From NCBI RefSeq assembly GCF_000203815.1, contig NW_004457695.1, forward strand, positions 1,054,001 to 1,118,000: 64,000 nt of DNA. The letters run 5' to 3'. Shown here in pieces: positions 1 to 64,000 of the stretch. How positions within the stretch are numbered: position 1 is the first letter of the stretch; the number at the start of each line of letters is the position of its first letter. Position numbers and translations under genes: made by a program. The stretch is from Cavenderia fasciculata (Eukaryota; Evosea; Eumycetozoa; Acytosteliales; Cavenderiaceae). The notes beneath the pieces were generated by a model. It did not search any database. It was not told the DNA's origin and saw only the letters and a list, made by a program, of their open reading frames with translations.

Positions 1-28
1 ATTAATTTTTTATAATTAAGTTTAGAGT

Positions 29-2201
29 TTAATGGACTGGAGCAGAAAGTGGAGGAGGTTTGGCATTTGGACCCATTTCTTCCATTTGAATGGCAATATC
101 TTTTGGATAGTTGAGACTGAATGGAAGCTTAAACGAGACGATGAACAGCATGACTGCCAACACTGCAAGCAGTACAAACAAAAAGTGGTAGTCGAATGGG
201 TAAAAGAGATCGTGACTGACCGTGTAGGCCAACAAACTCGAACCAATAATCGGACCAAATGTTCTGGAAATGGAAACCAAAAACATACCGATCGAATTAC
301 ACAGACCCATGTCTTTGGGTAACGCTGAATTGCTAATCATAACAATGATGGTGATAAAACTAATCTCTGATGCAAACGATTGCATGAGATAGGTTGGGAA
401 GAGGAGGATCCAAAAGATGGTTGGGTGTTGAGCAACGGTCGATCCAACCTTGGCAATGGTGAATCTTGAAAGTTCTGGTAAAAAGATCCAAGCTGGCAAG
501 ACAATAAGTAGTGATAGACGGAATGACTTTACCAGACCGAGCCACTTGGCAATCGGTGGAAAGACAAACGTCTGGATGAAAAAGGCAAATATACCAGCTG
601 TACTTTGTAAAATACCAATATCTCTACTACTAAATCCATATCCTCCACCTTCAGGTTCTCCTGTATTTGGATTAATTGTACGTGTAATTGGTGCAAATCT
701 AAATGAAAAAAATATTAATATTAATATCTCTGCGGCTCTCTTTTTTTTTTTGTATTTTTTTTTTTAAATTTTACATACACAGGGAAACCTTCTTCAAAAA
801 TAGTAAACATAAAACCTAATAATGCATAAACTAGACATGAATAGATGACTGGTTTATCCTTGATGAGTTCGTATACGCTACGTGGGTTTTCAGACAAATC
901 TTCGTCTTCACCGTCGGATTGCATTTCAATGGATGATCCGAGTTGTGGGAGATCGTCGGCACGTTCCAAGTCGGCGTCGTCGTCAACGCCATCTTCGTCT
1001 TGGATATTTCCTCCTCTTTCTTTGGTGTCCAACAAGTTGAAAGTGCCCATTGTCGATCTGAACAATGTGCGCACTCTCTTGCTGAGCTGCTTGATGTGTC
1101 CGAGAACACCCGAGGTGTTTGTGCTGCTGGTGCCGCCACCAGCTTTTTGTCTGTACTTTTTGGCCAGAGATAAACTTGACTTGCTATACTTGATCGTAAA
1201 CGTCTTGGATTCGGCCAAGTAAAAATAGGCCAATACAAATCCAATAATTGAAAATGTAACACACATTAAATTTGGTAACATGTATGGGAATTTGCAAAAA
1301 ATCGATGATGATGATGTAATTTGATTAGAACCAGAGTCAGCAGATGAAGACATAATATTCTCTTCTTGATCAGGATCAAATAATCCAGGATACTGTTTAC
1401 AAACATTTGAAAAGAGACCACCGATTAAAGGAGCGACGATACCTCCAATACTCCAAGACAATCCGATAAATGAAAAGGCACGAGCTTGGTTGGTACTATC
1501 TGTAATCTCACCAAGCATCGTTTTGGATACCGCCACATTGCCATTGATCAATCCCGACAAGAAACGGAATGCCAGTGCCATGGGATAGTATTTTGAAAAG
1601 CCAAAGAAAAACATACATGTCATCGACCCCAACAATCCAATCAATACCGATGGTCTACGTCCCTTATAATTTGAAAACCATCCCCAAAAGAAACTTGAAA
1701 ATAATTGTGATGCATAATATGTTGATGCTAAAAATCCAATATAATATCTTAAAAAGAAATAAGGTTAGCTAATTTACATTTACTTTAATCTTTTTAATTT
1801 TCTTTCATACCCTAATGTTTTCTCTTCAGAGGTTAGATTAAAATCTTTTACCATTGAACTAATGTATGGGAAAATGGCCAAAGCATTGATTGCATCACAC
1901 AACATAATGATAAATATAGCAAATATTTTCATCTTTGGAAGTGGTGTAACCTTTTTTCCTCTTTTAATGGAACATTGTCTTGTTCTTGTTCCTCTTCGTT
2001 GTCTATTTCTTGATTCTTCTTCTTGATTAATGATTTCGGAGAAACACCGTTTTCATCACCACTGTCATCACCGTGTTGATCAGAAGTAATAATATACGAT
2101 GCTCCTCCTATTCCATCTTCATCGACGATTTGTAAATCTTGAAATTGACTCGTTTCATCATCATCATTATTGATAATGTCTTCTGATTCTTGAATTGTCA
2201 T
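29..2201 (-). CDS. Major facilitator superfamily transporter (12-TM, ZIFL/TetA-like)
   Basis: Three exons are predicted: 1811-2201, 779-1747 and 29-737. An acidic, probably cytosolic N-terminus leads into TM1 (KMKIFAIFIIMLCDAINALA). The loop after TM2 has a motif-A-like stretch ending in KGRRPS. The long linker between the two six-helix halves is rich in Ser, Asp and Glu and has a basic KKYRQK patch, and six further hydrophobic segments follow. This layout fits an MFS drug/ion exporter of the plant ZIFL type; the substrate is unknown. Exon 1 carries a one-base frame discontinuity at an A6 run (about 1950-1960). The acidic N-terminus is open in one frame and TM1 in another, with no plausible intron between them. 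That is most simply a homopolymer error, since everything downstream is intact. Splicing restores the frame at both introns (EEGFPV joined to AAEILILIF). Confidence 0.8.
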
Positions 2202-2709
2202 TATTATTATTGTTTAATAAATAAATATAGATCTCGTAAAAAAATATATATATCCTTTTACATATAGTTTTTATCTGTATATAGGTAAATATGAAGAGAT
2301 TGATGATGATGATCTGTAAGTGAAACCTTATTCCAACGACGAGTGAATGAATAAAATACGAAGATGAGAAAGAGAAAAGAATGCTAACTTTACAACTTAT
2401 TGTTGTTGTTGGGAACACCAACAGTGATCAATGATGGTCGGAAAGAGAGAGGAGCCTCTCTTTGGGGTTATATCATAAAATCTCTCTTTAAACCAAACCT
2501 GCAAAGCAAACAAACGTTTGGTGAAAAAGAACGCGCAAGTGGTGCAACCAGGGGGAGACACACCGAATTCGTCGATGGCCCCTAAACTCGAGGGAGAATT
2601 GCGTATCGATTCCTTTTTTTTTTTTTTTTTACAACAAAAGAGTCGCTACAGACCCAAAAGAGGTCATTATACTTTTATACATTGAGACTGTTATTTATAA
2701 TATTATAGT
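2202..2709. other. Intergenic, between two minus-strand genes
   Basis: This stretch is the 5' flank of the MFS gene and the 3' flank of the two-TM gene. It has TA-rich tracts and, at about 2490-2605, a patch of unusually even base composition containing EcoRI-, XhoI- and ClaI-type hexamers. A T18 run follows. No coding signal is seen. Confidence 0.5.
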
Positions 2710-3311
2710 TTATTTTATTTCAATTTCTAGAAATGGTCGATCTTTGTATTGAACAAATACTTGAAATTTTTGTTCTGCATCAAGGGAAACGAGAAACTTG
2801 ATACCATGTCGGGGATAAACTTTCTTGGTTTCCTTTATCTTTTCTTCCATGTATTCAATCTATATAAAGAAGGAAAGAAAGAAAGGGATTTCATTCATTA
2901 ATTGTCAGATTATATGTAAATAATATATAATGATTAGGTAGTCCATTCATACCCTTCCTCTTTTTGTTCGATACTTTGAATAGAGACACCAAACTAGAAC
3001 CAAAACAAAGATAAAGATGCTTGCAGCAATACATATATAATATTTTTGGGAGGCCGAGCCAACAATGACTAGAATAAATGCCAAAAAAAATCAATATCAC
3101 AAATATTACATAGTAGGGTGGACTTGAAAGTGAAGCTAATTCTGATTCTTCGATATCGTCAATATACCGAGAACTCTTTCTGGGTAAGAAGGTGTTCAAT
3201 CTCTTTGGGTAGAGTTTTGATACAACGTAGTTTTCCTCTACCTGGCACTCCAGACTCTTTCAATATATCTTTGTCAACTAATTCCCTTTTAATTTCTATT
3301 GTTTTTTCCAT
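2710..3311 (-). CDS. Small protein with two transmembrane segments, unrecognised
   Basis: The start at 3311 gives MEKTIEIKRELVDKD. A last exon at 2710-2859 encodes IEYMEEKIKETKKVYPRHG and ends in FLEIEIK. The preceding exon ends at 2953 (KYRTKRGR, donor GTATGA). It contains two hydrophobic segments, YYVIFVILIFF-like and YICIAASIFIFVLVLVW, followed by a basic cluster that suggests a cytosolic stop-transfer. The frame changes once near 3200 and once in a T8 run near 3087, so the full product cannot be read in one frame. The TM and C-terminal pieces are clearly protein-like. Either the gene has indels from sequencing or it is decaying. I do not recognise a family, and the role is unknown. Confidence 0.5.
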
Positions 3312-4372
3312 TATTATTATTATTATTTATTTGTAGTATAATAATACTACAAAAGTTATTAAATTTATGTTATATCTCAAGTTGAAAGACATTACATATA
3401 TTTAATATTAATACCCAAAAAAAAAAATATTTATTTAAATGGTTGGATTCCCTTAAATCCATACAAATATTGAGTGAGGGGATGGTTGAACCAGATAGAA
3501 TAGAAAATCATAGAAAGTGTAGGATACCCCCAGAGTTTGTCGAGGGAGATGATCATCTTTATGGTTTGTTATTTTCACCAATCGTCTGCAACTAATACCC
3601 TCCATTTATTCATTTGAAATCTAAAGAGTATATAGCAAACCATAACCATGGATGGTCAGGTTGATGGTGATTATGATGATGATGATTTTTTTGAAACTTT
3701 ATTTGTAATTGGTTGTCTAATTCATCAGTCAATTAATTAATTAATACTTCTAAGACTACTATTTTCTGGTTTGTAAAAAAAAAAGATTAAAACTGTGAAT
3801 GTATATTGAAAAACTTTTTTTTGTTTGATGTCAATGATCAACAACAAAGATACGTTTTGTATAGTTAGAATTATAGATAGATAGACATATTCATAACAAC
3901 AAACAAACAAACAAACATAGCAAGCAGGCATAATCAACCACAACCACATTCATTAGAGAAGAAGACTTTTTGAAAAGATCATCATTCATTCATCAAAACA
4001 ACAACTTCAAATTATACATTCATTGACTTTTTATCTTTAAAAGATTCAAAGTTCACCTCAACCTATTTATTCACACAAACGCAGCAGCAGAAGCATATAC
4101 ACACACACACACAACTTCATAATAATAATAATATAAATATCACAGATATAGACTTACGACAACTACTACTAAACCAGTAGATTACATGTATACACATATT
4201 TCTCTTACTTCTTCTTCTTCTTCTTTTCCCTTTTATTTTTGTATATAAAACTCTTATTTCATATTATATTGCAATAGCATCATCATCATCATCATCAACA
4301 TCATCAAAAGAATAACAATCATCATATCATCACTATAGTAGTCGACTGAACACCAAAGGAAGAACTACAATC
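3312..4372. other. Intergenic, divergent promoter region
   Basis: About 1 kb separates the divergently transcribed two-TM gene and the USP10-like gene. It holds AT-rich DNA, short (CAT)n, (CA)n and (TTC)n runs and pyrimidine tracts just before the USP10-like start. The last ~350 bases are A/C-rich and look like a 5' UTR. No convincing ORF was found. Confidence 0.5.
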
Positions 4373-7300
4373 ATGGTGGACAAGAAAAAAGTAAAGGCTA
4401 GCAGTAGTAGTAGTACTAATCCACAACAGCCACAAGGAGGAACTCCAAAAGTACAATACAATAACAATCATCATAATCAAAATAATAATAATAATAATAA
4501 TAATAACAATAATAAAACATATATAAATGGTAGTAGGCCATCATCTAATAATAATAATAATAACAATAATACATCTACTTCTACAACAACTACGACTACT
4601 GCTATAACACATACACCAAAATTAAATATAAGACAATTAAACATTACGAATAATAATAAGACTAGTAACATAAACAACAATAACATCAACATAAATAATA
4701 ACAATAATAGTATTAATAATGTCATATATAATAGTAACAACAACAATATATCATCAGAAAATAATGTACAGAATAATAAATTAGATACAATAACCATTTT
4801 AAATCATACAAGTATAGAACATCAACAACAACAACAACAAGTGACTGAAAGTAAACCATCAGAACAACAACCATTATTAGAACAACAACAAACATCATAT
4901 GTACCCCAAGATATCATCATTGATATTATCGATTCACATTCAAATATTTCACATAACAATCATCATCATCATCATCATCATCATCAACAATCAGATTCTT
5001 TAATCCCATCTCAACAACAAGAACAACAAGAACAAGACAGCAGTAATACGAATAATATAATTGAAAATAATAATAGTAAACAACAACAACAATATTTTAA
5101 CAACTATAATAATACACAAAGAGATAAATTATCAAATATAATAGTTCGAAATAATCAATCAGATATAACCAATGAAATTGTACAATCGATTTCAAGTATC
5201 AAGTTTGGATCATTTACATCCGAAATATGGGAGCAACTAGAGATGACCCCTTCATTTCAACTGCCCGAGGACTTTTCTTTTCTTTCCATCGACACTTTAG
5301 AAGACCCGTTGATGCGTATATTTAACCAAGAACAACAGCAACAACAACAATACCAAGATGAACAATACCAACAATACCAACAAGAACAACTACAATATCA
5401 ACAACAACTACAATTAGAAGAAGAACAATATCATCAAGAACAACGACAACATTATCACTATCAAGATGATCAAAATAATATCCCCGAGGAATTACAACCA
5501 TTATTATTACATCAAGATAATGATAATAATAATGATGATCAAATACAACATCAACAATCACAACAACAACCATCGACCAATTTGAATGAAGATAATAATA
5601 TATCTTCAACTTCTACTCCAACACCAATTATTACTTCTACTTCTACTTCTTCTTCTTCAACTTCAACAACTTCTGTTTCAAAAAAGAAAAAGAAGAAAAA
5701 GAATAAATCAAAATCACCAACTACTACAACAGCAACAACTATAGCCACTACTACTACTACAACTCAACAACAACAAGTATTGGCTCCAATAACCAATAAT
5801 AATCCAATATTGGAACCAACAACCATGGCATCAATGATAGCCAATGTTAATCAAACACCAAATACAAATGCACCAATTCAACCATTGTCACCAAAATCTA
5901 CAAATGGAAATGTATCATCATCTTCTTCTTCTTCAAATACTACAAATACTAGTACGCCTATTAATTCACATGTACAAAACAATACAGCTCCACTTTCCAC
6001 CACTACTACTACCACCAATACAACAGTCACACCAATACCACCAGTGACCAACAATTTGGCCAATTTATTGATGCAAATCCATAGTACAAGCACAACTGCC
6101 AACACTGCAACCAAACCACCAACACCTATATCCACTACAAACGGTGCCTCTAGCGCCATTCAAAAGAAGTTATCTTGGATTAGAGGTTTTGATGAACACA
6201 TTTCCAAAATGAAAACTTTACCCTATCAAGCAAAGGGTATGGTAAATACTTCAAATACTTGTTTTATGAATGTCGTATGTATAAAAAAATATATTGGTAA
6301 AGTTTAATATTTTAATAGTTGTTAACTCTTTTTGTTTATTATTATTATATAGATCTTACAATCATTAATTGGATGTCAACCATTTGTAAAGTTATTAAAA
6401 TCAATTTCAGATAGTGAAGGTCCAAGTCAAACAAAATATCCAACTTTACATCATTTGTAAGAAACAACAATAGAACAATTGTTAATTATTACTATTGTTT
6501 TTTTTTACTAAACTTTTATATTTCCTCTTTTTTCCCTTTTAGAAAACAATTTCATGATGATTATTTTTCAACAATACAAGTATCAAATAATACAAGTAAA
6601 TATGTTAGTTCACCTCAACCAATTAATCCAAAATATTTTGGTGATATCGTAAAGTCATTTAATTCGAAAATTGCACCACCATCTCCTTCTCCAATCATCC
6701 CATTCTCTGTACCCATTTCCAACAAAAAGAGAACAAAATTGACCATTTATGAAGCCGTTCAACAACAATCATTGAATAGTTGTCAACAAGATGCTCAAGA
6801 ATTCTTGACCTATTTTTTAGATTTAATTCATGAAGAATTTGTTTCCCTATTAAGTATGAAAAAAAAATAGATAATCTATTATAACGTAAATGATATTAAT
6901 TTTCCTTTTTTTTTAATTTTTGCAGAGGAAATTGAAGGACCAAAAGAAGAAAAACAAATGGTTCAACCAATTTTAGAGCCAACCACCAAAGATAATGATG
7001 GATGGGAAATTGTTGGTGCCAAAAACAAAACCTCAACAGTCAATGACCATACCACCAATCTAAATGGTTCTCCCATTTCACAAATATTTTCTGGTACCAT
7101 GAGAAGCAGTGTCAATAGATCAGAATCTAAAGAATCTGTTACTCTTCAACCATTCTATTGTTTACATCTTGATGTTAGAGTATGTCGAGAAACAAAAATA
7201 TATTTTGAAACAAAAGTTTCAATGTATTAACTCTTTTTTTTTTCTTTTTCTTTTCTTTTTTCTCTTTAGCCTGAATCAGTTCATACATTAGAAGAAGCAT

Positions 7301-7758
7301 TATCATTATTTATGAAAGAAGAAACATTGGAAGGATATACATGTTCAACCAAAGGAGTAGAAGTGACAGCGAGCAAGAGTATGTCGATTGAAGTACTGCC
7401 AAAGATCTTGATAGTACATTTCAAGCGATTTGCATACGACACAGAGGCACAAAAATTAGATAAATTCATCTCATTCCCAACCACCTTGACTCTCAAATCC
7501 CACAACTCCCACGCCCCACCACCATCACAACCACAGACATTTGCCAGTACCATCCTCGCCGCAGCCAGCGCCAAGAAATACTCGCTCCTCTCTGTTGTCA
7601 GTCACCATGGAAAAGGTTTATCACAAGGTCACTATACCTGCGATGTCTTGCAACCGAATCTTCAGTGGATGAGATTCGATGACGCACTCGTCTCTGAGAT
7701 TACCGAACAAGAAGTATTGAATCGTGAAGCTTATTTATTACTTTACCAACAAGCTTAA
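4373..7758 (+). CDS. USP10-like ubiquitin carboxyl-terminal hydrolase
   Basis: Five exons (4373-6274, 6353-6456, 6543-6853, 6926-7179, 7270-7758) give 1019 residues. The first ~600 are low-complexity Asn, Gln, His, Ser and Thr tracts with no recognisable domain. The USP catalytic domain starts at GMVNTSNTCFMNV, with the nucleophile Cys near residue 630 split by intron 1 just downstream. It continues through the QQDAQEFL box and ends with the catalytic His in GHYTCDV (near 978) and a following FDD. The inserted DGWEIVGAKNKTS and KESVTLQPF blocks match USP10 rather than other USPs. USP10 removes ubiquitin from substrates in the cytosol and partners with G3BP in animals. Whether the amoeba protein keeps that partner cannot be seen here. 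All Cys-box and His-box residues are present, so it should be active. Confidence 0.9.
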
Positions 7759-8250
7759 ACAAAACACAAAACAAAAAATAACTAAAATAACCTAAAACAA
7801 CCAAATATAATAATCATATACCAAATAATCAATCAGAGATTCATTACTTGTTCATTCAAAAATAATAATATCTTTCCAAAACACCCTCCCCCTATAATAA
7901 TCAATAAATTAATCATCATTACCCAAAACTCTACAAACAGTTGTGTCAGAAGACAGATCTAATTAACTTATCTACCTTTTTTTGTATTCCTGAATCCGGA
8001 ATGCTCAGAATCAGTCGGATTCAAAAAACCCACCTGAAAGAATTTTCGTCTGGAACAGTGCTTCAAGAATAAGCACGTTATATTTTGGATGTCCATGTAT
8101 GAGCGATACGAGCCAAGACTACTCATTCTCAGAATCAATTTCAATTCAATATAAATAACAATGAAAATTCATCATTTTAATATCATCAAATTCAAATCAT
8201 ATACAAACAACAACAAATAATAAGTATTTTGACAACAAGCTTTATTAAAA
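7759..8250. promoter_or_regulatory. Upstream region of SnoaL-like gene A, duplicated at 10316-10672
   Basis: From 7901 this sequence is repeated almost exactly from 10316, ahead of the second SnoaL-like gene. The shared parts include the blocks CCTGAATCCGGAATGCTCAG and GATACGAGCCAAGACTACTC. They are richer in G+C than the surroundings and are followed by A/T-rich DNA up to the start codon. Retention of these blocks in both copies makes them candidate control elements. Recent duplication alone could also explain it. Confidence 0.45.
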
Positions 8251-8665
8251 ATGTCATCAAATATCAGAACAAACTTGGAAGCTATTATCAAGGGTATTCA
8301 AGAACACAAGATTCTTGAAGTCTTTGAAAAGTATTATCATGCAGACATTGTAATGTTTGAAAAGGGGGATTCAACCAATCGTATCGGAAAGGATGCCAAT
8401 AGAAAGGCTGAAGAAGGTTTTGTCAATAATGCAACCATCCATGTAGCTAAAGGTATATTAAATTATTCACAAAACAATCCTATTCATTATAACAATATTC
8501 TAATATTCTTCTTTCATAATAGTATTAAAGGTTCTTGTCGATGGTAACAACAGTGCCTATGAAATGTATATGGACTTTACATATGGTGGTCACAAAGTTC
8601 AAAAGACTCAATGGGCTCTTCAAGAATGGAAGGATGGTTTGGTTATCAAGGAAGAATTCTTCTAA
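8251..8665 (+). CDS. SnoaL-like (NTF2-fold) small protein, copy A
   Basis: Two exons, 8251-8452 and 8523-8665 (phase-1 intron, GTATAT...ATAG), give 114 residues. The sequence has the SnoaL/ketosteroid-isomerase look: an N-terminal helix (EAIIKGIQEHKILEVFEKYY), then HADIVMFEKG and C-terminal strands ending WKDGLVIKEEFF. There is no signal peptide or TM, so it is probably a soluble cytosolic enzyme or binding protein. Family members act as cyclases or isomerases on polyketides and steroids, but the substrate here is unknown. It lies just upstream of an O-methyltransferase and has a near-identical partner downstream of that gene. The two proteins differ visibly at one residue, Val versus Glu just before the intron. 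Confidence 0.8.
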
Positions 8666-9134
8666 ATAGATATAATATATTCCACCACAAACCTGTACAT
8701 CCAATCATTAATAATATCTCCTTGATTGTATAATATAATATAATATAATAAATAATAATTTTTACATCCAATTTTCAAAACTTACAAGTTTTTCAATTTA
8801 GATCATACACATTACAATATCATCGACTCTTTTTCTTTGTACAAATTTATCTATTACCAAATAATAATGGTTGATCGTTATGCAATACATTATGAAAACA
8901 TATTCATACAATTAACATTAGAATGACACATAATACAGATCAACACACCCCAACAACACATCGATAAAAATGACAAGATTTACGATACTAACTAATATTG
9001 GACGGACACATATAAAATGAGTAAATATCCATTCAATTCAATATAATAAACACTGCTATTTGGAATACAATTATTTATTCATTTATTTATTCATTTATTT
9101 AGTAGTCTCACTTTCTTGAAGAATAAAAAGAATA
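8666..9134. other. Intergenic between SnoaL-like A and O-methyltransferase
   Basis: This AT-rich spacer holds the 3' flank of the SnoaL-like gene, with short ATAAT runs, and the promoter side of the methyltransferase. The (ATTT)n-like run near 9070-9100 is the only structure I see. Confidence 0.4.
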
Positions 9135-10270
9135 ATGGATAATAACTCAACTCAACAACAAATATTAATAGATAAGGATTATTACAAAAGACAAATAGAG
9201 TTGATTGAAATCACTCAAGGAGCATATCGAGCACGTTGTCTTGAATTGGTGACCAGACTCAATCTTGCTGCATTGTTGGTAGATGAAAAACCACATACTG
9301 TTGATGAATTGGCTGAAAAGATGAATGTCGATGCTACAACATTACATAAGATAATGCGCGCACTTTCTACCATTGGAGTATTCAAACACCACGATCAAGT
9401 AGATGGTGTGTCATCTAGAATATTCTCTCAATCGGATTTGTCGAGAATGTTGAATGACTCTTGCACCAAGGATGCCATTCTATTCAAAGGTGGTGATTGT
9501 TTGTACAATGGTTGGAATGATATTGGAGAAACACTCAAAACTGGAAAAGCAAGTGTATGTCGCAGTTCTCTTGGAAAGGGGTATTCTACTATATGGGAAT
9601 ACCTATGGGATAATCCAACGGAATTATCTCTCTTTGAAAGAGGAATGACTGGATTAACAACTCCACTCTTACCATATTTCCTTGATATGGCTGACTTTTC
9701 AAAGTTTAAACTTGTCGTTGATTTAGGTGGTTCTCAAGGAATGTATGTAATCAAAACAAAACAAACAAATAAGTATTTATTTATTAATTATTTATTATAT
9801 TATTTAGAATGATACAAGAAATATTAAAAGCAAATAAAAATATTGAAAAGGGAATTAATTTTGATGTTCAAGAAACGATTGATAACAATAAAAAGTTGGA
9901 TCGATCAAAAGTAGATACAAGATTTAGTGAGGTGGTTGGATCATTTTTTGAAGAGGTTCCAGTTGCCGATTGTTACACAATGTGTAAAGTCATTCATGAT
10001 TGGGATGCTCACGATTCAAAAAGAATTTTAGAAACTATTGGTAAATCAATCAACAAAAATGGAAAGGTCTACATCTTTGACTTGATCCTCGAAAAGGATA
10101 GAGACTTTTATACCTATAGAACTTGGATGGATATTGACTTGTGGCATGGTTGTAATGGTAGACAACGTACTGAAAAGGAATACAGAGATTTGGCTGCATC
10201 TGCAGGTTTCAAAGTTGATGCTTTTGTCAAAGATTATTTAATTATTATGTCAAAGATTGAAAGCAATTAA
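9135..10270 (+). CDS. SAM-dependent O-methyltransferase (plant caffeate/ASMT type, family 2)
   Basis: Exons 9135-9742 and 9808-10270 give 356 residues, the usual length for this family. Residues 20-100 form the winged-helix dimerisation domain (GAYRARCLELVTRLNLAALL, then HTVDELAEKMNVDATTLHKI). The SAM-binding motif VVDLGGSQG lies at the exon junction. Further on come FFEEVPVADCY and the catalytic-base region VIHDWDAHDSKRIL. Related dictyostelid enzymes methylate polyketide products; the best known makes the DIF-1 signal. Being flanked by two SnoaL-like genes suggests a role in small-molecule synthesis, but no polyketide synthase is in this window, so the substrate is open. Confidence 0.88.
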
Positions 10271-10672
10271 AAAAAAAACAAGATTATTTTAATAAATTAA
10301 ATATATCTATGATCATCAATAAATTAATCATCATTACCCAAAACTCTACAAACAGTTGTGTAAGAAGAGGTAGATCTACCTTTTTTTGTATTCCTGAATC
10401 CGGAATGCTCAGAAGATATCGGGGTACAGATTTTTCAAAAAACCTAGTGTCTGAATTTTCGTCTGGAACCGCGCTTCAAGAATAGGCACGTTACTTTTTG
10501 GATGTCCACGTATGAGCGATACGAGCCAAGACTACTCATTCTCAGAATCAATTTCAATTCAATATATATAGCAATGAAAATTCATCATTTTAATATCATC
10601 AAATTCAAATCAAATACAATTAAACAAACAACAAATAATTATTTTAATCAACAACAATAACAACTATTAAAA
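10271..10672. promoter_or_regulatory. Upstream region of SnoaL-like gene B (copy of 7901-8250)
   Basis: From about 10316 this repeats the 7901-8250 region with small deletions and substitutions. It keeps the CCTGAATCCGGAATGCTCAG and TATGAGCGATACGAGCC blocks and the A-rich leader before the ATG. Confidence 0.45.
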
Positions 10673-11087
10673 ATGTCATCAAATATCAGAACAAACTTGG
10701 AAGCTATCATCAAGGGTATTCAAGAACACAAGATTCTTGAAGTCTTTGAAAAGTATTATCATGCAGACATTGTGATGTTTGAAAAGGGTGATTCAACCAA
10801 TCGTATTGGAAAGGATGCCAATAGAAAGGCTGAAGAAGGTTTTGTCAATAATGCAACTATCCATGAAGCTAAAGGTACATTAAATATTAAATATTCATCA
10901 CAAAAACAATGATTTAATATTCTAATATTCTTCTTTCATAATAGTATTAAAGGTTCTTGTCGATGGTAACAACAGTGCCTATGAAATGTATATGGACTTT
11001 ACATATGGTGGTCACAAGGTTCAAAAGACTCAATGGGCTCTTCAAGAATGGAAGGATGGTTTGGTTATCAAAGAAGAATTCTTCTAA
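10673..11087 (+). CDS. SnoaL-like (NTF2-fold) small protein, copy B
   Basis: Exons 10673-10874 and 10945-11087 give 114 residues. The product is identical to copy A apart from Glu in place of Val in ATIHEAK. Coding bases differ at a few silent sites and the introns differ by small indels, so the duplication is recent or is being homogenised. The second exon starts with the same VLKVLVDGNNSAYEMYMDF strand. The function is inferred only from the SnoaL-like fold pattern. Confidence 0.8.
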
Positions 11088-11282
11088 ATATATAGATATA
11101 ATATATTCCATAACCTGTACATTCAATCATTAATAATATATCCTCCTCTTGATTTTATAATAAATAAATAAATAAATAATATATAATAAATAAATAATAA
11201 TTTGTATCTCTACCTATTTTTGTTTGTGTTGTTTGTTTGTTATTAAATTTATTATTACTACTCTATTTTTAAATCATTAATT

Positions 11283-11398
11283 GTTCATTTGGTAAATTAA
11301 CTATTTGTTGTGGTTCTTCTTCTTTTGGTTGGTCTGCAGCTGATGCATCTGCAGATGATACAGCTGATGCTGAAGCAGGACATTTGAACCTGCAGGAA
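11283..11398 (-). other. Possible C-terminal exon of the PRELI gene
   Basis: Reading leftward after a CCTGCAG acceptor-like site there is an open frame encoding FKCPASASAVSSADASAAD, then a Gln/Glu/Pro-rich stretch ending NEQLMI and TAA. The stretch joining it to the upstream exon lacks a GT donor at the expected place. The link is therefore tentative. Confidence 0.35.
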
Positions 11399-11424
11399 TA
11401 TTATGTTAAGTCTGTATTCTTCGA

Positions 11425-12067
11425 TCATTTTTTATCCAATTCTCGAGATTCATTGTAACGACTGAGATATAGATTCAAACAATACTTTTCAATCTTTTTT
11501 TGGAAACCCAACGCTGAAACCAACAACTCTACGTTTCCAGTTTGTGTAAAGCAACACCAATTTGGATTCTCTGGATGTACAGTGTACACTGTGATATCCT
11601 CCATCTTTGCCTTGGTGTTTAATGTTTCATTGATGGTTTTAATCGTAACCTTTCTATTTGCTCTATCAATCGTTGCTTCTTCAATAAAATAGGAATATTG
11701 TAATCCAAATAACTATGTGAAAAACAAAAAAAAAGAAAAGGAAGATATTATATTAATTATCTGACGTCACATGTTTTTCATAACTACACGTGATCTTGAA
11801 CGGTCATCTCCTTTCCTTTCCTCTCCTCTTTCTCTCTCTCTTTCTTTGTTTCCTTACAGATTTTAACCAGCCTGGAGCATCAACATCCAACTTTGTTCTT
11901 CTAAATACTGTTTCAGTGCCATCAGGGTTTTGTTTCTTTTCGATGACTTCAGAGTCTAGAATGTATGGAAATAGAGGATGTTGTGGGAATCTACTCCAAT
12001 ATACGTCCAAGTACATTTCGACTGAACATTCGTATGTGTATGGTTCAAATGAATGTGTTGCTACCAT
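11425..12067 (-). CDS. PRELI/MSF1 (Ups/slowmo) phospholipid-transfer family protein
   Basis: Exons 11858-12067 and 11425-11712 read as 165 residues starting MVATHSFEPYTYECSVEMY. The PRELI/MSF1 domain features are an N-terminal strand, VYWSRFPQHPLFPYILDSEV, an aromatic LFGLQYSYFIEEA segment, and a late helix with YCLNLYLSRYNESREL. Proteins of this family carry phosphatidic acid or phosphatidylserine across the mitochondrial intermembrane space with TRIAP1/Mdm35. The 3' end is odd. The frame meets TGA right after an A6 run (LDKK), but the next frame continues as MIEEYR. A plausible acidic Ala/Ser/Glu tail (PASASAVSSADASA...) is open at about 11283-11398 and ends in a TAA. The true C-terminus may therefore be longer. 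Confidence 0.78.
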
Positions 12068-12977
12068 TGTTGTGTTTGTATGTATGTGTTAATTTGTTGT
12101 TACTGTCGTCGTTGCGTTGAAATAAATAATAAATATGTACAAGTTGTTTTGTTTGTTGTTGGGTTGTGGTGGTATTACTACACTTTTTAACTGTTGCTAT
12201 GCAATGAAATAATAAATAATGATGAATGAATGAATAAATAAATAAATATTTAGGAATAAATAAATAAAGAATAATTGAAACCTAGAAGGGTGATGTGATT
12301 GATGATGATGACGATGAAAATGAATCGGTGCGTTAATAAATAAATAAATAGTTTTCTTCTTCTTTCTTGAGGTTATTTTTATGAATTCAGTTTAAAAGAA
12401 ATGGGAAGGGGTGTTGGCAACAAACACGACCGTGTGTAGCAGACAAGACAAACAGACCGGTTTGATTGATAGACACTGTTTGTTTGTTTGTTTGTTGGTG
12501 TGAGGTAATTGGTGGGTAATATGTCTGCTTTAATTCATCTTTAAAAGAAAAAAAGATTGTCTAACGGTGTGTGTCTGTTCGTGTTTCACTGTTGAGTGGG
12601 TGAGTGATAGGTAGATAGACTGAATTAAAGTGTGAGGTTAGCTAAATACTATAATACTACTTTTTACAACTGTTTGTTCAATCTTGAATGAATGATAGCA
12701 ATGAAAGAATGAATGAATGAATGTGGTTGTGAAACCCTCCTCACAGAACTAATAAATATCTAACCTTGATAAAAAAACAATAAAAAATAAAACAAGTAAC
12801 ATCTTCACACCACCTCCATGAATTAATTTTCATAGTCTAATGTGTATGTACGTTTGCTTTTGCCTTTTTTGAACATTCCCCCATTATAGTTTTTAGAACT
12901 AACTAAAAGAGATAAATTAATTAATTAATTAGATAATATATATATTATCTAATAGTATAGTATAAGTAACATAGAGA
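12068..12977. other. Intergenic, divergent promoter region
   Basis: This 0.9 kb region lies between the divergent PRELI and TMEM128-like genes. It contains (AATA)n, (GTTT)n and (ATGA)n short repeats and a palindromic TA-rich stretch at about 12920-12955. No coding signal was found. Confidence 0.5.
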
Positions 12978-13705
12978 ATGAGTAGATTTAAGAAAAGAAA
13001 TAATAATGATAGAGAAATATTAGATGTTGATGGTGAGGAACAAGAAGAAGATACAACTAGTACTTTTGATAGTGTCAATGAACAAGATACATCTACTGCT
13101 GCTGATGCTACACCACCAGTTACAATGAAAAGAAGAGTAAAGAATGAAAATACAGAAAGATTAGATGCACTTGTTCAACAGTTTATGAATGAACATAATA
13201 CTAGCAAGAAAAAAGTAGAGGACATTGAACAGTCTCATCCATGGGTAGTCTATCTTAAAAAGAAATTGGAAATGTTATTTTGGATTGGTTCTAGTTTATA
13301 CTTGGGTCATTACATTGATTTTATAAATGTTATTCTTTATAGTTCTGAAATCAATAGGTATGAACTAATTCAAACAAAGATGAAGAATATGAATCATATA
13401 TGATTTACACTTACACTCTTTTTTTTTTCTTTCTTTTTTTTTTTTTGTTTAGAGTATACTTTTATATTAGTATAGCGGCATTATTATCATTCTTTTCAAT
13501 TTACATTTATATTACCTATATTTCTAAAAAGGGTGGAGGCAAACCAGAGAATTGGGACAAGTCACATCCCAAGGCAGTACCATATGCTACTATTTGTTTG
13601 GTCATATTTACATTTGGATTTATCATTGGGTGTTGGAACAAATGGGGATTCTTTACACCTGGAATTCTTTTTGTATTTTTAATTGGATTATCTTATCTTG
13701 TATAG
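12978..13705 (+). CDS. tmem128: TMEM128-like four-TM membrane protein
   Basis: Exons 12978-13357 and 13453-13705 give 210 residues. The first ~85 are acidic/polar with a short coiled-coil-like stretch (ERLDALVQQFMNEHN). Four hydrophobic segments follow: FWIGSSLYLGHYIDFINVI, VYFYISIAALLSFFSIYIYI, YATICLVIFTFGFIIGCW and FFTPGILFVFLIGLSYLV. The spacing of the segments, the pre-TM basic LKKKLE and the late W-x-FFTP-x-LLF-like motif match animal TMEM128, an ER/Golgi-type protein of unknown function. The N-terminal extension is longer than in animals. The stop is TAG. Confidence 0.72.
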
Positions 13706-13899
13706 GATAGAGAGCGCAACTTAACAATATATCGATCATATATTATAATATATCCTCTCCTTTTGCCACATATATATTTTGGTAGAATAATGATTTAATA
13801 ATCCAACTATGTCAGTTTACATAATAAATCATTCTTACCAACAACCATAATAATAATATTATTATTAGTTTATCCAAATATTGTAAATATTCATTCCAT

Positions 13900-14712
13900 T
13901 TATTTATCTTCATTATGTCTAATCATCTTGTTATCAACTAAATTTGGTATTTCTGAAGCTAACCATGGAGCAAGCTAAAAACAAATAATTATATTATATA
14001 TATATAAGTAAAGAGGAAAGATGGGTATTTAACATTAACATACACCTAAAGCTAAAGCATGGGCAATACCAAAATGAGGAGTATTTTTAGCCCAGAGCGG
14101 CTTAAAATGAACAGTCAAACAAATCTTTCCACCTCTATACATCTTTTCAGTTCTATTCTCTAATTCTGGTATAGCAATTTCAGGTGATGTATCTGGATAT
14201 GTAATTGGTGTCTAAACATAAATGAATGAATGAATGAATCCATAGATGAGGATTAATATTATATATTTCCATTGATGGTATAGTGATTGGTTGGTTGAAC
14301 TTGATAATTATAACATACATCAAATTCAAAGTCGAATTCATATTTTCTAAATTCATAGATATACCAACATTTTCCTGTCCATCTAAAAAAGAGTAGTGTT
14401 ATTATTATTAATATCACATAGTAGTGATCATATATATATATACAAACCTTGTACCCAATGGATTCGATTCAATAGTAAACCAATCATTATCTGCTTGTTT
14501 GTTATTTTCTAAATACTGTAGAGGATATAGATGATATAGATGAGTATGAGTGATCAATCAATCAATCAAATGATCAATCTCTAAATACTTACAGTGATGA
14601 GAGCTGTATATTCCTCTTTCAATCTTTCAATCCATTTATCACCATCTCTTGGTCCAGCTTTAATCGATAACAATGGTATCTTTGCTACTGTTCTCTTTAT
14701 TTCACTATCCAT
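13900..14712 (-). CDS. ufc1: UFM1-conjugating enzyme E2 (UFC1)
   Basis: Five short exons (14593-14712, 14448-14515, 14329-14392, 14044-14211, 13900-13974) join in frame to 164 residues, against 167 in human UFC1. The landmarks are [50 protein letters not shown] and [15 protein letters not shown]. The active-site stretch [10 protein letters not shown] carries the catalytic Cys, and APWLASEIP follows near the C-terminus. UFC1 takes UFM1 from UBA5 and passes it, with UFL1, to ER-bound ribosomes and other targets. Exons this short escape simple ORF scans, but each splice phase agrees and the protein is intact. Confidence 0.92.
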
Positions 14713-15132
14713 CTTTTCTCTCTCTATGCTTCTAAACTTTATATTATTACAACAATGAAATGAATGAATTCAACAATGAAATTAGATAACTTGAATTAAT
14801 TAATTTAATTTCATATTTTTAAAGTTTCAATCAATATCTTATTTGATCAATACCAAATATTAAACTTAATAATAATTGTTATCTATTAAAGAATGATTTA
14901 ATCGGTTCATTCTTGTCTATTTCTTTAGATTGTTTTATTTATTAATTTATTATTTTTTTTTTGGTTTTTTTACTTTCAAGACGACGATAATTGAAAGCGA
15001 ATCATCGCTCACTACTACATTTTAATTAACAATTAGATTAATCTCTATCAGCGCAATACAATATATATATATATACACAATTATTTATAACAAACAAGGA
15101 GATAAGATAGAAAAAGAGATAGAGATTTAACA
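14713..15132. other. Divergent promoter between UFC1 and EFL1 genes
   Basis: This is AT-rich sequence. A short, more balanced block is seen at about 14980-15020 (AAGACGACGATAATTGAAAG), and a (TA)n run lies just upstream of the EFL1-like start. Confidence 0.4.
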
Positions 15133-18100
15133 ATGCCTTCTATATCTCCAAATGTACTTGCATCATTGCAATCTCAAACAAAGAATATTAGAAATATTTG
15201 TGTTTTGGCTCATGTAGATCATGGTATTTATTTTATACAAGGATTAGATTGGTTTAGTTAGTAAATACTCTAACATCCATCCCTTTCTCTAATCTAATTT
15301 ATTTTATTTTAGGCAAGACAACATTATCAGATTGTTTAATTTCATCAAATGGTATTATATCACCACAGATGGCAGGTAAATTAAGATACCTTGATTTCTT
15401 GGAAGCAGAACAAGAACGTATGATTACAATGAAGGCAAGTTCCATTTCATTGTTGTATCAACAATTACAAGATGGTCAACCATCCAACTATTTGATCAAT
15501 CTCATAGATTCACCGGGACATGTAGATTTCTCGTCAGAGGTGTCTACAGCCGTACGTATTACAGATGGTGCTTTGGTATTGGTTGATTGTATCGAAGGTG
15601 TTTGTATCCAGACACACGCCGTTCTCAGACAAGCCTACCAAGAAAAGGTTAGACCATGTTTGGTCATAAACAAGATTGATCGTCTTGTCACAGAGTTGAG
15701 TATGACTCCACGAGAAGCATACCAACACATCAAAAAGGTGATTGAACAAGTCAACGCCATCACTGGAACACTATTGTCAGAGGAAGTACTCCTCAAGGAA
15801 TTCTCAATCAATGAAAAATTGGATATCAACAAGTCATCATCGGTTGAATCGACTCAAGAAGAAGACGATTCAGTTCAAGATCTTGAAGATCTAAAGGAAA
15901 TTGGTTCGGATTATTATTTTTCACCTGATAAAGGAAATGTAGCCTTTACTACTGCTTTTGATAGTTGGGGTTTTACAATTAAACAATTTGTTGATCTTTG
16001 TCATAAAAGTAAAATAGAAATAGAAATAGAAAAGATAGATATAAATTATTAATACATTTTATTTATTTTTATAATTTTTTAGAGACTGGAATTAAAAAAG
16101 AAATATTATCAAAAACATTATGGGGAGATTATTATTATCATCCAAAAGAAAAGAAAATTTATAAATCGCCAAGAGGTAACCTTACACCAATGTTTGTTAC
16201 TTTTATTTTAAATTCAATTTGGGAAGTTTATAAAACTGTTTCAAATGATTATATGTATGTTTTAAAAAAAAGATAATTACGGGGTAATTACTCTACTATA
16301 CTTAATAATTTTTCCATTTATTTTTAGTGATAGAGAAAGATTAGATAAAATTATAGCAATGTTGGGATTAAAAGTACATCAAAGAGATTTGGCATCAAAA
16401 GAACCAAAAATTGTGTTGAGTGCAGTATTACAATCATGGTTACCATTGTCAGATGCAGTTTTGGCAATGGTAGTTGAAAAGCTACCAAATCCAATCGATG
16501 GTCAGGCATTGAGAATGGACAAGATTTTTAAACCAATCGATTCAAAGGTCTCGTCACCAGAGGAAGGTGAGATTAAACAAAAGCAAAAGGAAATGATCGA
16601 ACAAACCAAACAATGTAATCCTAGTCATGATATCGATGTGGTTTCCTATGTCGCCAAGGTATTTGTCAATGGTGACAAGGGTGTAACTGCTGCTGTTCAT
16701 AGACCTGTTCCACCAAGACGTGTACAACCTTCTGCTGTTCCAAAACAACAACCAACTACTACTGAAGGAACTTCATCAGATTCAACCTCAACAACTACTA
16801 CTACAACTACTACACCAACTCCTGCACCTGCACCAACACCAATGATTAGACAACCATTGATACTTAGACAACCAATTCAACAACAAGAAAAAGATACAGA
16901 TGATTTTATTGCAGTGGTTAGAGTATTTAGTGGAACGTTGAGAAAAGGACAAAAGGTGTTTGTTATGGGTCCAAGATTCGACCCAATGAATCCAACACAT
17001 GACGTACAAGAGATTGAAATCACACGACTCTATTTATTGATGGGTCGTAGTTTGGAGCCAATTGACGAGGTTCCAGCTGGTAATGTGTGTGGTGTTGGTG
17101 GTGGTATTGGTAGTCTTGTGTTAAAGAGTGCCACTATTTCAACCTCTCTCAAATGTCCTTCGATTGCAAACATGATGTTTGTGTCATCACCAATCGTAAA
17201 GGTTGCAGTCGAGCCAGAAAACATTAGTGATATGCCAAAGTTGGTACAGGGTCTCAAGATGCTCAATCAGGCCGATCCACTTGTCGAAGTGTATGTACAG
17301 GAATCTGGTGAACACGTTATTGTGGCTAGTGGAGAGTTGCATCTTGAGAGATGTATTAGCGATCTCAAAGATTCATTTGCCAAGATCAATGTCATTGTCT
17401 CTTCACCCATCGTCCCATTCAGAGAGACTATTGTCGAAGTTGACCCTATCAAGGGTGCAGCCTCGCCGCCACAAGCAGAGGTCATTCGACAAATGACAGC
17501 CAATAGAATGGTGCGAGTCTACATCAAGGCTGTTCCATTGCCCAAGAACATTAGCATCTTTTTGGAACAACACTCGACTGTCATGCGTGACCTTTTCCTC
17601 GGTGGCAAGAACAAAGACAAGGATATTAACCAAGCAGACAAGCACAGCAAAAAGGAAGCTGCACAAGGCGACAGAGAAGAATTCCAAAACCAACTCAAAG
17701 AAGAGTTTGTCAAGGCCGGTCCCATCTGGGAGGCAGAGTACAATCGTATTTGGGCATTTGGTCCAAAACACATTGGTCCAAATATTCTATTGAATCATAT
17801 TCCAAATTATTGTGAATCTTTTTCATCTTGGAAACCTGCTCATCAAAGAGGTATTCAATCTTTAAAAAAATCAAAACTTCAAAATGATAATGAAAATGAA
17901 ACTGATGAAACGACGGAAGAAAAAGAAGAAATAGAGGAAAAAGAGGAAGATGAAAAATCACAAGCAAGTTCACAAATTATAATAGATCAAGAAGATAAAT
18001 TTAGAAAGATTTTGGAATTGGATAATAGTATAGTGAGTGGATTCCAATTGGCAACTTATGCAGGACCACTTTGTGAAGAACCAATGATGGGGGTTTGTTT

Positions 18101-18659
18101 GGTGGTAGAGGATATTGAATTTATGGAAGGTGACTTTACCGACAAGTATGGTCCCATTTCAGGACAACTTATCAGTACCATCAAGGATGCATGTCGTTCG
18201 GCATTCCAAGCCAAACCACAACGTCTCATGGAAGCACTCTACTTGTGTGAAGTTCAAGTCAGTAGTATTGCTCTTGGCAAGATGTATTCTGTACTAAGTG
18301 GTCGTCGTGCTCAAATCATCAAGGAAGGTATGAAGGAAGGTACACCCATTTTCTGTATTCAAGCTCGTCTACCAGTTTCAGAATCATTTGGTTTCTCACA
18401 ACAAACAATGATCAAGACAAGTGGTGCCGCATCGACACAACTCTTTTTCGACAATTATTGGGAAATCATGGAACAAGATCCATTCTTTCAACTTTCCACC
18501 GAAGAGGAATTGGAAGATCATGGTTCCAATATTGCATCACTTGGTAATAATATTCCTCGTCAATTTGTTGATAAAATTAGAAAAAGAAAAGGTCTCTTTG
18601 TTGAAGAAAAATTAGTTCAACATGCTGAAAAACAAAGAACTCTAAGTAAAAAGAATTAA
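15133..18659 (+). CDS. efl1: Elongation factor-like GTPase 1 (EFL1/Ria1), 60S maturation
   Basis: Exons 15133-15223, 15313-16008, 16083-16254 and 16328-18659 give 1096 residues. All GTPase motifs are present: AHVDHGKT (split by intron 1 after HG), DSPGH and NKID. The remaining EF-2-like domains II-V follow, with an insert of Pro, Thr and Gln runs in domain II and an acidic Glu-rich insert before domain IV/V. The phrase [18 protein letters not shown] and the absence of a diphthamide-type tip distinguish EFL1 from EF-2. With SBDS, EFL1 uses GTP to release eIF6 (Tif6) from cytoplasmic pre-60S subunits. The C-terminal domain V reads through to [10 protein letters not shown], so the gene looks intact. 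Confidence 0.95.
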
Positions 18660-18761
18660 ACAAAATAAAAATAAAAGAAATAATAATAATATTTAAAATA
18701 AATAAAATATTGAAATAATATCATTTACAATATTTGTTTTTGTTTTATAATTATTAATCAA

Positions 18762-19896
18762 TTAATTACTACTATTATTATTACTACTGCTATTGTTAAA
18801 TCGATTAATTAATCTTGAAGTTTGATTGGCAAGATCTAAAACAAATTCATAGGTAAGGAACATGATAGCACTATTTGGTACGACTCTGGCAACATGAGCT
18901 CCCATACCACCAAATAATGCTTTGGGACCTTCTTCTCGACAGACTGTTATGATGCATTGCAAGACACCAGTGTATTTGGGCATGACATAGGGTAACATAT
19001 TCTCACGAAGACGAGTTCTAACGACTTCGTGAGGATAGGTAGTGACGGCAGCAATCAACTTTGAAACAGCTGCAGCCGATAGATATTCAATGGTAGATAG
19101 TTCGGATGGATATGGGTATTTCTCTGGATTTCGTTTTTTCGCTTCAGTCAATCGTTCCTTGATGCCCTCGTAGAGAACAAATTGAAAAACAGACTCTGAA
19201 ACACCAATCAAAGATGCTCCCAATCCTCTGTAAAATCCTCCGACACCTTCGTTTCGGAGAATCGAGACACAACAATGAAATATATTGAAATAATAAGTGC
19301 CTCCTGAAAAATTTTTAAGTGATGTCTGTAATTGCATACGCGTCTTGATCAACCAAATAGGACCTGTCGCAATGGCCACTGTACATCCTGCAGCGCCTGC
19401 AGCTGTACTATATAACAATGGACCATCTTGAACTCCCATTCGATTCAACAGACTCTTTGAAATACTATATGCTGAAAAATTGACAGCTCTTGCTGGTACT
19501 ACACCAATTAAATGTGGTTTTAAACCTTTAAATAATCCTCCAACTCCATCTCTTAATACTAAATGACTAAAAAATAGAAAATAGAAAATTAAATTATTAA
19601 TTCATTTGATACAAATCGATAATAATATTTGATTGATTCTTTTTTAATATTGATAGTTACTATAAAGCATAGGGAGTTGTTGGAATAAATTTTGGTTTTC
19701 CAACTTGTAAAAGATTAGCATTTCTTGCCTGTAATTGTGTTTTAATAACTTCTAGGGGTGATGTCAAGATGACACCTACCGCACCACCAGTTCCTCCTGC
19801 CACAAAATGTAATAAACCATTTTTAGATCTTTCTTTTCTTGGTTGTTGTTGTATTTGATTAAATATTGTTTTAGATGTTACTGTATTTGTTGTCAT
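18762..19896 (-). CDS. Mitochondrial carrier, pyrimidine-nucleotide type (SLC25A33/36, RIM2-like)
   Basis: Exons 19661-19896 and 18762-19566 give 346 residues. Three ~100-residue carrier repeats are seen with signatures SPLEVIKTQLQ, GPIWLIKTRMQ and YPHEVVRTRLR. The Trp in the second signature, and the first repeat beginning LLHFVAGGTGGAVGVILTS, fit the clade that carries pyrimidine nucleotides, NAD or folate. RIM2/SLC25A33/A36 is the closest by eye. It is expected in the mitochondrial inner membrane. Substrate choice within the clade cannot be settled from sequence alone. The C-terminus ends in an Asn/Ser run. Confidence 0.88.
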
Positions 19897-20532
19897 TCTA
19901 TTTGATCTATCTATCTATTATTGTTGTTATTGTATTGTTATTCAAAAAAAATGTGTAATCGTGTCGTCACGTATAATGATAATTTTGTCGTTTTAGTCAG
20001 ATTTGTTAATATATATATATAAGTTGTTTGTTTGTTTGTTATGCCTCTGTAGATAGTAGTAAGTTATGAAGATGATGAGGAGTGATGTATATGACAATAT
20101 TCTATGAAAAAGTAGTAGATAGGTAGGTAGGTAGGGTTGTAAGGTTGTTGGTTTAAATATCGACTAATTTAGTTTAGTAATCAATCGATTGATGCTTGTT
20201 TGTCTGTAGTGTGAATAAGTTGATGATGATGATGATGATGTAAGTAGTTGTAGGTGTGAACTTTATGTATATCTTATTCTCCCAGAGCTCATTATAGAGT
20301 AATTTAAGTAAGTAGTATAAAACGAAAACTGTGCTGTCTTTCGTTTGCTGAAATCGGAAATGTATTTTTGACAAAAATAACCTTTTTAATGTGGACTATA
20401 TATTTATATTGAAATTGTTTAATATATTCTCATTGAAAATTACAATAGAATAAGATTATATAAAATTAATTACAACTATTTTATTATTTATATACTATAT
20501 ATAATAATTATCAAACAACAGCTTTTTTAAAA
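19897..20532. other. Intergenic, divergent promoter region
   Basis: This 0.64 kb region separates the carrier gene and the small CxxC gene. It contains (GATA/GTAG)n, (GATGAT)n and T/A-rich runs. No RNA gene or ORF is supported. Confidence 0.45.
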
Positions 20533-20803
20533 ATGTGTTATGTAATCCAATGTAATAGATGTGGAAAAAAAACATGGTCTGGTATTTATAATATTACAAA
20601 TATAATAATAATAACATAAAAAGATTCCTAATAATATCTATTATTATCTATTATCTATTATTTTTATCTATAATTAATATATTTAGGATGTGGTAAACAT
20701 GTTGAAGAGGTATTAGCATCTGTACCTTTTAGTGAAAGATGTAATTGCAATAGTGGAGGTAAAATACCTGAAATTACTGCTGCTGCAACTGGCTCAAAAT
20801 AAT
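20533..20803 (+). CDS. 51-residue CxxC zinc-ribbon-like protein
   Basis: Exons 20533-20581 and 20697-20803 join in frame to 51 residues starting MCYVIQCNRCGKKTWSGCGK. The Cys pattern is C-x2-C, then C-x-K-H and C-N-C late in the protein. The phrase CGKKTWSGCGKHVEEVL resembles a small, uncharacterised eukaryotic family seen in fungi and plants that has the same KTW-x-GCG-x-H core and a V-P-x5-C-x-C stretch. Cys/His spacing suggests zinc binding. No TM or signal peptide is present. The role is unknown. The gene is short but the splice phase, start and stop all agree. Confidence 0.68.
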
Positions 20804-21196
20804 AATTTCATTGTCTCTCTCTCTTTCTCTCTATAAATAAATAGAGAGGGAGAGAGAGAAGGTAAATAAAACTGACTGACTCAGTGTATATCTGAGTATG
20901 TTTTAAAATGCATTGAAGTTCTCCAAAGACTACATTATTATTATTATTATTATTATTTGTCCGACAAAATATCTCTAATGATTCTTTAACAACAAATAGA
21001 AGATTGTTGTCTTTTACAAAATTTAAAAGAGTACCACCACATCAGAACTAGAAAGCAAGCTCTATTAGACTTTAATTTTATTTTTAACAAGCAGAACCGA
21101 TGATAAAGCGTTCGTTTTTTTTTCTTTTGCTGATCATTTAAATTAATCGTATAGTTTAACAACACTAAGAGAGAGAGAGAGAGAGAGAGATAAAAG
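20804..21196. other. Intergenic with CT/GA runs and a hairpin
   Basis: This holds a (CTCT)n tract followed by its near complement (GAGA)n. The inverted repeat ACTCAG...CTGAGT lies at about 20879-20897, and a (GA)n run sits just upstream of the LTO1-like start. The paired CT/GA tracts could fold in the transcript or act as a terminator; this is inference. Confidence 0.35.
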
Positions 21197-21695
21197 ATGG
21201 ATGAATTTGATAATACAATCAACCTTGAAGAGATAACTTATCAAGAAGCAAAACAAGATGGAGTAAAGGATGGTCTTAAATTGGGATATGTTGAAGGATA
21301 CCAATTAGGTCATGAAAAGGGAACTGAATTGGGTCAAGAGATTGGCTATTATCATTCATGTGTTCAAGTATGGAATCATTTAGTCGAACAATTCAAAGAC
21401 TCTCATAAATTCTCTACTAGGTAGGTTAAACACTCAAAAAACAACTCTATCACGTGATACATACTCTTTTTTTAATATGAATATTAACTCTCTCTCTCTA
21501 TCTTACTTATCTTTCCTTTTTTAAAAAAGAGGATTAACCAATTTGGAAAAGTTAACAAAGCTATTGAATGAATTTCACCTCGATCTCACAAATGACGAGA
21601 TTATGAACTCTCTTAGTGACATTAGAATCAAGTTTAAACTTACTTCATCTCAATTATCACTCCAAACCAAAGAACATACGGAAATGTCTTTTTAA
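21197..21695 (+). CDS. lto1: LTO1/ORAOV1-like protein (Yae1-type domain)
   Basis: Exons 21197-21420 and 21530-21695 give 129 residues. The N-terminal half carries the Yae1/Lto1 signature of a helical Gly ladder: DGVKDGLKLGYVEGYQLGHE, then KGTELGQEIGYY. The C-terminal half is helical (LTNLEKLTKLLNEFHLDL). In yeast, Lto1 with Yae1 links the cytosolic Fe-S machinery to the ribosome-recycling ATPase Rli1/ABCE1. The length fits LTO1 rather than the longer YAE1. The intron acceptor was chosen so that the frame runs AGA GGA TTA. Confidence 0.82.
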
Positions 21696-22516
21696 GGGCA
21701 AACTAGTACGATTACTACTATTACTAGTACTCTATTTCAACTACATGTTGAACAGTGACGCCATTATGGTGCTGCTTGTAAACTGGTGTAAACCGCCAAC
21801 ACCTACCGACACTCCACCTCCCTCCCTCAAAATTGTACAATCCAATTTACTATTTGTTGTTCACCTAGCTAGGTATTATTAATTCAAAAAACAAAAAAAA
21901 AATCAAAAACAACAATTATAGATAGGTTGGCATTGTCCTTTTTTGGTAGGGTATTGGCTTGTTTTGTCAATTTGGATCTACAATATGGGATATGGTATCG
22001 AGCCAACCCATGGTAATTGGTCTACTACTCCTCCCTTTTGGTCAAGATAATCCAATTGATCGCTTGGTGATTCATTAATTAACGAACCTTGCTTTTCAAA
22101 TAAAACCAAATTACACATATTAATTAGACGTATAACCTTTTTACAAATAAGATAAAAAAAAGCCTTACAATCATTCAAGAGTCAATAATTTACTTTTCAA
22201 GACACATATCTAATATCTATTTAAATTAATTTAATTTAACAAATTGACTTTCTTTTTTTGGGTTGTTGATTAGCCCTTTCATAAATGTGCGGTCCACTTT
22301 TTGTTTTTATTATTAACAACAACAATCAAACAAAACGAGACTAAATATAAATATTATATATTATAACCACCACTTGTTTTATTACTCTACTCGTTGCATT
22401 GTGGTGTTGTTTTTTTTATCATTCTACTTTTATCTCAACATTATATATATATATATATATAGCTATTATAACATAAAGAAGAGAAAAAGTACTTCTTTTT
22501 TTAATATATATCAAGA
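21696..22516. other. Intergenic, no gene recognised
   Basis: This 0.8 kb region has scattered ORFs on both strands that lack codon bias or recognisable motifs. A (TA)n run at about 22441-22462 precedes the next gene. Nothing is supported. Confidence 0.4.
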
Positions 22517-22857
22517 ATGAATAACATTAATAATATGAATGATGTTGATTCATTAAAACAAGAGATTGGTAGATTAAGACAAGAACTAAAACAATCAAAT
22601 AATGAAAAGAACTTGTTGGAATTTAAAGTACAATTACTTTTAGATATGGTTTGTATATCTCCCTCCTATCTCTCTCTCTCTCTCTCTTTGTCTATCTCTT
22701 TCTTTCTTTTCTTTCTTTTTATAGACATTGATATTAAACAAAATTCTCTTTAAAATATATTTAGTTGACATTGAGTAGTTTAGATGTAAAATATTTTGAA
22801 GATCTTGAAAGACAATGGAAGAGTAAACCTTATCGATCTGTTGAAAACCAACAATAA
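22517..22857 (+). CDS. 74-residue coiled-coil protein with a Chibby-like zipper
   Basis: Exons 22517-22648 and 22765-22857 join in phase 0 to 74 residues. A heptad pattern starts at about residue 9 (DSLKQEIGRLRQELKQSNNE) and leads to the segment NLLEFKVQLLLDMLT, which spans the intron. That segment closely resembles the end of the animal Chibby (CBY1) coiled coil, which reads LLRLKVDILLDML. The globular N-terminal part of Chibby is absent. Chibby proteins act at centrioles and transition zones in ciliated cells; dictyostelids have no cilia, so any homologue must act elsewhere. The match may also be coincidence between short coiled coils. Confidence 0.62.
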
Positions 22858-23152
22858 CTATAATAATAATCACAACATACACACCCGAATACGATACAAA
22901 AACAACAACAACATATGAAACATTATAAGAAGAACAGAGAAATGAATGATGAATGGAATGAATCGAAACAGAAACATGGAATTAATCATTCATAATTATT
23001 TATTTAACAAAAAAGGAAGGATCACCTCGATAATTGTACAAAAAGAAGAAGAAGAACTTAATTCACTATATATAAAACTCCATCATCAAAAGGTATTTGA
23101 TGATCTATTTGTAAATATAACATATATATATATATATATTCTTTTATTCCTT

Positions 23153-25657
23153 TTATTTTGAAAAGATAACAGTTTCAGAACGTTTTTGACGATCTGGAAC
23201 TGATCCAGGTTTAATTTGAGAGGCAGGATGTTTGATGAGTTCATTTGGAACGATATTGTTTGTGTTGGTAAGCATATTTTTGAGATTGTACATGATTTCA
23301 GTATCCTTGTCGGTGATGAGTGATGAGGCTAGACCTTCCATACCGGCACGACCAGTACGACCGATACGATGAGTGTAATCTTCAATGTTGTTTGGCATGT
23401 CATAGTTGATGACGTGGGTAACACCCTCGACGTGGATACCTCTGGATGCAACGTCGGTGGCAATGAGTACACCATACTTTCTCTTTTTGAAACCTTCAAG
23501 TGCCATCTCACGTTGTTCTTGTGAACGACCGCTGTGAAGCGAGGTGGATGACAGACCACACTCTTGGACGATTTCCATGATGATCTCGCAATGCTTCTTT
23601 TTGTTGACAAAGACAATGATGGGGGGTGGTGGACCCGATGTCAAGAGACTGCTCATCTGTTGGTGCTTGTCATTGTCTGACTTTACAAAGATGACTGTCT
23701 GCTTGATACGATCGACTGCCTTGCCAGCCTCACCTATGATAACGTGTACTGGACGACGTAAATACTTGCGCGACAGTCTCTCTACCTTGGGTGGCATCGT
23801 AGCCGAGTAGAGGATGGTTGTACGGTAGACGCGGTGACGGTCGCGTTCCTGTTTCTCTGCTTCTTCTTCATTTTCAGATTTGAGGAATGCGCTTGGCATG
23901 GCGTCCAACACTGACTCTACTTGCAACTCAAAGCCCATGTCTATCATCATATCGGCTTCATCCAACACGACATAGTTGCATTGGTTGAGTACAAGATAAC
24001 GCTTTTCTAGACAGTCGTTGAGACGACCTGGTGTAGCAATGACAATTTCGCATCCTTTTGACAACTGATATATCTGCTCTTCAATCGGCTGACCACCAAC
24101 CAATGCAACCGTACGATACCCTAAAAAGTTGGCAAACACCCTAGCTTCCTTTTCAATCTGCAATGCCAACTCTCTAGTTGGTGCCATGACCACCGCATAT
24201 GGACCGTCCTGCTCGCTCTCTTTGGTCATTCTAGGTTGTTTGGAGATGTATACCAACATGGGAATGACAAATGCTGCAGTCTTACCAGAACCCGTTTCAG
24301 CAATACCCAGCACATCACGTCCAGACAATGCGACGGGAATAGCTTGCATCTGAACAGGACTTGGTTTTTCATATCCTTGTTTGGCAATTGCTTCCAACAT
24401 GTCGGCTGGCAAACTACTCTCGCGCCAAGTACGAATAGGGTTGGGTATACTACCACCTTTGGTGGAAATATTAAAGTCTTCCTTGAATATACGCCAGTCT
24501 CTGTCTGTCATTGACCGCAAATCTTTCTTTGACCAATGTGTTGATGGGACGTCCTTTTCAGGCTCACCACTTGGTAGTCGTCGACTAGTCGATTCAAATC
24601 CTCCCATTACACCACGTCCAAATTGAGGTTTGGCTTGCACCTTGTTGGTATAGAGTGCATTGTAATCGCTACTTGTATCCTCTGCTGCATCCCATTCAAA
24701 TACAAATCTAGTTCTTTCACTCTTTTTTGGTTTCTTTTTTGCTTCTTTTTTCTCTCCATAATATTCATTCTTGATATCACTAATTTCTTTTTCTTCTTCT
24801 CTTGATCTTTTTTCTCCTGAAGTCGTAGATGAGGATGAAGATGAAGATGATTGTTGAGGTGGTGGAGGTGGTGGAGGTGGTAATGGATCTCTTCTATCAC
24901 GATTATTATTATTTCTATCATATCCTCCTCTATTATCACGATCATCTCTTCTATCACGATCATATCTATTGTTATTATCTCTTCTATTATTGTCAACTCT
25001 ATTATCTCCTCCTCTATGATCATCCCTTCTATCACGATCATATCTATTGTTATTATCTCTTCTATTGTCACGATCATCTCTTCCATCTCTTCTATTGTCA
25101 CGACCATCTCTATTATCTCTATTATCTCTTCTATCATAACCACCTCTTCCTCCATCTCTTCGATCGTCTCGACGATCATCTCTTCCTCCATCTCTTCTAT
25201 CATCCCGACGATCTCTATTGTCACGATCATCACGACGATCTCTATTATCTCTATCTCTATCCTTTCTATCATCAGAAGTTGTAGATGATTTTGAAGTGAT
25301 ATAATCAAGTGGATTGACATTGATGAGTTCTTCTTGAAGCTTGGTCGATCCATTGATATCCATATCAACGTCATCTGAAAACAAAGCATTGAGTCGTTCC
25401 AATGATTTCTTCTTTTCCAACTCTTTCTCTTTCTTTTGTTTCTCATCCTCTTCTAGTTGTTTCTTTGATGCAGCTGCCTTTCTTGCCGCAGCTGACATGA
25501 ATTGAACAGGTTTTACAACATTGGTAGTTGATGATTGTCCCTGTTGTTGTTGATGACCAAGAAGAAGAAGAGCAGGATCATTATTAATTGTTAGTGAATT
25601 AAATTCATAATTTAATATTGGTAGAGATGATAGAGTTGATTGATTATGACCATACAT
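23153..25657 (-). CDS. ddx23: DEAD-box RNA helicase Prp28/DDX23 (U5 snRNP splicing factor)
   Basis: Single exon, 834 residues from the ATG at 25657. A longer open frame extends upstream, but its AT-rich Tyr/Asn/Phe leader looks untranslated. The N-terminal third has SAAARKAAASKKQLEEDEKQ and a long Arg-Asp repeat block, the counterpart of the RS/RD domain of DDX23. The family hallmark FVFEWDAAEDTSSDYN precedes the helicase core. The core has the Q motif, AETGSGKT, PTRELALQ, TPGRL, DEAD, SAT, RGIHVEGV and HRIGRTGRAG. Prp28 displaces U1 from the 5' splice site in exchange for U6. All ATPase residues are present. Confidence 0.95.
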   Translation of the reverse strand: MYGHNQSTLSSLPILNYEFNSLTINNDPALLLLGHQQQQGQSSTTNVVKPVQFMSAAARKAAASKKQLEEDEKQKKEKELEKKKSLERLNALFSDDVDMDINGSTKLQEELINVNPLDYITSKSSTTSDDRKDRDRDNRDRRDDRDNRDRRDDRRDGGRDDRRDDRRDGGRGGYDRRDNRDNRDGRDNRRDGRDDRDNRRDNNNRYDRDRRDDHRGGDNRVDNNRRDNNNRYDRDRRDDRDNRGGYDRNNNNRDRRDPLPPPPPPPPQQSSSSSSSSTTSGEKRSREEEKEISDIKNEYYGEKKEAKKKPKKSERTRFVFEWDAAEDTSSDYNALYTNKVQAKPQFGRGVMGGFESTSRRLPSGEPEKDVPSTHWSKKDLRSMTDRDWRIFKEDFNISTKGGSIPNPIRTWRESSLPADMLEAIAKQGYEKPSPVQMQAIPVALSGRDVLGIAETGSGKTAAFVIPMLVYISKQPRMTKESEQDGPYAVVMAPTRELALQIEKEARVFANFLGYRTVALVGGQPIEEQIYQLSKGCEIVIATPGRLNDCLEKRYLVLNQCNYVVLDEADMMIDMGFELQVESVLDAMPSAFLKSENEEEAEKQERDRHRVYRTTILYSATMPPKVERLSRKYLRRPVHVIIGEAGKAVDRIKQTVIFVKSDNDKHQQMSSLLTSGPPPPIIVFVNKKKHCEIIMEIVQECGLSSTSLHSGRSQEQREMALEGFKKRKYGVLIATDVASRGIHVEGVTHVINYDMPNNIEDYTHRIGRTGRAGMEGLASSLITDKDTEIMYNLKNMLTNTNNIVPNELIKHPASQIKPGSVPDRQKRSETVIFSK

Positions 25658-26212
25658 GATTAAATAGAAATAGTTGTTGTTAGTTATATATATAAAGTTT
25701 AAAGAATAATAATCAATCAATCAAATTTGTTCATACATTGTTGTTATTGTTATTGTTATTACTCCACATTGAATAATAATCTTTAAAGCAACTTCAACTG
25801 CTCACTACTGATGAAAATACTAAAATGAATGAGATATAACTAACAAATCTCTTTTTGAAATTTAATTAACTTAAATCAATTTTTCAACAATGAAAATAAA
25901 TTTATTATATATATCAATTTAAATACATTTATTTATCTCTTTGTAATTATTTGTATAGAATGAAATTTAGATGAACTTTAAATTAGTTTCCAACTTTCGG
26001 TTTTAGTATTTATAAAAAAAAAAAAACTAATACTATGGTATTTAAAATAAATAAATAAAAATAAAAATTTCATTGGTGAACAAGCTCTCAGTGAAGAAGA
26101 AAAACGAATAGTTGTGTCAGAGAGAGACTGAGTCGTTTTTATCATTAAAACGTAATATTAGTATTAGTATTTAGTATTTAGTATTTAGTATTAGTATAGT
26201 ATTAATTTCAAT
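25658..26212. other. Divergent promoter between DDX23 and DnaJ genes
   Basis: This is AT-rich DNA with a poly(A) run near 26010 and (TATTTAG)n-like short repeats just before the DnaJ start at about 26150-26200. No coding signal is present. Confidence 0.45.
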
Positions 26213-27740
26213 ATGAATAAAGTAATTGTTGGTGGAGCAACAAACCTATATCAAAAGAAATTGGTATCAGCAGTATTCACTGTGACAGCACCAACTCTTA
26301 GATCATACACCACCGCCACCACAAAGAAATCAAATAATCAACAACAACAACAACAACAACAACAAACTATTAAATGTACCAAATGTAAAGCACACAATCA
26401 TCATCATCATCAATCATCATCCAACTATTTATTCAACAACAACAACAACAACAATGAAAATAACAAAAGATTCTTTAGATCAACATCACCACAACTTGAA
26501 GAGAAGAGAGATCTCTATGAGGTATTAGATGTACCTAAAAGCGCAACTAAACAAGATATTAAAAAAGCTTTCTATGCTGTAAGTACTTATTAATTAACAA
26601 ACACAGTCTATTTGATTTTCTATCCTAAGACTCATTTACTTACTTCTTCTTTATCTTTTACTTTTATAGTTGGCAAAGAAATATCATCCAGATACAAATC
26701 AAGGAGATCCAAATGCACACAAGAGATTCTCAGAGATTACCAATGCATATGATGTATTGTCAGATGAAAACAAGAGAGCAATGTACGATGCTCAAGGACA
26801 TCAAGGTGCTACGGCCGATTATGGTGATTTCAATCCAAACAGTCATCAAAACATGGAAGAGATGTTTCAAAACTTTGATTTGGGCGATCTTTTTGGACAA
26901 GGGTTTGGCGGACAAGCCGGTGGAAAGGTGAATGGTTCGGACATTCAGATCAAGCTGCACTTGGATTTCATGGACGCTGTCAATGGGTGCAACAAGGACG
27001 TGTCGTTCCACGGCGCATCGTCGTGCTCGACTTGTGACGGCTCGGGTGCCAAGCCGGGTACCAAGGCCACCAACTGTAAGCCATGTCACGGTACAGGTAC
27101 TACCACCAAGTCGAACGGCTTTTTCGCCTTTCAATCGACATGTAAGACCTGCAAGGGCACGGGTAAACAAATCAAAGATCCGTGTGGAACATGTCGTGGA
27201 AAGGGTAGCACCCAAGGTACGCGTACACTCAACATCAAGATCCCACAGGGTGTCAATAATGGCATGAACATCAAACTCACAGGCCAAGGAGAGCCAGGTG
27301 AGCGTGGTGGTCGCAAGGGTAACCTCTATGTCAACGTGTCGGTTGGACAACACGAGCTCTTTAGACGTGAGGGCAACGATATTCACTTGGACGTTCCCAT
27401 CACCTTGGCACAAGCTATTCTCGGCTCAACCGTCACCATCCCAACTCTTTCAGGTGAGGTCGATTTGAAAGTGACACCAGGCACGCAGCCAGGTGAAAAG
27501 CGTGTTCTCAGAAACAAGGGTGTTCGTTCAGTCAACGATGCATCCTATGGCAACCAATACGTACACTTTGTCGTCACCATTCCAAAGAATGTCAACGACA
27601 AACAAAAACAACTGATCCAAGAATTTGATCAAGAAGAGAAAAACAGAAATGGTCCTCTCGATAGTCTTACTCATCCAATTCTATCTATTTGGAACAGCGC
27701 TATGAAGAGATGGAGGGAATACTCAAAAGGCCAAAAATAG
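26213..27740 (+). CDS. Mitochondrial DnaJ/Hsp40 co-chaperone (Mdj1/DNAJA3 type)
   Basis: Exons 26213-26578 and 26670-27740 give 478 residues. The first ~95 are basic and Ser/Thr-rich with Gln, His and Asn runs, consistent with a mitochondrial presequence. The J domain begins [20 protein letters not shown] and contains the HPD tripeptide. A Gly/Phe-rich linker follows ([16 protein letters not shown]). The zinc-finger region has four CxxCxGxG units ([32 protein letters not shown]), and the C-terminal substrate-binding domains are complete. The intron lies within the J domain. It should stimulate the matrix Hsp70. All key residues are intact. Confidence 0.94.
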
Positions 27741-28079
27741 GAAACTAAAAGAAAAAAATAAAGAAAAAGAAATACAAAAAAGAAAACTATAATAACTAAA
27801 AATCAAAAAAAAAAGTTTTTTTTTCCAAACTCGGCACCCATTTTTTAAAACCAAACCAACAACCTAGAATCGATCGGACCTTCAACAAAACAAATATCTA
27901 TCCCAAAAAACAGATAACAACATATATAACTGCAAAACAAGAGGATCTGATGTATGTGAGGAGATCATAACAACAATCATATTCCAACTGTTGCCAAAGT
28001 GACAACATTAAAAGGTGTGATAAAGTGTAAAAGTCATCATAAAAGTAATAGATATAATAATAGAATATATCACATCACA
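27741..28079. other. Intergenic
   Basis: A-rich 3' flank of the DnaJ gene and upstream flank of the lectin/IPT/EGF gene. No feature was found beyond A/T runs. Confidence 0.4.
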
Positions 28080-30722
28080 ATGACACATTTAATAGTACTA
28101 GTAGTAGCTGTTTTATTGTTTTATATTACTCCCATTCATTGTCAAGGTGATCTTGTTTGGTCAACTTCGACCGAAGGAAATGGTCACGAATACAAATATT
28201 TTTTATTACAAGGTTCGAGTCGTACGATCTATGATGCGATGGATCAATGTTTGGGTTATGGAAACAGTACATTTACATCATATCTTGTCGCAATTGATTC
28301 AAAACAAGAATCTGATTTTATTAAACCCTATATAAATTGGAATCTATCGATATGGATTGGAAGTGGACCAGGAACCAATCAACCATTATTTAATATGTTT
28401 AAATAGATCAACTCTATATTAAAATTAATTAATTAATCATTTTGTTACAGGATATTGCCCATTCAATGCAGGTGAAACTTCTTTACCTCCTGTAGAGAGG
28501 ATTTTATTTTCATCAGAGAACAGACATGGGATCTTAATAATGCTGGTGTTAATGATGTTGCATTCGAAATATGTGAATTAGAACCCATTTCAGAGGTATA
28601 TGTTCCATCAATCGGTACAGATGGAGGATCAATAACAATCAACAACAATCTATCACAATTCAACATTTCAACAATCAACATTACATTTTACAATCCTCCA
28701 AACAACTCTCGAAATCATGTCACATAACTCAAACAGATAAAACATCAGTCACTTGTATAGTTCCACGTCTATCTGGATTTCATAATGTAATTGTTCAAGA
28801 TGATAGTGGAGTCAGCTCAACACTATGCATGGCAACCATATCCACCATTTATCAAAGCTGTCTATCCATCATTCACTGCCAATGGGTCGTTAGTCACACT
28901 GATTGGTGATAACTTTGGTGATGACACCAACAATCGAATATCTGTAAATGTTTCAACATCAAATATTCCATGTAATATTAAGTTTGCAACATCAACTCAA
29001 ATTATTTGTCAACTCGAATCATCTCTTGTTGGAACAACCAAACTCCTTCCGATTTCAATTTCAGTTGATGATATTTATACTCAAACCTATAAACCTCATA
29101 TTTGAATGTTATCAATATTTAAATAATATCATTATATAGTAATAGTAGTATGAATTCAAATCTAATTTAACTCTTTTTTTCAAATAGTCTGTGACAATAG
29201 ATTCTATTCAACTATTCTATTTGGTGGAGAATATGAAACATTCAATCAATTAATAATTGACAATATAAAAATGGAGGCAACACCGATACCTCCATTTATT
29301 GGTGCATTCGAAACAGAAGATATGTATCAATGTTATTATCAATCATTGAATATGATTGGATATGAATCATTTAGATTTTGGCAAGGTGTTTCATACAACA
29401 ACAGTAACAGTGATGGTTTTACAAGAAATAATGGTCCATTCAAAGGAACACCATCTCCATTGTATAAATCTACTATTGCTCCAGATGTGACTCGATCAAG
29501 TAATATTCTATTTAATATTAATGATAGAGTTGTCTCATCCACCGTTGAAAATGTAAAATATTGTACACCATTGATTACATTTTATACAAATGATACACCT
29601 ACCATTGATAGTGTTATCAATATTCAATTTGGACAAGCATCACTCGTTACAATCAAAGGTAATCATTTTGGAAAAGATCATTCATATGTTTTGATATTAA
29701 TCTATGGACAACAATGCAAGTCACCAAGATTTATTGGAGAGAGTAATAAACAAATCACATGTTTATTGGATGTTGGTTTAAAACCCCAATCTGATAATAT
29801 CATGATCAGAGTAGCTGAAATGTTTACATCGATACCTCTCAAACAATGTTACAAAGACTGTAATAATAGAGGTCTATGCGACTTTCTCATTGGTAGTTGC
29901 CAATGCGAAATTGGTTATGACCCCCATGTGGATTGTTCATCATTGGCGAATAGATATCAACTACTCACCACAACAGTATTTAAAATTACAACATCAACTC
30001 TATCGACCAGTCAACCGATTAGGGGTGTTATAGTCAATTTTACAACTGGAGTTCAAATCATTCGAGAAATCGATCAAGACAACTCAATCATTCGATCAAT
30101 TTCGATGGATTCAGTATCTTGGACACAAGTCAATCAAACACAAGATAATCTGACATCTTTTAATGAATCAATATTCCATGGTACAATCAACAATCAATCG
30201 ACCAAGATCCAAATCAAAATTGGTCAATTCTATAACACTACGATCAGTACCTTTGCCGGTGAAGATATGCAAATGCCATCAAATTCTCTCAAATATACTA
30301 TCAAAATAATTGACTGGGTATGGTCATCGCCATACAACACTCTACAAGTTATTTTCCATTCAAGATCAGATTCAGTTGAATATGATGAGTGTGGAGTCAA
30401 AAAAGCTTACAGAAGCATATCACCTGGTAATCAAGTCATATGGACTCGAATTCAAGTTGGAAGAACGCTCCTCAATTGTAAAATAGCGAGTCGAATGATT
30501 ATCGATAACTCCACGATGATGCCATCCAAAATCACCATTCTTCGAGACGATGATGCACTCTCTCAACAAATCTACAATCAAGGATTGAATCTTTTAACCA
30601 CTTTCAATATCCCACGGTTCAGTGAATCAGTTGAACTCGATCCTGTTTTCAACGCACTCATTCTTGATGATGACTCCAATCTGCCATATCAATGTACAGA
30701 AAAAAAAAAATTCTTGTTTTAA
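28080..30722 (+). pseudogene. Disrupted surface-protein gene: signal peptide, C-type-lectin-like, IPT/TIG, EGF
   Basis: The start at 28080 gives a signal peptide (MTHLIVLVVAVLLFYITPIH). A C-type-lectin-like region follows, and part of it reads WDLNNAGVNDVAFEICELEP. IPT/TIG-like segments come next (PPFIKAVYPSFTANGSLVTL). A long open stretch at 29271-30722 contains an EGF-like module (CYKDCNNRGLCDFLIGSCQC) and a Ser/Thr-rich beta domain. Dictyostelid surface and adhesion proteins with this architecture normally end in a TM helix, but here the frame closes at an A9 run (CTEKKKFLF). Two stretches have intron-like GT...AG signals (about 28395-28450 and 29105-29188). The frame also changes near 28500-28535, 28725 and 28800 without good splice sites. 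Either this is a decaying gene or the assembly has several indels. Confidence 0.6.
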
Positions 30723-31005
30723 TAACCAATAAACGTTTAATGTTGTTGTTATTATTGTTTAATAATTTAATTTTATTCTTGGATTGTTGTAAACTTTTTC
30801 TTTTTTTTTTTTTTTTTTTGTTTGTTTTGTTTTTGTTTTTTCCTCTCCTTTTGTTGTTTTAAAAGTTTGTAATTATATATATATGTTTTGGAAAAGGATA
30901 AAAGTTTTGATTGTTTTGGACATGTGATGAGTTTCGGTGGAGTTGATAATTAATTAATTTGTGACAGTATAGTTTTTCTTTTTTTTTTTTTTTTTCTATT
31001 TTTTT

Positions 31006-33775
31006 TTAAAGAGAAACTGGAGGTTCACAAACTAATGAATAATGCCTAATGACCTCATCATCATAAAGTTCTTGGGGAGGTTTTGATAAAATCTTTTGAA
31101 TGGATGGGACTGGACGGAACGAGTAGAGGCCAGATGAGAGGAGTTGTTGAGCAAAAAGGATTTTTCTAGAGAGCTGACGATAGTGGAAAAAGTTGACGAT
31201 GCCGCCTGGTAACAGCTTGGGACTGCTCGTTTCTATATAAATGAGCTCGTCAAGTAAGAGACGCACGTGAGGGATGCTGGGAGATTGGGCGTCTTGGAGT
31301 CTCTCACGATAACGTTTGTAGTCGTTTTCCTTGGAGACAAATAATTTGAGAGTGTCGAGGGTGCCCGACAACTTGCCAGGGAGAGCGTTGAAAGTGTCAG
31401 AGAGACGTTCGACTGCGCTGTTGGCGAGACCTTCCATGATACAAAAGACACTGGCAAAGTCGCCGTGCTGCAAGCAGCGCTCGGCACACTCGATGAATCG
31501 CTCGAGCGTGGCGACACGCTTGACCTTTTGCGACTGCTTGACGATCTCTGTACTGACAAAACGAACGAGGTCGTCATAGTGCTCGAGAAAAGTGTGAATG
31601 TTGGCGGCGGGACGACTGCCAATAAGAGGTGCGCCGATCCACGGACCGCCTGTAGCAGCCTGGCTTGCAGAGTCGGTCAATTTCTCCCAACAAAACTCTA
31701 GGTATTCACGAGACTGGATCTGTGTAAAGTTGGCGCCATTGATGATGGAGAATTGACGAGCCAACTCGATAGCGTTGACATCGGCAACATCCAAATACTC
31801 GCCAGCAGGTGGAGGTGGTAGGATGCTGGTGGGGTACTGGGTGTTGGATGACGATGCCAAAGTCGACTGCGACATTTCATTGCGCTTCTTGGTCAACTCG
31901 CCGACAAGACGTGGCTCGGCTTCTTGCACAGTGTTGAGTGTTGAAGTGAGTGAAAGAGCAGCCAAGTTGTTTTGGATGATCACTTGGTCAAACTCGTTGA
32001 GCTTGTCGACCATATCCTCATCTTGAAAGTCGGATGGGTAGTAATCGATCCATCGCTTAAAGAAAATGACCACACGCAACTGAATGACACGGTTGACACG
32101 TTTCCACGTGGCCATGTCTCCCGAGAATTGGTCGGGAGAGTTGGTGCAATAACGGTTGGTCAACAACTCGTACAAATTCTGTGGTGTCGAGAAACATCTA
32201 TAGGTCAACAACAAATCTTGAATATAAGAAGTATCATAACAATAATCTGAAGTAGCACGTTCAACCATCTTTACCAAATGATTAATCAATGCAGTTTGGT
32301 TGGATGACATCTTCTTTTTCAATGTATAATATCCTGGTGGTTTCAATGCTCCAACACGCCAATTACTTCCAAGAGTACTTTGATCTCCTGTTGATGTTCT
32401 TGGTCTTGGATGTGAACCATTTGAATCGGTTCCAGTTGTTGTTGTAGTTCCACCATTTTCTTGTAATCTAATTGTTAATCTTGATTTTGCAATGGTTGGT
32501 GATAAATTTCCATTTGTTTGTTTTTGATTATTATTATTATTATTATTATTTGTTGTAGTAGTTGTAGAAGTTGTATTATTTTGCAAATTAATAACATTTG
32601 TTTGTTGTTGTTGTTGTTGTTGTTGTGCTGGTAAAACTAAAAAAATAGGAAAAAAAGTAAGTAAATAAATATTGTTATCTTTTCTTTTATCTTTTTCTAT
32701 TTCATACCATCAGGTGATTTTAATTCATTTACAATTGGTTGTGGTACAGGAATAGCATTAAGAATCTTTAATACTTCTTCAAATTTTGGTCTTGAAAGTG
32801 GTTCATAAGTACAACATAAACTACACATATCAATTAATCTAAAGTAGAAAAAAAAAAAAAAGTTAAATAAATTAGTCCATATATATTTCTATATTTCTAT
32901 ATTTTTATATTTCTATCTTACTTTTGTGGACATCCAGGTAAAGCTTTACTTTGTAATTCAGTTGGATTAATATCAAAACAAGTTTCAGGGGTACGAACCC
33001 AAAGATCTACACCTGGTTTACGACCAGTTATGAGTTCTGCGAGGACTACACCAAAAGAGAATACATCGCACGATGTATCGTAACTCATTCCAAGTAGAAT
33101 TTCTGGAGCAACCCAACCTTCAGTGCCACACATTGTCATGTGTCTTGATTTTTTAGTCTGTTCGTTCATTCTAGCAAAACCAAAGTCACATAATCTAATT
33201 CTCTTGTGTTCATCCAACAAGATGTTCTTTGACTTTAGATCACGATGAATGATCTTTTTTGCGTGTAAAAATACCATTGCCTTTGCCAAGTCGATAGAGA
33301 TGCTCAGTCTCTTGTCCCATCCAATAATTGGTTCTTGTTTGAGTAGTTGACGTACATCACCACCAGACACAAACTCTGTGATAATATACAATCCTGTTGA
33401 ATGTACACAAATACCTGAAAATTGAACTATAAATGGATGTCTTAGACTCCTACAATTAAAAAATAAAATAGAAATAGAGAAAGAGAGAGAAAAAGATAGA
33501 GTAGGGGAGAGGGGGGAATGAGTAAGTATATATAAATTAATATTACTATTCTTTTTGTTTACATACTGAAGCATTGAAACTTCACGATCAATATATTTAA
33601 GGTATTCAGGGTCATCAGCCTTTTCAATCTTTTTGATGGCTACATCTAAACCAAGATAGACTCCCTTGAATACTGAACCAAATGAACCTTTTCCGATTCT
33701 CTCTTTGAATTCAAGTGATTCAAAGGGGATATCCCAAATTGCTTGAGTTGGTAAACCTGGATCTTGTTCTGCCAT
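31006..33775 (-). CDS. gefX: Tyrosine-kinase-like protein kinase fused to RasGEF (GefX type)
   Basis: Exons 33567-33775, 32922-33449, 32708-32838 and 31006-32636 join in frame to 832 residues. The N-terminal TKL-type kinase has the Gly loop GKGSFGSVFKG, the VAIKK lysine, HRDLKSKNI, DFG (LCDFGFARM) and the APE-like VAPEILLG, so it should be catalytic. A Gln/Asn/Thr linker separates it from a RasGEF_N domain (LVKMVERATSDYCYDTSYIQ) and a Cdc25-type catalytic domain (ANFTQIQSREYLEFCWEKLT onward). D. discoideum has the same kinase-RasGEF fusion, annotated as gefX; I use that name on architecture alone. It should couple kinase signalling to Ras activation. Confidence 0.88.
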
Positions 33776-34419
33776 TTATTATCTACCCTATCTATTATAA
33801 ACTCTCTGTTTTGTTATTACTAACTAATCTACAAAATAAAATAAAAAAAAAGAGTTGTTGTTGTTTTAAAAAAGATACAAAAGAAGAGATTGTAATACAA
33901 GATTAAAAATACAAAGAGATGATGATGATGATTGATATTACAGTAGAGAGAGAAAAGGGAGATGAATTTGAAATAGATATATATTTAAATGGGTGAGAGA
34001 GCAAAGCAAGCTTGAGATAGAATGAAAGGATTAAAAGAGGTTAAAACCCATTTGAGAGACGGGCCGTTCTCTTTGACCACACTGTCTGTGTGAGACAGAA
34101 AAAAAAGATTTTTTGTTTGTTTTTAAAAAAAAGAATCTGAAATCGAGATCGGTTAAAGCAACATAATTAAAAAAAGGACAAGAGAAGGAGTAGTACGAAA
34201 GGATCCGCCATAAATAGAGTAGAGTCTATGGTTTGATTTGTGGTTTAAATAAATTATTAATCAGGATAGAAGTATCATTCATGTTTTATTAGATGTACGT
34301 TTTTTGTGATGATGATGATGATGGCGAGGGGATTTTTGTTTTGTTGTGTAGGGTATAATTTTTTTGATAGGGTTTTCTTTTCCTCTTTCCTCTTTTGTTT
34401 CTTTTTCATTTGTTTTTTT
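33776..34419. other. Intergenic between kinase-RasGEF and Myb genes
   Basis: This is the 5' flank of the kinase-RasGEF gene and the 3' flank of the Myb gene. It contains GA-rich tracts and a perfect small hairpin, CTGTCT-GTGTG-AGACAG (about 34087-34103), followed by A-rich and T-rich runs. No gene was found. Confidence 0.4.
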
Positions 34420-37330
34420 TTAATGAATGCCAACATAACAACCATGATGATCTAAAAATGTTTGATTGTTTGGTTTGTTGTTACCATTATTATTATTATT
34501 ATTATTATTTTCAATGTTATTATTATTAATAGAGTTGATTTCATGATTATTCATATTCATATTCACAGGTGGTTTATAAGGAGTTGGAAGAAAATATTGT
34601 TGTTGTTTTAATGGAGTTGTAGGTGTAAAGTTTGATGATGATGGAGTTAAAAAGGAAATATTTGGAACAAAATCATCACCATTATTCTTATTATTATTAT
34701 TATTATTAGTATTATTTTGATTATTATTATTTTGTTGTTGATTTTCAGTTGTCATTAATAATTTTCTAGCCTTGTCAAAGATTGATCTTTTTGATGTATC
34801 ATTCAACATTTTTAAAGCTACTGACGAACATCCTTCAAAGTTGCCCAAACCAGTAGTATTTAATTTTGTTGTTGTTGTTGTTGTTGATATACATGATGTT
34901 TTTTTCGTTGATGGATCAAAATTATCTTCAGTAATAAAATTTTCCATTTCGCTTTGTTTGATGTGATTATTGAGTTTAGCTGTTGATGATCTGGTTGATC
35001 CCAATGGAGTTGAAATATGAGAAACATTGTTATCTTTAAATGGTGTAAATGGTACAAAATAAAAATTATTATTATTATTATTATTTGAGGGTTTAGATGG
35101 AGTTGAATATGTTGTAATCGTATCATTTTCATTATTATTATCAATCATCATATTATTATTGTTTGCGTTATTGATTTTTGGAGGTGTTGTTATTCCTTTT
35201 AATTTAGAGTTTATATTTTGTAAAGATGTCTTGTCAATTCCTTTATCTGATAATTGAATCCCCAATGTTTTGTTTGTTCCAGTACAATTGTTGCCACTGC
35301 TATTATTGTTTACTGAATGATTGGGGGGTGAATGGACCATTGTAGTTGTATTATTATTGTTATGATTATTAACATTATTTAGATATTGAATGGTTGATCC
35401 TGGGGTAGTTGGTGTAGAAGACGTAGTTTTATATTTGGGACTTGGTGAAAGTATATTTGAAAATGGGTTTAAACTGTTACCATTAATATGATTATTATTA
35501 TTATTAATATGATTATTATTGTTATGAAGAAGATCGGATAGATTGCTCCTATAGGGACTGAGCAAACATAGTTTGTTGGGAGAAGAAAGACTATTTTCAA
35601 AGTTTGAATGATCAAATAGATGTTGACTGCTGCTACCATTGCTTGCAGTCGTATTGGCACTGTTTGGTGTCGTTGCAATAATACCCAAACCCCCAACCGG
35701 TGTTGTTGGTGGTGGTATAAATGATGTAGTTGCCAACAATGATGTATTTGATCGAATCGGTGATAATTCACTTTCAAAATTTTGTGGAAATATTTCTGGA
35801 TTTATATAATCATAATTCATTTTCTAAAAAAAAACAAAATAAAAAATATTAGAATATTATACATCTTTTTTTCTTTTTTTTTTTATAACATACAAGAGGT
35901 GAAATATTATTATTATTATTATTATTATCATTTGTTGTTTTTGATTTCTTTTTACAAGAATTTGAAAATGGTTTAATGGGAGTGACAAGATTTGAGATTG
36001 CTTGAACTGGAGTAAGAGGTGGACGTGGTGATGCTGGTAGGGTGGTGGTTAGGGAAACTCTTGGTTTTGGTGAAATAATATATCCATTGGTTATGAAATT
36101 TTGTAATGATGGTACGTCTACTGCCAATTTTGTTTTTTGTGGTGTCGTATTTAAATTTAATGATTTTTCTTCTTCTCCTTGTTCTTCTCCTCCTTCTCCA
36201 TCTTCTCCAAATTCTTCTTCTCCATAATCCTCTTCTTCTTCATCTCCTTCTTCTTTTTCTTTAAAAATTAAAATAAAAATCAATTAATATTTCTATTTTC
36301 TATTATCTCTTATCTTTTTCATACTTGTAATAACTTTTCTTTTTCTTGGAGCTCTTTTAAAATTTGAAGGTTTTTTTGAACGTTTCATTGAGGAGTTCCA
36401 ATGATTTTTAATGGCATTGTCAGTTCTTCCAGGGAGAGATTTGGCAATTTCAGCCCATTTGTTTCCGTGGATGACGTGTTGTTCTTTGATGATTCGATCC
36501 TCTTCTTCGGACCAACCATCTCTTTTGATGGCGGGGTTTAGATGATTATGCCATCTCTCACGACACTGTTTGCCCATTCTACCATTCAAGTGTTGGGCAA
36601 TCTCTGACCATTTTCTCGCTCCATATTTTTCAACCAATTCCCTCACCTTGTCATCTTCTTCCTTACTCCACGACCCCTTCACGAGATTGGGATGTAATAC
36701 TTTTTGATAACGATGATGACATTGAACATCGGTCCGATTTGGGAAATGTTCTGCTATCTTTTTCCAATTTTTTTGATTATGTTTTGCTACTGCTTGTCTC
36801 AATATATCATCCTACAAAATTATATTAAAATTAAAAAAAGGTTAATACATATATATTAATATATATATATTCTTTTTCTTTTTTCCTCTTACCTCTTCAA
36901 GAGTCCATTTTCCTTTTGATTTTTTTAATGGACCACCATTTCCACCATTGACTGTACTGGCACTTGAAATATCGCTAAAAGCAGAATCAGTCGATGATGA
37001 TAGTGTAGAGGCTGTGGATATAGGTGATTCGGGTGGAATCATCATCATCATCATATTGTTGATGGATCCAGTTCTTGAGGTGGTTCTTGTCAGTGCCGGA
37101 GCAGCAATCACTGTCGATGGAGGGGATGTGGTTGAAGTCGTCGTAGTCATCAAAGTACTCATTGTCATTGTCGGTGCACCAAGTGGAGATGCCATTATAA
37201 ATGATGACGAAGGAGTAGAAGTTGAAGAATCAAACGATGATGATGATGACGACGATACAAGTGATGAGATGGAATGAGCAGTAGTAATTTGATTGGAATG
37301 ATCAATACTCGTATTCTTCCGACTCGTCAT
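34420..37330 (-). CDS. R1R2R3 Myb transcription factor with long Asn-rich C-terminus
   Basis: Exons 36893-37330, 36325-36811, 35894-36258 and 34420-35823 join in frame to 897 residues. The start is the ATG at 37330; the open frame further upstream begins only with TTG/Leu codons. After a Ser/Thr-rich N-terminus come three Myb repeats with regular Trp spacing: [36 protein letters not shown] and [19 protein letters not shown]. The second and third repeats keep the recognition helices [12 protein letters not shown] and [14 protein letters not shown], as in vertebrate c-Myb. A basic stretch, an acidic Glu block and ~600 residues of Asn-rich sequence follow. It is a nuclear DNA-binding protein expected to recognise AAC-G/T-G type sites. 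It may correspond to one of the D. discoideum three-repeat Mybs, but which one cannot be told. Confidence 0.92.
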
Positions 37331-37916
37331 CGTTGTCAACGTCAACACCAACAACAACAACAACAATCACCAAACCTAAGAATAAAGAAAAAAAAAAAAA
37401 AAAAGTCAGATGATGGAAGAGAATGATGGAAATGTCTGTCTCGAGCTGGAAATATATATATATATATATAGAATATATATAAAGTTGGTATAGGGATGTT
37501 GGGAAATATAGGGTTCAAAGTTTTGGAAACTCCTCCAAACCAACCAACCAACCAACCTGTTTGCTTGTTAATTTGTTTGTTGTGTTGATACCTACTGTTC
37601 CTGCTGAGATTTTCACCGATTATCTATCTCTATCGTTGTTGTTCTTTTGTTTGTAAATGGCTTGGAATATTATATTATACTACTAACTATATTTTAAAAA
37701 TAAAAAGGTGACCATATGGTCTGTCTGTCGGTCAGTATTACTATAATAGGATTAAGAATATGGGTATAGGGTATTGTTTTTTTTTTGAAATTATATATAG
37801 TATCGTCGTCGCTGCTGCAGACTAGTCGTTCTTGTTATTATTATTATTGTTCATATCACACAGTCGTCAAAAACACCAATGGAAAACACACATTCTGTAA
37901 ATCTACTTTTGAACGG

Positions 37917-37953
<37 letters not shown>

Positions 37954-40006
37954 GAATTACTACTCCTACTACTTTTTGATTTATAAAAGAATTATATTTT
38001 TGACACTCCTCCTTCTTCTCCTGCTATTATTATTATTATTATTATTATTTTTAATGTTTGGTTGTTTTGTTGGTATTGTTGACTAATCATTATACAATTT
38101 GTGAAATCACGATGGGTAAAATAGGAATATGTGTTTAATGATAATTGGTTTTGGATTGGTGATCTGCACGACCAACAACAACAATAAATATATATATATT
38201 AAAATATTATATTTATATATATTATAAATTTAGATTTGTATATACAATATATTGTGTTGTGTGTGTGTGAGAGAGTGAGAGTGAGAGTGATTATTAAGAA
38301 ATAAAAGAGAGAGACGATGATAATTTTTGTTGTTACACATGTAAATTTGATTCTAATAGATTAGGTTGTTGTTGGTGTTGACAACGATGACACAAACTGT
38401 GTCAAGTAAAGTGTTTGAGAATGAACTAATAATTAATGTAATGTAATGTATCATGTGTGTGTGTATAGGTGAAGTGTAATAATAGTTTTGATGATTGATC
38501 TTACCCAGCGACAATAACAACAACAACTAGACCAGTCTGTCTTTTTTACTAATTGTACATAAAAACTCTGATCTAACTATGATATATACGAATTACTTTA
38601 CACAATTATATATACATATATATAACTCCTACTCGTCTTCAAATGATATGATAATGATATTAACGGCTAGAATTGACAATCCTCTGCAAATTTTCAAAAA
38701 AAAATTAACCGTTGCATCACATTCAAAGTGAAGTAAACAAGTCTCATCATTAGACGATCGTTGATTTAATAAATAGATAAATATGAATGAATATTGATAA
38801 ACTATACAAACAACAACAACAACAATAATAAAGAGATATGATCAATTGGTTTCCAGGAAATTAGTTTCGTCTGACTGACTTTTAAAATCAATCAACGATT
38901 GTTTGATTGTCTTTTAAAAGACTGACATGACCAACTCGACTGACTGCTGCTGTATGATGGGATGTGATGTGATATGATATGAGACGAGATGTGATATATT
39001 GTGAGGTGGAGTAGGTGGATATTTAAATTACCTTGAGAGAGAGAGAGAGGGATGATTGTGCGTATACTAAACTCTATCTATTTTATCTTTTGTTTTTCTT
39101 TCTTTCTTTCTTTGTTTCTTTAAGTTTTAATATTTATATATATATTGTAATGTATGTATTATGAGAGAGTAGAATAGAATAGATTAAAGTGGTTTAGTGA
39201 TGCACTTCAATTAAACTACCTACTGTGCTCGGCTACCAAAACAAAAAAACAAAAAACCAAAAACAAAATAAGGGAGATTTTTTAAATTGGTTTCTACACA
39301 AGTATTAAAAGTAAAATAAACTACTAATTATTATTATTATTATTATTATTATTGTTATTATTACTTTTGAGATTACAATGTAATTGAATACTATACTAAA
39401 TTTGTTGATGGATAAAACAAAAACTTTTGGAAAAATGAAAATTTAAATTTTGATTGATTTGAAAATGATATTTTTTGGCGGCAAATTATTTTTTTTTGAA
39501 TTTTTTTCCCCATTGACTACGATTGCATTGCACATTTAATTTACAAAAATATAACTAGTTGTTGTTTTATTTATTTTTTAAATAGATTAAGATTGATTTT
39601 TGAAAATGATTATTATTATGATTATTATTATTTTCGAGAGAGAGTGTAGTTATTTTAAGAGATAAGAGTAAAATAAGAAAAAAAATAAACTTTCATTGTA
39701 TTGGCGACTATTGATATAGTTTTGGCCAATCCAAGTCATCACTATTTTTTTTCATTTTCCTAATTTGTTTTTCTTTTTCTTTAATCCTTTTCCCAAGGTT
39801 CCAATTTGTATGTATTGAATTAAAGAAATAAAAGAACGGTATAGGATAAAGAATTTATCTTTTCATCATTTGATAAATTCTTTTTTTCTAGGTTTTAAAA
39901 ATTATAAACTCTTTTTTTCTCTTTTTTGTTTCTATCCTCTCGCTTGACAAAATAAAATAATGATACAAATCCAAAAATGACTTTTATCCATTGTTTGTCC
40001 ATTTTT
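37331..40006. other. 2.7 kb gene-free region upstream of the Myb gene
   Basis: This is the longest stretch without a gene before the array. It contains many short tracts: (TA)n at 37448-37471, (GTT)n at about 37917-37954, (ATT)n at 38024-38050, GT/GA runs near 38250-38310, and another (ATT)n near 39318-39362. I see no ORF with coding character and no tRNA-like fold. It can serve as an extended 5' region of the Myb gene or hold non-coding transcripts, and neither can be shown here. Confidence 0.5.
37917..37954. repeat. (GTT)n microsatellite
   Basis: About 12 uninterrupted GTT units lie in the Myb upstream region. No overlapping gene is present. Confidence 0.85.
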
Positions 40007-40750
40007 CTATTTACCACCACGAAGTTGTCTCCAAGCTTTACGAATCTTTGTGTGAAGATCAGCACACCAGACTGTACCAATCATGAGTAGGATGTAACCA
40101 GTGTAGGTACAAAAGATGACAAAGAACCACCCGGTGGGGGTGAGACATTTAATAGTGGCACTGGTGCAGCCAGGACGATAGGCGACTGGACTCCAGTGTG
40201 CCTGTGGTGTCCAGAGTCCATTATCGACGAGGATGTGACGTAAAATGTCGATAGTGGCCAATGGGGCGGCAATAGCAGTGAGATAGAATGGGCCAAACTT
40301 GTGCCAATGTCCACGATCGCTTGCACGTTGAGTGCACTTGTGGAAATGGTACTGGGCGAGATTTGTCATGATCGACAAACTAATAGCAAAGGTAATTGCA
40401 TGAGCAAAACCTACGGAACCTTGGGTGGCGGCAATACCGAGGATGGATGCCACCAAAAGAGGCCAACATCAACTACCTACAAGAGCAGGAATAGAAATCA
40501 AAATAGCAGCAATTGCTACAAATAATGGTTTCTTACTTTCCTTTTCTCCAACGGCAGTAGAGTCGTCAGCGACGACGACGTCTTCGTCAATGTTGTTGTT
40601 GTTTAATAATGGTGAGGATTCATTAATGTTGTTGATGGATGGTGATGATGATGATGATGATGATGATTTCTTTTGTGGAGTAGGTCTTGCTCAAACTCCT
40701 CCTTCACAATCATCATCCCCTAATTTGGGAATACTACCAAAGAATGACAT
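40007..40750 (-). CDS. Conserved-looking multi-TM protein with two in-frame TGA codons
   Basis: From the ATG at 40750 one frame runs 248 codons to TAA at 40007, broken only by TGA at 40691-40693 and 40469-40471. Its parts are a Ser/Asn/Asp-rich N-terminus, a segment KKPLFVAIAAILISIPALVG, then (after the second TGA) CWPLLVASILG. Three more membrane segments follow, with the loops NLAQYHFHKCTQRASDRGHW and WSPVAYRPGCTSATIKCL, and a basic tail (KIRKAWRQLRGGK). The text either side of each TGA is in the same frame and protein-like. No GT...AG pair removes both TGAs cleanly. Possible readings are sequencing substitutions, a young pseudogene, or UGA decoded as an amino acid. The family is uncharacterised to my knowledge. 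Confidence 0.55.
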
Positions 40751-40793
40751 ATTGATATCTAATTACTTTATTACTTGAATATATATATAAATA

Positions 40794-40824
<31 letters not shown>

Positions 40825-41066
40825 ATTATCTCTTTTTTTGGTAAGGTGTGTTTATAAAAAAAAAATAATAATGAAAGAAATTTAAAAAAAGTGTGAGAGA
40901 TAGATTTTTAAAAAAAATTGAAAAAATAAAAAAAAAATGATTCGTGTGAAATGTTTTCCGAAGAAAAGTTTATCCAATTCCGATGATCTTGATGTGGAAC
41001 ACGCTTCCATTACATTTTATTTATTTTTATTTTTATTATTTATTTTTATTTTTATTTTTACTTTTT
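40751..41066. other. Intergenic with (AAAT)n repeat
   Basis: This spacer holds an (AATA)n run at about 40790-40826, poly(A)/poly(T) tracts and T-rich 3' flank of the following minus-strand gene. No gene was found. Confidence 0.45.
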
Positions 41067-42180
41067 TTAGTCTGTAAAGGTTAGACTAAAAATTTGATTA
41101 TTTGGGTATGCTATGAGAAGACAAGTATTATTTTGACAAGCATGGATTGCAAGAGGAGAGATACCTGGAGCATCGGGGATACGTATCGTTTTGATGAGTG
41201 ATTTGGTGGACATGTCAATCATGTCGACATAGACACCACTATTATCGGCACAGTGATGTAGGAGGACTTGACCAATTCGAACAACCTTGCCAGCATGAAC
41301 CAAAGGCTTTTCAAAGTCGATTGACCATTTACTGTTGTTGGCCAATGAAAAGACGATGATTTGGTCTTGTGCATAGACGAGTACGTATTCGGGATCAGAC
41401 TCTACGTTGAACAGTCCGTCGTTCCATGACCAAGTCTCCAATATTTCATCGGCCAATTTAGATTGTTCGTTGTACTTTCTAATGTGAACGACACGACTAC
41501 CATCGATAAACGAGACACTTACCAACTTGCGACCAGTGTTTTGGAAGTTGTTGGTCAGACCAGACTGCACAATCATCTCGCCTTCAATCGGTCTAAACGC
41601 ACAAACAAACTCTCCTTGTTGATTGACAAAATCAAACAAATCAACCTTGACATAGGTCTGTGGTGGTTGTCCCAATCCAATTCTACTCCATTCTGTCATA
41701 TGATGTAAGAATGTTGGTCTTGCTCTACCAAATATATACTTTTTTGATTTATTGATTTCACTAATCTGTGAATCTAAAAAAGAGAAATAGAAAATAGAAA
41801 TAGAAATAGAAAGAAAAGTAAGGGGTTAGGGGTTAAGGTTATTATTATTTATCTTTCATTTTCTTCATACTTGAAACTTTCATAATAGTGAATACAAATT
41901 CTTCATCATTGACTTCATAAGGTAGATAGATATGATTACCAAGTTTAACAGGTACAAGTAATTGATCTGGTTTACCACCAGCAAGATCGTATGGGACCGT
42001 TTCAACTGGTGTAACACCAATACTACCATTACTATCGATACCAAACGATGCGATTTCAGTATGTGTCTTTGTCAATGCAAACACTGTATTGCCTCCAAAC
42101 CCGATAAAGCTACCTGCAATCCCTACTCCTTCAGTTGCAATCTTTTTATCTTTAATTGAAAATGCTGGTAATGTTGACAT
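41067..42180 (-). CDS. 338-residue protein of unknown function
   Basis: Exons 41871-42180 and 41067-41773 join (phase 1) to 338 residues, starting MSTLPAFSIKDKKIATEGVG. It has no signal peptide or TM. The pattern of short strands ending in turns (HIYLPYEVNDEEFVFTIMKV; EYVLVYAQDQIIVFSLANNS; DNSGVYVDMIDMSTKSLIKT) suggests a beta-propeller-like fold, but no WD or Kelch signature repeats are visible. I do not recognise the family. The frame is clean, and base composition matches neighbouring genes. Confidence 0.75.
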
Positions 42181-42610
42181 GGTTATTAATATTTATCTCT
42201 CTCTTTATCTGTATAGATCAATTAAATTAAAAACGACAAAAAAGATTAACAAACGAGAGTTGCAATATATCTTCTTTTTTTTTTTTTTTTTTTTAGAAAT
42301 GATTTAGAAGAAGTTTTATAGAATCTTGGGTTAACAAAAACAGCTCTAAACTAAAGGTCGGAATTGACTCGAGGGGCTCAAAGTGATCTATCTATTACGA
42401 CCATGCAATGAAAAACAAATATCTTCTTGACCGCGATGATGTGTCAGATCATGGTGGGTGCGATCGATAGACATGTCCCCTCATTAAAGATGAATGACGA
42501 CTAGGTCAAATGAATGAGTAAAAAACGAACGACTCTTTCATTCATTTCATTTCAAGTAGTAGTAATACTTTAGATATAGATATATAGATATAGATAAAGA
42601 GATAGGGAGA
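42181..42610. other. Left border of the tandem array
   Basis: This is the divergent promoter between the 338-residue gene and array copy 1. It contains a T19 run, a relatively GC-rich patch at 42340-42480 and a (GATATA)n-like run just before copy 1. No direct repeat with the array's internal spacers was noticed. Confidence 0.4.
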
Positions 42611-44084
42611 ATGAATCAAGAAATAGAAAACATATGTAAAGAATTGATAGGTATTGGCATTAAAGCCTTTGTAGATATGAGCAAATATGATAAGATTCTA
42701 TTTGTTGGTTCAATTGCTTTACCTGTTATGATCAATTGTATGTAGTAGTATAAGAGTAGAATATATGAATAGACAAGAGTATATATATTTACTTTACTTT
42801 ATTTACTATTTAGTACCAAACTTTGGAATCATACCAAATGATGAAAGTGATAGAATAGAAACACATTATCTAACTGGTATTGACAAGATTGCACATGTTT
42901 ATGATGAATGCTTGGCAGGAAATGATTCAATCTTGGAGACAAAAGATATTAAACTTTTAGCAGCATCTGCTCAAACAAGTGACAAACTATGTAGAATATT
43001 GGCGAGAAGAGATGTAGTATTGATGCTACTACAAATCATTATCAATGCAGAGAGCATGTGGAGATCAGCTCAAAGTTTTGTATCACCTCTATCCGAAGAA
43101 ACTATTCATAATCTTTACCTTACTTTAGATTATGAATCTTTAATGTTGGATGCTTCAAATTTATTAAATCATATTTTACCTAAAAGTAAAGAAAACAAAG
43201 AAATAGAAATAGAAAAAGGGAAACAAAAATAATTAATAATTAATAATTAATATTTACTTTTTCTTTTTCTTTTTCTTTTTTAAGTTGAATTGGATGAAAT
43301 ACCATTTGGAGAATTAATAGGAAGTATAAGGTATTATGGATTATCAACACCAATCATTTATAAATTACTATGTGCAATATTAAAGTTGATGGTCGATAGA
43401 AATGATACGGTCAAGACATTTATGGAAATGGAATTGATGGTACTGGTTAGATACTTTATGGAAAATGAGTTTAAATCAGAGTATAGGTTACTACGAGACT
43501 ATTGGTTACAAATATCAGTTCGTTGGTATAGAGATCGATTCAAATTAAATATAGCACCAATCGATCGGATGTTTATAGAAGAGTATTATCAGAGTAAACG
43601 GTTTTGGATCTACGTTCCAAAAGAGATTCGAGTCAATCCTCATGGTCTATTGAGTGAGGTGATATTGGATGGATATGGATTTTTACGTGGTTATATTTCA
43701 TCTACAAGTCTATTGATTGACTATATCTATTCAGAATCTGGTCTCTATGATATATGTTATCGAAAGAGTGATACTACTCTGACAAGATTCTTATTTTCAT
43801 CGTTTTTTGCTACTTCCATGTTAATGTTGTTTACATTTTCAGCGTCTCGCAAGGGCAAGGTGCATTACATCATATCTGCTGCATTTACTTGTGGCCTAAC
43901 TTATGCGCAAGAGATTATGATCAATCGTCAAAAGACGGGTGGTCGTGACTACAAAATATTTAAAGATTATTTCACTCAAAATACAAACAACGATATTTAT
44001 GTTGAAAAGGAATTATTATTAACTCAAGATGATCAACAAACAATCATTCATAATAGATCAGATATTCTGGATTATGAATTCTAA
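42611..44084 (+). CDS. Array family, copy 1 (most divergent), 432 aa
   Basis: Exons 42611-42737, 42814-43185 and 43285-44084, with both introns in phase 1. Exon 1 encodes KYDKILFVGSIALPVMINC, and exon 2 has the family core DKLCRILARRDVVLMLLQII. Exon 3 carries the armadillo-like segment, the hydrophobic pair (FLFSSFFATSMLMLFTF and VHYIISAAFTCGLTYA) and the tail NRSDILDYEF. This copy lacks the N-terminal LSIDKYKELIS version, reading instead NQEIENICKELIGIG. It differs from the others throughout exon 3. It stands alone to the left of the unrelated secreted-protein gene, so it may be the oldest member. Function unknown. Confidence 0.85.
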
Positions 44085-44319
44085 AAAAGGAAATAAATAA
44101 AATGGCATTTCAGATATTTCGGGGTTTTGATATGTCTAGTTCTTCAAACATCTGAATTGTCGCCGTTTCGGCAATTTGAATTCAAAAGGTACACGCGACC
44201 AACCAAGCATTACTTGAATAAACAAGCCGACGAAATGATGTTGAGAGCACGTTGACATTTGTTGAACAAAGTCTTACAACTACTGTTTTATTTAGTCATT
44301 TGATACAACAACAACAACA

Positions 44320-44927
44320 ATGTTATTTCATAAATATTTATTATTATTAGTTACAATAGTTTATCTAATTGGGTGTGCAGTAAGCGATTCATGCCAACCA
44401 ATTGGCCTAGTCGAACAAACCGACATTCAGTATTCCTCGATCACATTTGGTGTCGAAAGTTGCCACATACTTCAAGGCTATGACAACGGTTGCGATGGCA
44501 ATGTGAAATACACACTCAAAGTTAACGAGACCGTCGTTTTCGGGGGAGAAAACGGATATGATCAAGTTGCTGGATTCGATGGAGTTCACTTGTGCTTTTC
44601 AATCTCAACCTATAGTTCAAAGTATGTTCAATGATATCCGAATAATAATAATTTAAACTCTAACATCCTCTTCTCTTTTCTCTCTCTTTTGATAGTTACT
44701 GTACACCACCAACTGAATATACAACTCGTTGCAACTCGGGATGTATCACACCCAACTTTGACTCTGAGTATTCCTACATTGTCCCATATAAATGGATGCT
44801 CGATACATACTGTGCTGAGGGTTTCAAGGATACCTACAATTTCTCGTTTGAATCCTCATCATCCATTGTCCAAACCAACCTTTTCTTTGTTCTCGTCAGT
44901 CTAGGTCTTATCTTTTTAGTCTTGTAA
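44320..44927 (+). CDS. Small secreted, probably GPI-anchored, Cys-rich protein
   Basis: Exons 44320-44621 and 44696-44927 give 177 residues. The N-terminal signal peptide (LLLLVTIVYLIGCAVSDSC) is followed by ~135 residues with about ten Cys and Tyr/Gly-rich beta-type sequence. The C-terminus ends in a Ser-rich stretch (FESSSSIVQ) and a terminal hydrophobic run (FFVLVSLGLIFLVL) with nothing after it, which is the GPI-attachment pattern. It is unrelated to the array family yet sits between copies 1 and 2 in the same orientation. The family is not recognised. Confidence 0.78.
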
Positions 44928-45044
44928 ATGAAATGACCCAAAATATAATAAAAAAATGAATTTCTCTAATCGTAATATTTACCTGTCCATCTATCTGAAC
45001 TTGTAGTTCATCATCTTATTTCATGTCATTCAACTTCAAGAGAG

Positions 45045-45196
45045 ATGACAAATATATTATTATCTATAGATAAATATAAAGAATTGATTAGTATTGGTTT
45101 GAAATCAATACAATCAAGAACATATAGTAAATATGATAAGATACTATTTGTTGGTTCATTAGCTTTACCTTTTTTAGTCAATTGTATGTAAATCAC

Positions 45197-45259
<63 letters not shown>

Positions 45260-46534
45260 AACTTACTTTCTCTCTCTTTTTTCCTTTTTAGTACCAATTT
45301 ATGGAATAATACCAAATCAACAAGATACTAGGATTGAATCAATGTATGATAATGCAATTGATAGGATTACAAATGTTTATAATGAAATTCAAACAGATCC
45401 AGAATCAGTATATAGCCTTGATATTAAGAATTTGGCAAGTGTTGCTGACAAGTCAAACAAGTTGTGTAGAATATTGGCACAGAAAGATGTAGTAATGACT
45501 CTATTAGATATCATTATCAACGGAGAGGAAATACACACACAAAGATATAATGATCAATTACCTCTATCTGATAAAATCATCGAAGAATTGTATCTAACTA
45601 TTGAAAGTAATTCTATAATGTTGGATTGTATATCTTTATTAAATAGTATTTTACCTTTTGGTATGTAATGAAGAAAAAGAAAAGAAAAAGAAATATATAT
45701 TTATTTATTAATTTTGTTGTTTTATTTATTTATTTAAATTCTATTTAATTAGTACAAGATATACCATATGGAGGATTAATTTATATAATTATAAATTATC
45801 CATCATCACCAACAAGTTATCAATTAACATGTGCTGTATTAAAAACAATGGCATTGAGGCCAGAGGAGACGATTCAACCATTTTTAGATGTTGGTTTGAT
45901 TCATATTATTAAATACTTTTTAGACAAAGAGGTTACATCTGAACACTCAGTGCTACGATATTATTGGTTACAAGTTGCTCAGACCATATATAAATCTCCC
46001 ATAGGTCATTTTGAAACAACCGAAGAGGAACAAGAGTTTATTGACGAATACTATGAAAATGGGAGATTTAAATTATGGTTGCCAAAACAATTAAGAATCA
46101 AACCTTTTAGTGTCATGTTTGAAACATTGACCGATACCTTTGGATTTTATAAAGGTTGGGTAACTGGTACTTCATTGTTTGTAGATCTTGTCTATTCAAG
46201 TTCACCTGTTTTCGATGCAATCTATCGTCGATTAGATTCAACCTTGACAAGATACTTGGCATGTTCATTGTTTTTTTCAACTTTTGCACTCTATTCAACA
46301 GTTTTCCTTTCTCGCCAAGGAAAGATTTATTACTCCTTATCATCCATCTTGACAATGTCCCATAGCGTCTATCTCAACAATCAAGTCAATCGTCAAAGAT
46401 TGGGTGGAGACATTTACAAATCTTTTAAAAAGTATTATAAAACAAATGATCAAAATAATTCCCCTTTTTCAACAATCAATAATGATCAAATAATTATTAA
46501 AGATAAATCTGATATTTTAGATTGTGAATTTTAA
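45045..46534 (+). CDS. Array family, copy 2, 429 aa
   Basis: Exons 45045-45183, 45292-45660 and 45753-46534; both introns are phase 1. Exon 1 reads LLSIDKYKELISIGLKSIQS, then KYDKILFVGSLALPFLVNC. Exon 2 has SNKLCRILAQKDVVMTLLDI, and exon 3 has RLDSTLTRYLACSLFFST followed by the second hydrophobic segment. The tail is DKSDILDCEF. Intron 1 contains a long (ATG)n run. Exon 1 plus the start of intron 1 match copy 10 almost exactly, whereas exon 3 does not, which suggests sequence exchange. Confidence 0.85.
45197..45258. repeat. (ATG)n microsatellite inside intron 1 of array copy 2
   Basis: About 20 ATG units end at TGATTAACTTACT, which looks like the branch-point region of the intron. Copy 10 carries a shorter version at the same place. 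Confidence 0.85.
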
Positions 46535-46660
46535 TCAAACAAAAATAGAAAATAATAAATAAATTAAATTAAAATATCTTTTTTAAAATCGTCTGGATGA
46601 TGAGGTCACAAGTATGTGTGTTCATTCATTCATTTCATTCATCTATTTTTCAAATCCAAA

Positions 46661-48141
46661 ATGACAGATATATTATCTATACTATTATCTTTATCAAAAG
46701 ATAAATATAAAGATATAATAGGTGTTGGTTTAAAATCAATACTATCAAGATCATATAGTAAATATGATAAGATATTGTTTGTTGGTTCAATTGCTTTACC
46801 TTTTCTAGTTAATTGTAATGTAATAATACATATTATTAGATCGATTCTAAATTTAAACTTACTCTTTTCTCTATCTCTTTCTTTTAGTACAAATGTATGA
46901 AATAATACCAAATAATCCTCATAAAAGGATTGAATCATTTTATAATAGTGCAATTGATAGGATTGCAAATGTTTATCATCAAATTGAAACAACACATTCG
47001 ATTACCGATGATCAAGATTTAAGAGAATTGGCAAACCTAGCTGAAAAGAATGACAAGTTGTGTAGAATATTGGCAAAGAGAGAGGTAGTAATGACTCTGT
47101 TACGTATCATTGTCAATGGAGAGGAATTATGGAAACAAAATTATTATAGTCGTTTACCTCTAACTGAAGAAACTATCTATCAAATTTATACTACTCTTGA
47201 TAATGATTCATTTATTTTGGATTGTACTGATTTATTAAATCATATTTTACCTTGGGTAAAAGGTATGTAAAGTAGAAAATAGAATATATATATTTATATA
47301 GTTATTAATTTCTTTTCTATTTCTTTTTTTTTTAGTCCAAGATATACCATATGAAGGGATTTTTTATGTAATTAAAAATCATCCAATGTCACCATCAAGT
47401 TATCGGTTGACATGTACGATATTGAGAACAATGACTTTGAATAGAGAAACCATTGTACCATTTATTAGTGTTGGAATGATTAGAATGGTTAGATTCTTTT
47501 TGGCTAATCAAGTCAGTTATGAGTATTCACAGTTACAAGATTATTGGTTACAAATTACTAGGATTATGTACAAAGATAGGGAATATTATTTTAAATCATT
47601 ATCAACACAAGATCAATTATACATAGAGGAATCTTATAAAAATGGGAGATTTAAATTATGGATTCTTCCAACAAAAGAATTACGTATCTCACCTTTTAGT
47701 GTAATGACTGAAATCATTTCAGATGGTATTGGGTATTATCAAGGTTGGATCAATGGTACAGCATTATTTATGGATCATATCTATTCAGATTCACCTATTT
47801 CCGATATGATCTATCGGAGATTAGATTCAACCTTGACTAGGTATTTGGCAAGTTCATTATATGCATCATCATTGTTACTCTATTTCACAGTATTCCTTTC
47901 TCGCAAGGGATTAATCTTTTATACTTTATCGACTGGTTTATCAATGTCCATTCACACTTACCAAGACAAACTTGTCAATCACCAAAAATTAAGTGGTCCC
48001 ATTTACAGAGCTTTTCAAAAATATTATCAAACTGATCATCATCCAGGTTCATCAATCACTATGAATATGGATATTGATCAACTCAATCAAAATAATATTA
48101 TTAAAGATAAATCTGATATTTTAAATTATCGATTTAAATAA
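46661..48141 (+). CDS. Array family, copy 3, 444 aa (longest)
   Basis: Exons 46661-46814, 46888-47262 and 47336-48141. Exon 1 starts MTDILSILLSLSKDKYKDII. Exon 2 is close to copy 5 (PNNPHKRIESFYNSAIDRIA; ETTHSITDDQD). Exon 3 shares ILPTKELRISPFSVMTEIIS with copy 5. The C-terminus has an extra SSITMNMDIDQLNQNN stretch before DKSDILNYRFK. The TM pair reads RYLASSLYASSLLLYFTVFL and LIFYTLSTGLSMSIHTY. Confidence 0.87.
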
Positions 48142-48233
48142 AAAATAAAAGAATTCTTTTTTTAAAATCTACGATCGAGCGTTTTGATGATCATCATCCT
48201 TTCATTTTTTTTTTTTGGAGACACAGATAGAGG

Positions 48234-49704
48234 ATGACAACATACATAGATAGTTTATCTATAGATAAATGTAAAGAATTGATTAGTGTTGGATTAGAAT
48301 CAATACAATCAAGAACATATAGTAAATATGATAAGATACTATTTGTTGGTTCAATTGCTTTACCTTTTTTAATGAATTGTAATGTATTATAAGTATAGTC
48401 TTGATGCGTTCTAAATTAAACTTACTTTTTCTTACTCTCTCTCTCTATCTCTCTTTCTCTTTAATAGTAAAAATTTATGGAATAATACCAAATGATCAAA
48501 GGATTGAATCAATTTATGATAATGCAATTGGTAGGATTACAAATGTTTATCAATACCTTGAATCTATACAATCGATTGTACACATTCAAGATATAAGGGA
48601 ATTGGCAAACCTAGCTGAAAAGAATCACAAGTTGTGTAGAATATTGGCTCAGAGAGAGGTAGTAATGACTCTGTTACAAATCATTATCCGTGCAGAGGAA
48701 TTATGGAAACATAATTATTATACTCGATTACCTCTAACTGAACAAAACGTTAATCAATTATATACTACTCTTGACAATGAATCTTTAATGTTGGATTGTA
48801 TTGATTTATTAAATAGTATTTTACCTTGGGTAAATGGTAAATAGAAGAAAAATAGAAAATAGAATAGATAATCATTATCTAATTTATTTTCTTTTCTTTT
48901 TCTTTTTCTACTCCAGTTTCAGATATACCATATGAAAGGTTTTATAAAGTAATTTGTATTCATTCAACATCGCCAACAAGTTATAGATTGGCGTGTGCGG
49001 TATTGAGAACAATGACTTTGAATAGAGAAACCATTCAACCATTTATCAGTGTTGGGATGATTAATATTGTTAGATTCTTTTTAGTCTATCAAGTCAAATC
49101 AGAGTATTCACAGTTACAAGAGTATTGGTTACAAATTACAAATATTATATTCAAAGACAACGATAGACGATATTATTTTAAATCATTATCGGATCAATCA
49201 TTGATCGAGGAATATTATGAAAAAGGGAGATTTAAATTATGGATTCCCCAAGCAAAAGGATTACGTATCACATCATTTCGAGTGATGAGTGAAATCATTT
49301 TAGATGGTATTGGGTATTATCAAGGTTGGATAAATACAACAGCATTATTTATGGGTCATGTCTATATAGACTCACCTTTTTCCGATATGATCTATCGGAG
49401 ATTAGATTCCACAGTGACTAGGTATTTGGCAAGTTCATTCTATGCATCATCATTGTTACTCTATTTCACGGTATTCCTTTCTCGCAAAGAATTCATCTAT
49501 CTGTCTGTGTCGACTGTCTTGGCAATGTCCATTAACATGTATCAAGAGCGACTAGTCAATCACCAAAAATTAAGTGGTTTCATTTATAAAGCTTTTGCAA
49601 AATATTATCAAACTCCTCCTCATCTTGATTCTTCAATTAATAATAATGATCAAAGAAAAATGATTAATAATAGATCAGATATTCTGGATTATCCATTTCA
49701 ATAA
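48234..49704 (+). CDS. Array family, copy 4, 433 aa
   Basis: Exons 48234-48378, 48468-48836 and 48917-49704. The start is MTTYIDSLSIDKCKELISVG. Core motifs are NHKLCRILAQREVVMTLLQI in exon 2, IQPFISVGMINIVRFFLVY in exon 3, and the hydrophobic pair RYLASSFYASSLLLYFTVFL / FIYLSVSTVLAMSINMY. The tail is NRSDILDYPFQ. It groups with copies 3 and 5 by shared GYYQGWIN and LHS-type residues in exon 3. Confidence 0.87.
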
Positions 49705-49907
49705 AATATTAATAATAATAATTAAATAAATAAATCTTTCATCATAGAATGATCAATCTACAACACACAGATATTACGTATGTATCTTTTAAAATAAAAA
49801 GAATAAAAAAAGAATTAAATTAAAATATCTTTTTTTTAAAAATCATATGACCCAACAAGTATGTATGTTCATTTATTCATTCATCTATTATTTGTTTCAA
49901 ATCCAAA

Positions 49908-51401
49908 ATGACAGATATATTATCTATATTATCTTTATCAAAAGATAAATATAAAGATATAATAGATGTTGGATTAAAATCAATACTATCAAGAACATAT
50001 AGTAAATATGATAAGATTCTATTTGTTGGTTCAATTGCTTTACCTTTTTTAATCAATTGTATGTAATTATCGATTATTAATCTCTATCTCTAAATTTAAA
50101 CTTACTCTTTTCTCTCTTTTTTTCTATTTAGTACCAATGTTTGAAATAATACCAAATAATCCTCATAAAAGGATTGAATCATTTTATAATAGTGCAATTG
50201 ATAGGATTGCAAATGTTTATCATCAAATTGAAACAACACATTCGATTACCGATGATCAAGATGTTATAAGAGAATTGGCAGACCTAGCTGAAAATAATGA
50301 CAAGTTGTGTAGAATATTGGCTAAAAGAGAGGTAGTTCTGACTCTTTTACATATCATTGTCAATGGAGAGGTTATATGGAAACATAATAATTCTCGTCGA
50401 GCACCTCTGACTGAACAAACCATTTATGAAATTTATACTACTCTTGATAGAAAATCTTTAATGTTGGATTGTATTGATTTATTAAATCATATTTTACCTT
50501 GGGTAAAAGGTATGTAAAGAAAATAGAAAATAGACAAAAGATAGAATAGTTTGAAAATATAATTATTATTAATTACTTTTTTACTTTTTCTTTTTCTTTT
50601 TCTTTTTTTATAGATATACCATATGTAGGGTTTAATTATGTAATTAATAATAATCCTTTATCACCAACAAGTTATAGATTGACATGCGCAATATTGAGAA
50701 CAATGACATTGAAAAGAGAAACTATTCAACCATTTATCAGTGTTGGTATGATTAGAGTTGTTATGTTTTATTTGGCCAATCAGGTTGGATCTGAATATGC
50801 ACAGTTGGAAGATGATTGGTTACAAATTGCACGATTAATATACAAAGACAAGGAATATTATTTTAAATCATCATCATTGTCAACATTTGAACAATCATAT
50901 GTAGAGAGATATTATAAAAAAGGGAGATTTAAATTATGGATTCTTCCAACAAAAGAATTACGTATCTCACCTTTTAGTGTAATGACTGAAATCATTTCAG
51001 ATGGTATTGGGTATTATCAAGGTTGGATCAATGGTACAGCATTATTTATGGATCATATCTATTCAGATTCACCTATTTCCCATATGATCTATCGTAGATT
51101 AGATTCAACCTTGACCAGATACTTGGCAAGTTCATTATATATGTCATCATTGTTACTCTATTTCACAGTATTTCTTTCTCGCAAGGGTTTGATCTATTAT
51201 ACTTTATCAACCGGGTTGTCAATGTATCAAGACAAACAAATCAACCACCAAAAATTAAGTGGTACCATTTACAGAGCTTTTCAACATACTTATCAAAATG
51301 ATCTTCCAGGGTCACCAATTACTATGAATATGAATATTGATAAACTCAATCAAAATAATATTATTAAAAATAGATCTGATATTTTAAATTATCAATTTTA
51401 G
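49908..51401 (+). CDS. Array family, copy 5, 438 aa
   Basis: Exons 49908-50058, 50132-50509 and 50614-51401. Exon 2 is nearly a duplicate of copy 3 exon 2 over its first half. Exon 3 begins directly at DIPYVGFNY, lacking the V-x of other copies because the acceptor is shifted by two codons. The tail is NRSDILNYQF, with stop TAG. Upstream of the ATG, the 5' flank (AAATCCAAAATGACAGATAT) also matches copy 3, so the duplication includes the promoter. Confidence 0.87.
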
Positions 51402-51487
51402 AAAATAAAATAAATAAAAGAAATTAAAATATCTATGATGGCATTGTGATGTTCATTTTTCATTTTCATTTTTTTTGATAGAGATAA

Positions 51488-52853
51488 ATGACAGATATAT
51501 CATCTTTATCTATAGATAAATGTAAAGAATTGATTAGTGATGGTTTGAAATCAATACTATCAACAACATATAGTAAATATGATAAGGTATTGTTTGTTGG
51601 TTCAATTGCTTTACCTTTTTTAGTCAATTGTATGTAGAGTATATCACATGTGCGATGTGATAGTCGAAAACCTTTCTCACTCTCTCTTACTCTTTTTAGT
51701 ACCATATTTTGGAATACTACCAAATAATCGAGATCAAAGGATTGAATCATTTTATGATAATGGTGCAATTGAAAAGATTATAAATGTTTATCAACAAGTT
51801 GAATCAAATATAAATAGTCGAGATATTAGAGATTTGGCAGAATTTGCTGAAAGATCCAACAAGTTGTGTAGAATATTGGCAAAGAGAGAGATAGTGAAAC
51901 TGTTGTTAAGTATCATTTTCAGTGGAGAGGATTTATGGAGACAAAGTTATAATGGTCAATTACCTCTATCTGAAGAAACTATCTATCAAATATATACGAC
52001 TCTTGATAATGAATCTTTAATGTTGGATTGTACTGATTTATTAAATCATATTTTACCTTGGGTAAATGGTAAATAGAAAAAGAAGAAAAAGAAGAAAAAG
52101 AAAATAATAGAAAAGACACATAGCATATATTTATTATTTTCTATTTTCTAAGATATACCATATGAAGGATTGATATATGTAATTAAAAAGAATGTTTTAG
52201 CAACATCAAGTTATAGATTAACATGTACGATATTAAAAACAATGATATTGAAGCCGGAAACAATCCAACCATTTATAAGTGTTGGTATAATCACTATTAC
52301 TAGATACTATTTAGATAATGAATTCAAATCTGAATATCGATTGCTGCGTGATTATTGGTTACAAATTACTCAGATTATATGTAAAGACAAAGATAATATA
52401 TCATTATTGGATCAATCATTGATAGATGAATACTATAAAATGGGTAGATTTAAATTATTGATTCCAAAAGAATTAAGAATCAATAGTCTTGGTAAAATGC
52501 TTGATATTGTAACCGATGGTATTGGTTTTTATACTGGTTGGTTAAATGCAACTGGATTATTATTGGATCAAATCAATACAAATTCATATCTCTCTAATTG
52601 GATCTATCGACGATTAGATTCTACACTGACTAGATATTTGTTGTGTTCAGCCTATTATTCATCGTTGACTCTGTATTTGGCAGTTTTCAGAAACAAAAAT
52701 ATATTATATCCTTTGGCTAGTGTCTTGTCAATGGCTATTTGTAGTTACCAAGCAAGACTTGTCAATCATCAAAAATTGGGTGGTCCCATTTACAAAGCTT
52801 TTAAAAAATATTATCAAACTCCTCTTGATAACTCAATGAACAATCATGATTAA
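51488..52853 (+). CDS. Array family, copy 6, 403 aa, conserved tail lost
   Basis: Exons 51488-51629, 51700-52068 and 52153-52853. Exons 1 and 2 are typical (SNKLCRILAKREIVKLLLSI). Exon 3 is intact through the hydrophobic hairpin and the HQKLGGPIYKAFKKYYQTP segment. It then ends at NNHD. The usual tail (SSDILDYQF) is still present immediately downstream in another frame (to 52885), so a small indel has cut off the last residues. The protein may still fold; the tail-dependent function, whatever it is, would be lost. Confidence 0.82.
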
Positions 52854-52957
52854 TAGTTCTGATATTTTGGATTATCAATTTTAGAAAAAAATAAATAAAA
52901 AATAGAAATACGTAAAGATGACAGTCTTTTTTTTCATTCATCCAATCTTCAAGAGAT

Positions 52958-54428
52958 ATGAAAGATTTATCATCTTTATCTATAGATATAGATAAATATA
53001 AAGAATTGATTAGTATTGGTTTGAAATCAATACAATCAAGAACATATAGTAAATATGATAAGATATTGTTTGTTGGTTCAATTGCTGTACCTTTTTTAGT
53101 CAATTGTATGTAATGTATTTAAAGTATGAAAAATCTTGATGATTCAAAAAACTTACTTTTTTTCTTCTTCTTCTTCTTCTTCTATGTTTAGTACCAATTT
53201 ATGGAATAATACCAAATAATCGAGATAAAAGGATTGAAACAATTTATGATAATGCAATTGCAAAGATTAATATTGTTTATGAAGAAGTTGAAACGCTAAC
53301 TACCAATACAATTTTTGAAAATCAAGATATAAAAGATATGGCAGCTTTTGCTGAAAAGAGTAATAAGTTGTGTAGAATATTGGGTCAAAGAGATGTGGTA
53401 TTGATGTTGTTAAGAATCATTTTTTGTGCAGAGGAAATGTTTGAAAATAGTTATAGTCATAGATTACCTCTGACTGAAGCAACTATTCATCAATTATATA
53501 CTAGTTTGGATACTGAAAATATAATGTTACATTCAACTGATTTATTAAATCATATTTTACCTTGGGGTATGTAAAGAAAAATAGAAGAAGAAAAAAAGAT
53601 AATATTTATTTATTTATTCTTTTTTTTTCTACTCTAGTTTCAGATATACCATTTGATTTATTTTATACAGTAATTCATTATCATTTAACATCACCATCAA
53701 GTTATCAATTGATATGTTCAGTATTGAGAACAATGATATTGAACCATGATACGATTCAACCATTTATAGATGTCAATATTATTAGTATTGTTAAATACTA
53801 TTTAGACAATCAATTCAAATATGAATATTCATTGTTACAAGATTATTGGTTACAACTTGCTCGGATTATATATAAAGCTGGTGATCAATTTAAAACAACA
53901 GTAGATGAACAATCATTTATAGATGAATACTATGACCAAGGTAGATTTAAATTATGGTTACCAGAAGAATTACGTCTACCACCTCATAGTATGTTATATG
54001 AAACAATAACCGATGCATTTGGTTATTATTTTGGTTGGGTAAACAAGACTGGTTTATTGGTTGATCAAATCTATTCAAATAATCTATTTTCAGAGGATAT
54101 TTATAGACGATTAGATTCTACGTTGACGAGATATTTGGGATGTTCAATATTTGCATCATCATTGTCACTTTATTTAATATTTATTCTTCAACCCAAAGGA
54201 AAGATATATTGCATTGCATCGGCTCTAACAACAATGGTCTTGTATAGTTTTCACGAGCAACACGTCAATCATCAAAGATTAAGTGGAAAGATTTATAAAT
54301 CTTTTCAAAAATATTATCAAACTAAACAATATCATAACGATGAAATAGAATTAATCACAAATCAAAATCAAAATCAAAATAATATTATTAATAATAAATC
54401 AGATATTTTAAATTATCATTTTAAATAA
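52958..54428 (+). CDS. Array family, copy 7, 437 aa
   Basis: Exons 52958-53105, 53192-53566 and 53638-54428. The start is MKDLSSLSIDIDKYKELISI. Exon 2 has a longer acidic linker (ETLTTNTIFENQDIKDMA) before SNKLCRILGQRDVVLMLLRI. Exon 3 has the armadillo-like IQPFIDVNIISIVKYYLDN, the pair RYLGCSIFASSLSLYLIFIL / IYCIASALTTMVLYSF, and ends NKSDILNYHFK. Confidence 0.86.
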
Positions 54429-54490
54429 GAAAAAAAAAAAAACAAAAGAGAGTAGTGAAATAAATTTCATTTCATTATTTATTCATTAAG

Positions 54491-55953
54491 ATGACAGAAG
54501 ATATAATATCTTTATCTATAGATATAGATAAATATAAAGAATTGATTAGTATTGGTTTAAAATCAATACTATCACTATCAACATCAACATTTAGTAAATA
54601 TGATAAGATACTATTTGTTGGTTCAATTGCTGTACCTTTTTTATTGAATTGTAATGTAGTAAATCAAACTTTGTATTGGATACAAAAACTTACTATTTTC
54701 TCTCTATTTAGTACTATTCTATGAAATATTACCAAATAATCCTAATAAAAGGATTGAAACATTTTATAAAAAGGGTATTGAAAAGATTATGATGGTTTAT
54801 AATGAAATGGAAACAAATAATAGAATAACGATAACTCAAGATATCAAAGAGATGGCAGTATTTGCTGAAAAGTCAAACAAGTTGTGTAAAAGATTGGCTC
54901 ATAGAGGTGTAGTAGTGATGTTGTTGAGAATTATGGCTGGTGCAGAGGGAATATGGAACAATCGTATTAGTCATCGATCACCTCTATCTAAACTAGCCAC
55001 CCATCATTTATATACTCGTTTTGAAAAAGATAATATAATGATGGATTGTATTAATTTATTAAATCATATTTTACCCTATGGTAAGAAGAAATATATAGAA
55101 AAATAGAAATAGAAAATATATATATTTATTTATTTATTTATTTATTCTTTTTACAATAGTAAAAGATGATATACCTTTTGATTTATTGTATCGAATCATT
55201 TATTCTAATTCATTATCACCAACAAGTTATAGATTGACATGTGTAGTATTGAGAACAATGACATTGAAACCTGAAACCATTCAACCATTTATCAAAGTTG
55301 GTATGATTAGAATGGTTAGATTTTATTTAGACAATCAATTCAAATCAGAGTATTCACAATTGGAAGATTATTGGTTACAAATTACCAAAATAATATACAA
55401 AGATAAGGAATATTATAAACATCATTTTAAATCATCAGTACAAGATCAATCATTTATAGATGAATACTATGAAAATGGAAGATTTAAATTATGGATTCTT
55501 CCAACAAAAGAATTACGTGTACCACCTCATAATATGTTATTTACAATCATTTCTGGTGGTATTGGATATTATACAGGTTGGTTAAATACAACTGCATTAT
55601 TTGTTGGTAACATCTATTCGCATAATCTATTTTCAAATACTATCCTTGGACGATTAGATTCAACCTTGGCTAAATACCTTTTTTGTTCATTCTATGCATC
55701 ATCATTGATGTTATACTATATATTCCTTCTTCCAACCAAAGGAAAGATTTTTTACATTGTTTCCACTCTAATATCAGCAGTCATTTCTAGTTATCAAGAC
55801 ACTCTAGTATCTCGTTTAAAAGCAAATGGTCGTCTTTACAAATCTTTTCAACAACTTTATCAAACGCCTCATCAAAATGATGATTTATTTTTTGAAAATA
55901 ATCATACAATGATTATTAATAATAAATCTGATATTTTAGATTATCAATTTTAA
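54491..55953 (+). CDS. Array family, copy 8, 440 aa
   Basis: Exons 54491-54650, 54712-55080 and 55160-55953. Exon 1 carries a small insertion (SLSTSTFSKYDKILFVG). The exon-2 core is slightly changed to SNKLCKRLAHRGVVVMLLRI. In exon 3 the usual IYRRLDSTLTRYL is LGRLDSTLAKYL. The second hydrophobic segment is IFYIVSTLISAVISSY, and the tail is NKSDILDYQF. Open throughout; with the altered core it may be diverging in function. Confidence 0.85.
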
Positions 55954-56058
55954 AAGGTAAGAAAAAAGAAAATCGGAAATTTATAATAATAAATGGAAAC
56001 TTTTAAGAAATTAATTTTACTAATGCACGATCATTTTTCTTTTTCATCTATAATATCA

Positions 56059-57437
56059 TTCTTTATCTATAGATAAATTTAGTATAGGTTTAAAACCAAT
56101 ACTATCACTCAAAATATGTTAAGTAAGATACTATTTGTAGGTTCAATAGCTTTACCTTTTCTAGTCAATTGTAAATATAAATCAAAAAAGTTTTAATATC
56201 AAAAGATCGATTCTAATTAACTTTTTTTCTTTTTTCCTCTCTCTATCTATTTAGTACCAATTTATGGAATAGTACCAAACAATCGAGATACAAGGATTGA
56301 ATCATTTTACAGTCATGGTATTGAAAAGATTAGAAATGTTTGTCAACAAATTGAAACAAAAAATACAATAATAATGGAGAATCAAGATATTAGAGATATG
56401 GCAACATTTGCTGAAATGTCAAACAAATTGTGTAGAATATTGGCTCAGAGAGATGTAGTATTGATGTTGTTGAATATTATTATGCGTGCAGAGGAAATAT
56501 GGGAAAATAGTTATAGTCATCGATTACCTCTATCAAATCAATCTGTTTATCGTTTATATACTATATTTGATACCGAATCTTTAATGTCGGATTGTACCGA
56601 TTTATTAAATAGTATTTTACCTTTTGGTAGGTTAAAAAAGAAATAGAAAATAGAAAAATTATTTTTATTTATATTTATTTGTATCTTTTTTTTTTTTTAT
56701 TTATAGTCAAAGATACACCATATGATTTATTATATAAAGCAATTAATTTTCATCCAGAATCACCAACAAGTTATAGATTGGCATGTGCAATATTAAAAAC
56801 AATGACATTGAAACAGCATACGATTCAACCATTTATCAACGTTGGAATGATTAGAATGGTTAGATTTTATTTAGATAATCAAATGAAATCAGAGTATTCA
56901 CAATTGGAAGATTATTGGTTACAAATTTCTAGAATAATATACAAAGATCGACAATATCAATTTAAATCATCATTGTCTAAAGATCAAGATAATATGGCAT
57001 TTATCGAGGAATATTATAAAAAAGGTAGATTTAAATTATGGTTGCCAAAAGAAATACGTCTACCACCTCATAATATGCTATTTAAAATAGTAACTGATGC
57101 GTTTGGATATTATTTTGGTTGGTTAAACATGACTGGATTTATAGTAGGTCATTTCTATTCAAATACTATATTTTCAGATGGAATCTATCGACGATTAGAA
57201 TCTACATTTTCAAGATACTTGGCATGTTCAATATTCGTATCATCAATGTTACTCTATTTCTCATTCCTTCTTTCATCTACCAACGGAAAGATTTATATAC
57301 TTGCTTCGACCATAACATTAATGGCCATTTATAGTTTTAGAGAAAGACAAGTCAAATTTCAAAGATTAAGTGGTCCCCTTTACAAATCATTCCAACAACG
57401 TTATCAAACTCCTCATCAAAAAGATCAAATAAAATAG
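56059..57437 (+). pseudogene. Array family, copy 9, decayed first exon and missing tail
   Basis: Exons 2 (56255-56626) and 3 (56707-57437) are open and typical (SNKLCRILAQRDVVLMLLNI; IYRRLESTFSRYLACSIF). The exon-1 equivalent (about 56059-56172) has lost its ATG, carries indels, and reads TATGTTAAGTAAGATACT where others have the YSKYDKIL codons. The 3' end stops at KDQIK without the SDIL-type tail. It is most likely a pseudogene, although a product initiated in exon 2 cannot be excluded. Confidence 0.75.
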
Positions 57438-57587
57438 AAAAAGTCTTCAAAAAATAGATATATATGAGAAAAATGGATAGACCGGAAGTGATTCCGTGTC
57501 AAAAATCTAGATATTTTAACAAAAAAGAATAAGAATGTGAATGACAATCGACCAGTTTTTTCATTCTTTTGTTTACACTTTATCGAT

Positions 57588-59037
57588 ATGACAGATATAT
57601 TATCTCTATCATCTTTATCTATAGATAAATATAAAGAATTGATTAGTGTTGGTGTAAAATCAATACTATCAAGAACATATAGTAAATATGATAAGATATT
57701 GTTTGTTGGTTCATTAGCTTTACCTTTTTTAGTCAATTGTATGTAAATCACATGATGATGATGATGATGATTAACTTACTTATTCGCTTCTTTTTTCCTT
57801 TTTAGTACCAATTTATGGAATAGTACCAAATGAAAGAGATAAAAGGGTTGAATCATTTTATGAAAGTGCAATTGAAAAGATTACACTTGCATATGACGAA
57901 ATTAGTGCTGATTATATGGTAGAATCGCAAGATATAAGAGAAATGGCAAACATTGCTGAAAAGTGTAACAAGTTGTGTAGAATATTGGCAAAGAGAGAGG
58001 TAGTACAGATGTTGTTGGGGATCATTAACGGCGCCGAGGAAATATGGGAAACTAGTTATAGTCATCAAATACCTCTATCTGAAGAAGCCACTGTACAATT
58101 ATATAATCGTTTGGAAAATGATAATATAATGATTGATTGTACTGATTTATTAAATCATATTTTACCTTTTGGTAAGAAGAAAAAGAAATAGATAGATAGA
58201 TAGATAGAAAATAGAATTACATATATATTTATTTTTTCTTTCTCTCTTTTTTTTTTAGTTCAAGATATACCATATGAATTATTTTTTAAAGTAATTAGTT
58301 TTTATGTAACATCACCATCAAGTTATCAATTGACATGTGCAGCATTGAAAACAATGACATTGAGAAAAGAGACTATACTACCATTTATCAATGATGGAAT
58401 GTTGAATATAGTTAGACTCTATATCAGCTATGAACTCAAATCTGAATATTCATTGTTACGAGACTATTGGTTACAAATTGCTCGGATCATTTACAAAGAT
58501 CGTAAACTTTTTAGATCATTGTTGGTAGAAGATCGACGATTTGTAGAGGAATACTATGAAATGGGTAGATTTAAATTATGGTTACCACAAGATTTTCGTG
58601 TACCACCTCATAATATGTTGTATGAAATAGTGTCCGATGGATTTGGGTATTATCTTGGTTGGGTAAACAAGACTGGTTTATTGGTTGATAATATCATTGC
58701 AAATAATACATTTTCAGATTGGATCTATCGACGATTAGATTCTACACTATCAAGATACCTATATTGTTCGATATTTGCATCATCATTTTCACTCTATTTC
58801 ACATTTCTACTCCCACCCAAAGGAAAGATTTATTACATTGCATCAGCTGTCACTTCACTGGCTATTTGTAGTTTGCACGAGAAACTAGTCAGTCGTCAAA
58901 GAATATGTGGTCAACTTTACAAATATTTCCAACAACGATTTCATATTCCAAAACTACAAGATGATCAAATCAATTTTGAAACTACCAATCAAATAATTAT
59001 TAAACATAAATCTGATATTTTAAATCATCAATTTTAA
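57588..59037 (+). CDS. Array family, copy 10, 431 aa
   Basis: Exons 57588-57738, 57806-58171 and 58259-59037. The start is MTDILSLSSLSIDKYKELIS. Exon 1 and the first ~20 bases of intron 1, including the ATG repeat, match copy 2. Exon 2 has CNKLCRILAKREVVQMLLGI. Exon 3 has ILPFINDGMLNIVRLYISY and the pair RYLYCSIFASSFSLYFTFLL / IYYIASAVTSLAICSL. The tail is HKSDILNHQF. Confidence 0.86.
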
Positions 59038-59140
59038 AATAAAAAAATATTTAAATAAAATAAAAAAAAGATAATTATATTCTTTCATCATGATCGATCG
59101 ATGGATGATTCTTTTTCATTTCATTTTTTTAAATTCTTTA

Positions 59141-60317
59141 TTATAGATAAATATAAAGAATTGATTAGTATTGGTTTAAAATCAATACAATCGTATAGTA
59201 AATATGATAAGATATTGTTTGTTGGTTCATTAGCTATACCTTTTTTAATCAATTGTAATTATAACAAGAGATGATGATTAACTTTTTATTTTATTTTTTT
59301 TTAGTTTCTGATATATTACCAAACAATTGTGTAGAATATTGGCACAGAAAACAAAGGTAGTACAGATGTTGTTGGATAATGATTCATTATCGGTGCAAAT
59401 CAAATTTATGAAAGTATTTATAGTCAACAAGTACCTCTATCTGGACATAGTATTCATCTATTATATACTACTATTGATAATCATTCAATCATGTCATGTT
59501 GTACTAATTTATTAAATCATATCTTTCCTTGGTTAAATGGTAATTGTGGAATAGAAATATGGAAAATAGAAAATAGAAAAGATAAATTTATTTATAATAA
59601 TTTATTTATTTATAATTATTTATTTTTTTTTTTTTTTTATATCTTTAGTTATAGAATATAGTGATATCATTTATAAAACCATTTATCGTCAATTAAAATT
59701 ACCAACGGGTTATAAATTGACATGTACAGTATTTAAATCAATGATTTTGAAACCTGAAACGATTCAACCATTTATCAATGTTGGAATGATTAAAATTGTT
59801 AGATTTTATTTAACCAATCAATTCAAATCCGAGTATACATTGCTACTCGATTATTGGTTACAAATTGCCAAAAGTATATACAATGACAAACATTTTTTTA
59901 AATCATTGGCATTATCGGATCAATCATTTGTAGTGCAATATTAAAAATGGGTAGATAGATTTAAATTAATGTTTCTTCCAAAAGAATTACGTATCAATCC
60001 AATTGGTACAATATTTGAAGTGGTATCTAAAGGTATTGGATATAAGGTTGGTTCAATGGTACTGCATTATTTGTTGATAATATCTATGAAGATACTATCC
60101 TTGGACGATTAGATTCTACCATTTCAAGAAACTTGGATTGTTCAATGCATGTATCAACATTGGCACTCTGTTTCACATTTATACTTCCACCAAAAGGAAA
60201 GATATATTACATTGCATGGTGTGTCACATCAACAACCCTTTATAGGTATCAATCAATTTTGACAATCAACAAAATATTATTAATAATAAATCAGATATTT
60301 TAGATTATCCTTTTTAA
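59141..60317 (+). pseudogene. Array family, copy 11, multiply damaged
   Basis: The exon-1 remnant (59141-59254) lacks an ATG and the first residues but keeps DKYKELISIGLKSIQS and ILFVGSLAIPFLIN. The exon-2 remnant (from about 59305) has lost its first half, jumping from LPNN to LCRILAQK, and has further indels. Exon 3 (59649 onward) is open for about 98 codons (IQPFINVGMIKIVRFYLTN), is then interrupted and lacks several segments. The end still reads NKSDILDYPF. At least five disruptions mark it as a pseudogene of the array. Confidence 0.85.
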
Positions 60318-60424
60318 AAGTAAAAAAATTAAAAAGAATAAAATAAAAACCCCGAGAGATATTTTCATCATCATAAAGTAAAGATGATCATGTGCACTCA
60401 TTTCATTTTTTAGAGTCAAGAGAG

Positions 60425-61862
60425 ATGACAGAAGATATATCATCTTTATCTATAGATAAATATAAAGAATTGATTAGTATTGGATTAAAATCAATACTAT
60501 CAACAACATATAGTAAATATGATAAGATTCTATTTGTTGGTTCAATAGCTTTACCTTTTTTAGTTAATTGTAATGTAATATATGAATATACCAATAATAG
60601 TCTTTTGAATCCTTTTATTAACTTTTTTCTTTTTTCCTTCTCTCTATCTATTTAGTACCAATTTATGGAATATTACCAAACAATCAAGATAAAAGGATTG
60701 AATCATTTTATAATCATGGTATTGAAAAGATCCTAAATGTTTATAGTGAAATTGAAACAAATCATAGGATAGTGGTAACTCAAGATATTAGAGATATGGC
60801 AACATTGACTGAAAAGAATAACAAATTGTGTAGAATACTGGCTCAGAGAGATATAGTATTCATGTTGTTGAGAATCATTCTAGGTGCAAACCAAATTTGG
60901 GAAAATGGTTATAGTCATCAAGCACCTCTATCTGAATATACTATTCATCAAATTTATACTCATTTGGAGAATGATAATATGGTTTTAGATTGTACTGATT
61001 TATTAAATAATATTTTACCTTTTCGTATGTAAAAAAATAGACTCTATCTATTTATTTATTTATTTATTAAATTATTATTCTTTTTATAGTCCAAGATATA
61101 CCATTTGAATTATTTTATAAAGTAATTTATTATCATTCATTGTCACCAACAAGTTATAAATTGACTTTGGCGGTATTGAGAACAATGACATTGAAACCAG
61201 AGACGATTCCACCATTTGTAATAGTTGGTATGGTTGATATTGTTAGAGTGTATCTTCAAAACGAGGTCAAATCTGAATATTCACAATTACGTGATTATTG
61301 GGTACAAATTGCACGAGTACTATACAAGGATGAACATTTTGAACAATTACCACTAGTCTATCAATCATTGATAGAGGAATATTATAAAAAAGGTAGATTT
61401 AAATCATGGATTCCAAAAGAATTACGCCTCCCACCAATTGGTACATTACATGAAACCATAACTGATGTGTTTGGATATTATCAAGGTTGGTTAAATGGTA
61501 CTACAATATTGGTTGATTATATCTTTTCAAATAGTATATTTTCAGATACTATCTATCGTAGATTAGATTCTACGTTGGTTAGATACTTGACATGTTCATT
61601 GTTTACATCATCATTGTCATTTTATTTTACAATGCTTCTTCCACGTAAAGGAAAGATTTTTTACATCTCGTCTGGTATCATTTCAATACTAATAAGTTTT
61701 TACCAAGATAAATTAATTGCTAATCAAAAAACAAGTGGTACACTTTACAAATCTTTTAAAGAATGCTTTCAAACTCCTGTCAATCAAAATGATAGATTTT
61801 TTGAATCAACTAAAATCATAAATATTAATAATAAATCAGATATTTTAAATTATCGATTTTAA
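60425..61862 (+). CDS. Array family, copy 12, 428 aa
   Basis: Exons 60425-60569, 60656-61024 and 61090-61862. The start is MTEDISSLSIDKYKELISIG. Exon 2 has NNKLCRILAQRDIVFMLLRI with NGYSHQAPLSEYTIHQIY. Exon 3 has IPPFVIVGMVDIVRVYLQN, RYLTCSLFTSSLSFYFTMLL and the tail NKSDILNYRF. It is closest to copy 13, sharing LRLPPIGTL, HQKTSGTLYK-like and QTPVNQNDRFFE segments. Confidence 0.87.
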
Positions 61863-61929
61863 AATAAAAAATTAAAAAATACAAAGGAAAAAGGAATAAC
61901 GGGATCTTTTTTTTCATTCACAAAGAGAG

Positions 61930-63375
61930 ATGACAGATATATCATTATCATTATCTATAGATATAGATAAATATAAAGAATTGATTAGTATTGGTTTAAA
62001 ATCAATACTATCAAGAACATATAGTAAATATGATAAGATATTGTTTGTTGGTTCATTAGCTTTACCTTTTTTAATCAATTGTATGTAGAGTATATCAAAG
62101 ATGATGATCATATCTTTTAATATTCAATGATGATGATTAACTTTTTCTTTTTCTTTTTAGTACCAATTTATGGAATAATACCAAATAATCAAGATAAAAA
62201 GATTGAATCATTTTATAATCAAGGTATTGAAAAGATTTTAAATGTTTATAATGAAATTCAAACAAATAATAGAATCATGATAACTAGTGATATAAAAGAT
62301 ATGGCAACATTGGCTGAAAAGAGTAATAAGTTGTGTAGAATATTGGGTCAAAGAGATGTAGTATTGATGTTGTTGAGAATTATTCTAGGTGCAGAGGAAA
62401 TATGGGAATCTAGTTATAGTCATCAAGCACCTCTAACTGAACAAAGTATTCATCAAATTTATACTCATTTGGATAATGATAATATAGTTTTAGATTGTAC
62501 TGATTTATTAAATCATATTTTACCTTTTGGTAAGAAGTAAAAAAAAAAGAATAGAAAATAGAATTATATTTATTTATTTATTTATTTTTTCTACTCTAGT
62601 TTCAGATATACCTTTTGATTTATTTTATCACATTATTAATTATCATCCTTTAACACCATCAAGTTATAGATTGGCATGTGCGGTATTGAGAACAATGACT
62701 TTGAAAAGATCGACCATTCCATCATTTGTAAGTGTTGGAATGATTGATATAGTTGGATTTTATTTGGGTAATCAATTTAAATCTGAATATTCACAATTAC
62801 AAGATTATTGGCTACAAGTTTCTCAAATACTTTACAAGGATAGACATTTTAAATCATTACCTTTAGAGGATCAATCATTTATAGAGGAATATTATAAAAT
62901 GGGTAGATTTAGATTATGGTTACCAAAAGAATTACGTCTCCCACCAATTGGTACACTTTATGAAACTTTATCTGATGCGTTTGGATATTATCAAGGTTGG
63001 TTAAATGGTACTACATTATTTGTTGATAATATCTATTCAAATAATTTATTTTCAGATTGGATCTATCGTCGATTAGATTCTACACTATCAAGATATTTGG
63101 TTTGTTCATTGTTTGCATCATCATTGTCTTTTTATTTTACATTTCTACTTTCACCAAAAGGAAAGATTTATTACATTTCATCTGCTATCATTTCAATGAT
63201 AATAAGTCTTTATCAAGATAAATTAATTGCTCATCAAAAAACAAGTGGTCCACTTTATAAAGCTTTTAAACAACGTTTTCAAACTCCTGTCAACCAAAAT
63301 GATAGATTTTTTGAAAATTTAAATCAACAAAATATTATTTATAATAAATCTGATATTTTAAATTATCAATTTTAA
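61930..63375 (+). CDS. Array family, copy 13, 431 aa (good reference copy)
   Basis: Exons 61930-62080, 62161-62529 and 62600-63375; both introns are phase 1. The N-terminal polar stretch (LSIDIDKYKELISIGLKSIL) precedes a hydrophobic segment at residues ~34-60 (KILFVGSLALPFLINCLPIY). The helical core (SNKLCRILGQRDVVLMLLRI at ~105-125; AVLRTMTLKRSTIPSFVSVG at ~201-220) resembles armadillo repeats. The conserved IYRRLDSTLSRYL leads to hydrophobic segments at ~338-357 and ~362-377. The C-terminal tail is NKSDILNYQF. Predicted membrane protein; function unknown. Confidence 0.88.
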
Positions 63376-63467
63376 AAAAAAATAGAAAAAAAAATAAATA
63401 AAAAAGAAGAAAAAAAACAAATTATAATCATCATCTTTTTTTTTTTTCATTCAAAGGGGAGAGATAG

Positions 63468-64000
63468 ATGACAGATAAATATAAAGAATTGATTAACATT
63501 GGTTTGAAATCAATACTATCAACAACATATAGTAAATATGATAAGATATTGTTTGTTGGTTCAATTGCTTTACCTTTTCTAGTCAATTGTAATGTATTTA
63601 TTAAGAATACTAGACTTTTATGATGATTAACTTTTTGTTTCTATCTCTTTTTTTTTTTAGTAAGAATTTATGGAATATTACCAAATAATCCTAATAAGAG
63701 AATTGAAACATTTCTTGATCGTGGCATTGAAAAGATTATATTGATTTATAATGAAATGGAAACAAATAATAGAATATTACAAACAAATGATATAAAAGAG
63801 ATGGCTGAATTGGCTAAAAGATCAAACAAGTTGTGTAGAATATTGGCAAAGAGAGAGGTAGTATTGATGTTGTTGGGGATCATTGCAGGTGGAGATCAAC
63901 TATGGGAAAATGGTTATAGTCATAGAGCACCTCTAACTGAACTAATCATTCATCAATTTTATACTATTTTGGATACTGATAATATAATGATAGATTGTAT
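63468..64000 (+). CDS. Array family, copy 14, cut by the window end
   Basis: Exon 1 is 63468-63588, with a short N-terminus MTDKYKELINIGLKSILSTT; exon 2 runs from 63661 to the edge. Exon 2 reads LRIYGILPNNPNKRIETF and SNKLCRILAKREVVLMLLGI. Nothing in the visible part is broken. The array therefore extends beyond this window. Confidence 0.8.

Follow-up and report, generated by a model that had tools for sequence, protein, structure and literature searches.

This locus of Cavenderia fasciculata raises the question of what kind of protein is encoded by a long run of similar genes lying in one direction, and why there are so many copies. The window, i.e. the whole 64,000-nucleotide stretch of DNA that was analysed, corresponds to C14:1054001-1118000 in a genome of 30,995,898 bases in 21 contigs; PMC5006619 gives a size of about 30 Mb for the dictyostelid genomes analysed there, D. 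lacteum excepted. A tRNA scan and an Rfam scan of the window gave no match. In support of a dictyostelid origin, the Dicty_CTDC family gave 75 matches at E <= 0.001 in this genome and was found in 0 of 14 control genomes.

The array and its dispersed homologues

A sequence-only reading of the window had described fourteen copies in one direction over more than 21 kb, in an array still unfinished at the window edge. Both points held: fourteen copies begin within the window, the first at 42611 and all on the + strand, and the whole array comprises 15 + strand copies over 26.1 kb (window-coordinates 42611-68748). Copy 14, cut at the window edge (63468..64000; exon 1 63468-63588, exon 2 from 63661), is completed in the genome at window-coordinate 64872 to give 418 aa, and is followed by a PiggyBac-type transposase (DDE_Tnp_1_7, two pieces with E 4e-22 and 2.5e-13) and then by copy 15 (window-coordinates 67300-68748, +), modelled in the genome and the last of the array. 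The copies are thus adjacent same-strand paralogues with a common gene structure, as in a tandem family.

All gene models were made by hand. Those for copies 1-10 and 12-15 (n=14) consist of three exons separated by two GT..AG introns, each of which is in phase 1, a value that is partly by construction since the search for the second donor was restricted to phase 1; this phase agrees with the open frames on either side of the introns and with the aligned junctions, in keeping with the three exons and shared intron positions and phases reported earlier. Introns 1 and 2 measure 61-108 and 65-104 bases, respectively, across the 14 models. Starting from the divergent end copy, the models within the window, all on the + strand, are copy 1 (42611..44084; exons 42611-42737, 42814-43185, 43285-44084; 432 aa), copy 2 (45045..46534; exons 45045-45183, 45292-45660, 45753-46534; 429 aa), copy 3 (46661..48141; exons 46661-46814, 46888-47262, 47336-48141; 444 aa), copy 4 (48234..49704; exons 48234-48378, 48468-48836, 48917-49704; 433 aa), copy 5, 84% identical to copy 3 (49908..51401; exons 49908-50058, 50132-50509, 50614-51401; 438 aa), copy 6 (51488..52853; exons 51488-51629, 51700-52068, 52153-52853; 403 aa), copy 7 (52958..54428; exons 52958-53105, 53192-53566, 53638-54428; 437 aa), copy 8 (54491..55953; exons 54491-54650, 54712-55080, 55160-55953; 440 aa), copy 9 (56116..57437; exons 56116-56170, 56255-56626, 56707-57437; 385 aa), copy 10 (57588..59037; exons 57588-57738, 57806-58171, 58259-59037; 431 aa), copy 12 (60425..61862; exons 60425-60569, 60656-61024, 61090-61862; 428 aa) and copy 13 (61930..63375; exons 61930-62080, 62161-62529, 62600-63375; 431 aa). 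Three of the 15 copies are damaged: copy 6 has an early stop that leaves the conserved C-terminal motif out of frame, copy 9, modelled from an internal ATG, is without the usual start, the tail and the C-terminal motif, and copy 11 (59143..60314, +) is a pseudogene with deletions, internal stops and frame shifts, recovered as tblastn pieces in three frames. The eleven copies counted earlier as open within the window are copies 1-8, 10, 12 and 13, copy 6 among them ending early.

The spacers are compact, as had been noted, with 62-203 bases from the stop to the modelled ATG of the next copy for neighbours without an intervening gene, pseudogene or transposon; the exceptions are the intervals between copies 1 and 2 (960 bases, with another gene inside), 10 and 12 (the pseudogene) and 14 and 15 (2427 bases). 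The motif TTCATT lies at most 90 bases from the ATG in 11 of the 13 upstream regions examined, so the copies may be co-expressed. Protein identity among the 14 modelled copies ranges from 41 to 84%, the end copies 1 and 15 being the most diverged, each with 41-47% identity to the remaining copies.

Searches of the same genome, begun with cluster proteins, found six, probably seven, dispersed homologues, these counts being lower bounds and some gene ends having been derived by hand. A C5 paralogue (C5:2767727-2769232, -) shares 37% identity with copy 13 and 34-39% with the cluster copies. The distant members are located at C14:940355-941706 (-; 24% identity to copy 13, 21-27% to the cluster), C8:98201-99645 (-; 15% to copy 13), C5:161626-163062 (+; 21%), C15:91025-92581 (+; 20%; one extra intron) and C14 near 1447672-1449000 (-; 17%; one extra intron), the last four having been reached by following weak matches. 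Against a profile built from the cluster together with the C5 paralogue, these five distant members scored 36.8-100.8 bits, and none of 1000 shuffled controls scored above 9.0. A seventh gene, at C19:269570-271066 (+), is without intron 2 and does not stand out under this narrower profile; it is counted as a probable member, the least certain one, because it scored 16.5 bits with a wider profile (against a maximum of 6.5 among 1000 shuffles), was recovered in a genome search with the C14 1447-kb member (E 0.0026) and has a phase-1 first intron, at column 84. Intron 1 is in phase 1 in all seven hand-made dispersed models, and intron 2 lies ahead of the IP motif in six of them. In the other six models, intron 1 falls at alignment columns 63-74 (72 in the cluster); for intron 2 the column is 209 in five models and 207 in one (209-214 in the cluster copies inspected). 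Like the cluster copies, the dispersed genes have a hydrophobic C-terminal region. The tree joins the C5 paralogue and the cluster copies in one group (support 94/92); 5 of 17 inner branches are starred, placement of the C5 paralogue inside or outside the cluster is ambiguous, and the order of the dispersed genes is unsure because of long branches. A further candidate, C3:339023 (E 0.53), was set aside as unrelated after visual inspection of its frames.

Protein architecture and probable fold

The array had been described as a large tandem expansion of membrane proteins, and this was supported, the membrane nature of the products being probable. Hydropathy and octanol scans of copy 13 marked an N-terminal hydrophobic segment at aa 38-56 (62041..62177, +), which is split by intron 1. 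The region around it (aa 21-60 in copy 13 numbering) is the most conserved of the cluster, with a block identity of 0.76-0.81, and the family-averaged N-terminal hydrophobic 19-mer has an octanol score of 8.2. It is followed by a probable armadillo-like core of about aa 57-281 (62178..62922, +), made up of exon 2 and the first part of exon 3 with intron 2 between them, and by C-terminal hydrophobic helices at aa 301-319, 339-357 and 361-379 (62980..63216, +; octanol scan), of which the second alone scores strongly. A variable tail (aa 401-420, block identity 0.30) leads to the C-terminal motif KSDILNYQF in copy 13 (63346..63372, +; block identity 0.65 over aa 421-431).

Several lines of evidence bear on the core; armadillo repeats are a widespread scaffold for binding proteins. 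Of the copy 13 core, whose structure prediction had been proposed as a check, the exon 3 part is probably armadillo-like, and the exon 2 model was too poor to judge the fold, a fold search with it being uninformative. The likeness to the armadillo folds of beta-catenin and importin-alpha is limited to a short span of some 80-105 residues with 3-11% identity; neither of these proteins is known to have hydrophobic membrane segments. In the exon 2 part of the core, Pfam matches beneath the cut-off were obtained in copies 3, 5 and 12. Specifically, the Inscuteable C-terminal domain (PF19427 Insc_C), an armadillo domain, was matched in the exon 2 core by all three segment queries, at 17.0, 11.9 and 11.9 bits, under the curated cut-off of 27; it was matched in one of six full-length proteins and in none of four dispersed proteins. 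Inscuteable is a soluble polarity adaptor. A PDB profile search with exon 2 gave 10 matches (best E 0.054), including three at E 0.71-1.2 to UNC-45, an ARM protein; the search with exon 3 gave no match, that with an 11-protein family alignment gave two chance-like matches only, and the exon 2 and exon 3 profiles showed no similarity to each other. The C19 member finds designed ARM proteins at E 0.0025, whereas copy 13 does not, so that the sequence link of the family to armadillo proteins runs through its least certain member. Taken with the predicted structure, the Insc_C matches and the C19 match make it probable that the core of the family is armadillo-like, and support, without proving, an arrangement in which the N-terminal and C-terminal hydrophobic helices hold this helical core at the membrane.

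The family had been called unrecognised. This stands insofar as no family scored above the cut-off in Pfam (six proteins, four dispersed proteins, six segments and the C19 member) or in NCBIfam (three proteins), and no ARM profile reached its curated threshold in the Pfam scans; it gives way to the six or seven dispersed kin and the probable armadillo-like fold. Relatives were confirmed neither for exon 3 in IMG/VR contigs nor for exon 3 of copy 13 in bacterial and archaeal genomes, and the titles and abstract openings of the literature matches listed contain no description of the family.

The closest parallel in kind that we considered is with mammalian ARMC10/ARMCX, which two papers describe as mitochondrial outer-membrane armadillo proteins with N-terminal membrane targeting that arose from one ancestor through a lineage-specific expansion on the X chromosome of eutherians (PMC8666550; PMC4776218). 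The features that may be shared are an armadillo-type core (here probable), N-terminal membrane targeting (here predicted) and lineage-specific expansion (here inferred); unlike ARMC10/ARMCX, the cluster proteins additionally have C-terminal hydrophobic helices. Pfam listed no match to the Arm_2 (ARMCX) profile for six segments (E up to 10), four proteins (E up to 5) or six proteins (E up to 1). Because of these tests (no Arm_2 match, no ARM match at cut-off), the cluster proteins are placed outside the ARMC10/ARMCX family, and the resemblance would be an analogy of kind, not homology.

Selection and possible exchange among the copies

Reading frames have been preserved across large divergence, in agreement with the earlier proposal that selection keeps many copies open. 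In six copy pairs, which share members, identity was 77.6-89.3% in exons versus 58.5-74.5% in introns, and gaps came in multiples of three in 30 of 30 cases in exons versus 3 of 20 in introns. Between the open copies compared here, exon DNA differs by 10.7-22.4%; in a neutral simulation with substitutions only, starting from copy 13, frames were open in 7/2000 runs at 0.05 substitutions per site and in 0/2000 at each of 0.10, 0.15 and 0.20.

The strength of selection varies along the protein. By a simple counting method, whose values are shifted by AT-rich composition, dN/dS over 91 pairs had a median of 0.70 and a maximum of 0.89; because of this shift, neutral evolution was simulated over the entire coding sequence, giving a mean pN/pS of 1.18 (range 0.73-1.95). 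No region exceeded this mean when observed pN/pS was pooled across the 55 pairs formed without copies 1, 9 and 15. Purifying selection is clear on the N-terminal hydrophobic segment (0.29 over copy 13 aa 30-50; 0.64 for exon 1 as a whole) and modest on exon 3 (0.67 and 0.70 in its two parts). Exon 2 (0.96), the tail (0.96) and the C-terminal motif (0.99, with low pS) fall within the neutral range and are by pN/pS indistinguishable from neutrality.

Synonymous difference is low in exon 1 (0.15), increases over the length of the gene to 0.45 in the tail and is low again in the C-terminal motif (0.17), a pattern suggestive of exchange or of constraint on the nucleotides at the two gene ends. In a permutation test on 13 copies, 7 of 78 pairs had a shared run exceeding all 500 permutations; part of these runs falls in conserved stretches, where constraint could also yield them. 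Sequence exchange among copies is supported, not proved.

Explanations for the expansion

The reading that we favour, at about an even chance of being correct, is that the array is a lineage-specific tandem expansion of membrane-embedded armadillo-like proteins acting as adaptors, in which the N-terminal segment is conserved and the core diverges; it is termed lineage-specific because the copies are closely similar to one another. The sequence-only reading had held that none of recognition, defence and developmental dosage can be assigned from sequence alone, and this stands, no region rising over the neutral pN/pS mean.

An alternative that we regard as possible, if unlikely, is a dosage array in which all copies do one job, the protein level is raised and the differences are tolerated drift. 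The common architecture, the conserved N-terminal segment and the possible co-expression through TTCATT fit this explanation; however, dosage arrays are usually homogeneous, and these copies are 41-84% identical with an exon 2 pN/pS in the neutral range. Somewhat less probable is a recognition or conflict family, whose variable members would act as partners in self/non-self discrimination, in protection from bacteria or parasites, or in genetic conflict. Tandem expansion with decaying copies, the pN/pS of 0.96 in exon 2 and the tail, and the shared runs, which suggest gene conversion, count in its favour, but no region passes the neutral mean and the core resembles an intracellular scaffold. 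A fuller version, i.e. a dictyostelid recognition/conflict locus in which copies with a common N-terminal segment present differing armadillo-like faces, shuffled by gene conversion into strain-specific repertoires, is more doubtful still. Similarly improbable is mostly neutral birth and death, in which few copies matter and the others are transient duplicates heading to loss: the three damaged copies, the dN/dS values and the neutral-range exon 2 speak for it, yet every exon gap keeps the frame and no neutral frame stayed open at a divergence that the open copies reach. An assembly artefact, which by the earlier reading's own account would have refuted the expansion, has a negligible probability and was rejected as the origin of the divergence among copies, as no support for it was found, the array region contains no N, unique sequence separates some copies, and every pair among the 14 modelled copies differs in at least 16% of residues (16-59%), so that these are not assembly duplicates.

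Under the favoured reading of a membrane-held adaptor family, unequal crossing-over probably generated the copies, and some (6, 9 and 11) would meanwhile be decaying. The N-terminal segment would give all copies a common membrane position, the armadillo-like core would bind partner proteins, and different copies may hold different partners through its divergence.

For a family without a Pfam model at cut-off, the analysis provides a topology, a tree of its members within the genome and a probable fold, and turns an unknown expansion into the testable statement that these genes encode membrane-held armadillo-like adaptors. If the partners differ by copy, the array would offer a natural series on how a scaffold family diversifies via duplication and sequence exchange.

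Variation and possible exchange along the array

Among the copies of the tandem array of probable membrane armadillo-like genes (window 42611-64000), synonymous difference rose from 0.15 to 0.45 along the gene and fell again to 0.17 over the last 11 codons. A perfect ATG microsatellite of 20.7 units (window 45197-45258) lies inside intron 1 of copy 2, and because a short version of it with identical flanks occurs in intron 1 of copy 10, there is a hint that these distant copies exchanged sequence. Over most of the array (window 48001-64000) G+C was 0.25-0.28 vs 0.26-0.41 for the remaining window. Within 90 bases upstream of the ATG, TTCATT was found in 11 and TTTCATT in 10 of the 13 upstream regions examined (across 300 simulated sets, the highest count that a 7-mer reached was 8); these motifs may be a general promoter feature of the whole genome.

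Sequences between copies

Between copies 1 and 2 lies a probable two-exon gene (window 44320-44927, plus strand) with a predicted small, cysteine-containing protein, hydrophobic at both ends; its exon 1 gave no Pfam match at E ≤ 0.01. Copies 14 and 15 are separated by PiggyBac-type transposase frames on the minus strand (C14:1118989-1120911; L009:1989-3911, L009 being a stretch of contig C14). DDE_Tnp_1_7 was found in both pieces tested (L009 1992-2753 and 2761-3624), and the transposase looks damaged, since the overlap between its two main frames falls within a long microsatellite.

A probable dispersed member on C19

A gene elsewhere in the genome (C19:269570-271066; L020:771-2267, L020 being a stretch of that contig) probably belongs to the family as a dispersed member. 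It has the clearest armadillo-like sequence (NKRLVEAGAIPILEYY), lacks intron 2 and is possibly nearest to the ancestor of the family.
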